A DNA stretch of 64,000 nucleotides from assembly GCF_004364775.1 (NCBI RefSeq), contig NZ_SOAL01000008.1:124001-188000 (forward strand), read 5' to 3'. The notes beneath the pieces were generated by a model, which saw only the letters and a list, made by a program, of their open reading frames with translations, had not been told where the DNA came from and made no database searches. How positions within the stretch are numbered: position 1 is the stretch's first letter; the number at the start of each line of letters is the position of its first letter. Both the position numbers and the translations under genes were made by a program. Origin of the DNA: Comamonas sp. JUb58. GTDB taxonomy: Bacteria; Pseudomonadota; Gammaproteobacteria; Burkholderiales; Burkholderiaceae_C. Below, one piece after another: positions 1-64,000 of this stretch.

Positions 1-1169
1 TGGTCACCTTGAAGGCGTTTGGCGCCTCAGCCCGCTGGCGGGATGACCTGGCCCAGCATGCATCCCACCTGCGGACTGCGTCGATGGACGCGCTGCGGGC
101 GACCTTGGCGCGCACGGGGCTCAGCACCTTGGTCGGCCTGGGTGGGATAGCGACGGTGCTGGCGCTCAATACCGCGCGCTTGGCCGCCGGGGACTTGGCG
201 GCACCGGCCTTGCTGCTGAGCCTGTTGCTGGCCCGCGAGGTGTTCCGCCCCTTGGATCGGCTGGAGAAAGCCTTCCATGCTGTCTGGATGGCGGCAGGTG
301 CCTGGGAGCCCATTGCGCAGTTGATGGCTGCCGCGCCTGCCGTGGCCGACCCGCCATGCCCCGCGCCGGGATGCCCCACGCCGGGATGCCCCGTGCCTAT
401 GCCTGCGGGCCATGCCATTGCCTTTGAGAAGGTCAGCTTTCGCTACCCAGGTGCAGAGGCATGGGCTTTGAAGGATTTTTCGCTGCAGATCGCCGAAGGC
501 GAATTTGTGGCCCTGGTCGGTGCGTCGGGCGCAGGCAAGTCGAGTGTTGCAGCCTTGTTGCTGCGCTTCTTTGATCCCGAGCATGGGAGTGTGCGCCTGG
601 GCGGCTGCGATCTGCGCGAGCTGTCCCTGGCGCAACTGCGCTCGCGCATGGCCTGGGTGCCGCAGGACAGCAGCTTGCTGGCCGGCAGCGTTGCCCGCAA
701 TCTGCGCCTGGGCCAGCCCGGCGCGGGACTGCAGGCGCTACAGCAGGCTACGCTTGCTGCGGGGGTGGCGGAAGACATCCAGCGCATGCCCCAGGGCTAC
801 GACAGCCCCGTGGGCGAGGGTGGTAGCCGGCTCTCTGGCGGGCAGCGGCAACGGCTGGCGCTGGCCCGTGCGCTGCTGCGCGATGCAGCGGTGCTGGTGC
901 TGGACGAGCCCAGCGCCCACCTCGATGCTGCTGCGCAAGCGCATGCGATGCAGACCCTGGCGCAGCTTCGCGGGCACTGCAGCATCCTGATGGTGGCGCA
1001 CCGGCTGGAGACGGTGCGCGATGCCGACCGGATCGTGGTGCTGGCGCAAGGTGGGGTGGTCGAAGAGGGCAGCCACAGCGAACTGGCGCAGCGCCCTGGC
1101 AGTGCCTATGCCAGCCTGATGGCAGCGCAGCGGCTGGAAACACAGCGTTTGAAGGGAGGGCCGCGATGA
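1..1169 (+). CDS. ABC half-transporter, permease plus ATPase (5' end cut by window)
   Basis: The reading frame is open from the first bases of the window, so the start lies upstream and about 390 residues are visible. The visible part begins inside the transmembrane domain (a TLKAFGAS coupling-helix-like stretch, then two hydrophobic segments) and continues into a full nucleotide-binding domain: Walker [10 protein letters not shown] (nt 519-545), signature [16 protein letters not shown], Walker B LVLDEPS and an H-loop VAHRLETV. It overlaps the next ABC gene by 4 bp (ATGA), so the two probably form a heterodimer. The fold is that of type IV exporters such as CydDC. The same fold is used by siderophore importers of the YbtPQ/IrtAB kind, which the nearby TonB siderophore receptor makes worth considering. 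The substrate cannot be told from sequence. Confidence 0.85.
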
Positions 1170-2815
1170 GATGGTCTTTGCCGCAAGAGCTGCGGGATCT
1201 GATGGCCCCCGTGCAAGGGCAGCGCAGGCGACTGGCCTGGGCCCTGCTGGCTTGTTTGGTAGCTGCAGGCGCCAGCTTGGCCGCCCTGGCTATTGCGGCC
1301 TGGTTGGTGGGGCAGGCCTTGGTGGGGACAGGCTGGGCAGCGCTGCAAGCTGGCGCCTGGGCCTTGGCACTGGCCGTATTGACGGCTGCGCTAGGGCGTT
1401 GGTGGCAATCGCTGGCCTCGCATGCGCTGGCCTTTGCGTTGATCGAAACCCTGCAAATGGGCATTTATGACGGTCTGGAGCGGGCCAGCCCCGCGCGCTT
1501 GCCTGGACAGCGCAGCGGTGATCAGGCCGCCACTGCCACAGCCGATGCTGAATTGATGGAGAGCCTCTACGCCCATATGCTGGGCGATCTGGTGGGGGCG
1601 CTGGCGGTGCCCTTGGCGGGCCTGGTGCTGCTGGCCTGGCTGCATCCGGCGCTGGCACTGCTATGGCTGCCGTTTGCGCCCGCGCTGGTGGCCGCGCCGC
1701 TGTGGCTGGCCCGGCGCGCGGCCCGGCAAGCGGCGCGCCAGGCGCGGGCCATGGGGCGGCTCAATGCTGATGTGGTAGAAGGCCTGCAAGCCCAAGCCGA
1801 GCTGGCCGCATTTGGCCAGCAGGGCCGTTGGCTGGAGCGCATGGCCCGGGCCACCCGTGCGCTGGCTGCGCGGCAGCGCCAAATGGCATCGCGTGCGGGG
1901 GCGGAGCAGGCATTGATTGATGCACTGCTGGCGCTGGCTGCCATGGCGGTGGCCAGCCTGGCGGCCTGCCTGGTCGCGCAAGGCCGTTTGGCACCTGCCC
2001 TGCTGCCACTGGCCGTGGTGCTGGCCGCTGCGGCTTTGGCGCCGCTGGCCGAGCTGGCCCAGACCGCGCGGCGCCTGGGTGATGTGCGGGCCAGCGCGCA
2101 GCGGGTGCTGGCCTTGCTGCGCCAGCCTGCGCTGGTGGCGGACCAAGGCAGGGGCGCAAGCCCGCAGACCAGCGAGCTCTGCTTTGACCAGGTGGAGTTT
2201 CAGTACCCAGGCGGACCGCCGGTGCTGCGGGGGCTGAGCTTTGTCCTGCAGCCGGGCGAATGCCTGGCGCTGGCCGGGCCCTCGGGGGCGGGCAAGAGCA
2301 GCTGCGTGCATCTGCTGCTGCGCCTGCTGGAGCCTGATGCCGGCGCGATCCGCATCGGCGGCAGCGATCTGCGTGACTTGCCGCTGGCCGGCTTGCGCAG
2401 CCTGGTGGCAGCCGTGCCGCAGGACCTGCACCTGTTTGCGATCAGCGTGGCGGACAACATCCGCCTGGGCCGGCCCTCGGCATCGATGGACGAGGTGCGC
2501 GATGCAGCCACTCTGGCGCAGGCCCATGGCTTTATCACTGCCTTGCCCCAGGGCTATGACAGCCCTTGCGGCGAGCGGGGCAGCCAGCTCTCGCGCGGCC
2601 AGCGCCAGCGCATAGCCATCGCGCGGGCTTTGCTGCTGCACACGCCCATCTTGGTGCTGGACGAGGCCACCTCCAGCCTGGATGCCGACACGGAGCTGGC
2701 GCTGGGCCAGACCATTGCGGGGCTCAAGCGCAGCGGCCGGGCCGTGCTGCTGGTGGCGCACCGGGCCTCGACCTTGCGCCATGCCGATCGCGTGGTGTGG
2801 CTGCCTGGCGCTTGA
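1166..2815 (+). CDS. ABC half-transporter, permease plus ATPase
   Basis: This 549-residue protein has about six N-terminal membrane segments (roughly residues 15-310) and a C-terminal ATPase with Walker A GPSGAGKSS near residue 371, Walker B LVLDEATSSLD near 495 and H-loop VAHRAS. The signature reads LSRGQ instead of LSGGQ, a mild deviation that can mark one degenerate site in heterodimeric ABC transporters. The start ATG overlaps the stop of the preceding ABC gene, which implies translational coupling and a heterodimer. It ends just before a convergent MFS gene. Its role as siderophore importer, siderophore exporter or CydDC-like thiol exporter is unresolved. Confidence 0.85.
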   Translation: MRWSLPQELRDLMAPVQGQRRRLAWALLACLVAAGASLAALAIAAWLVGQALVGTGWAALQAGAWALALAVLTAALGRWWQSLASHALAFALIETLQMGIYDGLERASPARLPGQRSGDQAATATADAELMESLYAHMLGDLVGALAVPLAGLVLLAWLHPALALLWLPFAPALVAAPLWLARRAARQAARQARAMGRLNADVVEGLQAQAELAAFGQQGRWLERMARATRALAARQRQMASRAGAEQALIDALLALAAMAVASLAACLVAQGRLAPALLPLAVVLAAAALAPLAELAQTARRLGDVRASAQRVLALLRQPALVADQGRGASPQTSELCFDQVEFQYPGGPPVLRGLSFVLQPGECLALAGPSGAGKSSCVHLLLRLLEPDAGAIRIGGSDLRDLPLAGLRSLVAAVPQDLHLFAISVADNIRLGRPSASMDEVRDAATLAQAHGFITALPQGYDSPCGERGSQLSRGQRQRIAIARALLLHTPILVLDEATSSLDADTELALGQTIAGLKRSGRAVLLVAHRASTLRHADRVVWLPGA

Positions 2816-2821
2816 GGCCCT

Positions 2822-4045
2822 TTAATGCCCCGCCAGCGCATGGAGCGTGCCAGGCGCCTGCCTGGCACTGAGCCGGGTGAGCAGCAGCAATACCACCGAG
2901 GCCAGCAGCATGAAGGCCAGCCAGGGTGTGGTGCCCAGCACCACCACCTTGCCGGCCAGCGGCGTGGCGGCCGAGGAAATGCTGAGCTGGAAGGCGCCCA
3001 GCAGCGCGGCGGTGGAGCCCAGCGCGCTGTGCTGCGAGCCCATGGCCATCGACATCAAGGTCGCCTCGGCCATGCCCAGGCCCAACATGGCGATGAACAT
3101 GCCCAGCACGATGCCGGGCAGGCCCAGCTGCGCGGCAGCGGCGGCCAGGGCAAGGCCGGAGCCGGCCACCATCAGCAGCGCGCCGATGAGCGCCAGCCGG
3201 GCCACGCCGGCGCGCTGCACCAGCTTGCCGCTGCTCATCGCGCCCAGCAGCACCGCAACGCCGGTGGCGCCAAAGACCAGGCCAAAGCGGTCCGGGCTGA
3301 GTCCAAAGCGCTGCTGGTAGATCAGGGAGGCACCCGCTATGTAGATGAACAGCACAAAGAAGGCGCTGGACAGGGCCAGTACGGGCAGCAGGAACGCGCG
3401 GTCGCAGGCAATGCGGGCATAGGTGTTGGCCACGGAGCGCAGCCGCAGCGGCAAGCGGGCTGCGCGCGGCAGCGTCTCGGGCAGCGCGATGGCGCTGTTC
3501 AGCAACACCAGCAGGCCCATGGCCCCCAGCACAAGCATGACGCCGCGCCAGCCGTAGTGCACATCCACATAGCCGCCCACGGCCGGCGCCAGCACGGGCG
3601 CCAGGCCTTCGATGGTCATCAGCAAGGCAAACAGCTGGGCGGCGCGCGCGCCCTTGGCCACATCGCGCACCGAGCTCATCACCACCACCAGGGTGAGCGC
3701 GCCTGCCAGCCCTTGCACAAAGCGGCTGGTCAGCAAGACGCCGATGGAGGGCGCCTGGCTGGCCCAGAGCGAGGCCAGCGCAAAGGCCAGCAGCCCCGCC
3801 AGCAGCGGCCGGCGGCGGCCAAAGGCGTCGACGATGGGGCCAAACAGCAGCTGGCCCAGGCCCATGGCGAGCAGGAACACGGTCAGGGTCAGCTGCACCT
3901 GGGCATAGGGCACGGCCAGTTCGCTGGCGATCTCAGGCATCGAGGCCAGGTACATGTCGGTGGCGGAGGGGCCGAGCACGGCAATCAGCGCGAGGGAAGC
4001 GGCAAAGCGCAGGCCGCTGCCGGGTGGGTTGGAGTCTTGAGTCAT
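2822..4045 (-). CDS. Bcr/CflA-family MFS multidrug efflux transporter
   Basis: This is a 407-residue, 12-TM major facilitator transporter. The N-terminal motif SATDMYLASMPEIASEL and the loop 2-3 motif DAFGRRRPLL are typical of the Bcr/CflA drug:H+ antiporter group (DHA1), which expels bicyclomycin, chloramphenicol and sulfonamides and in some species siderophores. I place the start at the ATG at 4045; the frame stays open upstream, but the family N-terminus fits the later ATG. A small membrane-protein frame lies 61 bp upstream on the same strand, and further up is a possible leader-peptide/terminator unit. It converges with the ABC pair. Its place beside a siderophore receptor would fit siderophore export, but that is inference. 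Confidence 0.85.
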   Translation of the reverse strand: MTQDSNPPGSGLRFAASLALIAVLGPSATDMYLASMPEIASELAVPYAQVQLTLTVFLLAMGLGQLLFGPIVDAFGRRRPLLAGLLAFALASLWASQAPSIGVLLTSRFVQGLAGALTLVVVMSSVRDVAKGARAAQLFALLMTIEGLAPVLAPAVGGYVDVHYGWRGVMLVLGAMGLLVLLNSAIALPETLPRAARLPLRLRSVANTYARIACDRAFLLPVLALSSAFFVLFIYIAGASLIYQQRFGLSPDRFGLVFGATGVAVLLGAMSSGKLVQRAGVARLALIGALLMVAGSGLALAAAAAQLGLPGIVLGMFIAMLGLGMAEATLMSMAMGSQHSALGSTAALLGAFQLSISSAATPLAGKVVVLGTTPWLAFMLLASVVLLLLTRLSARQAPGTLHALAGH

Positions 4046-4106
4046 GGAAGGGTGTGCTGTAGCAGCATGGAAATAGGGAGGATGTGGTGGGGTGCAGTGG
4101 CCGGCA

Positions 4107-4292
4107 TCAGGGCTCGGCACTTGCAGAGACGAGCGCGATCAGCGCCAGCGCGGCAGAACTGAGGCCGGCGAGGCCCGCCACGGTGAGTAGCGCCAGGTAA
4201 TCCCGGCGGTCAATACGGCCGGCGCGGCCTTGCCAGGCGGCGAGCAGCAGCGATCCGGTCCAGAGCGCCAGGGCGATGGAGGCCTGCTTCAT
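4107..4292 (-). CDS. small two-helix membrane protein, unknown
   Basis: A 61-residue frame with two clear hydrophobic stretches (about residues 4-20 and 33-56) separated by a basic loop GRAGRIDRRDY. Its ATG overlaps the stop of a short upstream frame (4289-4393) by 3-4 bases, and it ends 61 bp before the MFS gene, so all could share one mRNA. I do not recognise the family. Small membrane proteins (DUF3649, DUF3325) usually accompany PepSY/TonB siderophore genes, but this one does not match either clearly. It may be genuine; the evidence is composition, topology and position only. Confidence 0.45.
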   Translation of the reverse strand: MKQASIALALWTGSLLLAAWQGRAGRIDRRDYLALLTVAGLAGLSSAALALIALVSASAEP

Positions 4293-4393
4293 CGCAGGGC
4301 CTTGGGCGTGTGTGAGCGCAAGGCACGCAGGCGCATGCCGATGCGCTGCCGCAGCGGCCCCAGGGTGGCAAACAAGGAGGAGGGAGGAGGCAA
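4289..4393 (-). CDS. possible 34-residue upstream peptide
   Basis: A TTG-initiated frame of 34 codons preceded by AAAGGA seven bases upstream. It starts with three consecutive prolines after the initiator (MPPPSS), is strongly basic towards its end (MRLRALRSHTPKALR), and stops in an overlap with the ATG of the 61-residue membrane protein. Such overlap suggests translational coupling. It could equally be chance in GC-rich DNA. Confidence 0.25.
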   Translation of the reverse strand: MPPPSSLFATLGPLRQRIGMRLRALRSHTPKALR

Positions 4394-4434
4394 GACAGGG
4401 TCCTTTCTGGGAAAAATGCCGCAGGAAGGCCCTT

Positions 4435-4465
4435 GAAAATACAAATGCCGCCCGTGCGGCGGCAT
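4435..4465 (-). terminator. Rho-independent terminator or attenuator hairpin
   Basis: On the minus strand a perfect 8-bp stem ATGCCGCC/GGCGGCAT (4458-4465 with 4445-4452) with a 5-base loop is followed by TTGTATTTT. It sits just after the 16-codon frame at 4499-4549. A second GCGGCATTTTT run about 30 bases downstream (4412-4423) could compete for the same left arm, so alternative folding is possible. Confidence 0.6.
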
Positions 4466-4498
4466 CGTTTCAAATGGGAATAGGAAATCGTGCCGCGC

Positions 4499-4549
4499 TT
4501 AGGAAGCGAGGCGGTACAGCACTGCGAAGGCGTACGAGATGATGACCAT
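4499..4549 (-). CDS. candidate leaderless 16-residue leader peptide
   Basis: A 16-codon frame encodes MVIISYAFAVLYRLAS. Its ATG lies only about 9 bases after a perfect TATAAT -10 box, so the mRNA would begin at or within a few bases of the start codon, and there is no Shine-Dalgarno. The frame is followed after about 35 bases by a strong terminator hairpin. The order promoter, tiny ORF, terminator, then a drug-efflux gene resembles attenuation by a leader peptide. No family is recognised, and translation has not been shown. Confidence 0.4.
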   Translation of the reverse strand: MVIISYAFAVLYRLAS

Positions 4550-4558
4550 AGGGGGCGG

Positions 4559-4586
4559 ATTATAGCGAGGGTTCTGCGAGATGCAA
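4559..4586 (-). promoter_or_regulatory. sigma-70 promoter TTGCAT-16-TATAAT
   Basis: On the minus strand TTGCAT (4581-4586) and a perfect TATAAT (4559-4564) are separated by 16 bases, directly downstream of the PepSY gene stop. Predicted initiation near 4552 is almost on the ATG of the 16-codon frame. Confidence 0.6.
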
Positions 4587-4590
4587 GCCG

Positions 4591-6471
4591 CTACAGCAGC
4601 ACCAGTGCAGAGGCCAGCGCCACGCCCGCCAGGCCCAGCCAGGCATAGCGGGCGCTGCGCAGGCTGAACACCCAGAGGGCCGCGACGGTGTAGAACACAA
4701 AGCCCAGCAAGCTGGCAGCCAACACCGCTTCTGCCGCCGACAGACCGCTGAATCGGGGCAAGAGCACCGCTAGGGCGGCGGCAAGCAATCCGGCCACAGC
4801 ATAGCCGCCCAGGCAAGCAGCCAGCACGCGGCTGCTGACTTGCAGGCGGTAGCGCAGGCCAACCGTGGGTGCCTTGGCTGCCTTTGTCGGCTTTGTGGGG
4901 GTGGCTTGGGCTTGCCAGGCCCGCTGCAGCTTCCAGGCCATGCCGACCAGCACCAGCCCGAACGCCATGGCGACCAGCTCCACACTGGCGCTTTGCCAGT
5001 CGCCCACCTGCGCGTACTGCCAGGCGCTGAGGCCGGTGCTGGCCAGGTTCAGCAGCGGCAGCAGCAGGCAGAGCGCGCCTGCCAATGCTAGCTGCTCCAC
5101 CCAGGCGCGCGCCGGGGGCCGGCAGGCGGCATGCAGACCGCTGGCCGCCCAGATCAGCAGGAAGCCGCGAATCTCCCACAACTCGCGCCCCGGCATGGCG
5201 GCCGGCAGCAGGCGGTTGAGCCAGAAGTAGCCAATACTGGCCAGCGCGATGCCAGCCAAGGCGGCCACGTTCAGGCTCTCGACCAGGCGGTAGACACCGG
5301 CCGTGGCGACGCCAAATTCCATCGCTGACTTTTTGCGGCGCTTGACCATGAAGAGCACGGTGCCCGTGGCCATCATCGCGGTGCCCATCAGCCCAAAGAC
5401 AAAGTACATCCAGCGCAGGGTCCAGCCGCCAAAGCTGGCCACATGCAGTGCTTCAAGCACCGGGTGGATCTGGCCGCTGTGGGTGGGGGCCTGGGGGGCT
5501 GGGTTGCGCAGCTGCAGCACGGCGCCCGTCACGCCGTCAAAGCTGACCTGACCGGCCTGGTTGAGGAGGGTCTGGCTGTCCTCCGGCGCCTGGTTGAAGA
5601 TGCGCACCGTCATCGAGACATCACCAGGCCGCTCGATAAACAGCATGCGCGGGCTGCGGCCGGTCAGCTGCCGCGCCTGGTCCAGCAGCAGTGCCAGATC
5701 CTGCATGGCAGCGGGCTGGCCCTGCAGGCTGCGGCGTGGCGCTGCGGCCTCGGACGAGAGCTCGCCCTGGTAACGCGCCTGGGCCAGGGGGCTGTCGCCA
5801 TACACCGCGCGCAGCGGCCAAGGCATGTAGCTGCTGTAGAAGTAGGCCAGGCCGGTGTAGGCAATCATGAACAGAAAGGGCAGCGCCAGCACGCCGGTCG
5901 CGTTGTGCGCATCCAGCCAGGAGCGCTGGCCCTTGCCCAGGCGCAGGGTAAAAAAGTCGGCAAAGATGCGGCGGTGCACGACCACGCCAGAGACCAGTGC
6001 GACCAGCATGCACATGGCCATGCCTCCCACCAGCCAAAAGCCAAAGTTGCCAGCATGCAGGCTGTAGTGAAAGCTCATGAAGTGGCGGCCGCCCTCCGTC
6101 TTGCGGCCCCAGGGCTGGGGCAGCAGGGAGCCGGTTGCCGGGTCCATAGCCGCGGTTTGCAGGCCGCCGCGCTGGGCGCCTGCCGGTTGCCAGGCGAGCA
6201 GCAAGGCATCGCCCGCTTGCTGGGGCAGCTCGATGCGCCAGAAGCGGGCGCTAGCGGCCTCGGCTGCCAGATAGCGGGCGGCCTGCTGCAGCGCCGGCTG
6301 CCCGGCGGCAGGCGCGGCGGCCACGGCGGGCTGGGCCTGCATCCAGCGCGTGATGGGCGCGCGGAACACACTCAATGTGCCGGTCAGAAAGATCGCGCAC
6401 AGCAGCCAGCCGCTGACCAGGCCGCACCAGGTGTGCAGCCAGGCCATGCGCTTGCGAAACTCGCCTTCCAT
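4591..6471 (-). CDS. PepSY-associated membrane protein with C-terminal DUF3649-like domain
   Basis: A 626-residue inner-membrane protein. The N-terminal helix (about 16-36), the pair near 143-212 and the helix near 355-383 with the PepSY-type periplasmic segments between them fit PepSY_TM proteins, which accompany siderophore receptors and probably reduce or help release ferric siderophores (FoxB/PiuB type). More helices follow. The last ~90 residues, beginning VSSRVLAACLGGYAVAGLL, resemble DUF3649, a small protein usually encoded separately next to PepSY genes, so this looks like a fusion. It begins 16 bp after the TonB receptor stop and is surely co-transcribed with it. Regulation is expected through Fur and FecI/FecR. 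Confidence 0.8.
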   Translation of the reverse strand: MEGEFRKRMAWLHTWCGLVSGWLLCAIFLTGTLSVFRAPITRWMQAQPAVAAAPAAGQPALQQAARYLAAEAASARFWRIELPQQAGDALLLAWQPAGAQRGGLQTAAMDPATGSLLPQPWGRKTEGGRHFMSFHYSLHAGNFGFWLVGGMAMCMLVALVSGVVVHRRIFADFFTLRLGKGQRSWLDAHNATGVLALPFLFMIAYTGLAYFYSSYMPWPLRAVYGDSPLAQARYQGELSSEAAAPRRSLQGQPAAMQDLALLLDQARQLTGRSPRMLFIERPGDVSMTVRIFNQAPEDSQTLLNQAGQVSFDGVTGAVLQLRNPAPQAPTHSGQIHPVLEALHVASFGGWTLRWMYFVFGLMGTAMMATGTVLFMVKRRKKSAMEFGVATAGVYRLVESLNVAALAGIALASIGYFWLNRLLPAAMPGRELWEIRGFLLIWAASGLHAACRPPARAWVEQLALAGALCLLLPLLNLASTGLSAWQYAQVGDWQSASVELVAMAFGLVLVGMAWKLQRAWQAQATPTKPTKAAKAPTVGLRYRLQVSSRVLAACLGGYAVAGLLAAALAVLLPRFSGLSAAEAVLAASLLGFVFYTVAALWVFSLRSARYAWLGLAGVALASALVLL

Positions 6472-6487
6472 CTGCTGCTGTGCAGGA

Positions 6488-8962
6488 TCAGAACGAGGCG
6501 CGCAGGGTCAGCATGAAGTTGCGGGGATCGCCATAGTGGCTGCTGTTGACCAGGTTGCCGATCGACGAGTAGTAGTGCTTGTCGAACATGTTGTTGAAGT
6601 TCAGGCTCAGCTGCCATTTGGGGTCGATCTGGTAGCGCACATAGCTGCTCCAGACGGCGCGGCCGGGCGCATTGAGGCTGATGGCACCGATCTTGCGGTA
6701 GGAGGCGCTCTGGGTGTTGACGCCGCCGCCGATGGTCAGCGCGCTCCAAGCGCCGGGCAGGCGGTAGGTGGTCCACAGGCGCAGCAGGTGCTTGGGCGTG
6801 TAGCTGTTGAAGTCCAGCCCTTCGTTGTAGACGTCGCGCTTGTAGACGTTGCGGTTGAAGGTATAGCCGGCAAACAGGTTCCAGCCCCGGGTCAGCTCGC
6901 CGCTGATCTCGGCGTCAAAGCCCTGGCTGCGCACCTGGCCGTCATCGGTGTAGCAGTAGTAGCCGTCGCGGCAGTCGGGTCCCGAGGCGATGTCTTCGGT
7001 GGCGCGGTTCTTCTGGTTCACGCGGTACAGCGCAAACGAGGTATTGGCGCGGCCGCCCAGGATTTCGCCTTTGACACCCACTTCATAGGTGGCACCCTGG
7101 ATAGGCTTGAGGTTCTGGCCTGCCGCGTTCAGCGACCACTGGGGGTTGAAGATGTCGGCATAGCTGGCGTAGGCAGACCACTCGGGGTTGAGGGCGTAGA
7201 TCAGGCCGGCATAGGGCAGAAAGCGCGTATTGGCCTGGTGGGTGGAGGACGAGACCACGGTACCCGTGGTGGTGGTGATCGTGTCGAAATCGGTCTTGTA
7301 GTTGCCCAGGCGCCCGCCCAGCACCAGCTTGAGCGGATCGGTCAGTTGCAGGCGCAACGCGCCATAAGCGCCCATCTGGCGTGTCTTGCCCAAAGTACGT
7401 TCAGTGTTGGCGTAGCGAATGGCTTCGTTGCTGGGCTCGCTGCGGAAGGGGTCCGGGTCAAAGACATTGATGGGGACTGCCGGGGTGATCGAGCTGTAGT
7501 CGCTGGTGACGCGGCCCTGGCTGTAGCTGGTGCCCAGCACCAGCTGGTGATCGCGCCCCAGTGCGCTGAAATCGCCGGTCAGGCTGGCGTCCAGACCCGA
7601 GGCGCTCTGGTCGGCCTGGGTCAGGTTGGCGACGGTGGCGCCCATGCCGGTGGCAGCTGCCACCGCCCGCAGAGACGCGGCGTATTTCATGTCCAGCTTT
7701 TCCTTGACATGCAGGGCCGAGACCTTGGCGCGCCAGTGGCTGTTGAACTCGTGGGAGAGGTCGGCGTAGAGCGTCTGGGTATTGTTGTTCTGGCGGTTCC
7801 AGCTGGCGCCCAGGTAGGTGGAGCGGGGCAGCCCGATGTCGCGGCCATCGCTGTAGTGCGGCAGGCCCGAGATAAAGGGCCGGCCCTTGAAAGACTCGTA
7901 GCTGGCACCCACGCTGACCTGGGTCTGGGGCGAGATGTCGTATTCCAAGGTGCCATACAGCGTGGCATTGCGCTGGTTGGCGAAGTCGATGAAGGAATGC
8001 TGGTCGTCCACATCGACCACGGCACGGCCTCGCAGGCTGCCGTCGGCATTCAGCGCGCCGCTGCCATCCACCTGGGCGCCATAGCGTTCCCAGGATCCGG
8101 CTTTGGTGGTGACCGTGACCCCGCCTTCTTTGAGCGGGCGCTTGCGCACGAAGTTGACGGCACCGCTCGGGTCGCCCCCGCCCTGCATCAGGCCGGCCGA
8201 GCCGCGCAGCACCTCGGCGCGGTCATAGATGGCCGTGCCGCCCTGGTAGTTGCTGGCGCGGCCGTAGAGCCGCTGCACATTGACCCCGTCGTACTGGATG
8301 GTGGCCATGCTGAAGCCGCGCGAGTAGATGTACTTTCCGCCCTGCGGGCTTTGCAGCAGGGTGATGCCGGTGGTGCTGCCCAGCGCGTCATAGACCGAGG
8401 TGGCGTTTTGCTCATCCATCAGCTGGCGGGTGACCACGCTGATGGACTGGGGAATGTCCTTGAGGGCCTGCTCCCCTTTGCCGATGGTGACTGCACGCGG
8501 GGTGTAGGAGCCGGTTTGCTCGGTGGTGGCGTTGCGTATCGCTGGCGCGGTCACGCGGATTTCGTTGAGGGTCAGGCCGCCAGCAGCAGTATCGCTGCTG
8601 ACGGTCGTGGCGCTGGCCTTAGGTGCCGCGCGCAGCGCCCAGGTGCTGCCATCGATCTTGACCAGCTCCAGCCCGCTGCCCGCCAGCGCAGCACGGGCCG
8701 CATCCTCGGGGGCATAGCTGCCGCGCAGCGCAGGGGCAGTGCGGCCTTGCACCAGGTTGGCATCCATGCTGATCTGCTGGCCGCTTTGCGAGGCGATGCG
8801 CGCCAGGGTACTGCCCAGGGGCTGGGCGGGCAGGTCATAGGTTTGTACGGCAGCGGCCCGGGTTGTTTGGGCTTGTGCGGGCAGAGCGCAGGCTATGGCA
8901 GCGGCCAGTGCGAGTGCGCCCATGTGTGCAGTGGGCATGGCGGGCAAGCGGCGGATAGGCAT
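6488..8962 (-). CDS. TonB-dependent siderophore receptor with STN signalling domain
   Basis: An 824-residue outer-membrane receptor. Residues 1-32 form a signal peptide ending ALPAQAQ. Residues ~40-95 form the secretin/TonB short N-terminal (STN) domain that contacts FecR-type regulators. A TonB-box-like LNEIRVTAP and the plug (GEQALKDIPQSISVV) follow, then a 22-strand barrel ending in a terminal Phe (LTLRASF), as in outer-membrane proteins. Length and layout match FpvA/FoxA/FhuE-type ferric-siderophore transducers. AAGGAA lies six bases before the chosen ATG. The gene sits downstream of fecR-like and upstream of the PepSY gene on one strand, so this is a cell-surface signalling locus in which the receptor controls its own expression. 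The ligand is unknown. Confidence 0.93.
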   Translation of the reverse strand: MPIRRLPAMPTAHMGALALAAAIACALPAQAQTTRAAAVQTYDLPAQPLGSTLARIASQSGQQISMDANLVQGRTAPALRGSYAPEDAARAALAGSGLELVKIDGSTWALRAAPKASATTVSSDTAAGGLTLNEIRVTAPAIRNATTEQTGSYTPRAVTIGKGEQALKDIPQSISVVTRQLMDEQNATSVYDALGSTTGITLLQSPQGGKYIYSRGFSMATIQYDGVNVQRLYGRASNYQGGTAIYDRAEVLRGSAGLMQGGGDPSGAVNFVRKRPLKEGGVTVTTKAGSWERYGAQVDGSGALNADGSLRGRAVVDVDDQHSFIDFANQRNATLYGTLEYDISPQTQVSVGASYESFKGRPFISGLPHYSDGRDIGLPRSTYLGASWNRQNNNTQTLYADLSHEFNSHWRAKVSALHVKEKLDMKYAASLRAVAAATGMGATVANLTQADQSASGLDASLTGDFSALGRDHQLVLGTSYSQGRVTSDYSSITPAVPINVFDPDPFRSEPSNEAIRYANTERTLGKTRQMGAYGALRLQLTDPLKLVLGGRLGNYKTDFDTITTTTGTVVSSSTHQANTRFLPYAGLIYALNPEWSAYASYADIFNPQWSLNAAGQNLKPIQGATYEVGVKGEILGGRANTSFALYRVNQKNRATEDIASGPDCRDGYYCYTDDGQVRSQGFDAEISGELTRGWNLFAGYTFNRNVYKRDVYNEGLDFNSYTPKHLLRLWTTYRLPGAWSALTIGGGVNTQSASYRKIGAISLNAPGRAVWSSYVRYQIDPKWQLSLNFNNMFDKHYYSSIGNLVNSSHYGDPRNFMLTLRASF

Positions 8963-9098
8963 AAGTTCCTTGGATGGAAAGATAGAAAAATCGAGGCTTC
9001 CAAGGTATGTAGAACGAGCCCGGAAAAGTGTTCATTTATTTTTGAAGGGCGGGGCCGATGCGCTGCAGCCTCGTGCCAGAGGGCCTGTAAGCCAAGCC

Positions 9099-10106
9099 TC
9101 AGGCGGCCTCGATCACCACCAGCCAGCCGCGCTGGTATACGCGCACGGTGATCGGCAAGGTCGCTGCCAGCGCATCAAAGGCGCGGTCGCTGTCGTCCAG
9201 CGCATAGTTGCCATACACCCGCAGCGCAGCGGCCTGGGGGCTGATGCGGATAAAGCCCCGGCGGTAGGCGCGCAGCGCCTGCACCACCTCGCCCAGGGGC
9301 TGGTTGTGCACTTCGAGCATGCCGCGCTGCCAGGCGGCTTCGGCCTGCGGGTTGCGGTCATCGGTCTCGATGGACATGCTGTCAAAGCGCGCGCTATGGC
9401 CTTCCTCCAGCACCTGGCTGGCACCGGCCTCGGTTGTCAGGCGCGTGGCGTGCTCCAGCATGCCGACGCGGGTGTAGGTCGCTTCCAGCCGTACAGAAAA
9501 ACGGGTGCCCAGCGCCTGGGTGCGGCCATGCCGGCTCAGCACCTCAAAAGGTGCCAGGCCGTCGCTGGCGGGCCGGGCCTGCACCAGCAGCGCACCCTGG
9601 CGCAGCTTGACCTGGCGGCGGCCCTCAGAAAAGTCCAGGTCGACTGCAGAGCGGGCATCCAGCAGCAGCTCGCTGCCATCGGGCAAGCTGAAGGCATGGC
9701 GCTCTCCCGTGCTCGTGCGCAGATCAGCCGTGATATGGCGCCAGGGCGTTTGGCGGTCCGCCAGCAGCAGCGCGCCGGCTGAGACACCGCCCAGGGCCAG
9801 TGCACCGCTCAGCATTCGCCGCCGGCTGCTGCCCCGGCGCTGGGCATGGGCCAGCGCCTGGCCCATGACATCGCCCATGGGGGGCGCGGCATCCTGGGGG
9901 CTGACCAGGGCACGGGCCGCGCCAAACTGCGCATGCAGACTGCCGCTAAGGCGTTGCCAAGTGGCCTGGTGCTGGGGATGGGCGGCCAGCCAGGCGCGGT
10001 GGCGGGCCTGGTCGGCCTCTGTCATGGCGCCCGAGTGGAACTGGACCAGCCAGTCCACCGCCGCCTCGCTGACCGGGTCCAGCCGGGGTTCGATCGGCGC
10101 GCCCAT
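9099..10106 (-). CDS. fecR: FecR-family anti-sigma/signal relay protein
   Basis: A 335-residue single-pass inner-membrane protein: an N-terminal DUF4880-type cytoplasmic segment (EAAVDWLVQFHSG near residue 14), one helix at about 98-118, a periplasmic FecR domain (about 130-230) and a C-terminal domain that in the family binds the receptor's STN domain. In this system FecR passes the ligand signal to the partner sigma factor. Its start overlaps the stop of the sigma factor gene (TGATG), typical of fecIR pairs. The receptor gene follows after 136 bp, a space that should hold the FecI-dependent promoter, though I could not define it. Confidence 0.9.
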   Translation of the reverse strand: MGAPIEPRLDPVSEAAVDWLVQFHSGAMTEADQARHRAWLAAHPQHQATWQRLSGSLHAQFGAARALVSPQDAAPPMGDVMGQALAHAQRRGSSRRRMLSGALALGGVSAGALLLADRQTPWRHITADLRTSTGERHAFSLPDGSELLLDARSAVDLDFSEGRRQVKLRQGALLVQARPASDGLAPFEVLSRHGRTQALGTRFSVRLEATYTRVGMLEHATRLTTEAGASQVLEEGHSARFDSMSIETDDRNPQAEAAWQRGMLEVHNQPLGEVVQALRAYRRGFIRISPQAAALRVYGNYALDDSDRAFDALAATLPITVRVYQRGWLVVIEAA

Positions 10107-10669
10107 CAGGCGCTCAGGCCATCGGTCAGTGCACGCGCTGCCGGACGTGCGGGCGGGGTGATGCCCGCATCCTGCCGCGCCAGGGCCAGCGCAATGCGGC
10201 GAAAGCCCTCGGCCATATGACGCCGCACAGTGCTGTGCGAGATACCCAGTCGCTCGGCGATGGCTTCATAACCCAGGCCATCGAGCTGGCTCAGCAAAAA
10301 GGCCTGCTGTGCAGCCAGCGGCAGGCCATCGAGTGCATGGGCGACATGGGCCAGTGTTTCCTGCAGCACGGCCAGCTCCTCGGGCGAGGGCATCAGCGGC
10401 TCAGGCTGGGCGCCCAAGGCCTCCAGGTAGCTGCGCTCCAGATCGCGGCGGCGCCAGTGGTTGATCAGCAGCCGCTTGGCAATGGTGGTCAGAAACGCAC
10501 GCGGCTCACGGATCGCATCAGCGGGTGTTGTGCTGGTCAACACGCAAACAAAGGTGTCGGCCGCCATGTCCTGCGCATCGGCCGCATTGCCCAGCCGGTG
10601 CTGCAGGCGCTGCTGCAGCCATTGGTGGTGACCGGTGTAGAGAAGCTGGACGTCGGAAGTGGCAGACAT
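10106..10669 (-). CDS. fecI: FecI-type ECF sigma factor
   Basis: A 187-residue ECF sigma factor. Region 2 runs from about residue 8 (LLYTGHHQWLQQRLQHRLG, then ADAQDMAADTF) and region 4 near the C-terminus has LGYEAIAERLGISHSTVRRHM. The frame is open far upstream, but alignment in memory with E. coli FecI puts the start at the ATG at 10669. It is expected to transcribe the siderophore receptor operon when FecR signals. A near-perfect Fur box lies about 40 bp upstream, so iron repression acts on the regulator genes. Confidence 0.9.
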   Translation of the reverse strand: MSATSDVQLLYTGHHQWLQQRLQHRLGNAADAQDMAADTFVCVLTSTTPADAIREPRAFLTTIAKRLLINHWRRRDLERSYLEALGAQPEPLMPSPEELAVLQETLAHVAHALDGLPLAAQQAFLLSQLDGLGYEAIAERLGISHSTVRRHMAEGFRRIALALARQDAGITPPARPAARALTDGLSA

Positions 10670-10707
10670 GGAGGGCGCTAGGAAACAGCCGGATAAACCG
10701 ATGCATT

Positions 10708-10722
10708 TGAGAATTATTCTCA
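10708..10722 (-). promoter_or_regulatory. Fur box upstream of the sigma factor gene
   Basis: TGAGAATTATTCTCA is a perfect 7-1-7 palindrome that differs from the Fur consensus TGATAATNATTATCA at one position per arm. It lies about 40 bp upstream of the fecI-like start, where Fur would repress the gene in iron-replete cells. Confidence 0.8.
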
Positions 10723-10820
10723 TTTTAAAACTGTTTCCATACGTGTGTAAAAGTACCTCTGCGTTTTGGGCGTTGTTATACAGCGACAGTCCCAGCGGCC
10801 CGCGCAAGCTGCCTATGCAA

Positions 10821-10841
10821 AGACCGCCCTGAAGGCGGTCT
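10821..10841. terminator. symmetrical hairpin, possible terminator
   Basis: AGACCGCC and GGCGGTCT form a perfect 8-bp stem with a 5-base loop. There is no strong T run on either side, so it may be an inefficient terminator or a structural repeat. It lies between the Fur-controlled fecI promoter and repeat element A. Confidence 0.4.
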
Positions 10842-10870
10842 GTGTGGAGTTGCTTTGGGGTGAGCGATAG

Positions 10871-11030
10871 GGACCCTCTGCAGAACCCTCGCCTAGTGGC
10901 ATGGACGTGGATCGGGACGAGACGCAAGGCGTCTTTTGCAGTCAATAGCGAGCTATTGACAAGGAAGACAACGCAGCGGATCGCCCGAGACCGCGTTCAG
11001 GACAAGGCAGGGAGTTTTGCAGAGGGTACC
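10871..11030. repeat. palindromic intergenic element, copy A (long form)
   Basis: A 160-bp element bounded by imperfect inverted repeats: GGACCCTCTGCAGAACCCTC at the left and the complement of GGAGTTTTGCAGAGGGTACC at the right. It holds internal hairpins (GACGCAAGGCGTC and AATAGCGAGCTATT). Copy B at 11887-11975 shares both ends and the core GGATCGCCCGAG but lacks about 70 bp that here sit between two GGATCG motifs. The structure is that of a small non-autonomous, REP/MITE-like element. It ends 15 bp from the stop of the Gly-rich protein gene. Confidence 0.65.
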
Positions 11031-11045
11031 TAGGCCCATGCTGGC

Positions 11046-11636
11046 TTAAATTCCCCCGCCGTTGCCACCCCCACTGTTGCCGCCATTGCCATTGCCACCG
11101 CTGCCCCCGCCACTGCAGCCGCTCAGAACAATCGCGCAGGAGGCGCCGACCGCCAAGGTTTGCCCTGCCGTGCAGGTGGAGCCCTCGGCGAGGCTGCCTT
11201 GGGTCAGTGTGAGGCCCAAGGTCAACGGACCACTTGTATTGTTGGTCAGCGTGTTGCTGGTATCGCTCAGGCTCAGGCTGCCGCCTGCTGGATTGCTCAG
11301 GCTGGCCGCAGCGGCCACCGCCTGGCTGGTCAACCAAGCGCCCGAGCAGGCGCCCACCACCAGGGCTGCACCAAGCAGCGCCGACAGGTGCTGGCCCGCC
11401 GCCGCCTTGCGCATGCGCCATGCCAGGCCACCAGCCAAAGCCAGGCTCAGCCCCATGACCCCCATGCCCGTCAAACCCGGCACTGCCGAGGGCGTGTTCA
11501 GCACCACGGGCAGGTAGTTCACATCCACCTGGCAAGCCGCCAACTGCGCCTGTGCCATGCCGGAGGACAAAAGCGCTGCCAGACCGCCAAGACAGGCGAG
11601 TGGTTTGTAGCGCATGGTGCTGGAGAAAAACGTCAT
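11046..11636 (-). CDS. exported protein with mid-protein exosortase-type sorting signal (midcut-by-XrtH-like)
   Basis: A 196-residue protein with a signal peptide ending SSGMAQAQ, a short segment, then a tripartite sorting signal in mid-sequence (about residues 49-76): a VPGLTGMG motif, a hydrophobic helix and a basic RMRK stop. A second helix (ALLGAALVVGACSGAWL) and a Ser/Thr/Gly-rich C-terminal domain with four cysteines follow, ending in a Gly/Asn repeat. Proteins of this design are described as midcut-by-XrtH, substrates of exosortase H whose recognition signal is internal. I chose the ATG at 11636 because AAGGGGG lies six bases upstream. No exosortase is in the window. The palindromic elements A and B flank the gene. 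Confidence 0.6.
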   Translation of the reverse strand: MTFFSSTMRYKPLACLGGLAALLSSGMAQAQLAACQVDVNYLPVVLNTPSAVPGLTGMGVMGLSLALAGGLAWRMRKAAAGQHLSALLGAALVVGACSGAWLTSQAVAAAASLSNPAGGSLSLSDTSNTLTNNTSGPLTLGLTLTQGSLAEGSTCTAGQTLAVGASCAIVLSGCSGGGSGGNGNGGNSGGGNGGGI

Positions 11637-11701
11637 AGAAGCCCCCTTGAGATGCTGCAAAAGGTAACATAACTTTGCCGAAAAATGCAGGCGTTGACAT
11701 T

Positions 11702-11716
11702 TGATAATTATTGGCA
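11702..11716. promoter_or_regulatory. Fur-box-like sequence
   Basis: TGATAATTATTGGCA matches the left Fur arm exactly and five of seven bases of the right arm. It lies 66 bp upstream of the midcut-type protein gene. It may link that gene to iron, or be a chance AT-rich match. Confidence 0.35.
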
Positions 11717-11886
11717 GAATGCCATGCTCACGGCATCTATGTCGCGGTTGGAGGCCCTTGTGTTTCTGCGCACAGACCTGTCTCTGTTGTGGTTTTCAAG
11801 ATGTTTTGATAGTCATTCCTTATATCAATTTTTGGGTGGTGTATATCTCAATGACAGGCTCTATCGCTGAAGTCGCTAACGTCGAG

Positions 11887-11975
11887 GGATGCGCTGCAAA
11901 ACCCTCGCCAAGCGGGATGGACGCGGATCGCCCGAGCCGCGTTCAGACCACGGCAGGGAGTTTTGCAGAGGGTCC
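11887..11975. repeat. palindromic intergenic element, copy B (short form)
   Basis: An 89-bp relative of copy A with ends GGATGCGCTGCAAAACCCTC and the complement of GGAGTTTTGCAGAGGGTCC, and the shared core GGATCGCCCGAG. The rest of the 11.64-12.10 kb gap holds the Fur-like site and a relatively AT-rich stretch in which I see no gene. Confidence 0.65.
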
Positions 11976-12104
11976 TTAGCCGTAGAACCATCGTTTCGGC
12001 CCCACGGCACTCTTTCTGAAGACAGCGCATTGATTGAGCAGAATAGGATCCTCTTATCCACTGCAGCGATGCAGTTCCTTTCATCCACCAACAGGAGTCA
12101 TCCC

Positions 12105-12317
12105 ATGAAAATCAGCGCACGCAATGTCTTGAGCGGCACCGTCATCTCCATCACACGCGGCCCCGTCTCTACCGAAGTCGTGCTGGAAATCGCACCTGGC
12201 GTGCAGATTGCCTCCAGCATCACCACCAACTCGGCCGATGCGCTGAAGCTGAAAGAGGGCGCCAAGGCTTATGGTGTGATCAAAGCCTCGTCGGTGATGA
12301 TTGGCGTGGACGAGTAA
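12105..12317 (+). CDS. molbindin, single-domain molybdate-binding (Mop/TOBE) protein
   Basis: A 70-residue protein consisting of one Mop/TOBE domain (MKISARNVLSGTVISI, TEVVLEIAPG, ITTNSADALKLKEGAKAYGVIKASSVMI). Such proteins assemble as hexamers that bind molybdate or tungstate in the cytoplasm as a store or buffer. AGGAG lies 8 bases before the ATG. It stands alone here, without modABC or a molybdoenzyme nearby. The length and residues match the family closely. Confidence 0.9.
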   Translation: MKISARNVLSGTVISITRGPVSTEVVLEIAPGVQIASSITTNSADALKLKEGAKAYGVIKASSVMIGVDE

Positions 12318-12371
12318 TAGCTAATTAGGCCGAGGCCAGGAACGCGTTGACCAGGTTCTTGTGGGCCTAGC

Positions 12372-13454
12372 TCAGCAGCGGCCCAACACCGATGTGGCAC
12401 AAAGCTGGCCTAAAAACGGCGCCAGGATGACGCCGGGGTGCGCCACCAAGGCGAACAAGCCGTCGATCTCTCCCACATAAGCGCAGAGCGGCTCGCCGTC
12501 CGTCGTCATCGGGCGCTGCGCGGCGGCGATGGAGATCAGAGCTGGCGCCACCGTAAGCCCCAACAGATGCGCAATGGCGTCAGCGCTGCGTGCAGCCAGA
12601 CCGGGGAAACCGCTTTCGGCATTGGCCGGGTAGTCCGCCGTGGACACCAGCCCACCGCCCAGCGATGGCCGAAGCTCCATGTCGTCTGCACAGAGAAGGT
12701 GGCGAAGGCCATGGGCCTCCGTGCGAAACCTCAGCACCACGGCAGGCGATGGGTGGATCGGAAGATGTACACCGGCTGTCGATGCAAGTGCTTGTGCACC
12801 CAAGCCATTGGCAAGCACCACGGTGTCGGCTGTGAGCCTTTGCCCGCCCACGCTGAGGCCCGACACGCGGCTGCCAGTGACCTCGACGGCATCGACCGTT
12901 CCCTGAAGAATGCTGGCGCCAAAGTCTTGCGCGCCTGCCAACAGCTGACGTGCAAAGGCGGCGGGCTCCAGTGCGAAATCGTCGGGGGCCCAGGCGGCAA
13001 GTGGCGGTGCCTCGGCGAGCATTGGCTCCTTGTCGCTGATCTGGGCGCGAAGCAGCCGCTCCATGCGCGTGCCGGCCGACTGGTGCTCCGCAATCATCGC
13101 TGCCGTTTCCTCTTCATTCGACAGCCAAAGCAGTGCACCGCGCGTTGCGATCGGCAAGGGGCCGAGCTGGCCTTCTAGAGCGGCGAACGCCTCCAAGGCC
13201 TTGAGCCTCAGCGCGAATGCGGCTGGGTTGTCTGAAGGGTTGCTTGCGCTGGCTCCCACCCAGCCGAAGGAGGAGGCGGTCGCCGTGCTGCGGCTATCAG
13301 GATCGCTCTCGACCAAGGTCACTGCAGCGCCGGCTTTGGCGAGGTTCCAAGCTGCCGACGCACCCATGACGCCACCGCCCACCACAATGACTTTGGCGCG
13401 ACCTGGGATGGATGGGGAATATGAGTTCAATAAAGGCGTAGGGGTGGAAGTCAT
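12372..13454 (-). CDS. FAD-dependent oxidoreductase (DAO/glycine oxidase-like)
   Basis: A 360-residue flavoprotein starting MTSTPTPLL. The dinucleotide-binding motif VVGGGVMGASAAWNLA lies near residue 25 and the closing motif PGVILAPFLGQL near the C-terminus, as in D-amino-acid/sarcosine/glycine oxidases. The substrate is unknown. No convincing Shine-Dalgarno precedes the ATG, and about 110 bp upstream lies the broken end of an IS3-family element, so the native promoter may have been lost. Base composition is less GC-rich than in flanking operons. Confidence 0.8.
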   Translation of the reverse strand: MTSTPTPLLNSYSPSIPGRAKVIVVGGGVMGASAAWNLAKAGAAVTLVESDPDSRSTATASSFGWVGASASNPSDNPAAFALRLKALEAFAALEGQLGPLPIATRGALLWLSNEEETAAMIAEHQSAGTRMERLLRAQISDKEPMLAEAPPLAAWAPDDFALEPAAFARQLLAGAQDFGASILQGTVDAVEVTGSRVSGLSVGGQRLTADTVVLANGLGAQALASTAGVHLPIHPSPAVVLRFRTEAHGLRHLLCADDMELRPSLGGGLVSTADYPANAESGFPGLAARSADAIAHLLGLTVAPALISIAAAQRPMTTDGEPLCAYVGEIDGLFALVAHPGVILAPFLGQLCATSVLGRC

Positions 13455-13566
13455 GGAAGGTGGGGAGGATGCCAAGCCAGATCTCGCTTCGTGCAGCGCT
13501 GGCGCAAGATGCAGGGAGCAGGCATCATCGCTTGGATATTTGCAAAGTCTTCAACCGCACATGCTA

Positions 13567-13690
13567 CTCGCCTCGGTGCTCTTGCACCATGCGTACGGCA
13601 CGCTCGCGTACCTCGGGTGAAAACTTGTTTGACTTCGTTATGGCTCAACCCTCTCAGAGTGTTGAGCCTCTTCCAAACCGGGGCGATTCA
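13567..13690 (-). mobile_element. left-end remnant of an IS3-family insertion sequence
   Basis: On the minus strand the sequence opens with an IS-like terminus TGAATCGCCCCGGTTTGG, followed by the N-terminal frame of an OrfA transposase (KSNKFSPEVRERAVRMVQEH) that ends at a TAG after only about 23 codons. The expected start ATG reads ATA. No OrfB or right end is present, so this is a decayed fragment. Confidence 0.75.
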
Positions 13691-13771
13691 AAAGCGGCTT
13701 TACCCGCTTGCCGCTAAGCTCGTTATGAGTGTTGCTGGCCGAAGAAAGCAGCTTTAGGTTGTCTGTGCGGG

Positions 13772-14239
13772 TTATAGCCCCAGTTCGGTGAGTCCTGGGT
13801 GGTCGTCAGGACGACGCCCAAGTGGCCAGTGGAATTTGCGATCCGATTCTTTGATGGGCATGTCGTTGATACAAGCGTAGCGACGGCGCATCAGGCCATC
13901 AGCCTCAAATTCCCAATTTTCGTTCCCGTACGAGCGGAACCAATTTCCTGCATCGTCATGCCATTCATACGCATACCGAACGGCAATACGGTTGCCCTCA
14001 TGCAACCAAAGCTCTTTGATGAGCCGATAGTCCAGCTCCTTCTTCCACTTTCTCTCTAGGAAGGCCTGTGCCTCCGCTCTACTGTGCGCGAATTCAGCGC
14101 GGTTTCGCCACTGGGTGTCCAGCGTATAAGCCATTGCCACCTTGGCTGCATCCCGGGTGTTCCAGCCGTCTTCGGCCAATCGCACCTTTTGGATGGCGGT
14201 TTCTCGGGTAAAGGGGGGAAGGGGTGGGCGCGTTTCCAT
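13772..14239 (-). CDS. DUF1348 family protein (NTF2-like fold)
   Basis: A 155-residue protein that matches the DUF1348 family over its length: [21 protein letters not shown] at the start, [36 protein letters not shown], and the C-terminal [13 protein letters not shown]. Members have an SnoaL/NTF2-like alpha+beta barrel and no proven reaction. It is divergent from a TetR gene, with two operator-like palindromes between them, and is therefore the likely main target of that repressor. Confidence 0.88.
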
Positions 14240-14262
14240 GGTCTGAGCTCTTTCAAAATGAA

Positions 14263-14282
14263 TGTAGAACGATCTGTCTACA
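14263..14282. promoter_or_regulatory. TetR operator 1
   Basis: TGTAGAACGATCTGTCTACA has inverted arms TGTAGA/TCTACA and lies between the divergent DUF1348 and TetR genes. A copy differing at one base lies 37 bp away. Confidence 0.7.
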
Positions 14283-14299
14283 TGGGCAATACTAGCGCA

Positions 14300-14319
14300 T
14301 GTGGAACGATCTGTCTACA
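14300..14319. promoter_or_regulatory. TetR operator 2
   Basis: TGTGGAACGATCTGTCTACA is 19/20 identical to operator 1 and lies 8 bp upstream of the TetR start codon, so it would serve autorepression. Confidence 0.7.
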
Positions 14320-14327
14320 ATGAATGC

Positions 14328-14909
14328 ATGCCATCTGCAAAATTATCTTCAGACACCCTGCCTCCAAGAGAGCGCATCCTCGTCGCCGCCCATGCACTTT
14401 TCTACCAAGAGGGCATCCGAGCCACCGGCGTCGACAAAATCATCGAACAAGCTTCTGTTAGCAAGGTCACGTTCTATCGCCAATACCCCAGCAAAGATGA
14501 GTTGATTCGGGCTTACCTCGATTACCGACACCAAGGGTGGATTTTTTTGTTCAAGGGCAGCTTGGAGCACGAGTCCCGTGATGGAGCGAGCGCGACAGAG
14601 GCACTAATTCGTACTCTCAGGGGCTGGTTTAGTCAGACTCACTTTCGAGGCTGCGCTTTCCTGAATGCGGCTGCAGAGCTGGGGTCTACCGATCCCGGCA
14701 TTCTGGAAGTTGTGCGTCAGCATAAAAAGGAGATGGCATGCGTTTTGGATGAGCTGTTCAACAGCCACGCTGAGACTGCGGGCCAGTCGCTTTCGCTGGC
14801 CGTAGATGGTGCCATCGTGCATGTACAGATGGGCCAGCCACTTGAGGAAGTACTTGGAAACCTCAGAGTCGTCGTCGAAAGTTTGGTCGCTAGGAAAGGC
14901 TGCGTATGA
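14328..14909 (+). CDS. TetR/AcrR family transcriptional repressor
   Basis: A 193-residue regulator with the N-terminal TetR helix-turn-helix at about residues 13-60 (RERILVAAHALFYQEGIRAT, SVSKVTFYRQYPSKDELI) and a C-terminal domain of the YbiH/LmrA_YxaF type (GCAFLNAAAELG). I use the ATG at 14328; an upstream in-frame start at 14301 lies inside operator 2 and is unlikely. It most likely controls itself and the divergent DUF1348 gene. Confidence 0.87.
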   Translation: MPSAKLSSDTLPPRERILVAAHALFYQEGIRATGVDKIIEQASVSKVTFYRQYPSKDELIRAYLDYRHQGWIFLFKGSLEHESRDGASATEALIRTLRGWFSQTHFRGCAFLNAAAELGSTDPGILEVVRQHKKEMACVLDELFNSHAETAGQSLSLAVDGAIVHVQMGQPLEEVLGNLRVVVESLVARKGCV

Positions 14910-15780
14910 TTCCGACAGCTAAGCTGGTCATGGGTCCTTGCAGGCCGAGGCGCCCACTGAGCATTGAGTGACCCCTACTGACCGACTGACGACGGCTCGC
15001 CCCCATTGACTGCCAAGTCTGAACCGGACGCTCAAGGCGCGGCCCACAAGGTCGGCTGTGTGGTGCTGCATTCACAAGGGGACAGGCCCGGCTTCGGCCA
15101 TAAGCAGAGATTGAATACGACGTTGAACAAGCTTTCACTTGACGAGTTGCAAGAGAGTGCCAAAGTGGCAACTTACATCGCTTTGGAGTCTCGACGAAGA
15201 CTCCCGCCAACGGTGCCAATTACGCTCGGAACAATATAGGAGGACACCTGTATAGTTTTCGAGCTTTACGTGGTGCAAGAGCGTCCACTAGACGCAATTG
15301 TTCTCACACGCGCCAGAGTCAACATTTTTGAAGGACGTATCGAAGCGATGAATGTGTTCGACGAGGCGATAGACAAAGTCCTCGCGGAAGCTTCAAAGTA
15401 AAGACCGCTTAGGGTCGCAAGCCGTCATGGGAACGAGCTCAGCCAGCTGGCCAGATGCGTAGGATCTTTGCCCTAGCTGACATCGAGCAGTCCATTCTCA
15501 GAGCACGCTTGGATTGGCCTCTAGGATCTTTGCAAGAGTATGAGAATGGCTGGATCAACCGTTCTCACTGATTCTGTAAATGTCCTTGATCTACAAAGAC
15601 ACGAATTTGCAAGATCAATGAGACCCTAGCGCATCCTCCGGCCCAATAGGCGGCATAGCCGGGCTTGAATGGCTGGCCCGCAAGGGCTGCAGCAGCAATG
15701 CAAAGTGACTGCATCGGCCTGCTGTGGCGGTGGCTTGGCTTACACTCATCCGCACCTTTTCCAGCGAAGTGCGATCCCCC
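14910..15780. other. gene-poor, degenerate stretch
   Basis: About 870 bp without a convincing gene. Short protein-like frames in different phases suggest decay. One ends LQESAKVATYIALESRRR (stop at 15239). The next, after GGAGG at 15238-15243, reads QERPLDAIVLTRARVNIFEG to a stop at 15401 but lacks an ATG. Local GC content is lower than in the rest of the window. I see no RNA gene or clear promoter. Confidence 0.4.
15123..15401 (+). pseudogene. possible remnant of a small gene split by frameshift
   Basis: Two consecutive frames (about 15123-15239 and 15255-15401) have protein-like composition and could join by one frameshift near 15240. The second contains EAMNVFDEAIDKVLAEASK. I do not recognise the family. 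It could also be noise in a degenerate region. Confidence 0.2.
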
Positions 15781-16167
15781 GTGACTACCCAACACCTGAT
15801 TTCTGAAGCCGAACTGCGGGCATCGGCGGCCGAGGCGGCCCATCAACCGCGTTGCGCGGATTGCGCGCCATTGTGGCGACCGGGTTGGGAGTCCATTTCT
15901 GGCGCAGTGAGCGTCGACCATCTTGCGCCGCTTGGCGTCTTGGGCACCGAGGAGTCGTGGGAGCGCCTGGACGAGTTCCATCCCGATGGCACCAATCTGT
16001 GGTCCCCGGATGCACCCATCGCCCTGGGTTGGCACCCCTACACGCGTAGCAGCTTGTGGCGGTGCGCGCAGTGTTCGGGGGCGTTTCTGCGCTACACGGA
16101 GTACGGTGGCTATTACGTGGAAGAGCGCATACGGCCCTTGTTGGCGGATTTGATTGTGAATCCCTGA
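15781..16167 (+). CDS. conserved-looking hypothetical protein with paired cysteines
   Basis: A 128-residue protein read from a GTG at 15781 (VTTQHLISEAELRASAAEA). It contains CADC near residue 24 and CAQC near residue 99, which could bind one metal ion, and the aromatic-rich segments WHPYTRSSLWRCAQC and FLRYTEYGGYYVEERIR. Small proteins of this form occur in Burkholderiales by my recollection, without known function. The frame stays open to 15724, but the GTG gives a more plausible N-terminus. It stands alone. Confidence 0.65.
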   Translation: MTTQHLISEAELRASAAEAAHQPRCADCAPLWRPGWESISGAVSVDHLAPLGVLGTEESWERLDEFHPDGTNLWSPDAPIALGWHPYTRSSLWRCAQCSGAFLRYTEYGGYYVEERIRPLLADLIVNP

Positions 16168-16290
16168 GCATCTTGGAAAGGTAGCAGGGCTGAATTAGCC
16201 ATCCTCAGGTTTTGCCAGAGGATCTACTAAAAATTCCGAATTGTGCATCTGCAGCGAAATCATTCCAATAGAGCCCTCTAAAGGCGTTCT

Positions 16291-17037
16291 ATGAATGATT
16301 CGATTTTCTTCTACGCAATGCTCACCGCCACCTTCCTCTTTGCAGGAATGGTCAAGGGCGTCACGGGCATGGGGCTGCCTACGGTGGCGATGGGGTTGCT
16401 GGGCATGGTGATGCCGCCGTCCATGGCGGCATCGATTTTGCTGGTGCCATCGTTTGTGACCAATGTCTGGCAGCTCTTTTCTGGCGGCGCCATTGGCGGG
16501 TTGGTGCGCCGCCTTTGGCCCATGCTGGTCGCCATTGTGCTGGGGACGGTGGGAGGGTCGGCACTCTTGGTGCGCATTGACCCGACCTGGTCCGGCTTTG
16601 CACTGGGCTCCGCGTTGATCGTCTACGCCCTCTATGCCCTGTTTGCGCCCGCGCTGTCCATTCCGCGCTCTCTCGAAAAATGGCTGTCACCGGTGGTCGG
16701 CCTCATCACCGGCGTGGTGACCGGGGCGACCGGTGTTTTTGTGATGCCAGCCGTTCCTTATCTTGGCGCCTTGGGGCTGGAGAAGGATGAGCTGGTTCAG
16801 GCATTGGGGCTGTCTTTTACCGTTTCGACTATCGCGCTTGCCCTGGGTTTGCTGGCGAATGATGCGTTTCGCTTGAACCAGTTGGGCCTGTCGTCGCTGA
16901 GCGTGCTACCTGCCTTGCTTGGCATGTGGCTCGGCTCCTTGATCAGAGCGCGTATCAGCCCCAAGCGTTTTCGGCAGTGCTTCCTGGTCTTCCTGGTGGT
17001 GCTGGGTGTGGAGCTGGCTTCGCGGCCGTTCCTGTAA
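16291..17037 (+). CDS. TauE/SafE-family anion exporter (sulfite/sulfonate type)
   Basis: A 248-residue integral membrane protein with about eight helices in two repeats. The TauE/SafE hallmarks are visible as LFAGMVKGVTGMGLP near residue 11 and VVGLITGVVTGATGVFVMP near residue 134. Family members carry sulfite, sulfonates, sulfoacetate or other organic anions across the inner membrane. No neighbouring enzyme indicates a substrate. AAAGG lies upstream of the ATG. Confidence 0.88.
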   Translation: MNDSIFFYAMLTATFLFAGMVKGVTGMGLPTVAMGLLGMVMPPSMAASILLVPSFVTNVWQLFSGGAIGGLVRRLWPMLVAIVLGTVGGSALLVRIDPTWSGFALGSALIVYALYALFAPALSIPRSLEKWLSPVVGLITGVVTGATGVFVMPAVPYLGALGLEKDELVQALGLSFTVSTIALALGLLANDAFRLNQLGLSSLSVLPALLGMWLGSLIRARISPKRFRQCFLVFLVVLGVELASRPFL

Positions 17038-17060
17038 AACGCAGTGACACGGGCCAGACC

Positions 17061-17543
17061 TTATTTCATCCGGTCATCCGACACCGCCTCCGGCAGCCGC
17101 TGCAAGCCTTGCTGGAACCAGCCAATCCGCTCGGTCTGCCGCACATCCAGCGCAGGTACATAGGGCTTGATGTCCAGCACTGGCGTGCCATCGAGCATGT
17201 CGTTGCCGCTGAAGTGCAGCGCGCATCCCTCCACCCGCAGCAGCCGCACAATCGACAGCCCCAGTCGGTTGGGCCGAGCGGGGGAGCGGGTGGCGAAGAC
17301 GCCATGGCTTTGGGTGTCCATAAAGGGCACGACTTCCAGCTTTTCGCTGGCCTGGTGCAGCTGGGTCAGCAAGATCAGGTAGTCGAAATGTTCGATATCG
17401 CGCAGCCCGGGCGCAAAGGCCTCGAACACTTCCACATGGCCGGTCACGTCGGCGGCGGCCACCGTCTGGATGGGCATGCCGGTGGTGGATGTGAAGGGGC
17501 TGTGGATGCGGCCGATGGGCTGCAGGCAGATGGTGTTTGGCAT
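17061..17543 (-). CDS. trmO: tRNA N6-threonylcarbamoyladenosine methyltransferase TrmO
   Basis: A 160-residue protein starting MPNTICLQPIGRIHSPF, the usual N-terminus of the TsaA/YaeB (TrmO) family. Further motifs are GHVEVFEAFAPGLRDIEHFDYL, ATRSPARPNRLGLSIVRLL and LDIKPYVP. TrmO adds a methyl group from SAM to t6A37 of certain tRNAs. I place the start at 17543 by family length; 17 further codons are open upstream. It is shorter than E. coli TrmO (about 235 residues), which has an extra C-terminal domain, but matches the short bacterial form. Confidence 0.85.
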   Translation of the reverse strand: MPNTICLQPIGRIHSPFTSTTGMPIQTVAAADVTGHVEVFEAFAPGLRDIEHFDYLILLTQLHQASEKLEVVPFMDTQSHGVFATRSPARPNRLGLSIVRLLRVEGCALHFSGNDMLDGTPVLDIKPYVPALDVRQTERIGWFQQGLQRLPEAVSDDRMK

Positions 17544-17671
17544 CAAGGGGGCCTTGTAGGCAAGTGGAGGGTGGGATATCGCTGCGCTGCCCATGCATGA
17601 ACCAAGTACCGGTCGCTAAACCAGAATGATTGATAGGTCCTGCGGCTGCCGACTCCGACGCTAACCCTAAA

Positions 17672-17699
17672 TTGGCATAGCGCTATTCCAAAATATAAT
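17672..17699 (+). promoter_or_regulatory. sigma-70 promoter TTGGCA-16-TATAAT
   Basis: TTGGCA (17672-17677) and TATAAT (17694-17699) are 16 bases apart, 34 bp before the ATG of the beta-propeller lipoprotein. A palindrome ATAGCGCTAT overlaps the spacer and could be an operator. Confidence 0.65.
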
Positions 17700-17732
17700 A
17701 GCGGTTTATACACATAAAACGAGGAGAGACCC

Positions 17733-18680
17733 ATGCCAGCGACCACCACCTTCTTGCGCCGCCCATCCTGGAGCTTTGGTATGCGCCGCATGCTGCTGCT
17801 GGGACTGGCAGGCGCTGCGGTCACCTTGTCGGCCTGCGGAGGCGGTGGTAGCGATGCCGATCGGGGGCCGACCACCTTGTCGGTATCGGCGGATTTGAAT
17901 GGCCTGTATTGGGACAAGAGCGAGAGCCGCCTGTTTGTGAGCGATGAGAAAGCCAACACCATCCGGGTATGGGAAGGTGGCACCCAGTTTGCGCAGTACG
18001 CGGCCTTGCCCACGGCACCGGCCAGCGGCTCGACCCTGGGCCAGGTCACACGCGGCAAGGATGGCACCGTCTATGTGACGCGCTTTGGCTTTGGCACGGA
18101 TGGCGCGGTGGCCGCCGTGCCCAAGAGCGGCACGGCCTACAACCTGACTGGTACCGACAGCCTGCGCCGCCGTATCGGCATCACGCCGACGCCCGATGGC
18201 TCGCTGCTGGACGGCTGGTTCATCAAGGGCGGCGCCGGTGCCGTGAGCGAGCTCAAGATCAGCGGCACCGCTGCCACCGAGACCGAGCTGATCACCGGCT
18301 TTGGCAAGCCCGTGGGCCTGGCCGTGGTGGGCGATGCGGTGTATGTGAGCGACCAGAACAGCGGTCAGGTGCTGTCCTTCTCGCTGGCCAAGCTGCGTGC
18401 TGCGCCTGCGACCGTGGCCGATGGCAAGCTGATCGCCACGTTCAGCAGCGCGGATGGCATTGACCTGATGACCGCTGCCACGGACGGCAGCCTGTTCTTT
18501 GGCGGCTCGGGCGGCAAGCTGTTCCGCGTCAGCCCCAAGGGCGATATCAGCGTGCTGGCCAGCGGCTGGCCCAAGATCCGTGGCGTTGCCTATGACGAGA
18601 AGAACCGTCGCCTGTTTGTGGGCGTGGTGGCGGCCGATGCAGCCAGCCAGTCGAGCGTGCGCATCGTGCCTATCGACTAA
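17733..18680 (+). CDS. beta-propeller (SMP-30/NHL-like) lipoprotein
   Basis: A 315-residue exported protein. An unusually long signal sequence ends in a lipobox (LSAC, Cys35) followed by a Gly/Ser linker, so it should be lipid-anchored. The rest consists of repeated propeller-like blades such as LYWDKSESRLFVSDEKANTI and LAVVGDAVYVSDQNSG, as in SMP-30/gluconolactonase-like proteins. GGAGAG precedes the ATG at 17733; the internal ATG at 17781 would also give a lipoprotein signal. It is monocistronic, with its own promoter and terminator. The ligand or reaction is unknown. Confidence 0.75.
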   Translation: MPATTTFLRRPSWSFGMRRMLLLGLAGAAVTLSACGGGGSDADRGPTTLSVSADLNGLYWDKSESRLFVSDEKANTIRVWEGGTQFAQYAALPTAPASGSTLGQVTRGKDGTVYVTRFGFGTDGAVAAVPKSGTAYNLTGTDSLRRRIGITPTPDGSLLDGWFIKGGAGAVSELKISGTAATETELITGFGKPVGLAVVGDAVYVSDQNSGQVLSFSLAKLRAAPATVADGKLIATFSSADGIDLMTAATDGSLFFGGSGGKLFRVSPKGDISVLASGWPKIRGVAYDEKNRRLFVGVVAADAASQSSVRIVPID

Positions 18681-18701
18681 GAAATGTAGGAGGAGAAGGG
18701 A

Positions 18702-18733
18702 AGGCCAGGCTGGGGAGGCCTGGCCTTTTTTTA
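18702..18733 (+). terminator. Rho-independent terminator
   Basis: AGGCCAGGC (18702-18710) pairs with GCCTGGCCT (18718-18726) and is followed by seven T. It ends the lipoprotein transcript. Confidence 0.9.
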
Positions 18734-18759
18734 TGGGCCGCTGAGGATGACTCCCGTGT

Positions 18760-19389
18760 TTATTGCAGCCCTTCGGTATCCAGCGCCCTGCGCACTGCCG
18801 GCCGGGCACGCATGCGCAGGTACCAGGCCTTGAGGTTCTCCAGCCCATCGAAGCGGATATTGGCCTGGTAGGTGGGGGCCAGCCAGTCCGCCTGTCCCCA
18901 TTGGGTCAAGGCATACAGGTAGGCATCGGCCACCGCGTAGTGGCCCATCAGGTAGTCGCGGCCAGCCAGTTGTGCATCAATCCAGGCATAGCGCTTTTCC
19001 AGCTTGGGTTTGGCGGTCTCCAGGCCATAGGGGCCGGCCAGACGGGCGTAGAGCAGGGGGATAAAGCCCTTGTGGATTTCTGAAGTCAGAAAGCTCAGCC
19101 ACTCCTGCAGGCGGTAACGGTCGATGCTGCCAGCGGCAGGCGCCAGGCCCGCTAGGGGTTGCAGATCAGCCAGGTACTGCAGGATGGCTGGGCCTTCGCG
19201 CAGCAGGGTGCCGTCTTCCAGCTCCAACAGCGGAACATAGCCAAAGGGGCTGAGCGCCAGAAAATCGCGACCGTCTTCGGTCCGATGGGTCTTGTGGTCC
19301 ACCTTGACCAGCCTGATGTCCAGCCCCAGTTCGTTGGCGATGATGTGGGGTGCCAGCGAGCAGGCGGCCGGAATGTAGTAGAGCTTCAT
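18760..19389 (-). CDS. glutathione S-transferase, beta-class-like
   Basis: A 209-residue GST. The N-terminal thioredoxin-fold domain has MKLYYIPAACSLAPHI with Cys10 at the place of the beta-class catalytic cysteine, plus VPLLELEDGTLLREGPAILQYLA, the glutathione-contacting cis-Pro/Glu-Ser region (here EGPAI). The all-helical C-terminal domain has DYLMGHYAVADAYLYAL. It would conjugate or exchange glutathione on electrophiles in the cytoplasm. It is divergent from an HxlR-type regulator with a palindromic operator in between, suggesting redox or electrophile control. Confidence 0.9.
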   Translation of the reverse strand: MKLYYIPAACSLAPHIIANELGLDIRLVKVDHKTHRTEDGRDFLALSPFGYVPLLELEDGTLLREGPAILQYLADLQPLAGLAPAAGSIDRYRLQEWLSFLTSEIHKGFIPLLYARLAGPYGLETAKPKLEKRYAWIDAQLAGRDYLMGHYAVADAYLYALTQWGQADWLAPTYQANIRFDGLENLKAWYLRMRARPAVRRALDTEGLQ

Positions 19390-19494
19390 GTGCAGTTTTC
19401 AAATAGCGTGAATGGTTGCCTCACCCTGTGAAAGGGGACACATGCTATTTTTCATCACTAGCACTAAAAAAGATAGAAGGCAGAATAATGTCAT

Positions 19495-19517
19495 ATAGGT
19501 ACATTTTTTATACCTAT
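19495..19517. promoter_or_regulatory. candidate HxlR operator
   Basis: ATAGGTA and TACCTAT form inverted arms around a 9-base AT spacer in the GST/HxlR intergenic region. Dimeric winged-helix HxlR regulators bind sites of this form. Confidence 0.55.
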
Positions 19518-19632
19518 TGGCTGATAATGCGCAGTACAGCCCCTGGCGAATGCAAGGGGGCGCACCTCAGCCGGGACTGCGTTGCAGCCGCTTGAGGGGC
19601 ATTGCATCAGCGGGCCAAAGACGGGAGATGGC

Positions 19633-20046
19633 ATGAAAGAGAACATGAGCGGCTGCTCCGTGGAGGAGGCCATGCGCTTGCTGGGCGGCCGTTGGCGGCT
19701 CTTGCTGGTGTCCTACCTGATGGAAGGCCCCAAGCGTTTCAACGATCTGCGGCGCGATGTACCCGGGATTTCGCAGCGCATGCTGACGCTGGACCTGCGT
19801 GCGCTTGAAGAGGCCGGCCTGGTCAAGCGCACCGTCTACCCGACCTCGCCCGTCAAAGTGGAATACAGCTTGAGCGAAGACGGTTTGCGATTGCTGCCGG
19901 TGGTGGAGGTGATGAAAACCTTTGGCCTGTGGCTGAAGGCACGGGATGCGGGTGAAGCGGGTGAGGAAGTGGCGGTAGTGCCAGCGTCCAAGGCAGCCGT
20001 CAAGCCGCGCCGGGCAGCCCGCACTGCGCAAAAAACCAACTCTTGA
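19633..20046 (+). CDS. HxlR-family winged-helix regulator
   Basis: A 137-residue regulator starting MKENMSGCSVEEAMRLLGG with GGGAGA just upstream. The HxlR core is clear: LLGGRWRLLLVSYLMEGPKRFNDLRR, GISQRMLTLDLRALEEAGLV and the wing YPTSPVKVEYSLSEDG. Cys8 is at the position where redox- or electrophile-sensing HxlR/YodB/HypR proteins carry their sensor cysteine, so oxidation-responsive control of the divergent GST gene is plausible. The tail is basic (KAAVKPRRAARTAQKTNS). Its last 47 bp overlap the end of the convergent LysR gene. Confidence 0.88.
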   Translation: MKENMSGCSVEEAMRLLGGRWRLLLVSYLMEGPKRFNDLRRDVPGISQRMLTLDLRALEEAGLVKRTVYPTSPVKVEYSLSEDGLRLLPVVEVMKTFGLWLKARDAGEAGEEVAVVPASKAAVKPRRAARTAQKTNS

Positions 20047-20974
20047 AACGGCTCAGCGCGCTGTCGCTGGCCTTGTCCTCGCGGTAGGCCAGGTAGTGGC
20101 GTGATTCTTCCAGCACCAGCTCTTCGGGCACGGGGCGCACCAGCAGGTTCTGCTCGACCAGGTGCGAGACCAGCTGGTTGAAACCCAGTGCCACGCCCTG
20201 GCCGTTCAGCACCATCTGGATGAGCAGGTTGTAGTCATTGGCATTGAAGAAGTGGGCGCCATTTTTCTGGCGGTCGTCTAGGTCCAGGCGGTAGATGGCC
20301 AGCCACACGCTCCAGTCCACATGCTCGGCCACCTGTGAGCGGCCATAGGGGCTCAGGTTCAGCAGTACGCCGTGGCGCAGGCCTTCCAGGGTCTGGATCT
20401 CCGGGTGCGCCTGCAGGTAGCCGGGGGTGCAGACCGGGTAGATGCGGTCATGGAACAGCGGCATGCTGACATAGCCATCGCGCAGCCGCGACATCTTGGT
20501 GATGAAGATATCGGGGTGGATGCCCGGCTCCAGCGACAGAAAGTTCTGGCTGGTCACCAGGTCCAGGTCGATATCGGGGTGGGCGCTGAAAAAGCTGGGC
20601 AGCCGGTGCGCCATCCACAAGGCCGAGAAGGCCGGCGAGCAGCACACGGTCAGGCTGCGCCGGGCGTTGTTGCCATAGTCCTTGCGGATGCGCGATGCCG
20701 CCTGCGCGATGTTGATGAAGGACAACTGCGCCGCATCAAAAAAAATGGCCCCGGCCGTGGTCAGCCTGACCGAGCGCCCGACCCGTTCGAACAGCGGCGT
20801 GCCCAGGTGCTCTTCGAGCTCGCGGATCTGGCGGCTGATGGCGGCCTGGGTCACGCACAGGGTCTCGGCGGCACGCGTAAAGCTCTCGTGGCGGGCGGCG
20901 GCCACAAAGCACTTCACCGCTCGCAGCGAAGGCATCTTGAGCAAGGTCTGGTCGGTGCTGGGGTGCTGATTCAT
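20000..20974 (-). CDS. LysR-type transcriptional regulator of the adjacent catabolic cluster
   Basis: A 324-residue LTTR of the GcvA-like group: helix-turn-helix at about residues 14-73 (SLRAVKCFVAAARHESFTRA, TQAAISRQIRELEEHLG) and a periplasmic-binding-protein-like effector domain. It is divergent from the FAD oxidase gene across a 280-bp intergenic region, the usual place for a LysR activator of a catabolic operon. Its 3' end overlaps the convergent HxlR gene by 47 bp, so run-through transcripts would be mutually antisense. Confidence 0.9.
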   Translation of the reverse strand: MNQHPSTDQTLLKMPSLRAVKCFVAAARHESFTRAAETLCVTQAAISRQIRELEEHLGTPLFERVGRSVRLTTAGAIFFDAAQLSFINIAQAASRIRKDYGNNARRSLTVCCSPAFSALWMAHRLPSFFSAHPDIDLDLVTSQNFLSLEPGIHPDIFITKMSRLRDGYVSMPLFHDRIYPVCTPGYLQAHPEIQTLEGLRHGVLLNLSPYGRSQVAEHVDWSVWLAIYRLDLDDRQKNGAHFFNANDYNLLIQMVLNGQGVALGFNQLVSHLVEQNLLVRPVPEELVLEESRHYLAYREDKASDSALSRFKSWFFAQCGLPGAA

Positions 20975-21253
20975 AACGCCATGTTATCAATTGCCCGGAC
21001 GAAAAGTCGATTGTGCCCGGGGTGGCCAATGCCTAAACTTCAATCGCTCGGTAACGCATTATCTCCTTAAACCAGCCGATCTGTTTGATGGCCCTTATCC
21101 ACCTTTGTCGGGCAGGGTACTGCTAAAACAATCTGCTGGTTTTTATGGATGGCGTGCCGGCATAAAAATAATCGCTTCCTTGGATAAAAAGGCTTTGATT
21201 TATTGCAGTGCTTGAATATCTGCAGTGATTCGGGCTTGGAAGCCGGAGACAAC

Positions 21254-22573
21254 ATGCCAAAGATAACTGTCACCCCGCAGGACGATGCCGCCTGCGGCTG
21301 GTACCACACGGCCCCTGCACGCCAGGCGCAAGCTGCCCACAGCGGCGACACCCACACCCGCTGGGCGGTGGTGGGCGCCGGGTTTACCGGCCTGGCCGCT
21401 GCACGCCAGCTGGCGCTGAATTTTCCGCAAGACGAGGTCGTGCTGATCGATGCGCAAGAGGTGGGCTTTGGCACCTCGGGCCGCAATGCCGGCTTTGCGA
21501 TCGACCTGCCCCATGACATTGGCGCTGACGACTATATCGGCGACATTGCGATCGCCAAAAACACCCTCAAGCTCAACCGCATGGGCCAGGGCCAGCTCCA
21601 TGCGCTGGTGCAGCAGCACCAGATTGACTGCCATATGCGCCCCAGCGGCAAGTACCAGGCAGCGGTGGAGGACCGGGGCATTGCGGTGCTGGAGGCCTAC
21701 CGGCGCGGCCTGGACAAACTGGGCGAGCCTTATGAGGTGATTGCCGGCAAGGACCTGCCAGCGCGCATCGGCACCCATTTCTACCGCCAGGCGCTGTTCA
21801 CCCCCGGCACCATGCTGCTGCAGCCCTCGGCCCTGGTCAAAGGCCTGGCCGACAGCCTGCCGCCCAATGTGACCCTGTACGAAAACACCGCCATCACCGA
21901 GGTGGACTACGGCAACCCCGTGGTGCTGCGCCATGCGCAGGGCTGCATCCAGGCCGACAAGCTGGTGCTGGCCAACAATGCCTTTGGCGCGCGCTTTGGG
22001 TTTTTGCAGCGCACGGTGCTGCCGATGTACCTGTATGCCAGCCTGAGCCGGCCGCTGACCGAGGCCGAGCAGCAGCAGCTGGGGGGCGAGGCCTTCTGGG
22101 GCGTGATCCCTGCCGACCCCTATGGCAGCACGGTGCGCCGCACGCATGACAACCGCATCCTCATGCGCAACAGCTTCAGCTTCAATCCGGGGCAGCAGTC
22201 CAAGCCGGCCTGCCTGGCGCGCTTTGCCCAGCAGCACCAGCAGTCCTTTGCGCGGCGGTTTCCGATGCTGCCAGACGTCAGCTTTGACTACACCTGGAGC
22301 GGATCACTGGCGCTGACCCGCAACCACAACGGCTTTTTTGGGCAACTGGCGCCCAACGTTTACGGCGCCCTGTTCTGCAATGGGCTGGGCGTCACGCGCG
22401 GCACCGTCACCGGCAGCCTGCTGGCCGACATGATCGCCGGCAAACGCCATGAACTGATTGACTTCTTGCTGGCCACCTCAGGTCCCAGCCAACTGCCACC
22501 CGAGCCCTTTTTGTCGATCGGCGTCAACGCCACCTTGTGGTGGGGCCAGCGCAAGGCGGGGCTGGAGAGCTGA
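21254..22573 (+). CDS. FAD-dependent oxidase of the PuuB/DadA-like group
   Basis: A 439-residue flavoprotein with a short N-terminal extension, the FAD motif WAVVGAGFTGLAAARQLAL near residue 38, the TSGRNAGFAI motif typical of gamma-glutamylputrescine oxidase-like enzymes, and the C-terminal GVTRGTVTGSLLADMIAG that closes the flavin site. It should oxidise a C-N bond in an amine or imino acid. The ATG at 21254 gives the family N-terminus. It is followed by a transporter, a DapA-family lyase and an aldehyde dehydrogenase, and is divergent from the LysR gene. Confidence 0.85.
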   Translation: MPKITVTPQDDAACGWYHTAPARQAQAAHSGDTHTRWAVVGAGFTGLAAARQLALNFPQDEVVLIDAQEVGFGTSGRNAGFAIDLPHDIGADDYIGDIAIAKNTLKLNRMGQGQLHALVQQHQIDCHMRPSGKYQAAVEDRGIAVLEAYRRGLDKLGEPYEVIAGKDLPARIGTHFYRQALFTPGTMLLQPSALVKGLADSLPPNVTLYENTAITEVDYGNPVVLRHAQGCIQADKLVLANNAFGARFGFLQRTVLPMYLYASLSRPLTEAEQQQLGGEAFWGVIPADPYGSTVRRTHDNRILMRNSFSFNPGQQSKPACLARFAQQHQQSFARRFPMLPDVSFDYTWSGSLALTRNHNGFFGQLAPNVYGALFCNGLGVTRGTVTGSLLADMIAGKRHELIDFLLATSGPSQLPPEPFLSIGVNATLWWGQRKAGLES

Positions 22574-22697
22574 GGCCACTGCGCCTTGGGGCCTGGAATC
22601 AGGGATGCCAATGATTTTTTAACCGGATTCAAAAATATCCGGCATGGATAGCCATATTCATGGGTTGATGTATTACTAAAAAAGGAGACGATATATC

Positions 22698-24029
22698 ATG
22701 CAAAAGGAGAATATGTCCATCGAGGACGTGCCCTTGAATGGATTTCACCAGTTAATGACCTTGCGTTGTGGCGGAGGCTGGATTTTGGATGGCTATATTC
22801 TGAGTATTATCGGTGTGGCCATTGTGCAGTTTTCCGATTATCTGCACCTCGATTCCTTCTGGCAGGGCATGGTGGCGGCATCGGCCATGCTGGGCACCTT
22901 TTTCAGCGGCTTTCTGGGCGGCTGGCTCACCGACAAGATCGGCCGCCAGCGCCTGTTCTTTGTCGGGCCGCTGCTGTTCATCATCGGCTCGGTGGGCTCG
23001 TTCTGGGTCGAGTCGGGCACGGCGCTGTTCATCCTGCGGTTCTTGGTGGGCATGGGCGTGGGGCTGGAATACCCGGTCGCCGGCTCGCTGTTGGCCGAAT
23101 TCTTGCCACAAAAGAACCGGGGCCCACGCCTGGCGGGCCTGACCATCCTCTGGTTTGTGGGCGCTGCGCTGTCCTATATCGTTGGCAACTTCATCCTGGC
23201 GCACAGCGGGCCTGACGGCTGGCGCATGGTGCTGGCCAGCTCGGCCGTGCTGGGCGCCTTGCTGATGCTGGTGCGCCTGGGCACGCCGGAATCGCCCCGC
23301 TGGCTGATGAACAAGGGCCGCTTTGACGAGGCCGACCAGGTCATCAAAAAGGTCTACGGCCCGGGCTTCTCTTTGGCCAATATGCCGGCCCAGGCCTCGG
23401 AGCAGAAGGTGTCGCTGGGCAACCTGCTGCACTCGGGCTATGGCAAGCGCATGCTGTTTGTCATCGTGTTCTGGACGGCTGCCGTGGTCCCCATGTTTGC
23501 CGTCTACTCCTTTGCACCAGTGGTGCTGCAGGCACTCAACCTCAAGGGCAACTGGGCCTCCTATGGCTCGGTGCTGATCACCTTGCTGTTTGTCGTGGGC
23601 TGCGTCATCGCCACGCGCCTGATCGACACCATGGGCCGCCGCCCGCTGATCATCCACAGCTTTCTCTGGTCCAGCCTGGCGCTGCTGGGGCTGGGCGCGT
23701 TCTCCAGCGGGTCGGAGGTGGTAGTGCTGCTGCTGTTTGGCGCCTACGCGCTGTTTATCGGCGGCGCCCAGGTGCTGGAGCTGGTCTACCCCAATGAGCT
23801 GTTTCCCACCGAGATCCGCGCCTTTGCCGTGGGTGTGGGCTCGTCGATGACACGGGTGGGTTCGGCCATTGGCACCTGGCTGGTGCCCGCCTCGCTGGCC
23901 AGCTTTGGCATCGGCCACACCATGTATGCGGCGGCTGCTGTGTCCTTCATCGGCCTGGTGGCATCGGTGCTGCTGGCGCCGGAAACCCGTGCCATGAGCC
24001 TCGAAGAGGCGGCATCCCTCAAACGCTGA
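22698..24029 (+). CDS. MFS transporter, sugar/organic-acid porter type
   Basis: A 443-residue, 12-TM MFS protein. It has the motif DKIGRQRLFFVGP between helices 2 and 3, PESPRWLMNKGRFDEA after helix 6 (PESPRWL is a hallmark of the sugar-porter/metabolite-symporter group) and YPNELFPTEIRAFAVG before helix 11. GGAGA lies 9 bases before the ATG. Within the cluster it most likely imports the substrate of the flanking FAD oxidase. Confidence 0.88.
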   Translation: MQKENMSIEDVPLNGFHQLMTLRCGGGWILDGYILSIIGVAIVQFSDYLHLDSFWQGMVAASAMLGTFFSGFLGGWLTDKIGRQRLFFVGPLLFIIGSVGSFWVESGTALFILRFLVGMGVGLEYPVAGSLLAEFLPQKNRGPRLAGLTILWFVGAALSYIVGNFILAHSGPDGWRMVLASSAVLGALLMLVRLGTPESPRWLMNKGRFDEADQVIKKVYGPGFSLANMPAQASEQKVSLGNLLHSGYGKRMLFVIVFWTAAVVPMFAVYSFAPVVLQALNLKGNWASYGSVLITLLFVVGCVIATRLIDTMGRRPLIIHSFLWSSLALLGLGAFSSGSEVVVLLLFGAYALFIGGAQVLELVYPNELFPTEIRAFAVGVGSSMTRVGSAIGTWLVPASLASFGIGHTMYAAAAVSFIGLVASVLLAPETRAMSLEEAASLKR

Positions 24030-24101
24030 CCTGCTGGGCCGCTGCGGGTACTGCGGCGGCCCGGATCCCTTCCACCTTTTATTCACCCAACCGAGACCAC
24101 C

Positions 24102-25010
24102 ATGACCTTCGAAGGCATCTACACCCCCGCGATCACGCCCCTGTGCGCCGATGGCGCCATCGACAAAGCCGCATTCAGCCAGGTGCTGGAGCACCTGATC
24201 GACGCTGGCGTGCACGGCATCATCATTGCCGGCTCCACCGGTGAGTACTACGCCCACAGCACGCAGGAGCGCCTGGACCTGGCCACCTACGCCAAAGAGG
24301 TGATTGGCAGCCGCACCCAGCTCATCATCGGCACCGGTGCTGTGCGCACCGAGGAATCGGTGGAATACGCCAAGCTGGCCAAGGCGATCAAGGCCGATGC
24401 CATCCTGGTGGGCACGCCCCCGTATGCGCTGCCGACCGAGGCAGAGAACGCCGCCCATGCGCTGGCCATCGATGCCGCCGCTGGCCTGCCGGTGATGCTC
24501 TACAACTACCCCGGCCGCATGGGCATGTCCATGGGCCGCGAGTTCTTCCGGATCGTGACCCAGGCCTCGAAGAACTTTGTCGCGATCAAGGAAAGCTCGG
24601 GCCAGACCGGCCAACTCCACATGCTGGCCTGCGAGTTTCCGCAGATCGGCCTGTCCTGCGGCTGGGACGACCAGGCGCTGGAGTTCTTTGCCTGGGGCGC
24701 GCGCAGCTGGGTCTGCGCCGGCTCCAACTTCATCCCGCGCGAGCACATTGCGCTGTACCAGGCCTGCGTGGTCGAGAAGGATTTTGACAAGGGCCGCCGC
24801 ATCATGACCGCGCTGATGCCGTTGATGGATTTCCTCGAAGGCGGCAAGTTTGTGCAGGCCATCAAGCATGGCTGCGAGCTGATCGGCCTGCATGCCGGTG
24901 GCGTGCGCGCGCCGCTGCAAGGCTTGAACGACGAAGAAAAGCAGGGCCTGCAAGCCGTGCTCAGCAAGCTCCAGCGCGATGTTGCCGCCATCACCGGAGG
25001 CCAGCAATAA
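24102..25010 (+). CDS. DapA/N-acetylneuraminate lyase family aldolase or deaminase
   Basis: A 302-residue class I (Schiff-base) lyase of the dihydrodipicolinate synthase superfamily. The fold motifs are IIIAGSTGEYYAHS, YNYPGRMGM with Tyr134, and VAIKESSGQTG with the Schiff-base Lys163. Members include DapA, keto-deoxy-sugar acid dehydratases and the LhpC deaminase of hydroxyproline degradation. The latter fits best between an imino-acid-type oxidase and an aldehyde dehydrogenase, but this is inference. Its stop overlaps the next start (TAATG), so the two are coupled. Confidence 0.85.
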   Translation: MTFEGIYTPAITPLCADGAIDKAAFSQVLEHLIDAGVHGIIIAGSTGEYYAHSTQERLDLATYAKEVIGSRTQLIIGTGAVRTEESVEYAKLAKAIKADAILVGTPPYALPTEAENAAHALAIDAAAGLPVMLYNYPGRMGMSMGREFFRIVTQASKNFVAIKESSGQTGQLHMLACEFPQIGLSCGWDDQALEFFAWGARSWVCAGSNFIPREHIALYQACVVEKDFDKGRRIMTALMPLMDFLEGGKFVQAIKHGCELIGLHAGGVRAPLQGLNDEEKQGLQAVLSKLQRDVAAITGGQQ

Positions 25011-26506
25011 TGGCCGCCCCTTTGCTGACCGCCGACCAGTACGCCGAACTGGCCCACAGCATCACGCTGCCCACCCAGGCCTTTGTGGATGGCGCATTCC
25101 GCCCCGCCTTGTCGGGCCAGACCTTTGAGACCACCAACCCGGCCACCGGCCAGCTGCTGGCCCAGATCGCCGCCTGCAATGCCGACGATGTGGACCTGGC
25201 AGTGGCTGCGGCCAAGGCCGCCTTTGAGGATGGCCGCTGGAGCCGCCTGTCGCCCAACGAGCGCAAGCACATCTTGCTGCGCTTTGCCGACCTGCTGGAG
25301 CAGCACGCCCATGAACTGGCCGTGATGGAAACGCTGGACAGCGGCAAACCCATCCGCGAATGCCAGAACACCGATGTGCCTGAGGCCATCCACACCATCC
25401 GCTGGCATGCCGAGCTGATCGACAAGATCTACGACCACACGGCGCCGGTGGGTGCCAATGCGCTGGCCCTGGTGGTGCGCGAGCCGATTGGCGTGGTCGG
25501 CCTGGTGTTGCCCTGGAACTTTCCGCTGCTGATGCTGGCTTGGAAGATTGGCCCCTCGCTGGCAGCGGGCTGCTCCATCGTCGTCAAGCCCGCCAAGGAA
25601 ACCACCTTGACCGCCTTGCGCGTGGCCGAGCTGGCCCACCAGGCGGGGGTGCCTGCAGGCGTGTTCAATGTGCTGCCCGGTGGCGGCCGCGATGTGGGCG
25701 CGCCGCTGGGCCGCCACCGCGATGTGACCATGGTGAGCTTTACCGGATCGACCGACACTGGCCGCCTGTTCCTACAGTACGCGGCCGAGTCCAATCTCAA
25801 GCGCGTGGTGCTGGAGTGCGGCGGCAAGAACCCGGCCGTGGTGCTGCGCGATGTGCAGGACCTGGCCGCTGCCGCCCAGCACATTGTGGCCGGCGCCTTC
25901 TGGAACATGGGCGAGAACTGCTCGGCCTCGTCGCGCCTGATCGTGCACGAGGACATCAAGGTCGACCTGCTGGCCCACATCGGCGAGCAGATGCGCGCCT
26001 GGAAGATGGGCGACCCGCTGGACCCGGACAACCGCCTGGGTGCGATGGTGAGCAAAGCGCATTTCGACAAAGTCAGCTCTTACTTTGCGCAGGCCCAGGC
26101 CGAAAAGCTGCCCGTGGCTTTTGGTGGCGAGACGGAGCAGGGCGTCTATGTGCAGCCCACCGTGGTCGATGGCGTGGGCCCGGACAGCCGCCTGTTCCAG
26201 GAAGAGATCTTTGGTCCCATCCTGGCGGTGACGAGCTTCCGCACCGTGGACGAGGCGATTGCGCTAGCCAACGATTCCGTCTATGGCCTCGCTGCCTCGG
26301 TCTACACCGATGATCTGCGCCAGGCCATCAAGGTCTCGCGTGCCATCCATGCCGGCGTGGTCACCGTCAACTGCTTTGGCGAGGGCGATATCACCACGCC
26401 GTTTGGCGGCTACAAGGAATCGGGCTTTGGCGGCCGCGACAAATCCCAGTGGGCGCATGACCAGTACACCGAGATGAAAACCATCTGGATCGACGCACAG
26501 GACTGA
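25010..26506 (+). CDS. NAD(P)-dependent aldehyde dehydrogenase, PuuC-like
   Basis: A 498-residue aldehyde dehydrogenase with all key residues: LPWNFPLLMLAWKIGPSLAA, KPAKETTLTA (cofactor Lys), FTGSTDTGR, the general base Glu269 in LECGGKNP and the nucleophile Cys304 in GENCSASSRL. The sequence is nearest in form to PuuC and other amino-aldehyde dehydrogenases. In this cluster it would oxidise a semialdehyde, possibly alpha-ketoglutarate semialdehyde, to an acid that enters the TCA cycle. It is translationally coupled to the DapA-family gene. Confidence 0.92.
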   Translation: MAAPLLTADQYAELAHSITLPTQAFVDGAFRPALSGQTFETTNPATGQLLAQIAACNADDVDLAVAAAKAAFEDGRWSRLSPNERKHILLRFADLLEQHAHELAVMETLDSGKPIRECQNTDVPEAIHTIRWHAELIDKIYDHTAPVGANALALVVREPIGVVGLVLPWNFPLLMLAWKIGPSLAAGCSIVVKPAKETTLTALRVAELAHQAGVPAGVFNVLPGGGRDVGAPLGRHRDVTMVSFTGSTDTGRLFLQYAAESNLKRVVLECGGKNPAVVLRDVQDLAAAAQHIVAGAFWNMGENCSASSRLIVHEDIKVDLLAHIGEQMRAWKMGDPLDPDNRLGAMVSKAHFDKVSSYFAQAQAEKLPVAFGGETEQGVYVQPTVVDGVGPDSRLFQEEIFGPILAVTSFRTVDEAIALANDSVYGLAASVYTDDLRQAIKVSRAIHAGVVTVNCFGEGDITTPFGGYKESGFGGRDKSQWAHDQYTEMKTIWIDAQD

Positions 26507-26578
26507 TGCGCCAGCGACAATAGGCACGGTGCCCGGCCAAGCATGGCTGGGCGCCGTGCCTTCAACTTCTGAACAACC

Positions 26579-27496
26579 ATGCAAAACAAGAACAAGGCCA
26601 CCCTGATCGGCCTCGTGGCCGTGCTTTTATGGAGCGCCATCGTCGGCCTGATCCGCAGTGTGAGCGAGCATTTTGGTGCCACTGGCGGCGCGGCGCTGAT
26701 GTACAGCCTGGCGTCGGTCTTCCTGCTGCTGACGGTCGGCGGTGCGCGGCCACGCCAGCTGCGCAGCTTTCCCCGCCAGTACCTGGTCTGGGGCAGCCTG
26801 CTGTTTGTGGTCTATGAGCTCTGCCTGTCGCTGTCCATCGGCTACGCCAACACGGCGCAGCAGGCCATTGAGGTGGGTATGGTCAACTACCTCTGGCCGA
26901 CCTTCACCATCGTCGCGGCCATTCTGTTCAACCGCCAGCGCAGCAATTTTCTGATCGTGCCGGGTTTTCTGCTGTCCATCGTCGGCATCTGCTGGGTGCT
27001 GGGCGGAGAGCAGGGCTTTGACATTGGCGGCATGCTGCACAACGTGCGCGACAACCCGCTGAGCTATGGCCTGGCCTTTGCCGGCGCGCTGATCTGGGCG
27101 GCCTATTGCACGGTCACGGCCCGCATTGCCCATGGCAAGAATGGCGTGACCCTGTTCTTTATCCTCGTGTCCATCACCCTCTGGGCCAAGTACCTGCTGG
27201 GTGGCGGCGGCGCCATGCACTTCAGCGGTGAGGCCATCATCTACCTGGTGCTGGCCGCTGCCGCCATGGGCTTTGGCTACGGCGCCTGGAACTACGGCAT
27301 CCTGCACGGCCATGTCACCGTGCTGGCGGGCGCATCCTACTTCATCCCCGTGCTGTCGGCGGCGCTGTCCACCGTGCTGCTGCGCGCGCCGCTGTCGCTG
27401 GCGTTTTGGCAAGGCGCGGCGATGGTGTGCGGGGGCGCCATTCTGTGCTGGCTGGCCACGCGGGCACCGGGCGCGGCCAAGGCCAAGCAGGGCTGA
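26579..27496 (+). CDS. yddG: aromatic amino acid exporter YddG (DMT superfamily)
   Basis: A 305-residue, 10-TM drug/metabolite transporter. It follows E. coli YddG closely: KATLIGLVAVLLWSAIVGLI, GSLLFVVYELCLSLSIGYA, QQAIEVGMVNYLWPTFTI, AFAGALIWAAYCTVTARIA and the C-terminal FWQGAAMVCGGAILCWLATR. YddG exports aromatic amino acids and methyl viologen. It lies 72 bp after the aldehyde dehydrogenase on the same strand and may be in its operon, though the function is not obviously linked. Confidence 0.9.
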   Translation: MQNKNKATLIGLVAVLLWSAIVGLIRSVSEHFGATGGAALMYSLASVFLLLTVGGARPRQLRSFPRQYLVWGSLLFVVYELCLSLSIGYANTAQQAIEVGMVNYLWPTFTIVAAILFNRQRSNFLIVPGFLLSIVGICWVLGGEQGFDIGGMLHNVRDNPLSYGLAFAGALIWAAYCTVTARIAHGKNGVTLFFILVSITLWAKYLLGGGGAMHFSGEAIIYLVLAAAAMGFGYGAWNYGILHGHVTVLAGASYFIPVLSAALSTVLLRAPLSLAFWQGAAMVCGGAILCWLATRAPGAAKAKQG

Positions 27497-27530
27497 TGGG
27501 GTGGCGCGCTTCGTACGCTCGCACTCGCTA

Positions 27531-27681
27531 AGAGTCGCTAACACGGCCCAGCAAACCGAAGGTTTGCGGTTGAGACTAGGCGTCCCCGACTAGGCGCCAA
27601 GCCGCAGGCAGTACAGACGTACGACAAGGCTTGGTGCGGCCGGCCAGGTAACGACGTATCAAGGGTTGTGTTAGCGACTCT
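27531..27681. repeat. 151-bp palindromic intergenic element with 14-bp perfect inverted ends
   Basis: AGAGTCGCTAACAC (27531-27544) and GTGTTAGCGACTCT (27668-27681) are perfect inverted repeats. Between them are a hairpin GCAAACCGAAGGTTTGC and the stretch GCCGCAGGCAGTACAGACG. Elements of this form are scattered between genes in Comamonas-like genomes by my recollection. Only one copy is in the window. It lies in the otherwise empty 27.5-27.8 kb gap between yddG and the response regulator. Confidence 0.65.
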
Positions 27682-27822
27682 AATGCGCTAGCTGGCGCTA
27701 TCGCCCCCGTCCCACATAGCAAACAGACGCATCCCGCACCCTGCCAGGCGAGGCTTCGCAACAATATCCAAGCATGGGCTTGCTTGGATGAGTGGGCGAA
27801 CCGTGTTGTCACTGGCGAAAAA

Positions 27823-28194
27823 ATGATTACTTATCTGTACGTGGAGGATGACGAGGACATCCGCGAAGGCTTTATGGCCGTGATGGAGGCCCCGCATCGC
27901 GAGATTGTGGGCGTGGAGAGCGCCGAAGCCGCTTTGGCCGTGGGTGATCCTGGCCGCTTTGATGTGCTGGTGACCGATGTGAGCCTGCCGGGCATGTCCG
28001 GCACCGATCTGGCCCGGCAGTGGTTGGCGGCGGACAGCGAGCGACATGTGCTGCTGATATCGGGCTATGAGTTCAAGCAGGGCCTGGGCAGCATTGGGCC
28101 CAATGTCCGGGCGCTGCTCAAAAGCGCGGAGCCCGAGGAGCTGGAGGCCATGCTGGAGCGCATCGAAGCATTGCTGCCAGCGAGCCCCCAGTAA
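27823..28194 (+). CDS. single-domain response regulator (CheY-like receiver)
   Basis: A 123-residue receiver domain without output domain: acidic pocket YVEDDEDIR at residues 6-13, phosphorylation site Asp52 in VTDVSLPG and Lys near residue 101 in ALLKSA. I start at ATG 27823; 13 more codons are open upstream. The gene converges with the hybrid histidine kinase, with a 3-bp gap, and is likely a phosphate acceptor for one of the two kinases that end the stressosome operon. Confidence 0.88.
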   Translation: MITYLYVEDDEDIREGFMAVMEAPHREIVGVESAEAALAVGDPGRFDVLVTDVSLPGMSGTDLARQWLAADSERHVLLISGYEFKQGLGSIGPNVRALLKSAEPEELEAMLERIEALLPASPQ

Positions 28195-28197
28195 GGC

Positions 28198-30180
28198 TCA
28201 GGCCTCTTTGCCACGCGGGCTGGCGATCAGGGTTTTGATCAGGCCCAGCAATTTTTGCGGCTGCAGCGGTTTGGCCAGGTGGATGTCAAAGCCCGCAGCG
28301 ATGGCGGCCTGGCGGTCGGCCTCGCGGCCAAAGGCGGTAAGGGCGATGGCGGGCACTTGCGAGAAGCTGGCCTGCGCCGCGCGCACCTCGCGCATCAGCG
28401 CATAGCCATCCTTGCCGGGCAGGCCAATGTCACTGACCAGCAGATCGCAGCCCTGCGCTTGCAGCAAGGCCATCGCGCTGTCCGCATCTGCCGCCCGGGC
28501 TACGGTGGCACCGCGCTCTTGCAGAATCAGCACCAGCAGGCTGGCCACTTCTTCATCGTCTTCCACCACCAGGATGCGGCTGCCCTGCAATTCCTCATGG
28601 CTGCCATCCTGGCTGGCGGCTGCTGCATCGGCCTTGGGCTGCTCGTCTGGCGCGCCGCTGCCCAGCGGCAGGCGGATACTGACCAAGGTACCCCGGCCCA
28701 AGCCCTCGCTGGCCACATCGACGCTGCCGGCATGCAGGTCCACCAGGTGTTTGACAATCGACATGCCCAAACCCAGACCGCCGGCCGAGCGGCTGCCCGG
28801 GCTGGCTGCCTGGGTGAATTTTTCGAAAATACGCTCCAGAAAACCCGCCTCAATGCCCTTGCCGTGGTCGCGCACCTGCAGCAGCAGTTGCGCGTCGTCC
28901 ACGGCCAGCTTCACTTCCAGCAGGCCTGCTTCCTGCGAGAACTTCACCGCATTGCTCAGGATGTTCCAGAAGATCTGCTGGAAGCGTGCCGGGTCCAGCC
29001 AGGCTTTGTGGCCCTGGGTGTCCAGCGCCACATCCAGCACCAGCTTCTTGGCATCGATGGCGGTCTTCAGCGAGTCGAGCGACGAGGTGATCAGCGCGGC
29101 CGGGTCCACCCATTCGCGCTCCAGGGTCAGCTTGCCGGAGTTGATGCGCGAGACATCGAGGATGTCGCTGATGATGCGGGCCTGGGTGCTGGCGTTGCGC
29201 TTGATCGCGTCCAGGTTCCTGGCGAACTCGGGCGGTGGCGATTTGCGCAGCACCTGGTGCACATTCATCATGATGGCGCTCAGCGGGTTGCGCAGCTCGT
29301 GCGAGAGCACGGCAACAAAGTCGTCCTTGGAGCGGCTGTAGCGCTCGGCCGTGGCACGCGCGGCCTGCTCGCGCTCCAGCAGCTGCTTGCGCTCCAGCTC
29401 CAGCTGGATGCGGTTGGAGACATTGGCAACGGCCGCCACGCGCAGCTCGCCCTTGACGCTGGGCGCCATGCTCCATTCCACATGCAGCAGCTGGCCCTGG
29501 GCGTCCAGCAAGGCCACTTCTTCGCGCCAGACCGCATCCTTGCTCTGGGGTGAGCACAGCGACTGAATGCGCTCCGCATGGTAGGCAGCGGCAAAACTCG
29601 ATACCGTCTGGCCCAGCACCTCGGCAGCGGGGCGGCCCAGCATTTCCAGCATGGCGGGGTTGGCGTCCACAAAGCGGCCTTCATCGTCAATCAGCGCGAT
29701 GCCGCTTTGGGCTTGCTCGTAGATCGAGCGGAACTTGGCTTCGCTCTGGTGCACCCGCAGTTCAGCCAGGCGGGCGCGTACCAGCGCCTGGATGGTGGCC
29801 ACCAGCATGGCCGGCTCGGCCGGGTGGGTCAGGTAGGCGTCGGCGCCGGCATCCAGGCCGGCCACCTTGTCGGTATCGGCCACAAAGGCAGCCGACAGAT
29901 GCACGATGGGCAGCGAGGTGGTCTGCTGGCGCTCGCGGATCATGCGGCAGACTTCGAAGCCGCCGATATCGGGCAAATGCACATCCAGCACCACGGCCGA
30001 GATGTCGCCCAGCGACATGTCCAGCGCGTCCTGCCCGGTGCCCGCCTCCAGCGTTTTAAAGCCGGCCGCCCGCAGCGCGCGCGCCGTGGCATAGCAGGTG
30101 GCAGGGTTGTCATCGACCACCAGAACCGTGTGCTGGGATCGGTCGATGCTGACATTGAGTCTGGCAGTGACAGAGGACAT
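28198..30180 (-). CDS. hybrid histidine kinase, REC-PAS-HisKA-HATPase-REC
   Basis: A 660-residue cytoplasmic protein with no membrane segments. Domains in order: receiver 1 (about 17-130, Asp66 in VVLDVHLPD), PAS (about 145-265, SIYEQAQSGIALIDDEGRFV), HisKA with phospho-acceptor His294 in LSHELRNPLS, HATPase (NILSNAVKFSQEA, DHGKGIEAGF, GGLGLGMSIVKHL) and receiver 2 (Asp584 in LVSDIGLPG). The N-terminal receiver suggests phospho-input from another kinase, perhaps the product of the preceding gene, 5 bp upstream. It ends the stressosome operon and is a candidate output of that complex. Confidence 0.92.
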   Translation of the reverse strand: MSSVTARLNVSIDRSQHTVLVVDDNPATCYATARALRAAGFKTLEAGTGQDALDMSLGDISAVVLDVHLPDIGGFEVCRMIRERQQTTSLPIVHLSAAFVADTDKVAGLDAGADAYLTHPAEPAMLVATIQALVRARLAELRVHQSEAKFRSIYEQAQSGIALIDDEGRFVDANPAMLEMLGRPAAEVLGQTVSSFAAAYHAERIQSLCSPQSKDAVWREEVALLDAQGQLLHVEWSMAPSVKGELRVAAVANVSNRIQLELERKQLLEREQAARATAERYSRSKDDFVAVLSHELRNPLSAIMMNVHQVLRKSPPPEFARNLDAIKRNASTQARIISDILDVSRINSGKLTLEREWVDPAALITSSLDSLKTAIDAKKLVLDVALDTQGHKAWLDPARFQQIFWNILSNAVKFSQEAGLLEVKLAVDDAQLLLQVRDHGKGIEAGFLERIFEKFTQAASPGSRSAGGLGLGMSIVKHLVDLHAGSVDVASEGLGRGTLVSIRLPLGSGAPDEQPKADAAAASQDGSHEELQGSRILVVEDDEEVASLLVLILQERGATVARAADADSAMALLQAQGCDLLVSDIGLPGKDGYALMREVRAAQASFSQVPAIALTAFGREADRQAAIAAGFDIHLAKPLQPQKLLGLIKTLIASPRGKEA

Positions 30181-30185
30181 GGTGT

Positions 30186-31106
30186 TTAGGATGATGGGCT
30201 CTCGGTAGCAACTGGGGGCGTGGCAGCGGTCACGCTGATCGGGATGGTGACGTAGAAGGTGGAGCCTTTTTGCGCCTCGCTCTCCAGCGCCACATCACCG
30301 CCCAGCAGCTCTGCCAGGCGTTTGCTCAGCGACAGGCCCAGGCCCGTGCCGCGCAAGCGCTTCTGGATGGGCGAATCGATCTGGGAGTAATCGCGGAAGA
30401 TGGCATGGTGGAACTCGGGCGCAATGCCGATGCCGGTGTCCGCCACGGCAAACTGCACCGAGGTCTCCGAGATGCGCTTGGCACTGACCCGGATCTCGCC
30501 GTGCTGGGTAAATTTGAGGGCATTGCTGATGAAGTTGCGCAGAATCTGCGCTAGCTTGCGGTCGTCCGAGACCAGCTTGGGCACGTTCTGCGGCTCTTCA
30601 AAGATCAGCACCACATCGGGATTGGTGATGACCGGCTTGAACATGCCGCGCAGCGCAGAGAACACATCGACCATCTCGAACCAGGCCGGCGATACCTCGA
30701 TGCGGCCGGCTTCGACCTTGGCCAGGTCCAGCAGGTCGTTGACCATGTCGGCAAACTCAGCCGAGGTGGTCTGGATAAAGCGCACCTGCTTTTCCTGCTC
30801 TTCGGTCAGGGGCCCATCAATGCGGTCTTGCAGAATGCGCGCAATGCTCTGGATGGCACCGATGGGCGTGCGGAACTCGTGGCTCATATAGGCCAGAAAG
30901 CGGCTTTTCAGCTCGGTCGCCTGGCGCAGGTTGTCGGCCTGGGCATCGAGCTCGGCATACAGTGCCAGTACGCCCCGGTTGGTCTCATCCAGCTCGGCAC
31001 GCAAGGCCTCCACCTCGGCCTGGCTGGCGGCCAGAGCCTGGGCCAGCTCCTGCGTTTGCGGGGCAGTGCCAGCGGCAGCAAGGTCTTGTTCGGTCATGTC
31101 ATTCAT
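30186..31106 (-). CDS. cytoplasmic sensor histidine kinase with N-terminal coiled coil
   Basis: A 306-residue kinase without membrane or sensor domain. Residues ~18-68 form an Ala/Glu-rich coiled coil (ALAASQAEVEALRAELDE), then HisKA with His76 (YMSHEFRTPIGAI) and a full HATPase domain (NFISNALKFTQHG, DTGIGIAPEF, RGTGLGLSLSKRL). It starts 9 bp after the SpoIIE-type gene stop. With no sensor of its own, it is probably switched by the upstream stressosome proteins, for example by RsbT. Confidence 0.9.
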   Translation of the reverse strand: MNDMTEQDLAAAGTAPQTQELAQALAASQAEVEALRAELDETNRGVLALYAELDAQADNLRQATELKSRFLAYMSHEFRTPIGAIQSIARILQDRIDGPLTEEQEKQVRFIQTTSAEFADMVNDLLDLAKVEAGRIEVSPAWFEMVDVFSALRGMFKPVITNPDVVLIFEEPQNVPKLVSDDRKLAQILRNFISNALKFTQHGEIRVSAKRISETSVQFAVADTGIGIAPEFHHAIFRDYSQIDSPIQKRLRGTGLGLSLSKRLAELLGGDVALESEAQKGSTFYVTIPISVTAATPPVATESPSS

Positions 31107-31115
31107 CGGCGTCTT

Positions 31116-32129
31116 TCAGTCGGCCCGGCGCACGATCAGCACGGTCACATCATCCCGCCCACGGCCATAGTCGCGCACCAGCACGGCCACCGCCAGGCCT
31201 GGGTCGCGCCCCAGCAGGGCGGTCACGGCCTCCGGTGGCCAGCGCGATTGCAGGCCATCGCTGTGGCAGACCACCATCGCATGCTCGGGCCAGTCCATGC
31301 GGGTGGGCTGCACATGGCGCATCTGTACGCCCACGGTGCCGTTCTGCACCAGGATGGAGCGGTTGTAGACCCCGCTCACCAGCCGGATCGCGACATTGCC
31401 GGCGCCTGCCGCCAGCAGCGCGCTGGCCTCAGTGTCGAGCTGCACGCAGGTCACGGCCGCGCCCCGCGTGGATCGCAGGGCGGCGTGGGCGTCTTCCAAC
31501 TGGGTTTGCAACTCGGCAAAGGGTTGTTTGACAAACACATCCACCGCCGCTTGCGACGCCTCGGCTGCATGCACGCCATGGCCCAGGCCATCGGCCACCA
31601 ACAGCGATGCGCGCTGCCCATCCAGGGCCAGCGCCCAGGCATCGCCGCAGACCGATTCGCCCGGCGCCGGCAGGGCCAGCACCGAGACGCGAAAGGCGCG
31701 CGTTTCACTTGCCGTCGATGCCGGCCTGAAGCGCGCCAACACCACCGTTCCCTTGCCGGGTTCGGAATGGATGTCGAAATCCGTCGCCAGCCTTTGTACG
31801 GCGCCCAGGCCCGTGCCCGGTGTGCCGCCGGTCGAATAGCCGTCGCGCATGGCTAGAGGCAGGTCGCCAATGCCCGGGCCTTCGTCCACCGACAGGATCT
31901 CCAGCTCGGGCACATCGCCGCTGCGGCTGGCAATCCAGAGCTGGCCCCGCTGCGCATGCTTGCACAGGTTGTTGCCCAGCTCGTTGACCACGATCGCGGC
32001 CTGGCCCGCCAGCACTTCATCAAAGCCCAGGTCGCGGCACAGCGCGGCCACATGGCGCCGGGCTTCGCCCACGCGGCTGGGCTCGTCTACTGGAAACGCG
32101 CTGTGGCAAGTGCCTTGAATTATTTCCAT
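31116..32129 (-). CDS. RsbT-like ATPase fused to SpoIIE/RsbX-type phosphatase
   Basis: A 337-residue two-domain protein. The N-terminal GHKL ATPase (about 1-135) has the N box VNELGNNLCKHA and the G boxes VDEGPGIGDL and GTPGTGLGAVQRL, like RsbT/RsbW. The C-terminal PP2C-like domain (about 140-337) has the metal-binding VADGLGHGVHAAEA and ends GRDDVTVLIV, like SpoIIE/RsbX. In Bacillus, RsbX resets the stressosome by dephosphorylating RsbS and RsbR, and this protein probably does the same. It overlaps rsbT by 10 bp. Confidence 0.88.
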   Translation of the reverse strand: MEIIQGTCHSAFPVDEPSRVGEARRHVAALCRDLGFDEVLAGQAAIVVNELGNNLCKHAQRGQLWIASRSGDVPELEILSVDEGPGIGDLPLAMRDGYSTGGTPGTGLGAVQRLATDFDIHSEPGKGTVVLARFRPASTASETRAFRVSVLALPAPGESVCGDAWALALDGQRASLLVADGLGHGVHAAEASQAAVDVFVKQPFAELQTQLEDAHAALRSTRGAAVTCVQLDTEASALLAAGAGNVAIRLVSGVYNRSILVQNGTVGVQMRHVQPTRMDWPEHAMVVCHSDGLQSRWPPEAVTALLGRDPGLAVAVLVRDYGRGRDDVTVLIVRRAD

Positions 32130-32536
32130 CGGGTCACGCTGACGCAGGTGCCAACCCCTACTGTCGATTCCAGCTCAAACTCATGCACCAGGCGTTTGCT
32201 GCCTGACAGGCCCAGGCCCATCCCATTGCCCGAGGTCCAGCCATCCTTGAGCGCCAGGCCCAAATCCGGTATCCCTGGCCCTTGGTCTATAAACCGCAGG
32301 CGCAGCCCTTGCTTGATGCCATCGACCAGCAGCGCCCATTCCATATCACCGCCGCCGCCATACACCACCGTGTTGCGCGACAGCTCACTGGCGGCCGTGA
32401 TCATCTTGGTCTGGTCCACCAGCGAGAACTTCAGCTGCACAGCCAGCTTGCGCACCACCTGGCGGCAGGCCACAATGTCGGCCTCGCTGCGCAGTGGCAC
32501 GGAGCCTTGGGTTTCATTCGACAAGGTCGTCTCCAT
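32120..32536 (-). CDS. rsbT: stressosome switch kinase RsbT
   Basis: A 138-residue GHKL-type Ser/Thr kinase starting METTLSNET. It keeps the RsbT landmarks EADIVACRQVVRKLA, the N box SELSRNTVVYG, DQGPGIPDLGLALKDG and the lid GNGMGLGLSGSKRL. In the stressosome RsbT phosphorylates RsbR and RsbS under stress and is then released to act on a downstream partner. Its start overlaps the rsbS end by 23 bp. No RsbU is present, so the downstream partner is probably one of the following kinases. Confidence 0.9.
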   Translation of the reverse strand: METTLSNETQGSVPLRSEADIVACRQVVRKLAVQLKFSLVDQTKMITAASELSRNTVVYGGGGDMEWALLVDGIKQGLRLRFIDQGPGIPDLGLALKDGWTSGNGMGLGLSGSKRLVHEFELESTVGVGTCVSVTRWK

Positions 32537-32891
32537 CGGCGGCGGCTGCTTCCAGCAGCGCCATGCCACGGCTCACGTTCAAGGCGGTCTTCACGCCGTC
32601 CAGCGACAGGCCCAATTCCACCAGGGTGATGGCCACCGCAGGCTGCATGCCGACGACGACGGTCGTGGCATCCAGAATGCGGCCAATGCCCGAGATGGCG
32701 GCCAGCATGCGCCCCACGAAAGAGTCAACGATCTCCAGCGCAGAAATATCGATCAGCACGCCATTGGCGCCCGTCTTGGCGATCTGCTCGGCCAGGTCAT
32801 CCTGCAGCGCCATGGCGGTCTGGTCTTCCATATCGACCTGGATGGTGACCAGCAAGGACCGCCCCATGCGCAAAATTGGAATGCGATACAT
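32514..32891 (-). CDS. rsbS: stressosome scaffold RsbS (STAS domain)
   Basis: A 125-residue single STAS domain: IPILRMGRSLLVTIQVDMED, QTAMALQDDLAEQIAKTGANG, and LIDISALEIVDSFVGRML with Ser57 at the phosphorylation site corresponding to Ser59 of B. subtilis RsbS. The pattern GMQPAVAITLVELGL is also conserved. RsbS forms the stressosome core with RsbR and holds RsbT inactive until phosphorylated. It starts 11 bp after rsbR and overlaps rsbT. Confidence 0.93.
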   Translation of the reverse strand: MYRIPILRMGRSLLVTIQVDMEDQTAMALQDDLAEQIAKTGANGVLIDISALEIVDSFVGRMLAAISGIGRILDATTVVVGMQPAVAITLVELGLSLDGVKTALNVSRGMALLEAAAADGDDLVE

Positions 32892-32902
32892 ACGAGGCCC
32901 GC

Positions 32903-33739
32903 TTATTTGGTCTTGGTGAAGACGTAGCCGTTGCGCTTCATCGCCAGCGCCAGTGCATCGGCCAAGGTCGCCTTGGTGGTGACCGAGTTCAGATCAATGC
33001 CCAGGTGCACGATGGTCTGCGCAATTTGCGGGCGAATGCCGCAGATGATGCAGTCCGCACCCATCAGGCGGATGGCGGTCACTGTCTTGAGCAGGTGCTG
33101 CGCCACCAGGGTATCGACCGTGGGCACGCCAGTGATGTCGATGATGGTCAGCGAAGACTCGGTCTCCACAATGCGCTGCAGCAAGGTTTCCATCACCATC
33201 TGGGTGCGGCTGGAATCCAGGGTGCCGATCATCGGCACGGCCAGCACGCCATCCCAGAGCTTGATCACCGGTGTCGACAGTTCCAGCAGTTCAGCCTGCT
33301 GGCGGGTGATCAGCTGCTCGCGGGTGCGCTGGTAGGCGTCCACCGTCCATTGGGCCAGCGCATCGATATAGAGCGAGATGCTGGCAATAGAGTCGACCAG
33401 TGCCTGGCTGTCGCTGGCCAGTTCGCGTTGCAAGGCTTCAAAGATGGGTTGCTTGAGCGCCAGAACAAAGGCACTGGTGCTGCCCGCCGTGCTGCCCTGG
33501 GCCGCACGCGATGCAGACAGACGCTCCAGCGCCGATTTGACCGGCTGCCAGGCGGCCGAGCCGGAGTTCTGCGCATCCGTCGATTGGATGGCGGGCAAGA
33601 ACGCAGCGAAGATCTCCGCTGCCTCGCTACGCACTTTGGCCGTCGCTTGGGGCCCGCTGGCAGCCAGCACCCAGTTATCCACCAGCGAGGATTTTTCGCG
33701 CTCCAACACTTCCACCAAAAACTGCTGATTTGTGCTCAC
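32903..33739 (-). CDS. rsbR: stressosome sensor RsbR
   Basis: A 278-residue protein starting at a GTG preceded by AAGGGGA. The N-terminal ~150 residues are helical, a globin-like RsbR sensor domain without visible haem ligands that I can assign. The C-terminal STAS domain runs from TPVIKLWDGVLAVPMIGTLD onward and contains IIDITGVPTVDTLVAQHLL, with the Thr corresponding to a known RsbR phosphosite, and GADCIICGIRP. RsbR gives the stressosome its protruding sensory turrets. It is the first gene of the six-gene operon. Confidence 0.92.
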   Translation of the reverse strand: MSTNQQFLVEVLEREKSSLVDNWVLAASGPQATAKVRSEAAEIFAAFLPAIQSTDAQNSGSAAWQPVKSALERLSASRAAQGSTAGSTSAFVLALKQPIFEALQRELASDSQALVDSIASISLYIDALAQWTVDAYQRTREQLITRQQAELLELSTPVIKLWDGVLAVPMIGTLDSSRTQMVMETLLQRIVETESSLTIIDITGVPTVDTLVAQHLLKTVTAIRLMGADCIICGIRPQIAQTIVHLGIDLNSVTTKATLADALALAMKRNGYVFTKTK

Positions 33740-34142
33740 GGCATCCCCTTTGCGACTACGACTTATATATTTACACCTGTAAGAATTATGGTGTACCGCA
33801 CTGGCGGCCCAAGCAGTCGCACTTCAGAAGCATGCATCTCGGCGCGTCCGCCTACAAGAATGGCTGTGCTTATTCAAAAAATCGATCGTTCGGCGTTGTT
33901 AAGCGCGCTGCAAAGCGCCCAAACGTGCGCGGTCTCGGAGTAGTCATGCGGCTCATGGCGCGTCCGCTTCTAATGCAAACGCCCCGAAACGCAGGACAGG
34001 TGTCCAACGTGCCGGGGCGATATAAGAGGGCTAGTGGGCGCCGCCTTGAAAAGGTAGAAGAAGGCCGATGCTCACAAGGAGCTGTTCATGCAAGCTTGAA
34101 CCGGATGGAGGGGGAAAAGCATGAACTCGGCGAGAAACTGAA
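33740..34142. other. 400-bp region upstream of the stressosome operon
   Basis: I see no supported gene here. Next to rsbR, TTACACCTGTAA (33771-33782) has inverted TTACA/TGTAA arms, followed on the minus strand by a TATATA -10-like hexamer (33764-33769), a plausible operator/promoter. Farther out, CGCCCCG (33980-33986) and CGGGGCG (34013-34019) bracket an inner GGACA/TGTCC hairpin, which may terminate the small gene at 34143-34316. Confidence 0.4.
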
Positions 34143-34316
34143 TCAGGTCGCCAACTGCTTAGCGTTTTGAAGCGCGGCCAGGCGGCGGTACTTTTCGAAG
34201 GTCTTGCTGATGTCCGTGGACACGGCGGGAACATAGCGGTTTTGCTTTTCACCACGCTGCGCGACTAAGGGTCGGGTTGGCATGGTCAGCATCGGAAATG
34301 ACGGCTGGTGTTGCAT
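34143..34316 (-). CDS. 57-residue basic hypothetical protein
   Basis: A short gene with AAGGAG eight bases before its ATG, encoding MQHQPSFPMLTMPTRPLV and ending EKYRRLAALQNAKQLAT. It has no membrane segment, is rich in Arg/Lys/Gln, and ends in a probable amphipathic helix. I do not recognise a family. The strong ribosome-binding site and the downstream hairpin (33980-34019) support it as real. It lies upstream of the stressosome operon on the same strand, but about 400 bp away. Confidence 0.5.
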   Translation of the reverse strand: MQHQPSFPMLTMPTRPLVAQRGEKQNRYVPAVSTDISKTFEKYRRLAALQNAKQLAT

Positions 34317-34569
34317 GACGAACTCCTTTCTTCGATGGCTCCATGATCATGCTGCCCCTGGGGATCTGGTGTAGGCGTCGTCTGAGGAATGTCAACAGAT
34401 TTCAGCTGACTGGCTGTAGTGCTTTTGCTCACAGCAGGCCGCGGAGTCAGTGAAGAAGGTGTTTGGAAGATGCGTTGCCCGCAAGGAGGCAAGCAGGGCC
34501 CTGCCTGAATACAGCCCAGGCAAGGCGGATGGCACTAGTGAACGGGTGAGAGATGACAGCGCTATTGGC

Positions 34570-34812
34570 TTAGCGCCCGAGGAGGACCAGGCGGCCCTCA
34601 ACCTCTATGGCGTTGTGCGCTAGCGATCGCTGCAGCGGCAAGCCCAGGACTTTTTGCTGCCAATCGGGCAGGCCGGGCGACCAGGAGGTCCCCAAGGTCG
34701 GGTCATTGCGTAATTCTTGCAGTCCATCTTCCGTCAGGTGCAAGCATGACGGTGTCTGGCCGGATTGAAGGACTTGGAGGAATGCGGATTCAATCATTTC
34801 GTACAAGCTCAT
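34570..34812 (-). CDS. 80-residue hypothetical protein
   Basis: A small soluble frame, MSLYEMIESAFLQVLQSG and TPSCLHLTEDGLQELRNDP, ending VEGRLVLLGR. The composition is protein-like (amphipathic helix, then a strand-rich end), but no strong Shine-Dalgarno is seen. Family unknown. Between it and the 57-residue gene (34317-34569) I see nothing supported. Confidence 0.45.
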   Translation of the reverse strand: MSLYEMIESAFLQVLQSGQTPSCLHLTEDGLQELRNDPTLGTSWSPGLPDWQQKVLGLPLQRSLAHNAIEVEGRLVLLGR

Positions 34813-35029
34813 TGGGATCGTTGGCTAGAGGGTGATGTGTCCTGTGACTAGTGCGGGAGAGATATTAGCGCAGCTTGGGCCGGCCGCAAACAGACGGCAG
34901 CGGGAGAGCTGGGGAATAGCTCTGGCTGCGCAATGGAGGTGCGATGGGACTGTGGAGCAGGAGGCTATTGCGGCCCTGATAATGCTGCGCTGCGAGCCAG
35001 CGGCACACGGCTGAGCGGCGGACAGCCTG

Positions 35030-35701
35030 TCAGCAAATACCTGGCTGGGACGGCTGCCGAATGGCCCCGGCAAAGCCATGCTCCACACGGGAGTAGGGCC
35101 GGCCACTGGTCAGTACCCGGGGCAAGGCGCTCCAGGCAATCTGTGCGCCCAGGGCAGCCAGGCGATCGACCAGTGCCTGGTCTTCGCCGCATTCTATGGC
35201 ATCAAAGCCGCCCGCCTGTTGGTAGCAGAGGGCTGAGAGTCCCAGGTTGGCGCCATGCACATGGCGGTGGCCATCGCGGTCCTGGTAGCTGGATTCAAAA
35301 CGCAGGCGCGCTGCTTGGGCATCGGCGCCGTGGGCCTCCCAGCTGTCGACACCGACCGTGCCGCAGACCACATCGGCGCCCAGCGACAGCTGCACCGCCA
35401 GCCAATCGGGTGCCACGCGGGTGTCCGCATCGGTAAAGGCCAGCCAGCGGGCCTGGTGCTGCAGCAAATGGCGGGCACCGGCGGCGCGGGCTCTGCCTAC
35501 ATTGCGGGCATTGACGGCCAGGGTCACAAAAGGCCATTGCCGGGCGATGGCGGCGCTGCCATCGCTGCAGCTGTCCAGCACCACGACGACCTTGATTTCT
35601 TCGGTCGCCAAATCGGGGTGCAGTGTGGCCATGGCAACGCTTTCCAGGCAGGCGTCGATCAGGTCTTCTTCGTTGTGTGCGGGTATGCAGATGCCAATCA
35701 T
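35030..35701 (-). CDS. family 2 glycosyltransferase
   Basis: A 223-residue GT-A glycosyltransferase, starting MIGICIPAHNEED as the family does. The donor-binding region VVVVLDSCSDGSAAIA, the DxD motif at residues 91-93 (FTDADTR) and an acidic acceptor-site motif CGEDQALVDRL are present. No membrane segments are seen, so it acts in the cytoplasm or on the inner leaflet. It is the last gene of the trehalose operon, 7 bp after the methyltransferase gene. The sugar and acceptor are unknown. Confidence 0.88.
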   Translation of the reverse strand: MIGICIPAHNEEDLIDACLESVAMATLHPDLATEEIKVVVVLDSCSDGSAAIARQWPFVTLAVNARNVGRARAAGARHLLQHQARWLAFTDADTRVAPDWLAVQLSLGADVVCGTVGVDSWEAHGADAQAARLRFESSYQDRDGHRHVHGANLGLSALCYQQAGGFDAIECGEDQALVDRLAALGAQIAWSALPRVLTSGRPYSRVEHGFAGAIRQPSQPGIC

Positions 35702-35708
35702 CGTGGGC

Positions 35709-36287
35709 TCACAGTCTTTCCCAAACTTCCAGCAAGAAATCGGTCTCGCGGTGCTCCACCACGGTTTTGAGCGCCGCGCTGGCGCCAATCTGCGCATGGA
35801 TGGTGTCGGCGGTTTGCTGCAGGTCGGGCGCCTGGTGGCGCCAGTGGCACATCAGCCAATGGCCGCCGGGAGCGAGGGAGGACAGGCAGCGCTCGCTGAA
35901 CAGCGCCAGGTCAGCATCGCCCAGGTAATAGGCCAGCTCGGAGACGACCAGCAGGTCAAAGCCGCCGGCGGGCACCTCGGGCCATTCCTGCGGCAGTTGC
36001 AGCTTTTGCAGGTGCAACTGGCGTCGGTCCTCGCGCTGGATGCGAGCATTGCACAGCAGCACGGCCGATTCGGCAAAGTCGGCGGCGATCAGCTGGTCGC
36101 AGCGCTCCAGCAGTGCCAAGGTGGTTTCGCCATTGCCGCAGCCGGGCTCAAAGCCGTAGCGGTAATGCTCGCGCGGCAACGAGGCCAGCAGCACCTGGCG
36201 CTTGCGCCGCTCGTACCAGGCGGTCTTGACGGCCCAGGGGTCGGGGGAATTTTGGTAGAGCTGTTCAAAGTGTTGGCGTTGGTTCAT
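35709..36287 (-). CDS. NodS-like SAM-dependent methyltransferase
   Basis: A 192-residue class I methyltransferase. The start MNQRQHFEQLYQNSPDPW, the SAM motif FEPGCGNGETTL at residues 46-57 and FDLLVVSELAYYLGD resemble NodS, the N-methyltransferase of Nod-factor synthesis that acts on a deacetylated glucosamine. The preceding gene encodes a PIG-L deacetylase, whose stop overlaps this start (ATGA). Deacetylation followed by N-methylation of an amino sugar is therefore a reasonable hypothesis. Confidence 0.85.
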   Translation of the reverse strand: MNQRQHFEQLYQNSPDPWAVKTAWYERRKRQVLLASLPREHYRYGFEPGCGNGETTLALLERCDQLIAADFAESAVLLCNARIQREDRRQLHLQKLQLPQEWPEVPAGGFDLLVVSELAYYLGDADLALFSERCLSSLAPGGHWLMCHWRHQAPDLQQTADTIHAQIGASAALKTVVEHRETDFLLEVWERL

Positions 36288-37042
36288 CGCAATATCACCT
36301 CGAAGTTGCGCAGCAGGCGCGCCGTGGCCCAGCGGGGCAGGATCGCCGGTCTGCCGGTCGAGGGGTCGGGCAGCAGCTGGCTGCGAAAGCAGGACAGCGC
36401 CAGGCATTTGCGGTCCAGCTGGTCGGCGCTCAGCGGCATGCGCACGGCCTGCTGCCATGGCACGCGCTGGTCGCCGGGGCTGGCCCAGTGCCAGGTCCAG
36501 ATCGGCACTTCAAACAAGCGGCTGCCCACATCGGTCGTGGCGGCGGCGCAGGCCTCGCCGGTGGCCTCGTGGTCGGGGTGGCCGTCATAGCGCCAGGGGC
36601 AGAAGACGGCATCCGTCGGGCGCAGCAGTTGCTGCAGGCGCGATTCGAGCTGGGGCTGATGATCCTGCACCTGGCCGTCGGGGATGCGCAGGTGGATGAT
36701 CTGGCTACCGGGGCAGAGCAGGGCCAGCGCCTGGGCGCTTTCGCGCTCGCGGGCCTGGGCCAGTTGGTCGGGCGTCCACAGGCGCGAGCCGGGGTGGCTG
36801 GCCTCGCCCGAGGTGACGGCAATCACTGTGCAGGGCAGGGCGTTCGCCTCGCAGTGCTGCATGATCGCCGCAGTGGCCAGGATCTCGTCATCGGGATGGG
36901 GCGAGACGATCACGACCCGCTCGCAGCCTTGCAGCAGCTCCTCAGCCGGCGTGCTGCCCAAGGGCGCTTGGGCCAGCCAGGATTGCCACTGCAATTCGGG
37001 CGTGCCCTCGCCTTCGATATGGCGGGATTTCAGAGCTTCCAT
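36284..37042 (-). CDS. PIG-L family deacetylase
   Basis: A 252-residue zinc-dependent de-N-acetylase. The metal-binding HPDDE motif is at residues 49-53 (VIVSPHPDDEILA) and the second cluster DGHPDHEATG lies further on. The family removes acetyl groups from GlcNAc-containing lipids or thiols (PIG-L, MshB, BshB, LmbE). It overlaps the acyl-CoA dehydrogenase-like gene by 13 bp upstream and the methyltransferase by 4 bp downstream. The substrate is unknown. Confidence 0.9.
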   Translation of the reverse strand: MEALKSRHIEGEGTPELQWQSWLAQAPLGSTPAEELLQGCERVVIVSPHPDDEILATAAIMQHCEANALPCTVIAVTSGEASHPGSRLWTPDQLAQARERESAQALALLCPGSQIIHLRIPDGQVQDHQPQLESRLQQLLRPTDAVFCPWRYDGHPDHEATGEACAAATTDVGSRLFEVPIWTWHWASPGDQRVPWQQAVRMPLSADQLDRKCLALSCFRSQLLPDPSTGRPAILPRWATARLLRNFEVILR

Positions 37043-38058
37043 GGTGCGTTGTTCTCCTGTTCGGCGATGGCCTGCCCCAGGGCGGCCAGATCGCGTTCTG
37101 CGTGGCTTTGACGAATAAAAATAGGCAGGTCGGCCAGCAGCAGGGCCAGCGACCGGTCTTTGCAAAAAGGCCCAGGGCCGAGCGCGCGCGGCACATGCTG
37201 CAGCACTTGCTGGGCCGCCGCCTCGGCGGCCAGGCGGGTACGGTTCACCTCTCGGGTCCAGGGCTGCTCGGGCTGGGCATCAATATGGGCGGCCGTTGCG
37301 CGCAGCAGCGCTGCCGTGGCGGACAGCGCCACATCCACCGCGCCCAGGTGTGCCAAGGCATGGGGTTCGGCATGCTGGCGGCAGGCGCGCAGCAGCTGGC
37401 CGGCAATGCGGGCACTGGCGCCATACCAGCAGGCCGCAATGCCTGCGCCGCCATGCTGAAAACCGGGCCGGCTCAGGTAAGCGCCCGGGCGGCCCACCAG
37501 GGTGGCGCTGGCGTTGTTCAGGTCTACATCCACACTGCCACTGTCAGCCATGCCCACGGCCTGCCAGCCCTCATCGCTGACCTGCACCGCCGGTTGCAGC
37601 AGGTTGACTGCCACCAGGCAGCGCTCGGTATCGGACAACCAGGCCGTCACCAGCGCATGGTCCACACTGTGCGCGCCCGAGCACCAGGCCTTGGTGCCGC
37701 TCAACGTCACTTTGCTGCCGGGGGCCAGACCATCGCTGGCGCTGGTGGGTCTGGCCTGCACCCGGTTGCCCGGCGGCTCAGCACCCCAAACGGCCCAGGT
37801 TCTGGCGGCTGCCGGCGCCGGGGTGTCCAGCTCGGCCAAAATCGCCAGCGCATCGGTATGGCCCTCAAACAGCTTGACGAGGCTCAGGTTGCTGGCAGCC
37901 ACCGCTGCCAGTGCCCGCCAGCGCGCCAGGGTCTGGCCCTGGCCAGGCAGGGGCAGTTGGTCCAGGCCCTGCGCCACGAGGGCCCGCAAGGTCTCGCCGG
38001 GCTGCTGCAGCGCGGAGTCGCTCAGAAAGGCTTCCAGTTCCATAGTGGCGTTCATCAT
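37030..38058 (-). CDS. divergent acyl-CoA dehydrogenase-like flavoprotein
   Basis: A 342-residue protein with an acyl-CoA dehydrogenase outline: a middle beta domain containing VTLSGTKAWCSGAHSVDHAL (compare the usual GxKxxxSGA) and a helical C-terminal domain. It is shorter than typical members, and I cannot identify a catalytic Glu with confidence. It starts immediately after the otsA stop and overlaps the PIG-L gene, so all seven genes are tightly linked. It probably oxidises or desaturates an unusual substrate, or is catalytically altered. Confidence 0.75.
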   Translation of the reverse strand: MMNATMELEAFLSDSALQQPGETLRALVAQGLDQLPLPGQGQTLARWRALAAVAASNLSLVKLFEGHTDALAILAELDTPAPAAARTWAVWGAEPPGNRVQARPTSASDGLAPGSKVTLSGTKAWCSGAHSVDHALVTAWLSDTERCLVAVNLLQPAVQVSDEGWQAVGMADSGSVDVDLNNASATLVGRPGAYLSRPGFQHGGAGIAACWYGASARIAGQLLRACRQHAEPHALAHLGAVDVALSATAALLRATAAHIDAQPEQPWTREVNRTRLAAEAAAQQVLQHVPRALGPGPFCKDRSLALLLADLPIFIRQSHAERDLAALGQAIAEQENNAPWKL

Positions 38059-39603
38059 TCATCGGCCCATGCGTTGGGCTGTAGCGGCGGGGCGCGGCGC
38101 AGCGCCGCCACCCGTCACCACATGCAGATAGGGAAAGCTGCCATCCCGCGTCGGGCGGGTCATCGGCAGGTCGGCACCAGCGGCAGGGACGCGGCTGAGC
38201 GCCGGCACGGAGAAGCGCGGCTTGCGCTGCACTGCCGGTTGGCACTGGTCCAGCGCATGCAAAAAGCGCTGGCACCACCAGTGCACGTCCTCGGTCTGGA
38301 TGCGGGCCAGCAGCTTTTGGTGGCGCTGGATGCGCTCGGCCAGCGGCATCTGCAGCGCCTGGTCAATGCTGTCGGCGGTGCTGTGCGCGTCATACGGGTT
38401 CACCAAGAGCGCCTCTTGCAGCTGCTCGGCCGCGCCAGCAAAGCGCGACAGCACCAGCACCCCGGGGTCGGCCGGGTCCTGGGCGGCAATGAATTCCTTG
38501 GCCACCAGGTTCATGCCATCGCGCAGCGGCGTGACCAGGCCCACAGCAGCTGCACGGCACAAGCCCGCCAGATGCGCACGCGTCAGCACCTGGTGGATGT
38601 AGCGCACCGGCATCCAGTCCAGCTCCCCAAAATCGCCATTGATGGCGCCGCACAGCGATTCAAACTCGCTGCGGATATCGGCATAGGCCTGCAGGTGCTC
38701 GCGGGTGGGCGAGCCAATCTGTACCAGGGTGGCACTGCGCCGGTGCTCAGGGTGGCGCTCCAGCAGATCACGAAAGGCGTGGATGCGCTCGGGCAGGCCC
38801 TTGGAGTAGTCGAGCCGGTCAATGCCCACCACCAGCCGGCGTTGGCCATGCTCCTGCGCCATCGTGGCTTGCACCTGCTGGGCGGGGGGCGTGTCCGTCA
38901 CCGCGGCAAAGGCATGCGCGTCAATGCCAATCGGAAAAACCTCGCAGCGCGCTTGCTGGCCATGGGCGCGGTAGTGGTGGCGGTGGCTGATGCGGCCATC
39001 GGGCTGTGCCAGCACATAGCTTTCAAAATGCTGCAGGTCTTGCCGGCTTTGCAGGCCCACCAGGTCAAAAGCCATCAAGGCCTGCATCAGCGCCTTGTGC
39101 TGCGGCACGGCGCTGAGGGCGACCGAAGGGGGAAAGGGGATGTGCAGAAAAAAGCCAATGCGCTGCTGGCAGCCCAGCGCCCGCAGCTCGGCCGCCAGCG
39201 CCATCAGATGGTAGTCATGCACCCAGATGACGTCATCCTCTTGCAGCAAGGGCAGCAACTGCTGCGCAAACTGGCGGTTCACGCGTTGGTAGCCGTCGTA
39301 AAAGCTGGGATCGAAGGCAGCCAGGTCCAGGCGGTTGTGAAACACCGGCCAGAGCAGGTTATTGCAAAAGCCGTTGTAGTAGCTGTCGTGGTCGCGGCGC
39401 TCCAAGTCCGTCGTTGCGACGGTCACAGCACCCCATTCGCGCACGGAGGGCTGCGTCGGAGATTGATCTGTCATTTTGCCGCCCCAGCCAAACCAGAGGC
39501 CACCATGGCGCTGCAACGCCTCTTCCAGCGCAATGGCCAAACCGCCGGGCGCGGCATCCTGCGGATCGGCCACCCGGTTGGAGACAACAACCAGGCGGCT
39601 CAT
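38059..39603 (-). CDS. otsA: trehalose-6-phosphate synthase OtsA
   Basis: A 514-residue GT20 glycosyltransferase that joins UDP-glucose and glucose-6-phosphate. The landmarks are MSRLVVVSNRVADPQDAAPG with GGLAIALE at the N-terminus, VWVHDYHLMALAAELR, GFFLHIPFPP, GIDRLDYSKGLPERIHAF and VTPLRDGMNLVAKEFIAAQ. The C-terminus carries a Pro/Arg-rich extension after the catalytic domain. It overlaps otsB by 4 bp. Trehalose protects against desiccation and osmotic shock, fitting the surrounding stress genes. Confidence 0.95.
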   Translation of the reverse strand: MSRLVVVSNRVADPQDAAPGGLAIALEEALQRHGGLWFGWGGKMTDQSPTQPSVREWGAVTVATTDLERRDHDSYYNGFCNNLLWPVFHNRLDLAAFDPSFYDGYQRVNRQFAQQLLPLLQEDDVIWVHDYHLMALAAELRALGCQQRIGFFLHIPFPPSVALSAVPQHKALMQALMAFDLVGLQSRQDLQHFESYVLAQPDGRISHRHHYRAHGQQARCEVFPIGIDAHAFAAVTDTPPAQQVQATMAQEHGQRRLVVGIDRLDYSKGLPERIHAFRDLLERHPEHRRSATLVQIGSPTREHLQAYADIRSEFESLCGAINGDFGELDWMPVRYIHQVLTRAHLAGLCRAAAVGLVTPLRDGMNLVAKEFIAAQDPADPGVLVLSRFAGAAEQLQEALLVNPYDAHSTADSIDQALQMPLAERIQRHQKLLARIQTEDVHWWCQRFLHALDQCQPAVQRKPRFSVPALSRVPAAGADLPMTRPTRDGSFPYLHVVTGGGAAPRPAATAQRMGR

Positions 39604-40379
39604 GGCTGCACCTCCGCCGGCTGGCGCAGGTTGTGGAGCGTGCGCAGCTGCGTGCAGGCCGCCTGCAGCCAGTGGTAGACGGCATCGACACCTGCGAGCC
39701 GGTGGCTGGCTGCGCTGGCGCCCGGGCCTACCTTGATGGCGACGCCGCGCTGGGCCAGCACGGCGGCAAAGCCGCTTTCGTCGCTGATGTCATCGCCCAG
39801 GAAGAAGGGCGTGCGCCCGGCAAAAGGTGCCTCCTGCAGAAAGGCCTGGATCGCGCGGCCCTTGCTGGCGCCCACCGGCAGCATCTCCAGCACCCGCTTG
39901 CCGCGCAGCAAGGTCCACTGCGGGCGGTGGGCCAACATGGCTTGCAGGCTGCGCAGGCACAGCGCTTCCAGCGATGGATCGCGGCGGTAGTGCAGCGCGA
40001 CGCCGCTTTGCTTGGGCTCCACATACAGGGCGGGGTGGGCCTGGGCGAGCTGCTCACAGGCCTCGACCACCGCCGAGATATCCCCCGGTGCATCGCCGCA
40101 TTGCTGGCCCCTGGCATCACGGCGCTGCGCGCCATGGGCGCCGGCGCACGGGATTTGCAAAGGCTGCAGGTAATGGTCCAGCACGGCAATCTCTCGGCCG
40201 GAGATGATGGCGACTGCGCCGCCCAGCAAGGCCTGCAGCTCGCGCAGCAGCGGTACCAACTGGGCAGGCACGACGATGCTGTCCGGGGTAGGCGCCATCG
40301 GCACTAGGCTGCCATCAAAGTCCAGGAAAAGCGCCGCATCGGCGGGCAGATGCGGCGGCAGGGGCGCGGCGGTCAACAT
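39600..40379 (-). CDS. otsB: trehalose-6-phosphate phosphatase OtsB
   Basis: A 259-residue HAD-superfamily phosphatase with the nucleophile motif LDFDGSL (Asp20, acid/base Asp22), the middle motif AIISGREIAVLDHYL, GAHGAQRRD and the C-terminal FFLGDDISDESGFAAV with metal-binding Asp residues. It converts trehalose-6-phosphate to trehalose. Its start overlaps the stop of the small acidic protein gene, and its stop overlaps the otsA start. Confidence 0.95.
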   Translation of the reverse strand: MLTAAPLPPHLPADAALFLDFDGSLVPMAPTPDSIVVPAQLVPLLRELQALLGGAVAIISGREIAVLDHYLQPLQIPCAGAHGAQRRDARGQQCGDAPGDISAVVEACEQLAQAHPALYVEPKQSGVALHYRRDPSLEALCLRSLQAMLAHRPQWTLLRGKRVLEMLPVGASKGRAIQAFLQEAPFAGRTPFFLGDDISDESGFAAVLAQRGVAIKVGPGASAASHRLAGVDAVYHWLQAACTQLRTLHNLRQPAEVQP

Positions 40380-40624
40380 CAGGGTTCCAGCGGTTCGGGG
40401 CTGACCACGCGCTCAGACTCCGGGTCTTGCGGGATGTCGGGCTCGGTGCTGGGGGAGAACGGGGGGTGGGGCGGGTCATCGCCGGGCTCGGGGGTCAAAG
40501 GCTCCTGCTCGGGATAGGGTTCGCCGACCGGGTCCATGCTTTCGTCTTCGGGATAGTTGGGCTGGGTCGCAGGCCGGGAATCTGTGGGAGTTTCGGGCTG
40601 GGTATCTGGCTTGCTGGTAGTCAT
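40379..40624 (-). CDS. small acidic Pro/Glu-rich disordered protein
   Basis: An 81-residue protein starting MTTSKPDTQPETPTDS, almost entirely Pro, Glu, Asp, Ser and Thr, with no hydrophobic core and so probably disordered. GGAG lies just before the ATG. It overlaps the otsB start and is the first gene of the operon. Acidic, disordered small proteins of this kind occur in stress operons; a role is not known. Confidence 0.6.
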   Translation of the reverse strand: MTTSKPDTQPETPTDSRPATQPNYPEDESMDPVGEPYPEQEPLTPEPGDDPPHPPFSPSTEPDIPQDPESERVVSPEPLEP

Positions 40625-40875
40625 GGGGTGCTCCTCGGTCGTATGCCTTCTAGGTTGGCCGCAGCGGCGCCCGGGGTCTGTAGGATTTCTGCGCCCGCGT
40701 GTGGAGTCATCCAAGCGAGTTGGCATTCAGCGCTTGCGCACGTGCTGGTTTGCGAGGCTTCTTGTCAGACCGCTCTGGCAAGCAGGTGGTAAGAACTTCC
40801 CATCGAGGATTGCCTTTTCCTCTCAGCCGGTCGGCTGCCCGACGCGCACACTGTCCGCATACCTAGGAGGCCGGC

Positions 40876-41880
40876 ATGACAGAGCAGCAAGGCAATGCCC
40901 CGACATCGACACGCACCATCTGGAAAGGCGCGATCAGCTTTGGGCTGGTGCATGTGCCCATAGGGCTGTACACGGCCACGCGCGATTCGGGCATCGACTT
41001 TGACTGGCTCGACAAGCGCTCGATGGAGCCAGTGGGCTACAAGCGTATCAACAAGCGCACCGGCAAGGAGATCGCCAGCAGCGACATCGTCAAAGGCGTG
41101 GAATACGAAGAGGGCCGCTATGTGATCCTGAGCCAGGAGGAGATCAGCGCCGCCTTCCCCAAAACCACGCAGACCATCGAGATTGAGGCCTTTGTCGACG
41201 CCGATGACATTCCGCTGATCTACCTGGAGCGGCCCTACTACACGGCGCCGCTCAAGCGCGGAGAAAAAGTCTATGCCTTGCTGCGTGAGGCGCTGCGCAA
41301 GACCAACAAGGTTGGCGTGGCCAAGGTCGTCATCCAGACCAAGCAGCACCTAGCCGTGCTGGTGCCCTGCGGCCGGGCCCTGGTGCTGAACCTGCTGCGC
41401 TGGGGCGGCGATATCCGCTCGTTCGAGCAGCTCAACCTGCCGCCCCAATCGGCCAAGGCCGCTGGCATCAGCAGTGCCGAGATGGACATGGCCGTCGCCT
41501 TGATCGAAGACAAGGCCCAGGCCTGGAATGCCGATGACTTCAGGAACTCCTTCTCCGAAGAGATCCACAAGCTGATCGATGCCAAGGTCAAATCAGGCGA
41601 GGTGGAAGAGGTGGTGCAGGCGCCCAAGGAATCGCCGGTGTCGGGTGGCGCGGAGATCCTGGATTTGACCGCCTTGCTCAAACGCAGCCTGGCGGGCGGC
41701 GCCAAGGCGGCCGATGCCAAGCCCGCTGCGCGAAAGCCCAAGGCCGCGCCGGCCAAGACCAAGGCCAGCGCCCCCGCCAAAGCGGCAGCCGCAACGGCAA
41801 AACCCAAGGCCAAGCCCAAGCCAGCCGCCAAATCCGCCAGCGCCCGCAAGACGGCGCCCGCCAAGCGGCGTGCCGCTTAG
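40876..41880 (+). CDS. ku: non-homologous end joining protein Ku
   Basis: A 334-residue bacterial Ku. AGGAGG lies 6 bases before the ATG. The core (about 12-265) has TIWKGAISFGLVHVPIGLY, KRINKRTGKEIASSDIVKG, YVILSQEEISAAFPKTTQTIEI and YLERPYY. The tail from about residue 275 is a Lys/Ala/Pro-rich, histone-H1-like extension, which in other bacterial Ku proteins binds DNA and aids LigD recruitment. It binds DNA ends as a dimer. It is divergent from the trehalose operon across 250 bp and is followed by ligD after 24 bp. Confidence 0.96.
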   Translation: MTEQQGNAPTSTRTIWKGAISFGLVHVPIGLYTATRDSGIDFDWLDKRSMEPVGYKRINKRTGKEIASSDIVKGVEYEEGRYVILSQEEISAAFPKTTQTIEIEAFVDADDIPLIYLERPYYTAPLKRGEKVYALLREALRKTNKVGVAKVVIQTKQHLAVLVPCGRALVLNLLRWGGDIRSFEQLNLPPQSAKAAGISSAEMDMAVALIEDKAQAWNADDFRNSFSEEIHKLIDAKVKSGEVEEVVQAPKESPVSGGAEILDLTALLKRSLAGGAKAADAKPAARKPKAAPAKTKASAPAKAAAATAKPKAKPKPAAKSASARKTAPAKRRAA

Positions 41881-41904
41881 TGGCCTGGCACCCGGAGGCC
41901 CTGC

Positions 41905-44400
41905 ATGCCCAGTGCATTAGACAAATACCAAGCCAAGCGCAATTTTGCCAAGACCCCTGAGCCGGCCGACGGTGGCGAATCGGTGGCGGGCCAGCTGCAG
42001 TTTGTCATCCAAAAACACTGGGCCAGCCATTTGCACTATGACCTGCGGCTGGAGCTGGATGGGGTGATGAAGAGTTGGGCGGTGCCCAAGGGGCCGAGCC
42101 TGGACCCCTGCCACAAGCGCATGGCCGTGCAGGTGGAAGACCACCCAATCTCTTACAACAGCTTTGAAGGCCAGATTCCCGCTGGACACTATGGCGCGGG
42201 CAAGGTCATCGTCTGGGACAAGGGCCTGTGGCTGCCCCTCGCCGACCCGGAAGAGGGCTACCGCAAGGGCAAGCTGCACTTTGCGCTGCAAGGCCACAAA
42301 TTGGGCGGCCGCTGGACCTTGCTGCGCATGAAGGGCAAGGAGGGTGAGCGCCAACCGCCCTGGCTGCTGATCAAGGAGGCCGACGACTTTGCGCGCAAGC
42401 AAGAAGAGCTGGACATTGTGACCGCCCGGCCTGACAGCGTGGCCAGTGAGCAGCGTGCGGCCGCCTCCAAGACGCGCACCGCACCGGCTGCCAAACCCAG
42501 TAAGACCCGCAAAGCCAAAACCACCGCCTTGCCCACCACAATGGCGCCCCAGCTGGCTGTGCTGGCTGATGCGCCACCGCAAAACGCCGAAGACTGGGCC
42601 TGGGAGCTGAAGTTGGATGGCTACCGCATGGCAGCTCGCAAAAAAGGCCGCCAGCTGCAGTTGTGGACCCGTAATGGCAAGGACTGGACGGCCAAGATGC
42701 CGGCGTTGGCAGCGGCATTGCAGCATCTGCAGCTGGACAATGCCTGGCTCGATGGCGAGGTGGTGGCGCTGAATGACCAGGGCCTGCCCGATTTTCAGCG
42801 GCTGCAGAACGCCTTTGATGGCGAAGCCACCACCGACCTTGTCTACTACCTGTTTGACCTGCCTTTTGCCGATGGCCAGGATTTGCGCGCCCAGACTTGG
42901 CAGGCGCGGCGCGAGGCGCTGCAGGCGGCGTTGGATGCCAGCCCGGGCTTGGGCGACAGTGTGCGTCTGAGCGAGGCCTTTGCCGGCGATCCGGCGCAGT
43001 TGCTGGTTTCTGCCTGCGCGCTGGGTATGGAAGGCCTGGTGGGCAAGCGCAAGGATGCTGCCTACCACGCAGGCCGCACGGCGGACTGGATCAAGCTCAA
43101 ATGCGGCCAGCGGCAGGAGTTTGTCATTGGTGGCTACACGCGGCCCAAGGGCACGCGCACGGGGCTGGGCTCCTTGCTGCTGGGGGTGCATGGCAGTGAT
43201 GGCCAGCTGGTCTATGCCGGCAATGTGGGGACAGGCTTTAATGAGGCCAGCCTGCGCGCGCTGACGGCGCAGTTGCAAAAAATCCAGACCAAGGCATGCC
43301 CCTTTGCCGACCCCGAGCGCATCGACTACCAGGCGCTGTGGGTCAAGCCGCAGCTGGTCGCCGAAGTAGCCTTTGCCGGGTGGACGGGCCAGGGGAGGGT
43401 GCGGCACGCGGTTTTCCAAGGCCTGCGCGAGGACAAGCCCGCCAGTCAGATCACCCGGGAGAGAACCGCCACCATGCCTACCCGCAAGAAAACCCCAACC
43501 GCTGCCGCTGGCATCGAAGTCAGCCACGCTGACCGCATCATGGACGCCAGCACCGGCGTGACCAAGCTGGACCTGGTGCGCTACTACCAGCAGGTGGCGC
43601 CGCTGATGATGGAGCACCTGCAAGACCGGCCCACCTCATTGGTACGCACCCCCGATGGCGTGGCGGGCGAGCATTTCTTCCAGAAGCATCTGCAGGCCCG
43701 CGCGATGGCCGGCATTGTGCAACTGCCCCAGTCGCTGGACCCGGAACACCCGCCGCTGCTGGCCATTGCCGGTGCGGAGGGCCTGGCCCAGGCGGCGCAG
43801 TTCAATGTGGTTGAGTTCCACACCTGGAACGCCAGGCGCGACAGGATCCTGCGGCCCGACCGCATGACTTTTGACCTGGACCCGGGTGAGGGCGTGGCCT
43901 GGCCGGCGGTGCAGGAGGCCGCCGAGCTGGTGCGGGTGCTGCTGCAGGAGCTGGGCTTGGAGCCCTTTCTCAAAACCAGCGGCGGCAAGGGCCTGCACCT
44001 GGTGGTACCGATCCAGCGCCGCCATGACTGGGACACGGTCAAAGGCTTTTCCAAGGCCATCGTGCAGCACCTGGCTGCCACCGTGCCCCAGCGCTTTGTG
44101 GCCAAGAGCGGCCCGCAAAACCGCAAGGGCAAGATCTTTGTCGACTACCTGCGCAACGGCTGGGGCGCCACCACGGTCAGCGCATGGTCGGCTCGGGCGC
44201 GGCCGGGCATGGGGGTGTCGGTGCCCATCAGCTGGTCGGAGCTGGGCCAGGTCAGCAGCGGTGCGCACTGGGGCATCCAGTCCATCGAGGCGCGCTTTCG
44301 CAAGGGCAATGCGCCCTGGGAGGGTTGCGCCAAAGCGGCGGTGTCGATCACCGCAGCGATGATGCGGCTGGGCGATGCTGGCCAAGCATCTGCCGATTAA
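41905..44400 (+). CDS. ligD: multifunctional DNA ligase D (PE-Lig-Pol)
   Basis: An 831-residue enzyme with all three NHEJ activities. The phosphoesterase domain (about 1-170) has FVIQKHWASHLHYDLRLELD and PAGHYGAGKVIVWD. The ATP-dependent ligase (about 210-525) has the adenylated Lys236 in ELKLDGYRM and later DWIKLKCGQRQEFVIGGYT. The archaeo-eukaryotic primase-type polymerase (about 535-831) has TKLDLVRYYQQVAPLM and FDLDPGEGVAW, the metal-binding DxD. The order PE-Lig-Pol is that of Pseudomonas. A Lys/Thr/Ala-rich linker (about 175-205) joins the first two domains. It works with Ku, encoded 24 bp upstream. Confidence 0.96.
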   Translation: MPSALDKYQAKRNFAKTPEPADGGESVAGQLQFVIQKHWASHLHYDLRLELDGVMKSWAVPKGPSLDPCHKRMAVQVEDHPISYNSFEGQIPAGHYGAGKVIVWDKGLWLPLADPEEGYRKGKLHFALQGHKLGGRWTLLRMKGKEGERQPPWLLIKEADDFARKQEELDIVTARPDSVASEQRAAASKTRTAPAAKPSKTRKAKTTALPTTMAPQLAVLADAPPQNAEDWAWELKLDGYRMAARKKGRQLQLWTRNGKDWTAKMPALAAALQHLQLDNAWLDGEVVALNDQGLPDFQRLQNAFDGEATTDLVYYLFDLPFADGQDLRAQTWQARREALQAALDASPGLGDSVRLSEAFAGDPAQLLVSACALGMEGLVGKRKDAAYHAGRTADWIKLKCGQRQEFVIGGYTRPKGTRTGLGSLLLGVHGSDGQLVYAGNVGTGFNEASLRALTAQLQKIQTKACPFADPERIDYQALWVKPQLVAEVAFAGWTGQGRVRHAVFQGLREDKPASQITRERTATMPTRKKTPTAAAGIEVSHADRIMDASTGVTKLDLVRYYQQVAPLMMEHLQDRPTSLVRTPDGVAGEHFFQKHLQARAMAGIVQLPQSLDPEHPPLLAIAGAEGLAQAAQFNVVEFHTWNARRDRILRPDRMTFDLDPGEGVAWPAVQEAAELVRVLLQELGLEPFLKTSGGKGLHLVVPIQRRHDWDTVKGFSKAIVQHLAATVPQRFVAKSGPQNRKGKIFVDYLRNGWGATTVSAWSARARPGMGVSVPISWSELGQVSSGAHWGIQSIEARFRKGNAPWEGCAKAAVSITAAMMRLGDAGQASAD

Positions 44401-44428
44401 TATGTGTCAGGCTGAAAGCCGCCATATA

Positions 44429-44452
44429 AACCCAGTGCATATAAGCTGGGTT
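44429..44452 (+). terminator. weak terminator hairpin after ligD
   Basis: AACCCAG and CTGGGTT form a 7-bp stem with a 10-base loop 29 bp after the ligD stop. The T run is weak (AGTCTT). Confidence 0.4.
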
Positions 44453-44599
44453 AGTCTTACGGAAAGCAAATAACAAGCTGGAGGCGCTCAGCAGGGTGCC
44501 TGTAGGACGTTTTCTGCTTATTTCGTAATTTTGAGATCGCTTGCTGGCGTTTTCGAGTAGTTTTGTTACAGTTTAACCACCAAAGCACTGGAGGCCAGA

Positions 44600-44794
44600 A
44601 TGTCTACGCAGACCGGAAATGACAAGGAGAAAGATGTTTACTTGGATGCCTTGAAGGCCCAGGGCGCCGAATTGCTGGCCGACCATCCGGCCGAAGGAAC
44701 CATCGAACACGCACGCCTGTCGCTGATTGACGCCAAGATCGAACAGCTGACGCGACCCATCACGGCGGACAGCTGGAAGACGCCCGAATACTGA
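44600..44794 (+). CDS. 64-residue hypothetical protein
   Basis: A small soluble protein, MSTQTGNDKEKDVYLDALKA and EHARLSLIDAKIEQLTRPI, mainly helical and slightly acidic. GGAGG lies six bases before the ATG, which supports expression. No family is recognised. It belongs to the set of small genes that follows ku-ligD. Confidence 0.65.
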   Translation: MSTQTGNDKEKDVYLDALKAQGAELLADHPAEGTIEHARLSLIDAKIEQLTRPITADSWKTPEY

Positions 44795-44927
44795 GCCGCG
44801 CGAGGGTTGTACCAAACGTTGGTTCTTGTAAAAGAACTTTGCAAAACCAGCCAAAAGTCGTAAAGTGGAACAACCTGGATTTATAAGCCAATCTTTTCGG
44901 TTTATGCTCAGGTGGAAAGGAGGTCTC

Positions 44928-45098
44928 ATGCGACAAGCTGAAGACCTGCTTGTGGTGACGCAAGCGCAATACGAGCGTCTGGAACTGGAAGTGATTGGTT
45001 TACGGGATCTGGAGCCCTGGCTGGGTTCCCCGCAATATGATCGCCTGCAGGATGTGGAATTGGCACTGATACATTACCAACCGCATTTTCGCCCCTAA
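44928..45098 (+). CDS. 56-residue hypothetical protein
   Basis: A small protein, MRQAEDLLVVTQAQYERLE, ending ALIHYQPHFRP. A very strong AAAGGAGG stands six bases before the ATG at 44928, and a classic terminator follows the stop, so it is a well-delimited transcription unit. The likely fold is a helical hairpin. The function is unknown. Confidence 0.65.
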   Translation: MRQAEDLLVVTQAQYERLELEVIGLRDLEPWLGSPQYDRLQDVELALIHYQPHFRP

Positions 45099-45110
45099 GC
45101 GATACAACAC

Positions 45111-45135
45111 AAAACCCGCATAGGCGGGTTTTTTC
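45111..45135 (+). terminator. Rho-independent terminator
   Basis: AACCCGC (45113-45119) pairs with GCGGGTT (45124-45130), extended by A/T pairs and followed by a T run. It ends the 56-residue gene's transcript. Confidence 0.88.
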
Positions 45136-45187
45136 TTGGGCGGGTGCTTGCCAGGCGGGTGGCGGGACCCGCCGGCAAGCATTGCTG

Positions 45188-45343
45188 TTACTGCTGCTGC
45201 GACTGCTCTTGCTGGCGCTGGTTGCTTTGTTCACGGCCTTGTTGTTGTTGCTGGCCAGGGCGCTGCTGGCTGCTTTGGTCTTGCTGCTTGTCGGAAGGCT
45301 GTTGGCCGTTGGGGTTCTGGTTGGGTTGCTGTTGGTTGTTCAT
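45188..45343 (-). CDS. 51-residue Gln/Asn-rich microprotein
   Basis: Starting MNNQQQPNQNPNGQQP, this protein is mostly Gln with Asn, Ser, Arg and Pro. AGGAG lies six bases before the ATG at 45343. Such composition is intrinsically disordered and prion-like and could favour condensation or aggregation. No function is known. Its position at the edge of the stress block suggests, but does not show, a stress role. Confidence 0.55.
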   Translation of the reverse strand: MNNQQQPNQNPNGQQPSDKQQDQSSQQRPGQQQQQGREQSNQRQQEQSQQQ

Positions 45344-45517
45344 GGATGTCTCCTGAGGGTTGGTGGACAGCATCAGATTTGCTGCCTTGTCAGGTTAAGG
45401 CTGCAGTGGGGCGCTGGCTGTAGTCTTGCCGCTTGCCTGGCCGTAGTGGGCGGCTGTGCCCGCACGTCACCCAACGGCGCAGCATGCTGAAGTGTTGGCG
45501 CAGCTGGTGCGAATGGC

Positions 45518-46411
45518 TCATCCCGGGTATTTGATCGCGTCGACAAACGCCGTGAAGGCTGGGGACGCCTGGCGGCGATTGGGGTAGTACAGGTGGTAGC
45601 CCTCAAATGTGGGGCACCAGTCGGCCAGAACCTCCTGCAGTCTTCCGTCCGCCAGATAGGGTGCCAGCAAGGGCTCAGGCACGTAGGCCAGGCCGATGCC
45701 ATCAACGGCGGCATTGAGCACATGCATGATGCTGTTGAACACCAGCTGCCCTTCGGCCTTGACGGTAAAAGCTTGGCTATCCTTCTCAAACTCCCAGGCG
45801 TAGATGGGGCCGTTGGATCGGTGGCGGATATTGATGCAGGTGTGCTGTGTCAGCGCATGCGGCGAGGCTGGTGGGACATGCTGGGCAAAGTAGGCGGGCG
45901 AGCCGACAACCGCCAGCCGCCAATCTGGCCCGATGCGTACCGCAATCATGTCCTTGCTGATGGACTCACCCATGCGTATGCCGGCATCAAAGCGCTGCTC
46001 GATCACATTGGTGAATCCGTAGTCGACATAGAACTCCAAGCTGATGTCGGGGTAGTCGCGCAGGAAGGGGGCCAGCATCGGGCGCAGGATCAACGCGATC
46101 TGGTCATCGGTGCAGCTGATGCGCAGGGTGCCTCTCGGGCGGTCTTGTGCGCTGCTGAGCGCTTCGACTTCAGCGCTGATCTGGTCAAACAGGGGCGCGA
46201 TGGCCAGCATCAGTCGTTCACCGGCTTCGGTGGGGGCAACATTGCGGGTGGTGCGGGCGAGCAGCCGCACCCCCAGGCGCTCTTCCAGGCCACGCATCGC
46301 ATGGCTCAGGGCCGAGGGTGTGACGCGCAGCTGGGCAGCGGCTTTGGTAAAGCTCTGTGCCCGGGCGACGGCCACAAAGGCTTGGAGATCATTGACTTTG
46401 TTGGGTGCCAT
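45518..46411 (-). CDS. LysR-type transcriptional regulator
   Basis: A 297-residue LTTR: helix-turn-helix MAPNKVNDLQAFVAVARAQS, TKAAAQLRVTPSALSHAMR, and an effector domain of the CrgA/DhcR type (ARTTRNVAPTEAGERLM, RGTLRISCTDDQIA). It is divergent from the exported hydrolase gene by 100 bp, which suggests it controls that gene and the MFS gene after it. Confidence 0.9.
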   Translation of the reverse strand: MAPNKVNDLQAFVAVARAQSFTKAAAQLRVTPSALSHAMRGLEERLGVRLLARTTRNVAPTEAGERLMLAIAPLFDQISAEVEALSSAQDRPRGTLRISCTDDQIALILRPMLAPFLRDYPDISLEFYVDYGFTNVIEQRFDAGIRMGESISKDMIAVRIGPDWRLAVVGSPAYFAQHVPPASPHALTQHTCINIRHRSNGPIYAWEFEKDSQAFTVKAEGQLVFNSIMHVLNAAVDGIGLAYVPEPLLAPYLADGRLQEVLADWCPTFEGYHLYYPNRRQASPAFTAFVDAIKYPG

Positions 46412-46511
46412 TGCTGAAATTTTCTCACAAGCACATAAAGATTACACCCTCTAATCAAAGTCTTGAGCTTCCCGCAAGATGCGGTCACTGATCTTTCAAC
46501 GGACTTTGACC

Positions 46512-47639
46512 ATGACAACGCCTTCCCATTTCTCTCGCCAGCCACAAGCGCTGCAAGCCCCTGATGACGCAGACCGCCGTGCCTTTATCAAGACCGCAGG
46601 GGCCAGCGCCGCAGCGCTGGGCTTGCTCTCGGTCAGCAGCACCTCGGCGTACGCATCCTCTTCGGAGCCAGCGCTTCCTGAGGGGGCAGACAACTTCTAC
46701 CGCAGCGACAAGGTGAGCCTGCAAAAAGTGAGCTTCCAAAACCAGTATGGAATGCAGGTCGTCGGCAACCTGTTCCTGCCCAAGGCGGCAGCTGCCAGAT
46801 CAATGCCCGCGCTGGTGGTCGGCCACCCGATGGGGGCAGTCAAAGAGCAGAGCGCCAACCTGTATGCGACCAAGATGGCCGAGCAAGGCTTTGCGGCCCT
46901 GTCCATCGACCTGCCGTTCTGGGGTGAGAGTGAGGGCAAGGCCCGCAATGCCGTGGCGCCGGATCTGTATGCAGAAGCCTTCAGCGCGGCGGTGGATTTT
47001 CTGATCGCGCACGAACGGGTGGCCGCTGCACGCATCGGCGGCATCGGCATTTGCGGCAGTGGCGGCTTCATCATCAGCGCCGCCAAGATCGACCCGCGTT
47101 TGCGGGCCATTGCGACGGTGAGCATGTATGACATGGGCGCTGTCACCCGCAATGGCTATGGCAAATCGCAGACGCTGGTGCAGCGCAAAGCCAAGCTGGC
47201 AAAGGCAGCTGAGCTGCGCAACGCGGAGTACCGCAGTGGCCAGCCGATTTTTCAGAACTACTTGCCCGTGGTGTTGCCCAAGGATGCCGATCCGGTCACC
47301 GCCATGTACCACAGCTTTTACCGCACGCCGCGCGGCATGGCGATTCCGGCGGGCTACACCTTGGAGCAGACGCAGAACCGCACCCTGGCCAGCGAGGTGA
47401 AGTTCATGAACTTCTACCCCTTCAACGACATCGAGACGATCTCGCCGCGCCCGCTGCTGTTCATCGCCGGTGACCAGGCACATTCCAAAGAGTTCAGCGA
47501 AGACGCCTACCAGCGCGCTGCCGAGCCCAAGGAACTGCATTGGGTGCCGGGCGCCAACCATGTGGACCTGTACGACCGGGCGAACCTGATCCCCTGGAAC
47601 AAGCTCACGGCGTTTTTCAACCAGCACCTGGCTGCCTGA
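46512..47639 (+). CDS. Tat-exported alpha/beta hydrolase
   Basis: A 375-residue protein with an N-terminal Tat-type signal (DRRAFIKTAGASAAALG) and a Ser-rich cleavage region. The catalytic domain is a dienelactone-hydrolase-like alpha/beta hydrolase: PALVVGHPMGAVKEQSANLYA, the elbow GICGSGGFIISAAKIDPR with the likely nucleophile Ser in G-S-G, and a C-terminal HWVPGANHVDLYD with the catalytic His. It would hydrolyse esters or act on peptides in the periplasm. The ATG at 46512 gives the shortest full Tat signal. Confidence 0.82.
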   Translation: MTTPSHFSRQPQALQAPDDADRRAFIKTAGASAAALGLLSVSSTSAYASSSEPALPEGADNFYRSDKVSLQKVSFQNQYGMQVVGNLFLPKAAAARSMPALVVGHPMGAVKEQSANLYATKMAEQGFAALSIDLPFWGESEGKARNAVAPDLYAEAFSAAVDFLIAHERVAAARIGGIGICGSGGFIISAAKIDPRLRAIATVSMYDMGAVTRNGYGKSQTLVQRKAKLAKAAELRNAEYRSGQPIFQNYLPVVLPKDADPVTAMYHSFYRTPRGMAIPAGYTLEQTQNRTLASEVKFMNFYPFNDIETISPRPLLFIAGDQAHSKEFSEDAYQRAAEPKELHWVPGANHVDLYDRANLIPWNKLTAFFNQHLAA

Positions 47640-47720
47640 GGACCAGCCGGAGACAAGCTCGCGGTGCATTCGGCGTGCCAGCAGGGCTGGCTGCGCCGCT
47701 TTTCTATTTTTCGACCCTCC

Positions 47721-48974
47721 ATGAATCCTCCAGCCTCTTGTACTGCGGCAGGCGATGCCATCGGCGTGCCTGCGTTGACTGAAACCCCTTCCCATTGGAG
47801 CGGCGTGTTGGCGATGACGCTCTGCGTCTTTGTATTGATAGCGTCCGAGTTCATGCCGGTGAGCCTGTTGACGCCGATGGCAGCCGACATGTGCGTGAGC
47901 GAGGGCTGGATCGGCTACGGCATTGCCATTTCCGGCGCGTTTGCGGTGCTGACCAGCCTGTCGATACCGACACTGGCCGGATCTTCCAACCGCAAGACGC
48001 TATTGCTGGGTCTGACCGCGCTGATGGGCGTTTCCGGTTTGGTGGTCGGCATGGCGCCCAGCTATCCCGTCTACCTGGTTGGCCGCGCGCTGATCGGCGT
48101 GGTGGTGGGAGGATTCTGGGCCATGTCGGCAGCGGTTGCGATGCTGCTGGTGCCAGCCCCCAGCGTTGCCAAAGCGCTGGCGATCTTCAATGCTGGCAAT
48201 GCGCTGGCTACCGTGGTCGCTGCGCCGCTGGGCAGCTATCTGGGCAGTGTCATCGGCTGGCGCGGTGCATTCTTCTGCTTGGTGCCACTGGCCGTGCTGG
48301 CCTTCGTTTGGCAGTGGTTCGCCTTGCCGTCGATGCGCGCGATGCCGAGCCAGGCTGAGCCACCTGCGGATGGGGTGCACCTGGCGCAGCGCTTCGGTCT
48401 GTTCGGCATTCTGCGCCGGTCTGTGGTGCGTTGGGGCATGTTGGCGGCAGGCGCTTTTTTCATGGGGCAGTTCATGCTGTTCACCTATGTCCGCCCGTTT
48501 CTGGAGGCTGCGACGCAGGTGGATGCCATGCATCTTTCGCTGGTGTTGCTGCTGATGGGTGGGGCAGGCTTCGTCGGTACCAGCCTGGTTGGCGCGGTGT
48601 TGAAAAAAGGCCTCTACCGGACGTTGTGCGGTATCACACTGCTGATGCTGGTGATTGCACTGGCGCTGGCTGGCTGGGGAAATAGCCGGAACTCGGCCAG
48701 TGTGTTGCTGGCTCTGTGGGGGCTGCTGGCCACGGCCGCGCCGGTAGGCTGGTGGCTGTGGCTGGCCCAAACGCTGCCCGCTGACGCAGAGGCGGGTGGA
48801 GGCATGATGGTGGCCGTGATCCAGCTGTCCATTGCACTGGGTTCAACCGCCGGTGGTTTGCTGTTTGACCGGCAAGGCTACCAGGGCACCTTCATCGCCA
48901 GTGCCGGTGTGCTGCTGTTGGCTGCGGGCTTGATCGCCTGCACGGCAACAGCCAAGCGAGCAGCCAACGGGTAG
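47721..48974 (+). CDS. MFS efflux transporter (DHA1, NepI/AraJ-like)
   Basis: A 417-residue, 12-TM efflux protein. Motifs are SEFMPVSLLTPMAADMCVSEGW in helix 1, RALIGVVVGGFWAMSAAVAM in helix 4 and the antiporter motif C AIFNAGNALATVVAAPLGSYLG in helix 5. This group exports sugars, purine nucleosides or drugs. It is 81 bp downstream of the exported hydrolase and probably co-transcribed with it under the divergent LysR. Confidence 0.87.
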   Translation: MNPPASCTAAGDAIGVPALTETPSHWSGVLAMTLCVFVLIASEFMPVSLLTPMAADMCVSEGWIGYGIAISGAFAVLTSLSIPTLAGSSNRKTLLLGLTALMGVSGLVVGMAPSYPVYLVGRALIGVVVGGFWAMSAAVAMLLVPAPSVAKALAIFNAGNALATVVAAPLGSYLGSVIGWRGAFFCLVPLAVLAFVWQWFALPSMRAMPSQAEPPADGVHLAQRFGLFGILRRSVVRWGMLAAGAFFMGQFMLFTYVRPFLEAATQVDAMHLSLVLLLMGGAGFVGTSLVGAVLKKGLYRTLCGITLLMLVIALALAGWGNSRNSASVLLALWGLLATAAPVGWWLWLAQTLPADAEAGGGMMVAVIQLSIALGSTAGGLLFDRQGYQGTFIASAGVLLLAAGLIACTATAKRAANG

Positions 48975-49033
48975 CTATTTGATATGCGCCGGCGTCTGAG
49001 GGCGCCAGAGAGCAGAAAACGTCCAAACCAGGG

Positions 49034-49639
49034 CTAGCCTGCCTTGCCCTGGTTTGCCTGCACCAGCAAGCCCCGCAACAACAAATCCAGTCCCACAGCC
49101 GCCTGCTCCATGCGTGCAGCGCCATCGTCGCCCTCAGCAATCCAGAACGCCGCTTCGGCCAGGCTGCCGTAGATCAGCGACGCCAGCGCCCGCGCATCGG
49201 CCGGCGCGACGATGCCTTGCGCGATCAGTGCGCTGATCAAGGTCTGCATCGAGTGCAGGCAATGGCGTTGTGAATCGGGTGATGCGCCGCCCAGCACGGC
49301 GCGGGCATCGCGCAGCACGATGCGCTGAATCTCGGGCTCCAGGGCCATCTCCAGATAGGCGCGGCAGCGGCTGCGAAAGCCTTGCCAGGGGTCGTCGGCC
49401 TGGTCCGTGATGGCTTGCAGGCGCGCGTCCATCTCGTCGTCAATCTGCGCCACCACGGCGGCCAACAGGCCTTTTTTGTCGCCAAAGTGGTGGTAAAGCG
49501 CGCCCCGGGTCAGGCCGACCTGGGCGGTCAGCTCGTCCATCGAGGTATCGGCATAGCCGTGCTTGGCCAGCTCCTGGCGGGCGGTGGCCAACAGGCTGGC
49601 GCGGGTGGCTTCCATCTCGGCGCGGGTGCGTCGAACCAT
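49034..49639 (-). CDS. TetR/AcrR family repressor of the adjacent efflux genes
   Basis: A 201-residue TetR regulator starting MVRRTRAEMEATRASLL, with GGAGA upstream. The HTH reads YADTSMDELTAQVGLTRGAL, YHHFGDKKGLLAAVV. The C-terminal domain resembles the TetR_C_33-type groups. It is divergent from an MFS gene, and two near-identical 15-bp palindromes in the intergenic region are its probable operators. Confidence 0.9.
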   Translation of the reverse strand: MVRRTRAEMEATRASLLATARQELAKHGYADTSMDELTAQVGLTRGALYHHFGDKKGLLAAVVAQIDDEMDARLQAITDQADDPWQGFRSRCRAYLEMALEPEIQRIVLRDARAVLGGASPDSQRHCLHSMQTLISALIAQGIVAPADARALASLIYGSLAEAAFWIAEGDDGAARMEQAAVGLDLLLRGLLVQANQGKAG

Positions 49640-49653
49640 GCGCAATCTCCTTA

Positions 49654-49668
49654 CATACAATGCGTATG
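49654..49668. promoter_or_regulatory. TetR operator A
   Basis: CATACAATGCGTATG, with arms CATAC/GTATG, lies 15 bp upstream of the tetR-type start. The complement of operator B is 14/15 identical. Confidence 0.72.
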
Positions 49669-49708
49669 ATTATTTACAAACATGGCGTATGTATATAAGA
49701 TTTTTATT

Positions 49709-49723
49709 CATACGCCTTGTATG
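49709..49723. promoter_or_regulatory. TetR operator B
   Basis: CATACGCCTTGTATG lies 52 bp upstream of the MFS start. Read on the other strand it is CATACAAGGCGTATG. A half-site GGCGTATG lies between the two operators (49684-49691). Confidence 0.72.
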
Positions 49724-49774
49724 TATTGTCGCCACCTCGGCTTGCGTTGGCAAGCCGGGGCGCAGAAAGAAGCC

Positions 49775-51004
49775 ATGCTCCAGACCTACCAAACACTTTT
49801 TGCCGCGCCCGGCAGCACCGGCTTTTGCCTGGCTGGGCTGCTGGCCCGCATTCCGCTGCCGATGATGGGCATCGGCATCATCACCATGCTGTCCCAACTG
49901 CGCGGCAGCTATGCGCTGGCGGGGGCCGTGTCTGCGGCCTTTGTGCTGAGCTATGCGTTGCTGTCGCCGCAGACATCGCGCCTGGTGGACCGCCATGGCC
50001 AGCGCCGGGTGCTGCCGCTGGCCACCGGCATCAGCCTGCTGGGTCTGCTGCTCTTGTTGGATGCCACCTGGTGGCAGTTGCCGGACGGGACCCTGTTTAT
50101 CGGCGCGGTGCTGGCCGGTGGCATGCCCAGCATGCCGGCCATGCTGCGCGCGCGCTGGACGGCGCTGTACCGGGGATCGCCTAAGTTGCAGACCGCCTAT
50201 TCGTTGGAGGCGGTGCTCGATGAGCTGAGCTTTATCGCCGGGCCGCCGCTGTCGGTGGGGCTGTGCGTGGCGGCGTTTCCGCAGGCGGGGCCGCTGGCGG
50301 CGGGCTTGTTGCTGGCACTGGGCGTGGCTGCACTGGTGGCGCAGCGCGCGACCGAGCCCGCTGTGCAGCCCCCCGGCATGCATGCGGCCGCTGTGTCGGT
50401 GATTCGCCTGCCCCATGTGGGCCTGCTGGCGCTGTTGATGGCGGCAATGGGAGCCATCGTCGGCACGGTCGACATCGCCAGCGTGGCCTTTGCACGCATG
50501 CTGGGCCAGCCCGCCTGGGCCAGCGGGGTGCTGGCCGCCTATGCGCTGGGCTCTTGCGTGGCGGGCCTGCTGTTTGGTGCCCTCCAGCTGCAGAGGCCTT
50601 TGCCGCAGCAGCTGGCGCTGGGCGGGCTGGCCACGGCGCTGACCTCCTTTCCGCTGCTGCTGGTGGAAAGCATCCCGGCACTGGCCGCTGCGGTACTGCT
50701 GGCCGGCCTGTGTTTTGCGCCGACGATGATCGTTGCGATGTCGCTGGTCGAGCGCCTGGTGCCTGCGCCACGTTTGACCGAGGGCATGACCTGGCTGCTG
50801 GCAGGCCTGAATATGGGCGTGGCCCTGGGCGCAGCGGCATCGGGCCAACTGGTGGATGGCTTTGGCGCGCGGGCGGCCTTTGCCGTGGCCTTGGTGGCTG
50901 GTGCCTTGGTGCTGCTGCTGGCGCTGTGGGCTGCAAGGCGTCTGCGGCAGCCCTTGCCTGCGGTGGCCGATGGCAGTGCCGCCCCTGCCTCCGATGCCGC
51001 TTGA
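49775..51004 (+). CDS. MFS transporter
   Basis: A 409-residue, 12-TM MFS protein. The start MLQTYQTLFAAPGSTGFCLAG, the loop LVDRHGQRRVLPLATG and EAVLDELSFIAGPPLSVGL are typical of a common Gram-negative/actinobacterial MFS group thought to act in efflux. I take the ATG at 49775 because the frame upstream runs through the operators. It is divergent from TetR and followed closely by a second MFS gene. Confidence 0.85.
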   Translation: MLQTYQTLFAAPGSTGFCLAGLLARIPLPMMGIGIITMLSQLRGSYALAGAVSAAFVLSYALLSPQTSRLVDRHGQRRVLPLATGISLLGLLLLLDATWWQLPDGTLFIGAVLAGGMPSMPAMLRARWTALYRGSPKLQTAYSLEAVLDELSFIAGPPLSVGLCVAAFPQAGPLAAGLLLALGVAALVAQRATEPAVQPPGMHAAAVSVIRLPHVGLLALLMAAMGAIVGTVDIASVAFARMLGQPAWASGVLAAYALGSCVAGLLFGALQLQRPLPQQLALGGLATALTSFPLLLVESIPALAAAVLLAGLCFAPTMIVAMSLVERLVPAPRLTEGMTWLLAGLNMGVALGAAASGQLVDGFGARAAFAVALVAGALVLLLALWAARRLRQPLPAVADGSAAPASDAA

Positions 51005-51040
51005 TACGGCGACGTCTTTGCCATGACCAGGAACCCCCAC

Positions 51041-52237
51041 ATGTCTCTATCTACCTCCACCCACCCACAAGATCCATCCCGCAACCCTTGGCCTGCGGTG
51101 ATCGCCGCTGGCCTGGCGACCTTTGCCGTCGTCACCACCGAGATGCTGCCGGTCGGCCTGCTGACGGCGATTGCGCCTGCGTTGGGCATCTCTACCGGCC
51201 AGGCCGGCTGGATGATGTCGCTGCCGGCCTTGCTCGCAGCGGTGTTTGCGCCACTGGTGGTGCTGCTGGCTGGGAATATGGACCGGCGCCGGATTCTGGC
51301 AGCGCTGCTGGCGCTGTTGGTGCTGGCCAATACCGCATCGGCGCTGGCACCCAGCTGGGGCTGGATGCTGGCCGCCCGCGTGCTGCTGGGTTTGTGCATC
51401 GGCGGCATCTGGGCGGTGGCGGGGGGATTGGCGGCGCGCCTGGTGCCAGCGGCTGCCGTCGGGCTTGCCACCTCCATCATCTTTGGCGGGGTGGCTGCTG
51501 CATCGGTGCTGGGCGTGCCCATGGGTGCGCTGATCGGGGAGGGGGCCGGCTGGCGCTGGGCCTTTGGCGTGATGGCCTTGTTCAGCGTGCTGGTGCTGGC
51601 CCTGCATCTGTGGGTGATGCCGGCCTTGCCGGTCCGCAGCGCGGTCGGGCTGCGGCAGTTTTGGGCACTGCGCAGCAACCGCGCGTTGCAAGCGGGGCTG
51701 GTATTGACCTTGCTGCTGGTCGCAGGGCACTTTATGGCCTTTACCTTTGTGCGGCCACTGCTGCTGGTGGTCTCGGGCTTTGATGCGCAGTGGATCGCGG
51801 CCTTGTTGCTGGCCTATGGGCTGGCGGGCATGGCAGGCAATTTCAACGCAGGGCTGGCGGCGGCGCGCACAACCGAGCTGACAGTGGCCGCCATTGCCCT
51901 GGGGCTGCTGCTGGTGCCGCTGCTGTGGCTGGTGTTTGGCCGCTCCCCCACGGGTGGGCTCGTGCTGCTGTTGTTCTGGGGCCTGGCCTATGGCGGGGTG
52001 TCCGTCGCCTTGATGACCTGGATGATGAAGGCCGCGCCCCAGGCGATGGAGGTGGCAGCGGCGCTGTATGTAGGCGCCTTCAACACCGGCATTGCGCTGG
52101 GTGCCTGGGGAGGAGGGGCGGTGGTCGATGCATGGGGCTTGTCTGCCATGCTGTGGCCGGCCACCGGCTTGGCGGCGGCGGCCTTGGTGTTGGTGGTGGT
52201 TGGATGCGTGCTGGAGAGGCGCCCGTACTGCCGCTGA
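51041..52237 (+). CDS. MFS efflux transporter (DHA1, NepI/AraJ-like)
   Basis: A 398-residue, 12-TM transporter. AGGAA precedes the ATG at 51041; an earlier ATG at 51023 lacks a ribosome-binding site. It has FAVVTTEMLPVGLLTAIAPAL in helix 1, GLCIGGIWAVAGGLAARLVP in helix 4 and SIIFGGVAAASVLGVPMGAL, motif C of antiporters. It lies 36 bp after the previous MFS gene and is probably controlled by the same TetR. Confidence 0.87.
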   Translation: MSLSTSTHPQDPSRNPWPAVIAAGLATFAVVTTEMLPVGLLTAIAPALGISTGQAGWMMSLPALLAAVFAPLVVLLAGNMDRRRILAALLALLVLANTASALAPSWGWMLAARVLLGLCIGGIWAVAGGLAARLVPAAAVGLATSIIFGGVAAASVLGVPMGALIGEGAGWRWAFGVMALFSVLVLALHLWVMPALPVRSAVGLRQFWALRSNRALQAGLVLTLLLVAGHFMAFTFVRPLLLVVSGFDAQWIAALLLAYGLAGMAGNFNAGLAAARTTELTVAAIALGLLLVPLLWLVFGRSPTGGLVLLLFWGLAYGGVSVALMTWMMKAAPQAMEVAAALYVGAFNTGIALGAWGGGAVVDAWGLSAMLWPATGLAAAALVLVVVGCVLERRPYCR

Positions 52238-52387
52238 GCACGGTGCCGCATGCCTGCGCCCATACTCGCTGAGCAAATATGCTAAGTAGATTTAATTCGT
52301 TTTCGGTGAGTGGGCCCTTGCGCACAATCGCAGCTCTCCCCCATGCCCCTTTGCGTCTGGGGCTGTGTTCGAGAGATGATGGTTTTT

Positions 52388-53917
52388 ATGCAAGCACTGA
52401 GTCCCCTGTCCGTGAAAGCCCTGTTGGCGGACGGCCAAGAGTTCGCGTTTTTGGATGTGCGCGAAGCTGGCGAGTTTGGGGAGGGGCATCCGTTTTTGGC
52501 GATTCCGCTGGCCTACAGCCGGCTTGAAGCCGATATTGCCCGCCTGGTGCCCAGGCTGTCCACACGCATCGTTTTGATCGATGGCGGCAACGGTGTTGCC
52601 CGCCGGGCCGCTCGGGCGCTGGCAGCGCTGGGGTATAGCGATCTGTCCATTACCGAGGGCGGCGTGGCCGCCTGGCAGGCCGCAGGCCTGGTGCTGTTCA
52701 AGGGCGTGAACCTGCCGTCCAAAACCTTTGGTGAGCTGGCCGAGGCTGCGCTGGGCACCCCGCATATCAGCGCGCAGCAATTGCAGCAGTTGCAGGCATC
52801 CGGCAGCAAGCTGGTGGTGCTGGATGGCCGGCCGCTGGCAGAGTTCAACAAGATGAGCATTCCCGGCGCGATCAGCTGCCCCAATGGCGAGCTGGCGCTG
52901 CGCCATGCCGACCTGATACCGGATGCCGAGACGACGGTGGTGGTCAACTGCGCGGGCCGCACCCGCTCCATTGTCGGAGCGCAGACCCTGCGCGACCTGG
53001 GCCTGCCCAACCCCATCTATGCGCTGGAGAACGGCACCCAGGGCTGGTATTTGAACGACCTGCCGCTCGACCATGGCCAAAACCGCAGCTACCCCGAACA
53101 CCGCCGTGCACCGGCGCCCGAGGTCGCGGCCCGCCTGGCCCAGCTGAGTGCTGAGCAGGGTGCAGCGCGCATCGATGCGGCCCGCTTGAGCGCCTGGCTG
53201 GCCGACCCCGAGCGCACCACCTACCTGCTGGATGTGCGTTCGCCCGAAGAATTTGCCGCCAGCCCGATTGCGGGTGCGGCCCATGCGCCCGGCGGCCAGC
53301 TGGTGCAGGCCACCGACCAGTACCTGGGCACGCGCAATGCGCGCATTGTGCTGGTGGATACCGATGGCCTGCGCGCGCCGATGACAGCGGTCTGGCTGCG
53401 GCGCCTGGGGCATGAGGCCTATCTGGCCACGCCCGATGCATTGCCGGCCACCCCCGCCACGCCACCAGCCGAAGCGGCCTTGCCACGCATCAGCAGTGCC
53501 ACGCTGGCTGCGAACCTTGACGCCTACGACCTGGTCGATCTGCGCGACAGCGCCAGCTACCGCGCGGGCCATATTGACGCTGCGCGCTGGTCCATCCGGC
53601 CGCTGCTGCAGCGCGGCGATGGCCACCGTGCAACGGTCTTCGTCACGCCCGAGCCGGCGCTGGCTGCGGCCGCTGCACGCGATGTGGGCGGCAACAGCTT
53701 GTTGCTGACTGAAGGGCCCGAGCAGTGGCTGCGCGCAGGGCTGACCGTGGTCGCCAGTGCCGATGCCCCTAGCGATGCCGAGCGCATTGACTACCTGTTT
53801 TTTGTGCATGACCGCCACAGCGGCAACAAGGCGGCAGCCCGTGCCTACCTGGAATGGGAAACCGGTCTGCTGGCCCAGATTGATGCGCAAGAACGCGCGC
53901 TGTTCTGTCTGGGCTGA
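52388..53917 (+). CDS. four-module rhodanese-like sulfurtransferase
   Basis: A 509-residue protein made of four tandem rhodanese modules (starts near residues 5, 130, 260 and 380). Only module 2 keeps an active-site loop with cysteine (VVNCAGRTRSIVG, Cys188). The equivalent loops in modules 1, 3 and 4 read LIDGGNGVARR, LVDTDGLRAPM and FVTPEPALAAA, so they are probably structural. It would move sulfane sulfur between donors and acceptors in the cytoplasm. Start choice is uncertain among ATGs at 52376, 52379 and 52388. It heads a row of genes for uptake and oxidative cleavage of organosulfur compounds. Confidence 0.87.
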   Translation: MQALSPLSVKALLADGQEFAFLDVREAGEFGEGHPFLAIPLAYSRLEADIARLVPRLSTRIVLIDGGNGVARRAARALAALGYSDLSITEGGVAAWQAAGLVLFKGVNLPSKTFGELAEAALGTPHISAQQLQQLQASGSKLVVLDGRPLAEFNKMSIPGAISCPNGELALRHADLIPDAETTVVVNCAGRTRSIVGAQTLRDLGLPNPIYALENGTQGWYLNDLPLDHGQNRSYPEHRRAPAPEVAARLAQLSAEQGAARIDAARLSAWLADPERTTYLLDVRSPEEFAASPIAGAAHAPGGQLVQATDQYLGTRNARIVLVDTDGLRAPMTAVWLRRLGHEAYLATPDALPATPATPPAEAALPRISSATLAANLDAYDLVDLRDSASYRAGHIDAARWSIRPLLQRGDGHRATVFVTPEPALAAAAARDVGGNSLLLTEGPEQWLRAGLTVVASADAPSDAERIDYLFFVHDRHSGNKAAARAYLEWETGLLAQIDAQERALFCLG

Positions 53918-54006
53918 TCCGCGCTCTCTGTTGTTGGTATCCACCAAGGCCCGCAGAGCGGCCTTGGCCCCGCCTGTCCCTTTTTTCTCTTTGAATCGAA
54001 TCCCCC

Positions 54007-55545
54007 ATGTCCACCAGCCGCCGTATTTTTCTGAAGAACGCCGCCGCCACGGCCAGCCTGGCCGCGCTGCCCTTTGCGCTGCCGCAGATCGCTTTTGCCG
54101 CAGGATCCACCACGTTGACGATTGCGCAGAGCAACGACATCCTGTCTCTGGACCCGGCCAACCATGAGAACAACAGCACCCAGTCGGCGCTGGTCAATCT
54201 TTACGAATACCTGGTCAACAAGGAATTTCCGAACGGCAAGATGGCCTTCACGCCGGGCCTGGCCAAGTCCTGGAAGCAGGAAGACCCGCGCACCTGGGTG
54301 TTTGAGCTGCGCAGCGATGTGCAGTGGCACGATGGCAAGCCCTTTACCGCGGAGGACGTGAAGTTCACTGTCGAACGCATGAAGGGCAACCCCAAGCTGC
54401 TGAGCGCGGTGGAGAAGTTCCGTTCGGTCGAGACGGTCGAGGTGCTGGGCCCACACCGGGTGCGCCTGGTCACCAACAAGCCCGATCCGCTCTTCCTGCA
54501 CAACTTTGTCGGCAATGGCGGCTCCATCCTGCCCCAGCATGCCTTCAAGGCCGCTGGCAGCGAAGAGGCCTTCTTTGCCAAGCCCATCGGCACGGGGCCC
54601 TACAAGTTTGTCGAGTGGAAAAAAGCCGACCGCCTGGTTCTGGCGCGCAATCCGCAGTGGTGGGGTGGGGCGCCGCACTGGGAGCGTGTGGTGATCCGTG
54701 CGATCCCCGAGACGGCAACCCGGGTGGCGGAGGCGCTGTCTGGCGGCGTGGACCTGGCGGTGAACATTCCGCCCGAGGACATTGGCCGCCTCAAGTCCAA
54801 TGCCGATACCGGCATCGTCGCCTTCAATATTGCGCGCAACTTTGGTTTGCATCTGCGCACCGAGCCCGGTGTGGTCACCCACGATGCACGGGTGCGCGAG
54901 GCGATTGACCTGGCGATCAACCGCCAGGAGCTGGCCGATGTGGTGGCCGATGGCTATGCCACCGCCACGCGCGGCCTGTTCCCGCCCGAGATCCCCAATG
55001 CCAATACGCGCCTGACGGCGACCAATTCCTTCAACCCCGACAAGGCGCGCCAGCTGATCCAGGCGGCCGGCGCCAAGGGGGCCAAGATACGCTTTGGCTC
55101 GCCCAGCGGCCGCTATATCAAGGACCGCGAGGTCTCCGAGGCCATCGTCGGCTACCTGCAGGATGTGGGCCTGAATGCGCAGCTCGAAGTGCAGGAGTGG
55201 AGCATTTACAACGCCCGCGTGGGCAGTGACTCGCATGGCGAGATCTACTTCTGGGGCATGGGCTCCTACACCGATGCCTCCTTCATCCTGAACATGGGCT
55301 CGCTCAAGCGCTTCAACCCGCACTGGAAGAATGCCGAGTTCGAACGCCTGGCGGCCGAGCTGCCCGCCACCACGGGCGAGAAGGAGCGCCAGGCCATCAT
55401 CTGGCGTGCGCAGGAGATCATCACCCAGGACCGCGCCCGCATCGGCGTGCTGTACCCCAAGGCGATCTACAGCGTCAACAAGCGGGTGCAGTTTGCCGGC
55501 CGCTTTGACGAGATGATCCCGGCTGAACAAGTGCGGCGCGCATGA
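54007..55545 (+). CDS. ABC transporter substrate-binding protein, family 5 (Tat-exported)
   Basis: A 512-residue periplasmic binding protein of the dipeptide/oligopeptide/nickel class (SBP_bac_5). It has a textbook Tat signal (SRRIFLK at residues 4-10, hydrophobic stretch, cleavage near AFA). The mature part has LTIAQSNDILSLDPANHENN, TWVFELRSDVQWHDGKPFTAEDV and VREAIDLAINRQELADVV. The ligand is unknown, but the downstream monooxygenases suggest a sulfur compound. Its stop overlaps the permease start by 4 bp. Confidence 0.92.
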   Translation: MSTSRRIFLKNAAATASLAALPFALPQIAFAAGSTTLTIAQSNDILSLDPANHENNSTQSALVNLYEYLVNKEFPNGKMAFTPGLAKSWKQEDPRTWVFELRSDVQWHDGKPFTAEDVKFTVERMKGNPKLLSAVEKFRSVETVEVLGPHRVRLVTNKPDPLFLHNFVGNGGSILPQHAFKAAGSEEAFFAKPIGTGPYKFVEWKKADRLVLARNPQWWGGAPHWERVVIRAIPETATRVAEALSGGVDLAVNIPPEDIGRLKSNADTGIVAFNIARNFGLHLRTEPGVVTHDARVREAIDLAINRQELADVVADGYATATRGLFPPEIPNANTRLTATNSFNPDKARQLIQAAGAKGAKIRFGSPSGRYIKDREVSEAIVGYLQDVGLNAQLEVQEWSIYNARVGSDSHGEIYFWGMGSYTDASFILNMGSLKRFNPHWKNAEFERLAAELPATTGEKERQAIIWRAQEIITQDRARIGVLYPKAIYSVNKRVQFAGRFDEMIPAEQVRRA

Positions 55546-56459
55546 TTTTCTCGGCCTTGTGGCGGCTGCTGCTCCAGGCGGTGCCGGTGCTGTTCACGGT
55601 CACCTTGATCGTGTTTGCACTGGTGTTTCTGGCCGGCGACCCGACCGTGATGATGATTCCGGACCAGGCCTCGGAGGCAGACCGCCTGGCCATGGTGGCC
55701 GCCTGGGGGCTGGACCAGCCGGTGCACATGCAGTACCTCAACTACATGCGCAACCTGCTGCATGGCGACTTTGGCACCTCCTACCGCTATGGCAGCTCGG
55801 CCCTGCCCATCGTGCTCGAGCGCCTGCCCGCCACCTTGCTGCTGGCTGCTGCATCGATGCTGGTGGCCGTGCTGATCGCGGTGCCCGCCGGCATGGCGGC
55901 GGCCTTGCGGCGCGGCAGCTGGGTGGATCATGCCGTCTCCGGCGTGGCCGTGCTGGGCAAGGCCATGCCCAATTTCTGGGTCGCCATCATGCTGATCCTG
56001 GTGTTTGGCGTCAGCCTGCGCTGGCTGCCGGTATCGGGCAGTGGCACTTGGGCGCACCTGGTAATGCCGGCATTGACCTTGGGCACCGCCTTTGCCGGTG
56101 ACCTGGCCAAGCTGGTGCGCGCCAGCATGCTCGAAACCTTGGGCCAGGACTATATGCGAACAGCCTATGCCAAAGGCATCCCCGACTGGTTGGTGATTGG
56201 CAAGCATGCGCTGCGCAATGCGGCGATCCCGACGGTGACGATGACCTCGCTGCACGTGGTGGCGCTGCTGGGCGGCGCGCTGGTGACCGAGACCATTTTT
56301 GCCTGGCCGGGCCTGGGCCAGCTGATCGTGCAGGCGATCAACACCAAGGACATGGCGGTGATCCAGATCAGTGTGCTGGTGATCACTGCGATGACTTTGC
56401 TGGTGAACTTTCTCACCGATGTGCTCTACCGCCTGATTGACCCGAGGATGAAGCTATGA
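55542..56459 (+). CDS. ABC transporter permease, DppB-like
   Basis: A 305-residue, six-TM permease of the DppB/OppB group. It has an N-terminal helix, GLDQPVHMQYLNYMRNLLHG, the EAA-type coupling loop QDYMRTAYAKGIPDW and the conserved IFAWPGLGQLIVQAI near the end. It pairs with the next gene product to form the channel of the importer. It overlaps both neighbours by 4 bp (ATGA). Confidence 0.92.
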   Translation: MIFSALWRLLLQAVPVLFTVTLIVFALVFLAGDPTVMMIPDQASEADRLAMVAAWGLDQPVHMQYLNYMRNLLHGDFGTSYRYGSSALPIVLERLPATLLLAAASMLVAVLIAVPAGMAAALRRGSWVDHAVSGVAVLGKAMPNFWVAIMLILVFGVSLRWLPVSGSGTWAHLVMPALTLGTAFAGDLAKLVRASMLETLGQDYMRTAYAKGIPDWLVIGKHALRNAAIPTVTMTSLHVVALLGGALVTETIFAWPGLGQLIVQAINTKDMAVIQISVLVITAMTLLVNFLTDVLYRLIDPRMKL

Positions 56460-57376
56460 GCGGCGTGGTTCTGAACACCGGCACGGCCCTGCAGGCCGAT
56501 GCGCCAGCGGTGGCGGCCCAGCCATCGCGCCTGCAGCGCTTTTTGCGCGCGCTGTGGCGCAGCCGCAGCGGCCGCTTTGGCGCCATCTTGCTGCTGCTGA
56601 TCTTGCTGACCACCTTGGGCGCCGATCTGCTGCCGCTGGCCGACCCGGTCAAACGCAATCTGTCGCTGCGCTACCTGCCGCCCGTCTGGCTGGACAAGGG
56701 CCAGTGGGCCTATCCGCTGGGCACCGATGGCCAGGGCCGCGACATGCTGGCGCGCATCATCTATGGCGCGCGCAGCTCGGTGATGGTGGGGCTGGCAGCG
56801 GTCGCGCTGTCGGGGGCGGTAGGGGTGGCGATTGGTGTGCTGGCAGGGCTGCGTGGCGGCTGGCTGGATCAGGTGCTGATGCGCGTGGTCGATGCCATCC
56901 TGGCGATTCCGGCCATGCTGTTCATGCTGGTGGTGGCCCTGGTGGCCGGCGCTGGCCTGGCGCCGCTGATCGTGGTGATAGCACTCACCAACTGGGTGAT
57001 CTACACCCGCATTGCGCGGGCTGAGGTGCTGCGCGTCAAGGAGCTGGAGTTTGTGGCGGCGGCGCGGGTCAGCCGGGTGCGCACCTCGCGCCTGCTGCTG
57101 CGCCACATCCTGCCCAATATCCTGCCGGCCCTGGTCGTGGTGGCCACCTTGAACATCGGCACCGTCATCCTGACGGAGTCCTCGCTGAGCTTTCTGGGCT
57201 TTGGCATCCAGCCACCCGATATCTCCTGGGGCCAGATGCTGGCCGACGGACGCCAGCAGCTGGCCACCAGCTGGTGGATCAGCACCTTCCCCGGCGTGGC
57301 GCTGAAGGCCACGGTTTTTAGCATCATCTTGCTGGGCGATTGGCTCAGAGACTACCTGGATCCACGCCTGCCATGA
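56456..57376 (+). CDS. ABC transporter permease, DppC-like
   Basis: A 306-residue permease of the DppC/OppC group. A cytoplasmic N-terminus (~35 residues) is followed by a first helix, then WAYPLGTDGQGRDMLARIIYG, the coupling loop LEFVAAARVSRVRTSRLLLR and LTESSLSFLGFGIQPPDISWG, all typical. It overlaps the ATPase gene start by 4 bp. Confidence 0.92.
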   Translation: MSGVVLNTGTALQADAPAVAAQPSRLQRFLRALWRSRSGRFGAILLLLILLTTLGADLLPLADPVKRNLSLRYLPPVWLDKGQWAYPLGTDGQGRDMLARIIYGARSSVMVGLAAVALSGAVGVAIGVLAGLRGGWLDQVLMRVVDAILAIPAMLFMLVVALVAGAGLAPLIVVIALTNWVIYTRIARAEVLRVKELEFVAAARVSRVRTSRLLLRHILPNILPALVVVATLNIGTVILTESSLSFLGFGIQPPDISWGQMLADGRQQLATSWWISTFPGVALKATVFSIILLGDWLRDYLDPRLP

Positions 57377-59151
57377 CTGCTGCCCCAAACCTTGCCCAGC
57401 TGGCCAACCCGGCCAGCGCCATCATTCGGCCCGCCGCGCTGCAGGCCAGCCCGGCAGATACCGTGCTGCGCTACCGCAATGCCGCTGTCACGCTGCAACC
57501 GCAGGATGGCGGCGAGCCGCTACGCCTGGTGCGCGGGGTGGATCTGGAGGTGCAACGCCGGCAGGTGGTGGCCTTGGTGGGCGAGAGCGGATCGGGCAAG
57601 ACCTTGACGGCCTTGAGCGTGCTGGGCCTGCTGCCGGGCAATGCCCGCTTCAGCGCGGATGAGGCCATGCTCAACGGCCGCGATCTGCGCCAGCTGGACA
57701 AGGCTGGATGGCGCAGCCTGCGCGGAGCCGATGTGGGCATTGTGTTCCAGGAGCCGCTGTCGTCGCTGAACCCGGTGCTGACCATTGGCGACCAGATCGA
57801 AGAGGTGCTGTACTACAAGCGCCAGCTGACGCGGCGCCAGCGCCGGGCCGAGGCCATTGACCTGCTGGCCCGCATGGGCCTGCCCCGGCCAGCGCAGCTG
57901 CTGCAGGACTACCCCTTCCAGCTCTCGGGCGGCATGCGCCAGCGGGTGATGCTGGCCATTGCAATGGCGGGCGAGCCGGCCTTGCTGATTGCCGATGAGC
58001 CCACCACCGCACTGGACAACACCGTGCAGGCCCAGGTGCTGGAGCTGATGGTGCGCACGGCCGAACAATCGGATGTGGGCGTGCTGCTGATCACCCATGA
58101 CCTGTCGGTCGTCGCCCAGGTGGCCGACCAGGTGCATGTGATGCGCCAGGGCGAGATTGTTGAGTCGGCCCCGGTGCAGCAGCTGTTTGCCCGGCCCGAG
58201 GCCGCCTATACGCGCCAGCTGCTGGCGCTGGCGCCGCGCATTCCTGCCGTGGTGCGCCAGCCGCTGGCAGAGGCCGGCTTGCAAGCGCCGCAGCTTGCGC
58301 AAGAGGCGCCCGCGATTCTGCAGCTGGATGCCGTGAGCAAGTACTACCAGCAGCCCCGCGCCTGGCATTTCAAAGCCCAGAAGCACCTGGCGCTCGATAG
58401 CGTGTCCTTCTCTTTGCAACGCGGCCGCACCCTGGGCCTGGTCGGAGAGTCGGGCAGCGGCAAATCATCGCTGGCGCGCATCATTGCCGGCCTGGCGCAG
58501 GCCGATGGCGGCCAGCTGCGTTTTGACGGCGCGGATCTGGGCGACCCGGCAGTGCGCGCGGGCGCAAGCATCCAGATGGTGTTCCAGGACCCCTATGCAT
58601 CGCTGAACCCGCGCATGCGCATTGGCCAGCTGATCACCGAGCCGCTGGCCGAGCTACCAGGCTGGACGGCAGCACAGCTGCGGGCGCAAGCGGCGCAGTT
58701 GCTGCAGATGGTGGGCCTGCCAGCCTCGGCCCTGGACCGCTTTGCGCATGAGCTCTCCGGTGGCCAGCGCCAACGCGTCTGCATTGCGCGGGCGCTCAGC
58801 GTGCAGCCCCAGCTGCTGATCTGCGACGAGCCCGTCTCCGCGCTCGATGTGTCGGTGCAGGCCGAAATCCTGGCGCTGTTGCAGCGCCTGAAAAAGGACT
58901 TGCAGCTGAGCATGGTGTTCATCGCCCATGGGCTGGAGAGCGTCTACGCGATCTCGGACGACATTGTCGTGCTGGAAAAAGGCCGGGTGGTGGAAGCCGG
59001 CCCGCGTGACCAGATCTTTGGCGCGCCGCGCCATGCCTATACCCGCAGCCTGCTGGACGCAATGCTCGATATAGACCCCGCGCGTAGCCGCTTCAAGACC
59101 CGGCCGGCTGAGACTGAGCCGGACAGCCCCGCGCTGGCCCGGGTGGCCTGA
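57373..59151 (+). CDS. fused double ATPase of a peptide/opine-type ABC importer (DppD-DppF fusion)
   Basis: A 592-residue protein with two complete nucleotide-binding domains in one chain. The first has Walker [11 protein letters not shown] near residue 70, [11 protein letters not shown] and [12 protein letters not shown]. The second has [11 protein letters not shown] near residue 357, [12 protein letters not shown] and [12 protein letters not shown]. Each resembles the DppD and DppF halves, normally separate, fused as in GsiA/YejF. It drives the importer formed by the three preceding gene products. The ATG at 57373 overlaps the permease stop. Confidence 0.93.
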
Positions 59152-59206
59152 TGCCGCGCCGCGCCTGCGCTGATCCCTTTTTGATTTCCACAGTGTGTAG
59201 AACACG

Positions 59207-60511
59207 ATGAGCCAGCCCACCCAACTCCACCTCAACCTCAATATCTACGGCGCAGGGGCCCATGCCGCTGCCTGGCTGTGGCCGCAGAACGACCCGCTGT
59301 GGCCGGTGACCCCCGACTACTTTGTGCGCCTGGCGCAGACGGCAGAGCGGGGCGGCTTTGATGCGGTGTTCTTCTCGGACCGCGCGGCCTTTCCCGGCAA
59401 CAGCCTGCACCGCCCGTTTCCGGCGATCGAGCCCAGCATTCTGCTGGCCCTGGTTGCGGCCAAGACCCAGCACATCGGCCTGTTGGCAACCGTGTCCTCC
59501 TCGTACAACGAGCCCTTCAATATTGCGCGGCGCTTTGCGTCGCTGGATCTGGTGAGTGGCGGGCGCTCGGGGGTGAACATCGTCACCTCGGCCGATGTGG
59601 AGGCCGCCCGCAACTTTGGCCGCAGCGCGCCGCTGGCGCATGCCGACCGCTACCGGCGCGCGGCAGAGTTCAGCCAGGTGCTCAAGGACCTCTGGGCCAG
59701 CTGGGGCCCGGGCGGCATTGTGGCCGACCGCGCTACGGGCCAGTACTTTGACCCGGCGCAGATCCGCCCGATTGCGCACCAGGGCGAGTTCTTCTCGGTC
59801 GAAGGTCCCATCAATGTGCCGCCCAGCCCGCAAGGCCGGCCGCTGGTGGTGCAGGCCGGTGGCTCGGATGCGGGCCTGGACCTGGCCGCCTTGCATGCCG
59901 ATGCGGTGTTTACCTTGGCGCCATCGCTGGCGCAGGCGCAAAGCTACCGCCAGGCGCTGGATGCCCGGCTCAAGGCGCTGGGCCGTGCCAGCAGCGCCGT
60001 CAAGGTTTTCCCCGGCCTGGTCACCGTGCTGGGTGCCACCGAACAAGCCGCGCAGCAGCGCGCCGAGGCGCTGGCCGAACTGGTGCCGATTGAGCAGGGG
60101 CTCAACTACCTGTCCGACCTGTTGCAAACCCGCTTTGGCCATGCCGACCTCGACCAGCCGCTGCCCGCTGACCTGCAACTGCCCGACAACGGCATGACCA
60201 CCTTTGCGAAGAACGTGGTGGACAAGGCGCGCAGCCATGGCTGGACGGTGCGCGAGCTGATCCGCGCGCAAAACGGCGGCGGCAGCAACCACAACACCAT
60301 CGTCGGTACGCCCGAGCAGGTGGCTGATTACATGCTGAGCTGGTTCCGCAGTGGCGCCATCGATGGCTTCAACCTGATGCATGACGTGCTGCCCTCGGGC
60401 CTGGAGGACTTTGTCGACCAGGTGGTGCCGCTGCTGCGCAAGGCAGGGGTCTACCGCGAAACCTATAACGCCAGCACCTTGCGCGGCAACCTGGGGCTGG
60501 CTGCAGCCTGA
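59207..60511 (+). CDS. FMNH2-dependent monooxygenase, NtaA/SnaA/DszA class
   Basis: A 434-residue luciferase-like (LLM) flavin monooxygenase. It has the subgroup start LHLNLNIYGAGAHAAAW, FDAVFFSDRAAFPGN, PSILLALVAAKTQHIGLLATVSSSYNEPF, FASLDLVSGGRSGVNIVTSA and the C-terminal FNLMHDVLPSGLEDFVDQVVP, all typical of NtaA/SnaA/DszA enzymes. These cleave C-S or C-N bonds of sulfones, aminopolycarboxylates and similar compounds using FMNH2 from a separate reductase. No reductase gene is in this window. It is the first enzyme after the importer. Confidence 0.92.
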   Translation: MSQPTQLHLNLNIYGAGAHAAAWLWPQNDPLWPVTPDYFVRLAQTAERGGFDAVFFSDRAAFPGNSLHRPFPAIEPSILLALVAAKTQHIGLLATVSSSYNEPFNIARRFASLDLVSGGRSGVNIVTSADVEAARNFGRSAPLAHADRYRRAAEFSQVLKDLWASWGPGGIVADRATGQYFDPAQIRPIAHQGEFFSVEGPINVPPSPQGRPLVVQAGGSDAGLDLAALHADAVFTLAPSLAQAQSYRQALDARLKALGRASSAVKVFPGLVTVLGATEQAAQQRAEALAELVPIEQGLNYLSDLLQTRFGHADLDQPLPADLQLPDNGMTTFAKNVVDKARSHGWTVRELIRAQNGGGSNHNTIVGTPEQVADYMLSWFRSGAIDGFNLMHDVLPSGLEDFVDQVVPLLRKAGVYRETYNASTLRGNLGLAAA

Positions 60512-60566
60512 GCCCCTCTTACAACACACCCGCCGGGCCCGGCCCGCGCCTTTTGCAGAACCGTTT

Positions 60567-61784
60567 ATGAAAATCGACTCCCCCCAGACCCTGACCCCCG
60601 CCGCGCAGAACGCCACCAGCGATTGGCAAGCGCTGTTTGACGAGATCGCCGCCGGCTCGGCCGAGCGCGAGGAAAAGCGCATTCTGCCGTTTGCACAGAT
60701 TCAGGCCTTGAAGGACCAGCGCTTTGGCGCCTACCGCCTGCCGCAGGCCGAGGGCGGCACGGGCGCCAGCATTGCGGGGCTGATGGAGCAGGTGATTGCG
60801 CTGGGCGCAGCCGATTCCAATGTCGCGCATATCTTGCGCAACCACTTTGTCTTTGTGGAGCGTTTTGCGCGCAACCCGGTCAGCGCGCAGGCGCATTTCT
60901 GGCGCGAGCAGGTGGCCCAGGGGGCGATCTTCGGCCTGGCCAATACCGAGCTGGCACAGGCCAGAAGCGGCGAGAAGACCTTCACGCGCCTGGTGCCCGA
61001 CGGTGCGCATTTCCGCATGACGGGCGCCAAGTTCTACAGCACCGGCAGCCTGTATGCGGATTTCGTCATCGTGCGGGCGCGCGATGCACAGGAGCGCGAT
61101 GTGACCGCCATCATCCCCACGAGGCGCGAAGGCGTGAACCTGGTCGATGACTGGGATGCCATGGGCCAGCGCATGACTGGCAGCGGCACCACCTTGTTCG
61201 AGAACGTGCGGGTGGAGCCTGAGGAAATCATCGTGGACAGCGCCGGCACCGGCTACAGCCGGCCTTACAAGAGCACCTTGCCGCAGCTGTTTTTGACGGC
61301 GGTGAACACCGGCATCTTGCGGGCCATTGTGCGTGATGCGTCGGCGATGCTGCACAAGCGATCGCGCAAGGGCTTCTTCTTTGCTGCGGCCGATACGCCG
61401 GCGGAAGACCCTTTGCTGCTGAAGATCGTTGGCGATCTGTCGGCCCAGCTGTTTGCCGCTGAAGCGGTGGTGGCTGCGGCCAGCCATGCGCAGGATGCCT
61501 CGCTGGCCACGACCGAGGGCGACCCCGCGCTGAAGGACACAGCCCACCACGCCGCCGTGCTGGCCGCCAAGGCCAAGCTCATCGTCGATGGCCTGGTGCT
61601 GCAGGCCGGCACGGCGGTGTTTGACCTGGGTGGTGCCTCGTCCACCCTGCGCACGCAGAACCTGGACCGCCACTGGCGCAATGCCCGCACGGTGGCATCG
61701 CACAACCCGGCGCTGTACAAGGCGCTGGCCTTGGGCAAGCTGGCCGTGCATGGCGAGCCCCTGCCCGACAAGGACTTCTTCTAA
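60567..61784 (+). CDS. DszC/SfnB-type flavin-dependent monooxygenase (acyl-CoA dehydrogenase fold)
   Basis: A 405-residue protein with the acyl-CoA dehydrogenase fold but sequence features of the sulfur-oxidising branch (DszC, SfnB, IsoF-like): YRLPQAEGGTGASIAGLMEQ, GLANTELAQAR, FRMTGAKFYSTGSLYADFVI, DDWDAMGQRMTGSGTTLFENV and LGGASSTLRTQNLDRHWRNAR. Such enzymes oxygenate sulfur or nitrogen with FMNH2. In SfnB-linked operons they serve use of organosulfur compounds when sulfate is scarce. It is the last gene of the operon; a convergent MFS gene follows after 1 bp. Confidence 0.88.
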   Translation: MKIDSPQTLTPAAQNATSDWQALFDEIAAGSAEREEKRILPFAQIQALKDQRFGAYRLPQAEGGTGASIAGLMEQVIALGAADSNVAHILRNHFVFVERFARNPVSAQAHFWREQVAQGAIFGLANTELAQARSGEKTFTRLVPDGAHFRMTGAKFYSTGSLYADFVIVRARDAQERDVTAIIPTRREGVNLVDDWDAMGQRMTGSGTTLFENVRVEPEEIIVDSAGTGYSRPYKSTLPQLFLTAVNTGILRAIVRDASAMLHKRSRKGFFFAAADTPAEDPLLLKIVGDLSAQLFAAEAVVAAASHAQDASLATTEGDPALKDTAHHAAVLAAKAKLIVDGLVLQAGTAVFDLGGASSTLRTQNLDRHWRNARTVASHNPALYKALALGKLAVHGEPLPDKDFF

Positions 61785-61785
61785 G

Positions 61786-63330
61786 TCAATGGCCTTCGCT
61801 GGCCACCGTGCCGCTGCCATGCCCCGCCGTGGCCTGGGGCTGGCCACGGCTGCGCAGTAGCACCACTGCCAGTGCGGAGGCCAGCACCAGCCCCACGGCG
61901 GTGGCCATGACCGCCATAAAGCCCTGGTCAAAGGCGGCATGGGCCAGGCCCAGCAGCTGGGTGGCGGCCTCGGGCGGCAGCTTTTCTGCGGCCAGCAATG
62001 CGGCATCGATGCCATCGCTGGCGCCGGTGGCCTGCAGGTTGGCCGGCAGCACCAGGCTGCTGGTATAGCGCCAAGACAGCACGCTGCCCAGGAGCGCGAC
62101 GCCCAGCACGCCGCCAAACTCGTAGGACACCTCTTCGACCGAGGCGGCCATGCCGGCATGCTCGGGTGGCGCGCTGTTCATCACCGCATTGGATGCGGCG
62201 GTGATGGTGGCACCCACACCCAGGCCCAGGACGGCCAGCACGGCGATTTTCTGCAGGCTGTGGGCACCCGAGTTGAGGCTCATCGTCAAGGCACACAGCG
62301 CCACTGCGCTGACCACCAGGCCCGCCAGAATCAGCCGCTGCGTGCCAAAGCGCGACAGCGCCCAGCCGGCGATGGGGCCGGCCACAAAGGCCGCCACCGG
62401 GATCGGCAAGATCGCCAGCCCCGCTTGCAGCGGGCTCAGCCCCAGCACCAGCTGCAGGCGCTGGCTGAACACCAGCTCCACGCCCACCAAGGCAACGGCG
62501 GCCACCACGGCGGCAATCACACCGCCCGAGAACGTGGGAATGCGGAACAGGCGCAGCTCGATCAGCGGCTGGGGACGGCTGAGCTGGCGGCGGATAAAGA
62601 CGGCCAGCACCACGGCGCTGAGGACGCCCATCAGCGCGGCAAAGCCCAGTGACGGCGCAGGATTGGCCAGTTCCTTGATGCTCAGCACCAAGCTGACCAT
62701 GGCCACCATGGCCTGCAGCGAGCTGGTGTAGTCCCAGCCGGCCAGGCTGGCCTTGTGCTTGAGGCGGTCTGCGGGAATCAGCCACACGGTCAGCACCAGG
62801 GCCAGCGCCACGATGGGCACATTGACCAGAAACACCGAGCCCCACCAGAAGTACTCCAGCAGCACGCCGCCGACGACGGGGCCCAGCGCCGCGCCGCCCG
62901 AGGCGACCGAGGCCCAGATGCCAATGGCCACCGAGCGCTCGCGCTGGTCGGGAAAACTCATGCGGATGATGGCCAGGGTCGCGGGCATCATGATGGCCGC
63001 GCCCACGCCCAGCAGCGCGCGGGCGGCGATCAACATGCCTGCATTGGGCGAATAGGCGGCCGCCAGCGAGGCGATGCCAAAGACCACCAGGCCGAGCATG
63101 AACATGCGCCGGTAGCCCAGGCGGTCGCCCAAGGCGCCGGTGCTCAGCAGCAGGCCGGCCACCACCAGCGCATAGGCGTTGACGATCCACAGCTTCATCG
63201 AGGTGGAGGCGGCCAGGTCATGGGTGAGCGTGGGCAGGGCGGTGTAGAGCACCGTCATGTCGACGACGATCAACAGCAGGGCCATGGATACGATGGCCAG
63301 CACCAGCCATCTTCTGGAATGCAGTGCCAT
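61786..63330 (-). CDS. MFS drug efflux transporter, DHA2 (EmrB/QacA) family
   Basis: A 514-residue, 14-TM antiporter. The helix 1 motif LLIVVDMTVLYTALPTLTHDL (motif D1), LGDRLGYRRMFMLGLVVFGI (motif A) and GPVVGGVLLEYFWWGSVFLVNVP (motif C) place it with QacA/SmvA/EmrB proteins that export cationic dyes, biocides and drugs. It starts 2 bp after the GNAT stop and shares that operon. Confidence 0.92.
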   Translation of the reverse strand: MALHSRRWLVLAIVSMALLLIVVDMTVLYTALPTLTHDLAASTSMKLWIVNAYALVVAGLLLSTGALGDRLGYRRMFMLGLVVFGIASLAAAYSPNAGMLIAARALLGVGAAIMMPATLAIIRMSFPDQRERSVAIGIWASVASGGAALGPVVGGVLLEYFWWGSVFLVNVPIVALALVLTVWLIPADRLKHKASLAGWDYTSSLQAMVAMVSLVLSIKELANPAPSLGFAALMGVLSAVVLAVFIRRQLSRPQPLIELRLFRIPTFSGGVIAAVVAAVALVGVELVFSQRLQLVLGLSPLQAGLAILPIPVAAFVAGPIAGWALSRFGTQRLILAGLVVSAVALCALTMSLNSGAHSLQKIAVLAVLGLGVGATITAASNAVMNSAPPEHAGMAASVEEVSYEFGGVLGVALLGSVLSWRYTSSLVLPANLQATGASDGIDAALLAAEKLPPEAATQLLGLAHAAFDQGFMAVMATAVGLVLASALAVVLLRSRGQPQATAGHGSGTVASEGH

Positions 63331-63332
63331 GG

Positions 63333-63869
63333 TCAGACTCCCAGTTCTTTCATCATCGTGACGGACACGGGCTGGCAGCCCAGGCGCTCGAACAGCCGGT
63401 GCGCGCCCTGGTTGCCGATACCGCTTTCCAGAAACAGGCGTTGTACCCCTTCGGCCTTCAGCTGCGTGCAGACCCAGCCAAACAGCGCCTGGCCCAGGCC
63501 CTGGCCGCGTGCGGCGGGGCTGACGACCAGGTCATCCAAGGTGGCAAACGGGGTGGGCGCGCGCTGCTCCTCGTCGAGCGAGACAAAGGCGATGCCGACC
63601 AGCGCGTCGCCCTGGTAGGCGGTGGCGATGCGCTGCATCGCGTTAGCCTCGGGCGCGGCCAGGGTAGTCTCAATCTGCCGGGCCATGTGGTCGGCCAGCT
63701 GGGGGCTCCATTGGCCCGGTGCGATGGCGCGCGGGGACTGCAGCTCGCCATGGGAGATGTAATGGGGAATGAGCTGGCCCATGAACAGCGCCAGGATCGC
63801 TGGCGACTGTGCAGGGTCATGGCACCAGGCCATCGTCAGGGCGGGTGCTGTGGTGTTGATCGATTGCAT
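63333..63869 (-). CDS. GNAT family N-acetyltransferase
   Basis: A 178-residue acetyltransferase. The acetyl-CoA loop is LDDLVVSPAARGQGLGQALF (V-x-x-x-x-R-G-x-G), followed by RLFLESGIGNQGAHRLFERLG and the C-terminal strand. I take the ATG at 63869; 23 further codons are open upstream, but they run into the promoter region. It is operonic with the DHA2 pump, which hints at joint modification and export of a toxic compound. A LysR gene is divergent. Confidence 0.87.
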   Translation of the reverse strand: MQSINTTAPALTMAWCHDPAQSPAILALFMGQLIPHYISHGELQSPRAIAPGQWSPQLADHMARQIETTLAAPEANAMQRIATAYQGDALVGIAFVSLDEEQRAPTPFATLDDLVVSPAARGQGLGQALFGWVCTQLKAEGVQRLFLESGIGNQGAHRLFERLGCQPVSVTMMKELGV

Positions 63870-63952
63870 GGCCGGGATATTGCTCCATAAAAATAGATCG
63901 ATAAAGTTGGAATCCATCAATAAAGTAGATGGATGCATTACAGTGCCAGGCT

Positions 63953-64000
63953 ATGGAATGGACCGTTGAACAATTGCGGCAGTTTGTGGCCACCGCCGAC
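63953..64000 (+). CDS. LysR-type regulator, first 16 codons only
   Basis: The window ends 16 codons into this gene: MEWTVEQLRQFVATAD, the normal opening of the LysR helix-turn-helix domain. It is divergent from the GNAT-MFS pair, which it probably controls. The 83-bp intergenic region has AT-rich repeats such as ATCAATAAAGTAGAT that may be its site. Confidence 0.7.
   Translation, partial: MEWTVEQLRQFVATAD

What the first reader, a model, noticed from the sequence alone, without database searches (positions are those of the whole stretch)
35030..40624. Seven-gene operon linking trehalose synthesis to an unknown deacetylase-methyltransferase-glycosyltransferase pathway
otsB and otsA are tightly coupled (overlaps of 1-13 bp or near-zero gaps) to an acyl-CoA dehydrogenase-like protein, a PIG-L de-N-acetylase, a NodS-like methyltransferase and a GT2. 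Deacetylation then N-methylation of an amino sugar, plus a lipid-type oxidation, suggests a modified glycolipid, a sugar-based thiol or an unusual trehalose derivative. I know of no defined product for this set.
Basis: inference. Interest (0 to 1): 0.72.

Follow-up and report, generated by a model that had tools for sequence, protein, structure and literature searches.

The report
Trehalose-linked amino-sugar modification operon
Beside the genes that make the stress sugar trehalose, this bacterium carries four coupled enzymes that probably build a modified amino sugar; the same set recurs with trehalose genes in other bacteria, and I found no known product for it.

Summary
Observation confirmed. 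Seven minus-strand genes (40624-35030) are spaced from a 13-bp overlap to a 7-bp gap: small acidic ORF, otsB, otsA, ACAD-like, PIG-L, NodS-like methyltransferase, GT2. The last four form a recurring module. Of 397 sampled genomes of the phylum, 33 have the ACAD-like gene; nearby lie the methyltransferase in 32, PIG-L in 28 and GT2 in 27. Within the genus, otsA and the ACAD-like gene occur in the same 15 of 53 genomes, always side by side; in five the module sits between otsA and otsB. In Pseudomonas it directly follows glgX of the treYZ operon. OtsA or TreY occurs in 31 of 33 carriers against 117 of 364 others. A published A. baumannii table shows what appears to be the module and unlinked otsBA falling together. 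The 'lipid oxidation' reading is unlikely: the ACAD-like protein is closest to flavin monooxygenases (DszC, MsuC; also KijD3), though folds alone do not separate these cleanly from dehydrogenases. Best reading: a stress pathway that adds an N-acetyl sugar to an acceptor, deacetylates, methylates and oxygenates it. Product and acceptor are unknown; shared stress regulation alone may explain the trehalose link.

The parts
40379..40624 (-). small acidic, proline-rich, very hydrophilic ORF (81 aa), first gene of the operon
   Evidence: P 28%, E+D 25%, GRAVY -1.5, net charge -17; no Pfam/NCBIfam match; tblastn matches of 80-92% in L010, L011, L180, L181, L182 and 37% in L012
39600..40379 (-). otsB, trehalose-6-phosphate phosphatase
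   Evidence: TIGR00685 135.1 bits over the 68.05 cut-off
38059..39603 (-). otsA, trehalose-6-phosphate synthase
   Evidence: PF00982 E 4.3e-122; TIGR02400 561.7 bits, just under the 564.85 cut-off
37030..38058 (-). ACAD-fold protein, predicted flavin-dependent monooxygenase (probably not an acyl-CoA dehydrogenase)
   Evidence: profile A2 against PDB: TdsC 2.9e-11, MsuC 4.4e-9, DszC 4.9e-9, DnmZ 1.1e-5, KijD3 3.4e-5, with entries named dehydrogenase at 6.4e-8 and 2.4e-7 between; AF2 pLDDT 92.6; Foldseek TdsC 1.0e-11, a 'putative acyl-CoA dehydrogenase' 1.1e-11, KijD3 2.9e-11, butyryl- and isovaleryl-CoA dehydrogenases 8.2e-11; CSGA (126-129) and H319 invariant in 36 of 36
36284..37042 (-). PIG-L (LmbE-like) zinc de-N-acetylase
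   Evidence: PF02585 E 1.1e-25; H49, D51, D52, H155, D157, H158 invariant in 37 of 37; nearest solved: diacetylchitobiose deacetylase 5e-18
35709..36287 (-). NodS-like SAM-dependent methyltransferase
   Evidence: PF05401 25.8 over cut-off 24; PDB 4isc, named only 'Methyltransferase', 1.7e-71; NodS 3ofj 8.1e-26
35030..35701 (-). short GT-A-type family 2 glycosyltransferase (223 aa)
   Evidence: PF00535 E 6.5e-17; D92 and D94 invariant in 29 of 29; AF2 pLDDT 92.4; Foldseek WrtF, PcManGT, TarS, TarP
40625..40875 (.). divergent intergenic region between the operon and Ku; holds ATCCTACAGACC, identical in six Comamonas sequences
   Evidence: no sigma-70-type promoter match in 34500-41000; resemblance to a sigma-S -10 element is recalled, not tested
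40876..41880 (+). Ku (end-joining) gene, divergent neighbour, context only
   Evidence: ORF; Ku label recognised by eye; Ku/LigD homologues also beside the module in L144, L145 and L149
41905..44400 (+). LigD (ATP-dependent DNA ligase D), context only
   Evidence: ORF; label recognised by eye; homologues near the module

Best explanation
The four downstream genes encode one stress-related pathway that builds a modified amino-sugar glycoside and is expressed together with trehalose synthesis. Proposed steps: the GT2 transfers an N-acetylated sugar (probably GlcNAc) to a small acceptor; PIG-L removes the acetyl group; the NodS-like enzyme methylates the freed amine; the ACAD-fold enzyme, supplied with reduced flavin by a reductase encoded elsewhere, oxygenates the product, most plausibly at that nitrogen. 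The product would serve, with trehalose, in osmotic, desiccation or oxidative stress. Shown here: the operon-like arrangement, the recurrence of the set, the link with trehalose genes, and the enzyme families with key residues conserved. Inferred: substrates, order of steps, N-methylation and N-oxygenation, flavin use, and the protective role.
For: One module: ACAD-like gene in 33 of 397 genomes; within about 9 kb, methyltransferase in 32 of 33, PIG-L in 28, GT2 in 27. Of five genomes without a strong local PIG-L, three have one farther off or elsewhere at E <= 3.1e-32; of six without local GT2, five have one elsewhere at E <= 1e-10, two of them at 1.4e-91 or better. Trehalose link: OtsA or TreY in 31 of 33 carriers vs 117 of 364 others; the same 15 of 53 genomes in the genus; otsA-module-otsB in five genomes and, by independent annotation, on the C. 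endophytica record, which is one of the five; glgX-module junctions of -4 to +2 bp in 14 of 15 loci; apparent module and unlinked otsBA down together in A. baumannii (PMC5660220, passages). Chemistry: DszC-like monooxygenase with KijD3 and DnmZ among the matches, diacetylchitobiose-deacetylase-like PIG-L, NodS relative.
Against: No substrate or product is known. G484 has no PIG-L homologue at E <= 1e-5 and G540 only a weak one (3e-6), so deacetylation may not be universal; G392 lacks the GT2 and L155 a local methyltransferase. Four of the 80 PIG-L loci lack ACAD and methyltransferase, 18 lack GT2. Foldseek mixes monooxygenases and dehydrogenases: rank 3 is a 'putative acyl-CoA dehydrogenase'; hhalign scores the two groups alike (9.7e-13 vs 5.6e-11). 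The usual dehydrogenase Glu is absent, but 5 of 10 dehydrogenase-like proteins of the same genome lack it too, so this does not decide. DszC and MsuC oxidise sulfur, so N-oxygenation is only one option. No gene of the operon matched a flavin reductase. The ACICU genes were identified by annotation and order, not by sequence.
Confidence: 0.5

Rival explanations
1. Regulatory neighbourhood only: module and trehalose genes share a stress regulon (RpoS-, AlgU-, BfmR- or EcfG-like) and are clustered for that reason; the product is chemically unrelated to trehalose. This can hold together with the chemistry of the best explanation.
For: Catalase homologues near the module in 4 of 33 and Ku/LigD in 4 of 33 sampled genomes, the window's own counted; in the window Ku-LigD are divergent neighbours; ferritin-like, catalase, PA2169-family, CsbD or GlgE genes near it on five plasmid records read. 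The neighbouring trehalose route differs: OtsBA in Comamonas, TreYZ/GlgX in Pseudomonas. In 23 of 33 carriers no trehalose gene was found in the fetched stretch.
Against: In five genomes the module lies between otsA and otsB, with overlapping or 3-bp-spaced genes in the one read in full; otsA was not found without the module in 53 genomes of the genus. Neither excludes a purely regulatory link.
Confidence: 0.5
2. Trehalose, or trehalose-6-phosphate, is the acceptor: the GT2 adds HexNAc to it and the other enzymes convert this to an N-methylated, oxygenated aminosugar-trehalose trisaccharide.
For: otsA-module-otsB order; the same 15 of 53 genomes; OtsA or TreY in 31 of 33 carriers.
Against: Two carriers (G392, G446) match neither OtsA nor TreY; TreS was not searched in whole genomes. 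In 23 of 33 carriers no trehalose gene lies in the fetched stretch. Other acceptors are equally compatible.
Confidence: 0.2
3. The ACAD-fold enzyme acts on sulfur or carbon rather than nitrogen, and the methyltransferase makes an S- or O-methyl group, giving for example a sugar sulfoxide.
For: Best-scoring solved relatives TdsC/DszC and MsuC are sulfur monooxygenases; SfnB is the only NCBIfam match, far below cut-off.
Against: PIG-L points to an amine; NodS, an N-methyltransferase (recalled), is the second-best solved relative of the methyltransferase after an entry without stated function. Amino-sugar N-oxygenases KijD3 and DnmZ are also among the matches.
Confidence: 0.2
4. Genuine acyl-CoA dehydrogenase and a glycolipid.
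For: ACAD fold; Foldseek lists a putative acyl-CoA dehydrogenase third and butyryl-, isovaleryl- and isobutyryl-CoA dehydrogenases close behind. In one search an 'acyl-CoA dehydrogenase type 2 domain protein' (6.4e-8) and a 'cyclohexanecarboxyl-CoA dehydrogenase' (2.4e-7; titled ColB1, a cysteine dehydrogenase) rank above KijD3.
Against: The five best solved relatives are all monooxygenases; Pfam ACAD domains below cut-off; by ungapped continuation of the alignment S318, in L191 Gln, stands where many dehydrogenases have Glu, though 5 of 10 of the same genome's proteins also lack it. Beyond the four genes no gene cluster occurs in more than 29 of 81 stretches, so there is no constant lipid gene; most clusters were not annotated.
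Confidence: 0.08

Closest known systems
Nod factor backbone set NodC/NodB/NodS
   Same: GT2 glycosyltransferase, de-N-acetylase and NodS-type methyltransferase acting on an amino sugar (functions recalled); the methyltransferase here is a homologue of NodS (PDB 3ofj E 8.1e-26)
   Different: the deacetylase is PIG-L, not NodB; the GT2 is short; no acyltransferase in the operon; an ACAD-fold enzyme is added; NodS equivalog cut-off not met (42.8 vs 300 bits)
Bacillithiol/mycothiol pathways (BshA/BshB, MshA/MshB)
   Same: glycosyl transfer followed by PIG-L deacetylation (recalled)
   Different: GT2 here, GT4 there (recalled); BshB1, BshB2 and MshB cut-offs not met
Amino-sugar N-oxygenases KijD3, DnmZ, ORF36
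   Same: ACAD-fold flavin monooxygenases among the profile and fold matches
   Different: E-values 1e-5 to 1.6e-3 by sequence; those act on TDP-sugars of antibiotics (recalled); no gene cluster beyond the four recurs in more than 29 of 81 stretches, so no constant sugar-nucleotide gene
DszC / TdsC / MsuC sulfur monooxygenases
   Same: best profile matches; CSG[AS] motif aligns in all three, and W-x-x-[LI]GM in TdsC and DszC; His391 has a role in DszC's mechanism (PMC11134501, passages)
   Different: identity under 20% in the structural alignments
P. syringae treY/Z operon PSPTO3125-3130
   Same: gene set (glgA treZ malQ treY, PSPTO3129, glgX) like the one that precedes the module in Pseudomonas loci such as L074 and L081 (PMC8982409, passages)
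   Different: the paper's deletion stops at glgX; the words deacetylase, methyltransferase and acyl-CoA do not occur in its main text

Membership tests
acyl-CoA dehydrogenase | Pfam ACAD middle and C-terminal domains over gathering score | tested here: not met
   20.5 vs 33.3 and 18.3 vs 22.4 bits
acyl-CoA dehydrogenase | catalytic Glu in the C-terminal motif | tested here: inconclusive
   S318 stands there by ungapped continuation of the hhalign alignment, which ends just before; but of the ten own-genome proteins used for comparison only five have Glu there (YEGT, YEGA or LEGT), the others Asp, Gly or Ala
group D flavin monooxygenase (DszC/MsuC/KijD3) | closest solved relatives by sequence and fold | tested here: met
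   the five best are TdsC, MsuC and DszC entries; TdsC first, KijD3 fifth, but a putative acyl-CoA dehydrogenase third and dehydrogenases from rank 7
group D flavin monooxygenase (DszC/MsuC/KijD3) | Ser and His of the flavin site conserved | tested here: inconclusive
   S127 aligns with Ser163 of the DszC chain; H319 invariant but its match to His391 was not aligned; role of Ser163 recalled, His391 from PMC11134501
group D flavin monooxygenase (DszC/MsuC/KijD3) | uses reduced flavin and O2 | not testable with these tools
   needs the protein
SfnB | TIGR04022 cut-off | tested here: not met
   28.5 vs 430.9 bits
PIG-L de-N-acetylase | Pfam PF02585 and zinc-site motifs | tested here: met
   91.1 vs 28.2 bits; H49, P50, D51, D52, H155, D157, H158 invariant in 37 of 37
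BshB / MshB | NCBIfam cut-offs TIGR04001, TIGR04000, TIGR03445 | tested here: not met
   43.0 vs 182.5, 37.6 vs 195.25, 17.7 vs 224.35 bits
NodS | NF041650 equivalog cut-off | tested here: not met
   42.8 vs 300 bits; homology itself is met (PF05401 25.8 vs 24)
NodS | N-methylates a deacetylated amino sugar | not testable with these tools
   needs an assay
OtsA | TIGR02400 equivalog cut-off | tested here: inconclusive
   561.7 vs 564.85 bits, a hair under; PF00982 408.7 vs 32.5
OtsB | TIGR00685 equivalog cut-off | tested here: met
   135.1 vs 68.05 bits
arsenosugar / mycofactocin glycosyltransferases | TIGR04283 and TIGR03965 cut-offs | tested here: not met
   46.7 vs 182 and 38.6 vs 280 bits

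The most novel reading that the evidence does not exclude
A previously undescribed trehalose derivative: the GT2 puts GlcNAc on trehalose or trehalose-6-phosphate, PIG-L deacetylates it, the NodS-like enzyme N-methylates it and the flavin monooxygenase N-hydroxylates it, giving an N-methyl-hydroxylamino-sugar trehalose trisaccharide that acts as a stress solute and radical scavenger; spread across Pseudomonadota and into Actinomycetota, partly on plasmids.
Probability: 0.15. Interest if true: 0.85.

Novelty: new variant of a known kind. Interest (0 to 1): 0.6.

Why it matters
Trehalose is a standard desiccation and osmotic-stress sugar. A four-enzyme module that accompanies trehalose synthesis in a patchy but wide set of bacteria (33 of 397 genomes in one sample; 5 of 232 in another at a stricter cut-off) would imply a further stress metabolite, easy to overlook because the genes carry generic or misleading names. 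If true, the operon gives a direct way to find it: delete the four genes and compare metabolites under salt or drying.

Tried and rejected
Lipid oxidation by an acyl-CoA dehydrogenase: judged unlikely on domain scores and nearest relatives; the missing Glu supports this only weakly. Sugar thiol: BshB/MshB cut-offs missed. SfnB or arsenosugar family membership: cut-offs missed. Sigma-70 promoters in 34500-41000: none found, shuffles give 0.6; terminator-like sites 4 vs 3.6 expected, so uninformative. Independent origin of the two ots-module arrangements in the genus: the ACAD-like tree puts them apart (L136 is sister to the otsA-module-otsB group at 93/83), but one clade is not rejected (p-AU 0.26 on a reduced quick tree), so I do not claim two origins. 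Fisher p-values ignore relatedness and genome size and are descriptive only. Sampling limits: one search scored at most 5 candidates per genome and at most 9, so carriers may be missed; searches scored 2 and 3. Literature searches gave listings without a characterised pathway; of the papers listed I opened passages of three (PMC8982409, PMC5660220, PMC6240043) plus PMC11134501. By DOI I saw passages of PMC6181384 and PMC5967708; in the latter's main text 'trehalose' and 'acyl-CoA dehydrogenase' do not occur.

Rows dropped: in the junction count only loci with a clean ORF call were used (76, 77 and 60 pairs); GlgX junctions come from 17 loci where a GlgX ORF was chosen, two of them on the other strand; the tree used 53 of the 79 collected rows, one search used 34. 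In one search ten of the fifteen PF00441 loci and seven of the eight TIGR04022 loci were used. Alignments A2-A5 used 36, 37, 38 and 29 rows chosen from the loci. Pfam was run on 10 neighbour proteins only. TreZ, MalQ, GlgX, GlgB, TreS, KatE, EEP, Ku and LigD labels come from recognising the sequence, not from a family search; TreY positions in the 397-genome sample are confirmed by TIGR02401.
Full report
What is there. The window lies in a Comamonas genome: the nearest named relative of the PIG-L gene is Comamonas koreensis at 98%, and the window is G000:C8:124001-188000. Seven ORFs run on the minus strand from 40624 to 35030: a small acidic proline-rich ORF, otsB, otsA, an ACAD-like gene, PIG-L, a methyltransferase and a GT2. 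Junctions are -1, -4, 0, -13, -4 and +7 bp. Ku and LigD run the other way from 40876 (labels by eye).

The last four genes are a module. A genome scan with a PIG-L alignment returned the best 80 of 478 confirmed relatives, itself a capped list. By tblastn with the window proteins, 76 of 80 loci have the ACAD-like gene (partial at a contig end in L019) and the methyltransferase, and 62 the GT2; the four without ACAD and methyltransferase are L040, L046, L061 and L071. Median junctions are -4 bp in all three pairs. That set was chosen by PIG-L, so I took a sample of the phylum and searched it with the ACAD-like profile: 33 of 397 genomes hold it at E <= 1e-15, 23 in the same class (3.4e-64 or better) and 10 outside it (2.6e-39 to 7.2e-23). 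Within about 9 kb, 32 of 33 have the methyltransferase (not L155), 28 a PIG-L (not L131, L137, L147, L150; only a weak separate match in L129) and 27 the GT2 (not L128, L137, L138, L147, L150, L153). Some missing genes are elsewhere: PIG-L in 3 of 5 at E <= 3.1e-32 (in G392 about 12 kb off on the same contig), with G540 weak (3e-6) and G484 none; GT2 in 5 of 6, with G472 and G480 at 1.4e-91 or better, three weaker (5.8e-26 to 4.9e-22), and none in G392. An earlier class sample at a stricter cut-off gave 5 of 232, three of them strong including the window's own; of its two weaker ones, L092 carries all four genes at 28-31% identity and L093 only the ACAD-like match.

The link with trehalose. 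In the 397 genomes TreY occurs in 73 and OtsA in 133. Of the 33 carriers 25 have TreY, 26 OtsA, 31 at least one (not G392, G446); of the other 364 the counts are 48, 107 and 117. Relatedness and genome size are not corrected for. Ten of 33 carriers, in 6 of 21 genera, have a trehalose-synthesis gene within the fetched stretch; 23 do not. In many Pseudomonas loci the module follows treZ-malQ-treY-glgX (a TreY cluster in 29 of 81 stretches), and glgX, where measurable on the same strand, is 4 bp overlapping to 2 bp apart in 14 of 15 loci and 20 bp in the last. The same kind of upstream genes are the treY/Z operon PSPTO3125-3130 of P. syringae (PMC8982409, passages seen); that the module would be PSPTO3131 onward is my inference.

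Within the genus the link is complete in the genomes held. Of 53, 15 have OtsA and 15 the ACAD-like gene; they are the same 15, within 360 bp of each other in each (46 of the 53 are at least 90% complete and at most 5% contaminated). Nine further loci were read: four have otsB-otsA-module; five (G648, G653, G655, G663, G664) have otsA-ACAD-PIG-L-methyltransferase-GT2-otsB, the module lying inside the trehalose operon, with overlapping or 3-bp-spaced ORFs in L191. The annotated record of Comamonas endophytica shows the same order; from its length it is the record of G653, so it confirms rather than adds a case. A tree of the ACAD-like protein places the two arrangements apart, but one clade is not rejected (p-AU 0.26).

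Expression. In colistin-dependent A. baumannii mutants, ACICU_02432-02435 (glycosyltransferase, SAM-dependent methyltransferase, LmbE protein, putative acyl-CoA dehydrogenase-related protein, one operon) fall 31-45-fold and 42-62-fold in two strains, and the separately numbered T6P synthase and phosphatase (ACICU_00761-00762) fall 12-27-fold and 35-50-fold (PMC5660220, passages seen). That table lists only genes changed over 10-fold, many others change with them, and I identified the operon by names and order; PMC6240043 (passage) places the same set of names beside blsA. BfmR is said to raise trehalose-synthesis genes (PMC6181384, passages); whether it controls the module I could not see (PMC5967708, passages).

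What the enzymes are. The ACAD-like profile matches TdsC (2.9e-11), MsuC and DszC first; two entries named dehydrogenase follow (6.4e-8; 2.4e-7, titled ColB1), then DnmZ (1.1e-5), KijD3 (3.4e-5) and a mitochondrial acyl-CoA dehydrogenase (9.2e-5). Its model is confident (pLDDT 92.6); Foldseek puts TdsC first, a putative acyl-CoA dehydrogenase third, KijD3 fifth, and butyryl- and isovaleryl-CoA dehydrogenases from rank 7. The CSGA motif is shared with DszC and MsuC, and S127 aligns with Ser163 of the DszC chain; H319 is invariant in 36 of 36 and kept in the distant L191. Where five of ten dehydrogenase-like proteins of the same genome have YEGT, YEGA or LEGT, this family has RQSH; the other five have Asp, Gly or Ala there. 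The hhalign alignment ends just before this point, so matching S318 to the Glu is by ungapped continuation, and the two groups score alike (9.7e-13 and 5.6e-11). The monooxygenase reading therefore rests mainly and the CSGA motif. PIG-L keeps its zinc-site residues and is closest to archaeal diacetylchitobiose deacetylase (5e-18). The methyltransferase matches 4isc, named only 'Methyltransferase' (1.7e-71), and NodS (8.1e-26). The GT2 is a short enzyme whose structural neighbours include TarS and TarP, solved with UDP-GlcNAc, among many others.

Mechanism. I commit to this: GT2 transfers an N-acetyl sugar, PIG-L frees the amine, the NodS-like enzyme methylates it, and the flavin enzyme oxygenates it, in cells that are also making trehalose. 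The enzyme families and the linkage are shown; the substrates, the order and the nitrogen target are inferred. Whether trehalose is the acceptor is open: the otsA-module-otsB order argues for it, while the catalase, Ku/LigD, ferritin-like and CsbD neighbours show that shared stress regulation alone could explain much of the clustering.

Spread. tblastn finds the ACAD-like gene on 29 of 72,556 plasmid records, 19 of them Acinetobacter and three of Streptomyces, Kitasatospora and Embleya (15 of 29 listed). I read six of these; one had no annotation. On the A. ursingii record the order is module, MFS transporter, then otsA and otsB on the other strand. A Kitasatospora and a Pandoraea record have ACAD-like, PIG-L and methyltransferase in a row; a Cupriavidus record has ACAD-like, methyltransferase and glycosyltransferase, with a PIG-L a few kb off. 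So the module, or most of it, occurs on plasmids and in a second phylum.

Verdict. Observation confirmed and extended; interpretation partly right. A recurring, trehalose-coupled, four-enzyme set, made of known enzyme families in a combination for which I found no described product in the searches.

Noticed in passing
40379-40624: Small, very acidic proline-rich ORF (net charge -17) heads the otsBA operon and has relatives in Comamonas; it looks like a disordered hydrophilic stress protein.
   Followed up: partly
40625-40875: ATCCTACAGACC upstream of the small ORF is identical in six Comamonas sequences; may be a sigma-S-type -10 element (recalled).
   Followed up: no
L032, L041, L045, L051 and other Pseudomonas loci, about 12.2 kb: Many Pseudomonas loci carry a second PIG-L homologue (33-38%) just after the GT2; role unknown.
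   Followed up: no
L149, L155, L148 (distant carriers): In distant carriers the module sits among further glycosyltransferase-like genes and, in L155, a gene that looks like sucrose-phosphate synthase (labels by eye), suggesting a larger oligosaccharide there.
   Followed up: no
L209 (Cupriavidus basilensis plasmid): PIG-L lies beside a catalase gene a few kb from ACAD-methyltransferase-GT2, with a GlgE-type maltosyltransferase nearby.
   Followed up: no
L061, L071 (Caballeronia): PIG-L alone remains at the position where relatives have ACAD-PIG-L-methyltransferase: possible partial loss.
   Followed up: no
L206 (Kitasatospora fiedleri plasmid): Actinomycete version of the module near ferritin-like and spore photoproduct lyase genes; a gap after the methyltransferase may hide an unlisted GT2.
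   Followed up: no
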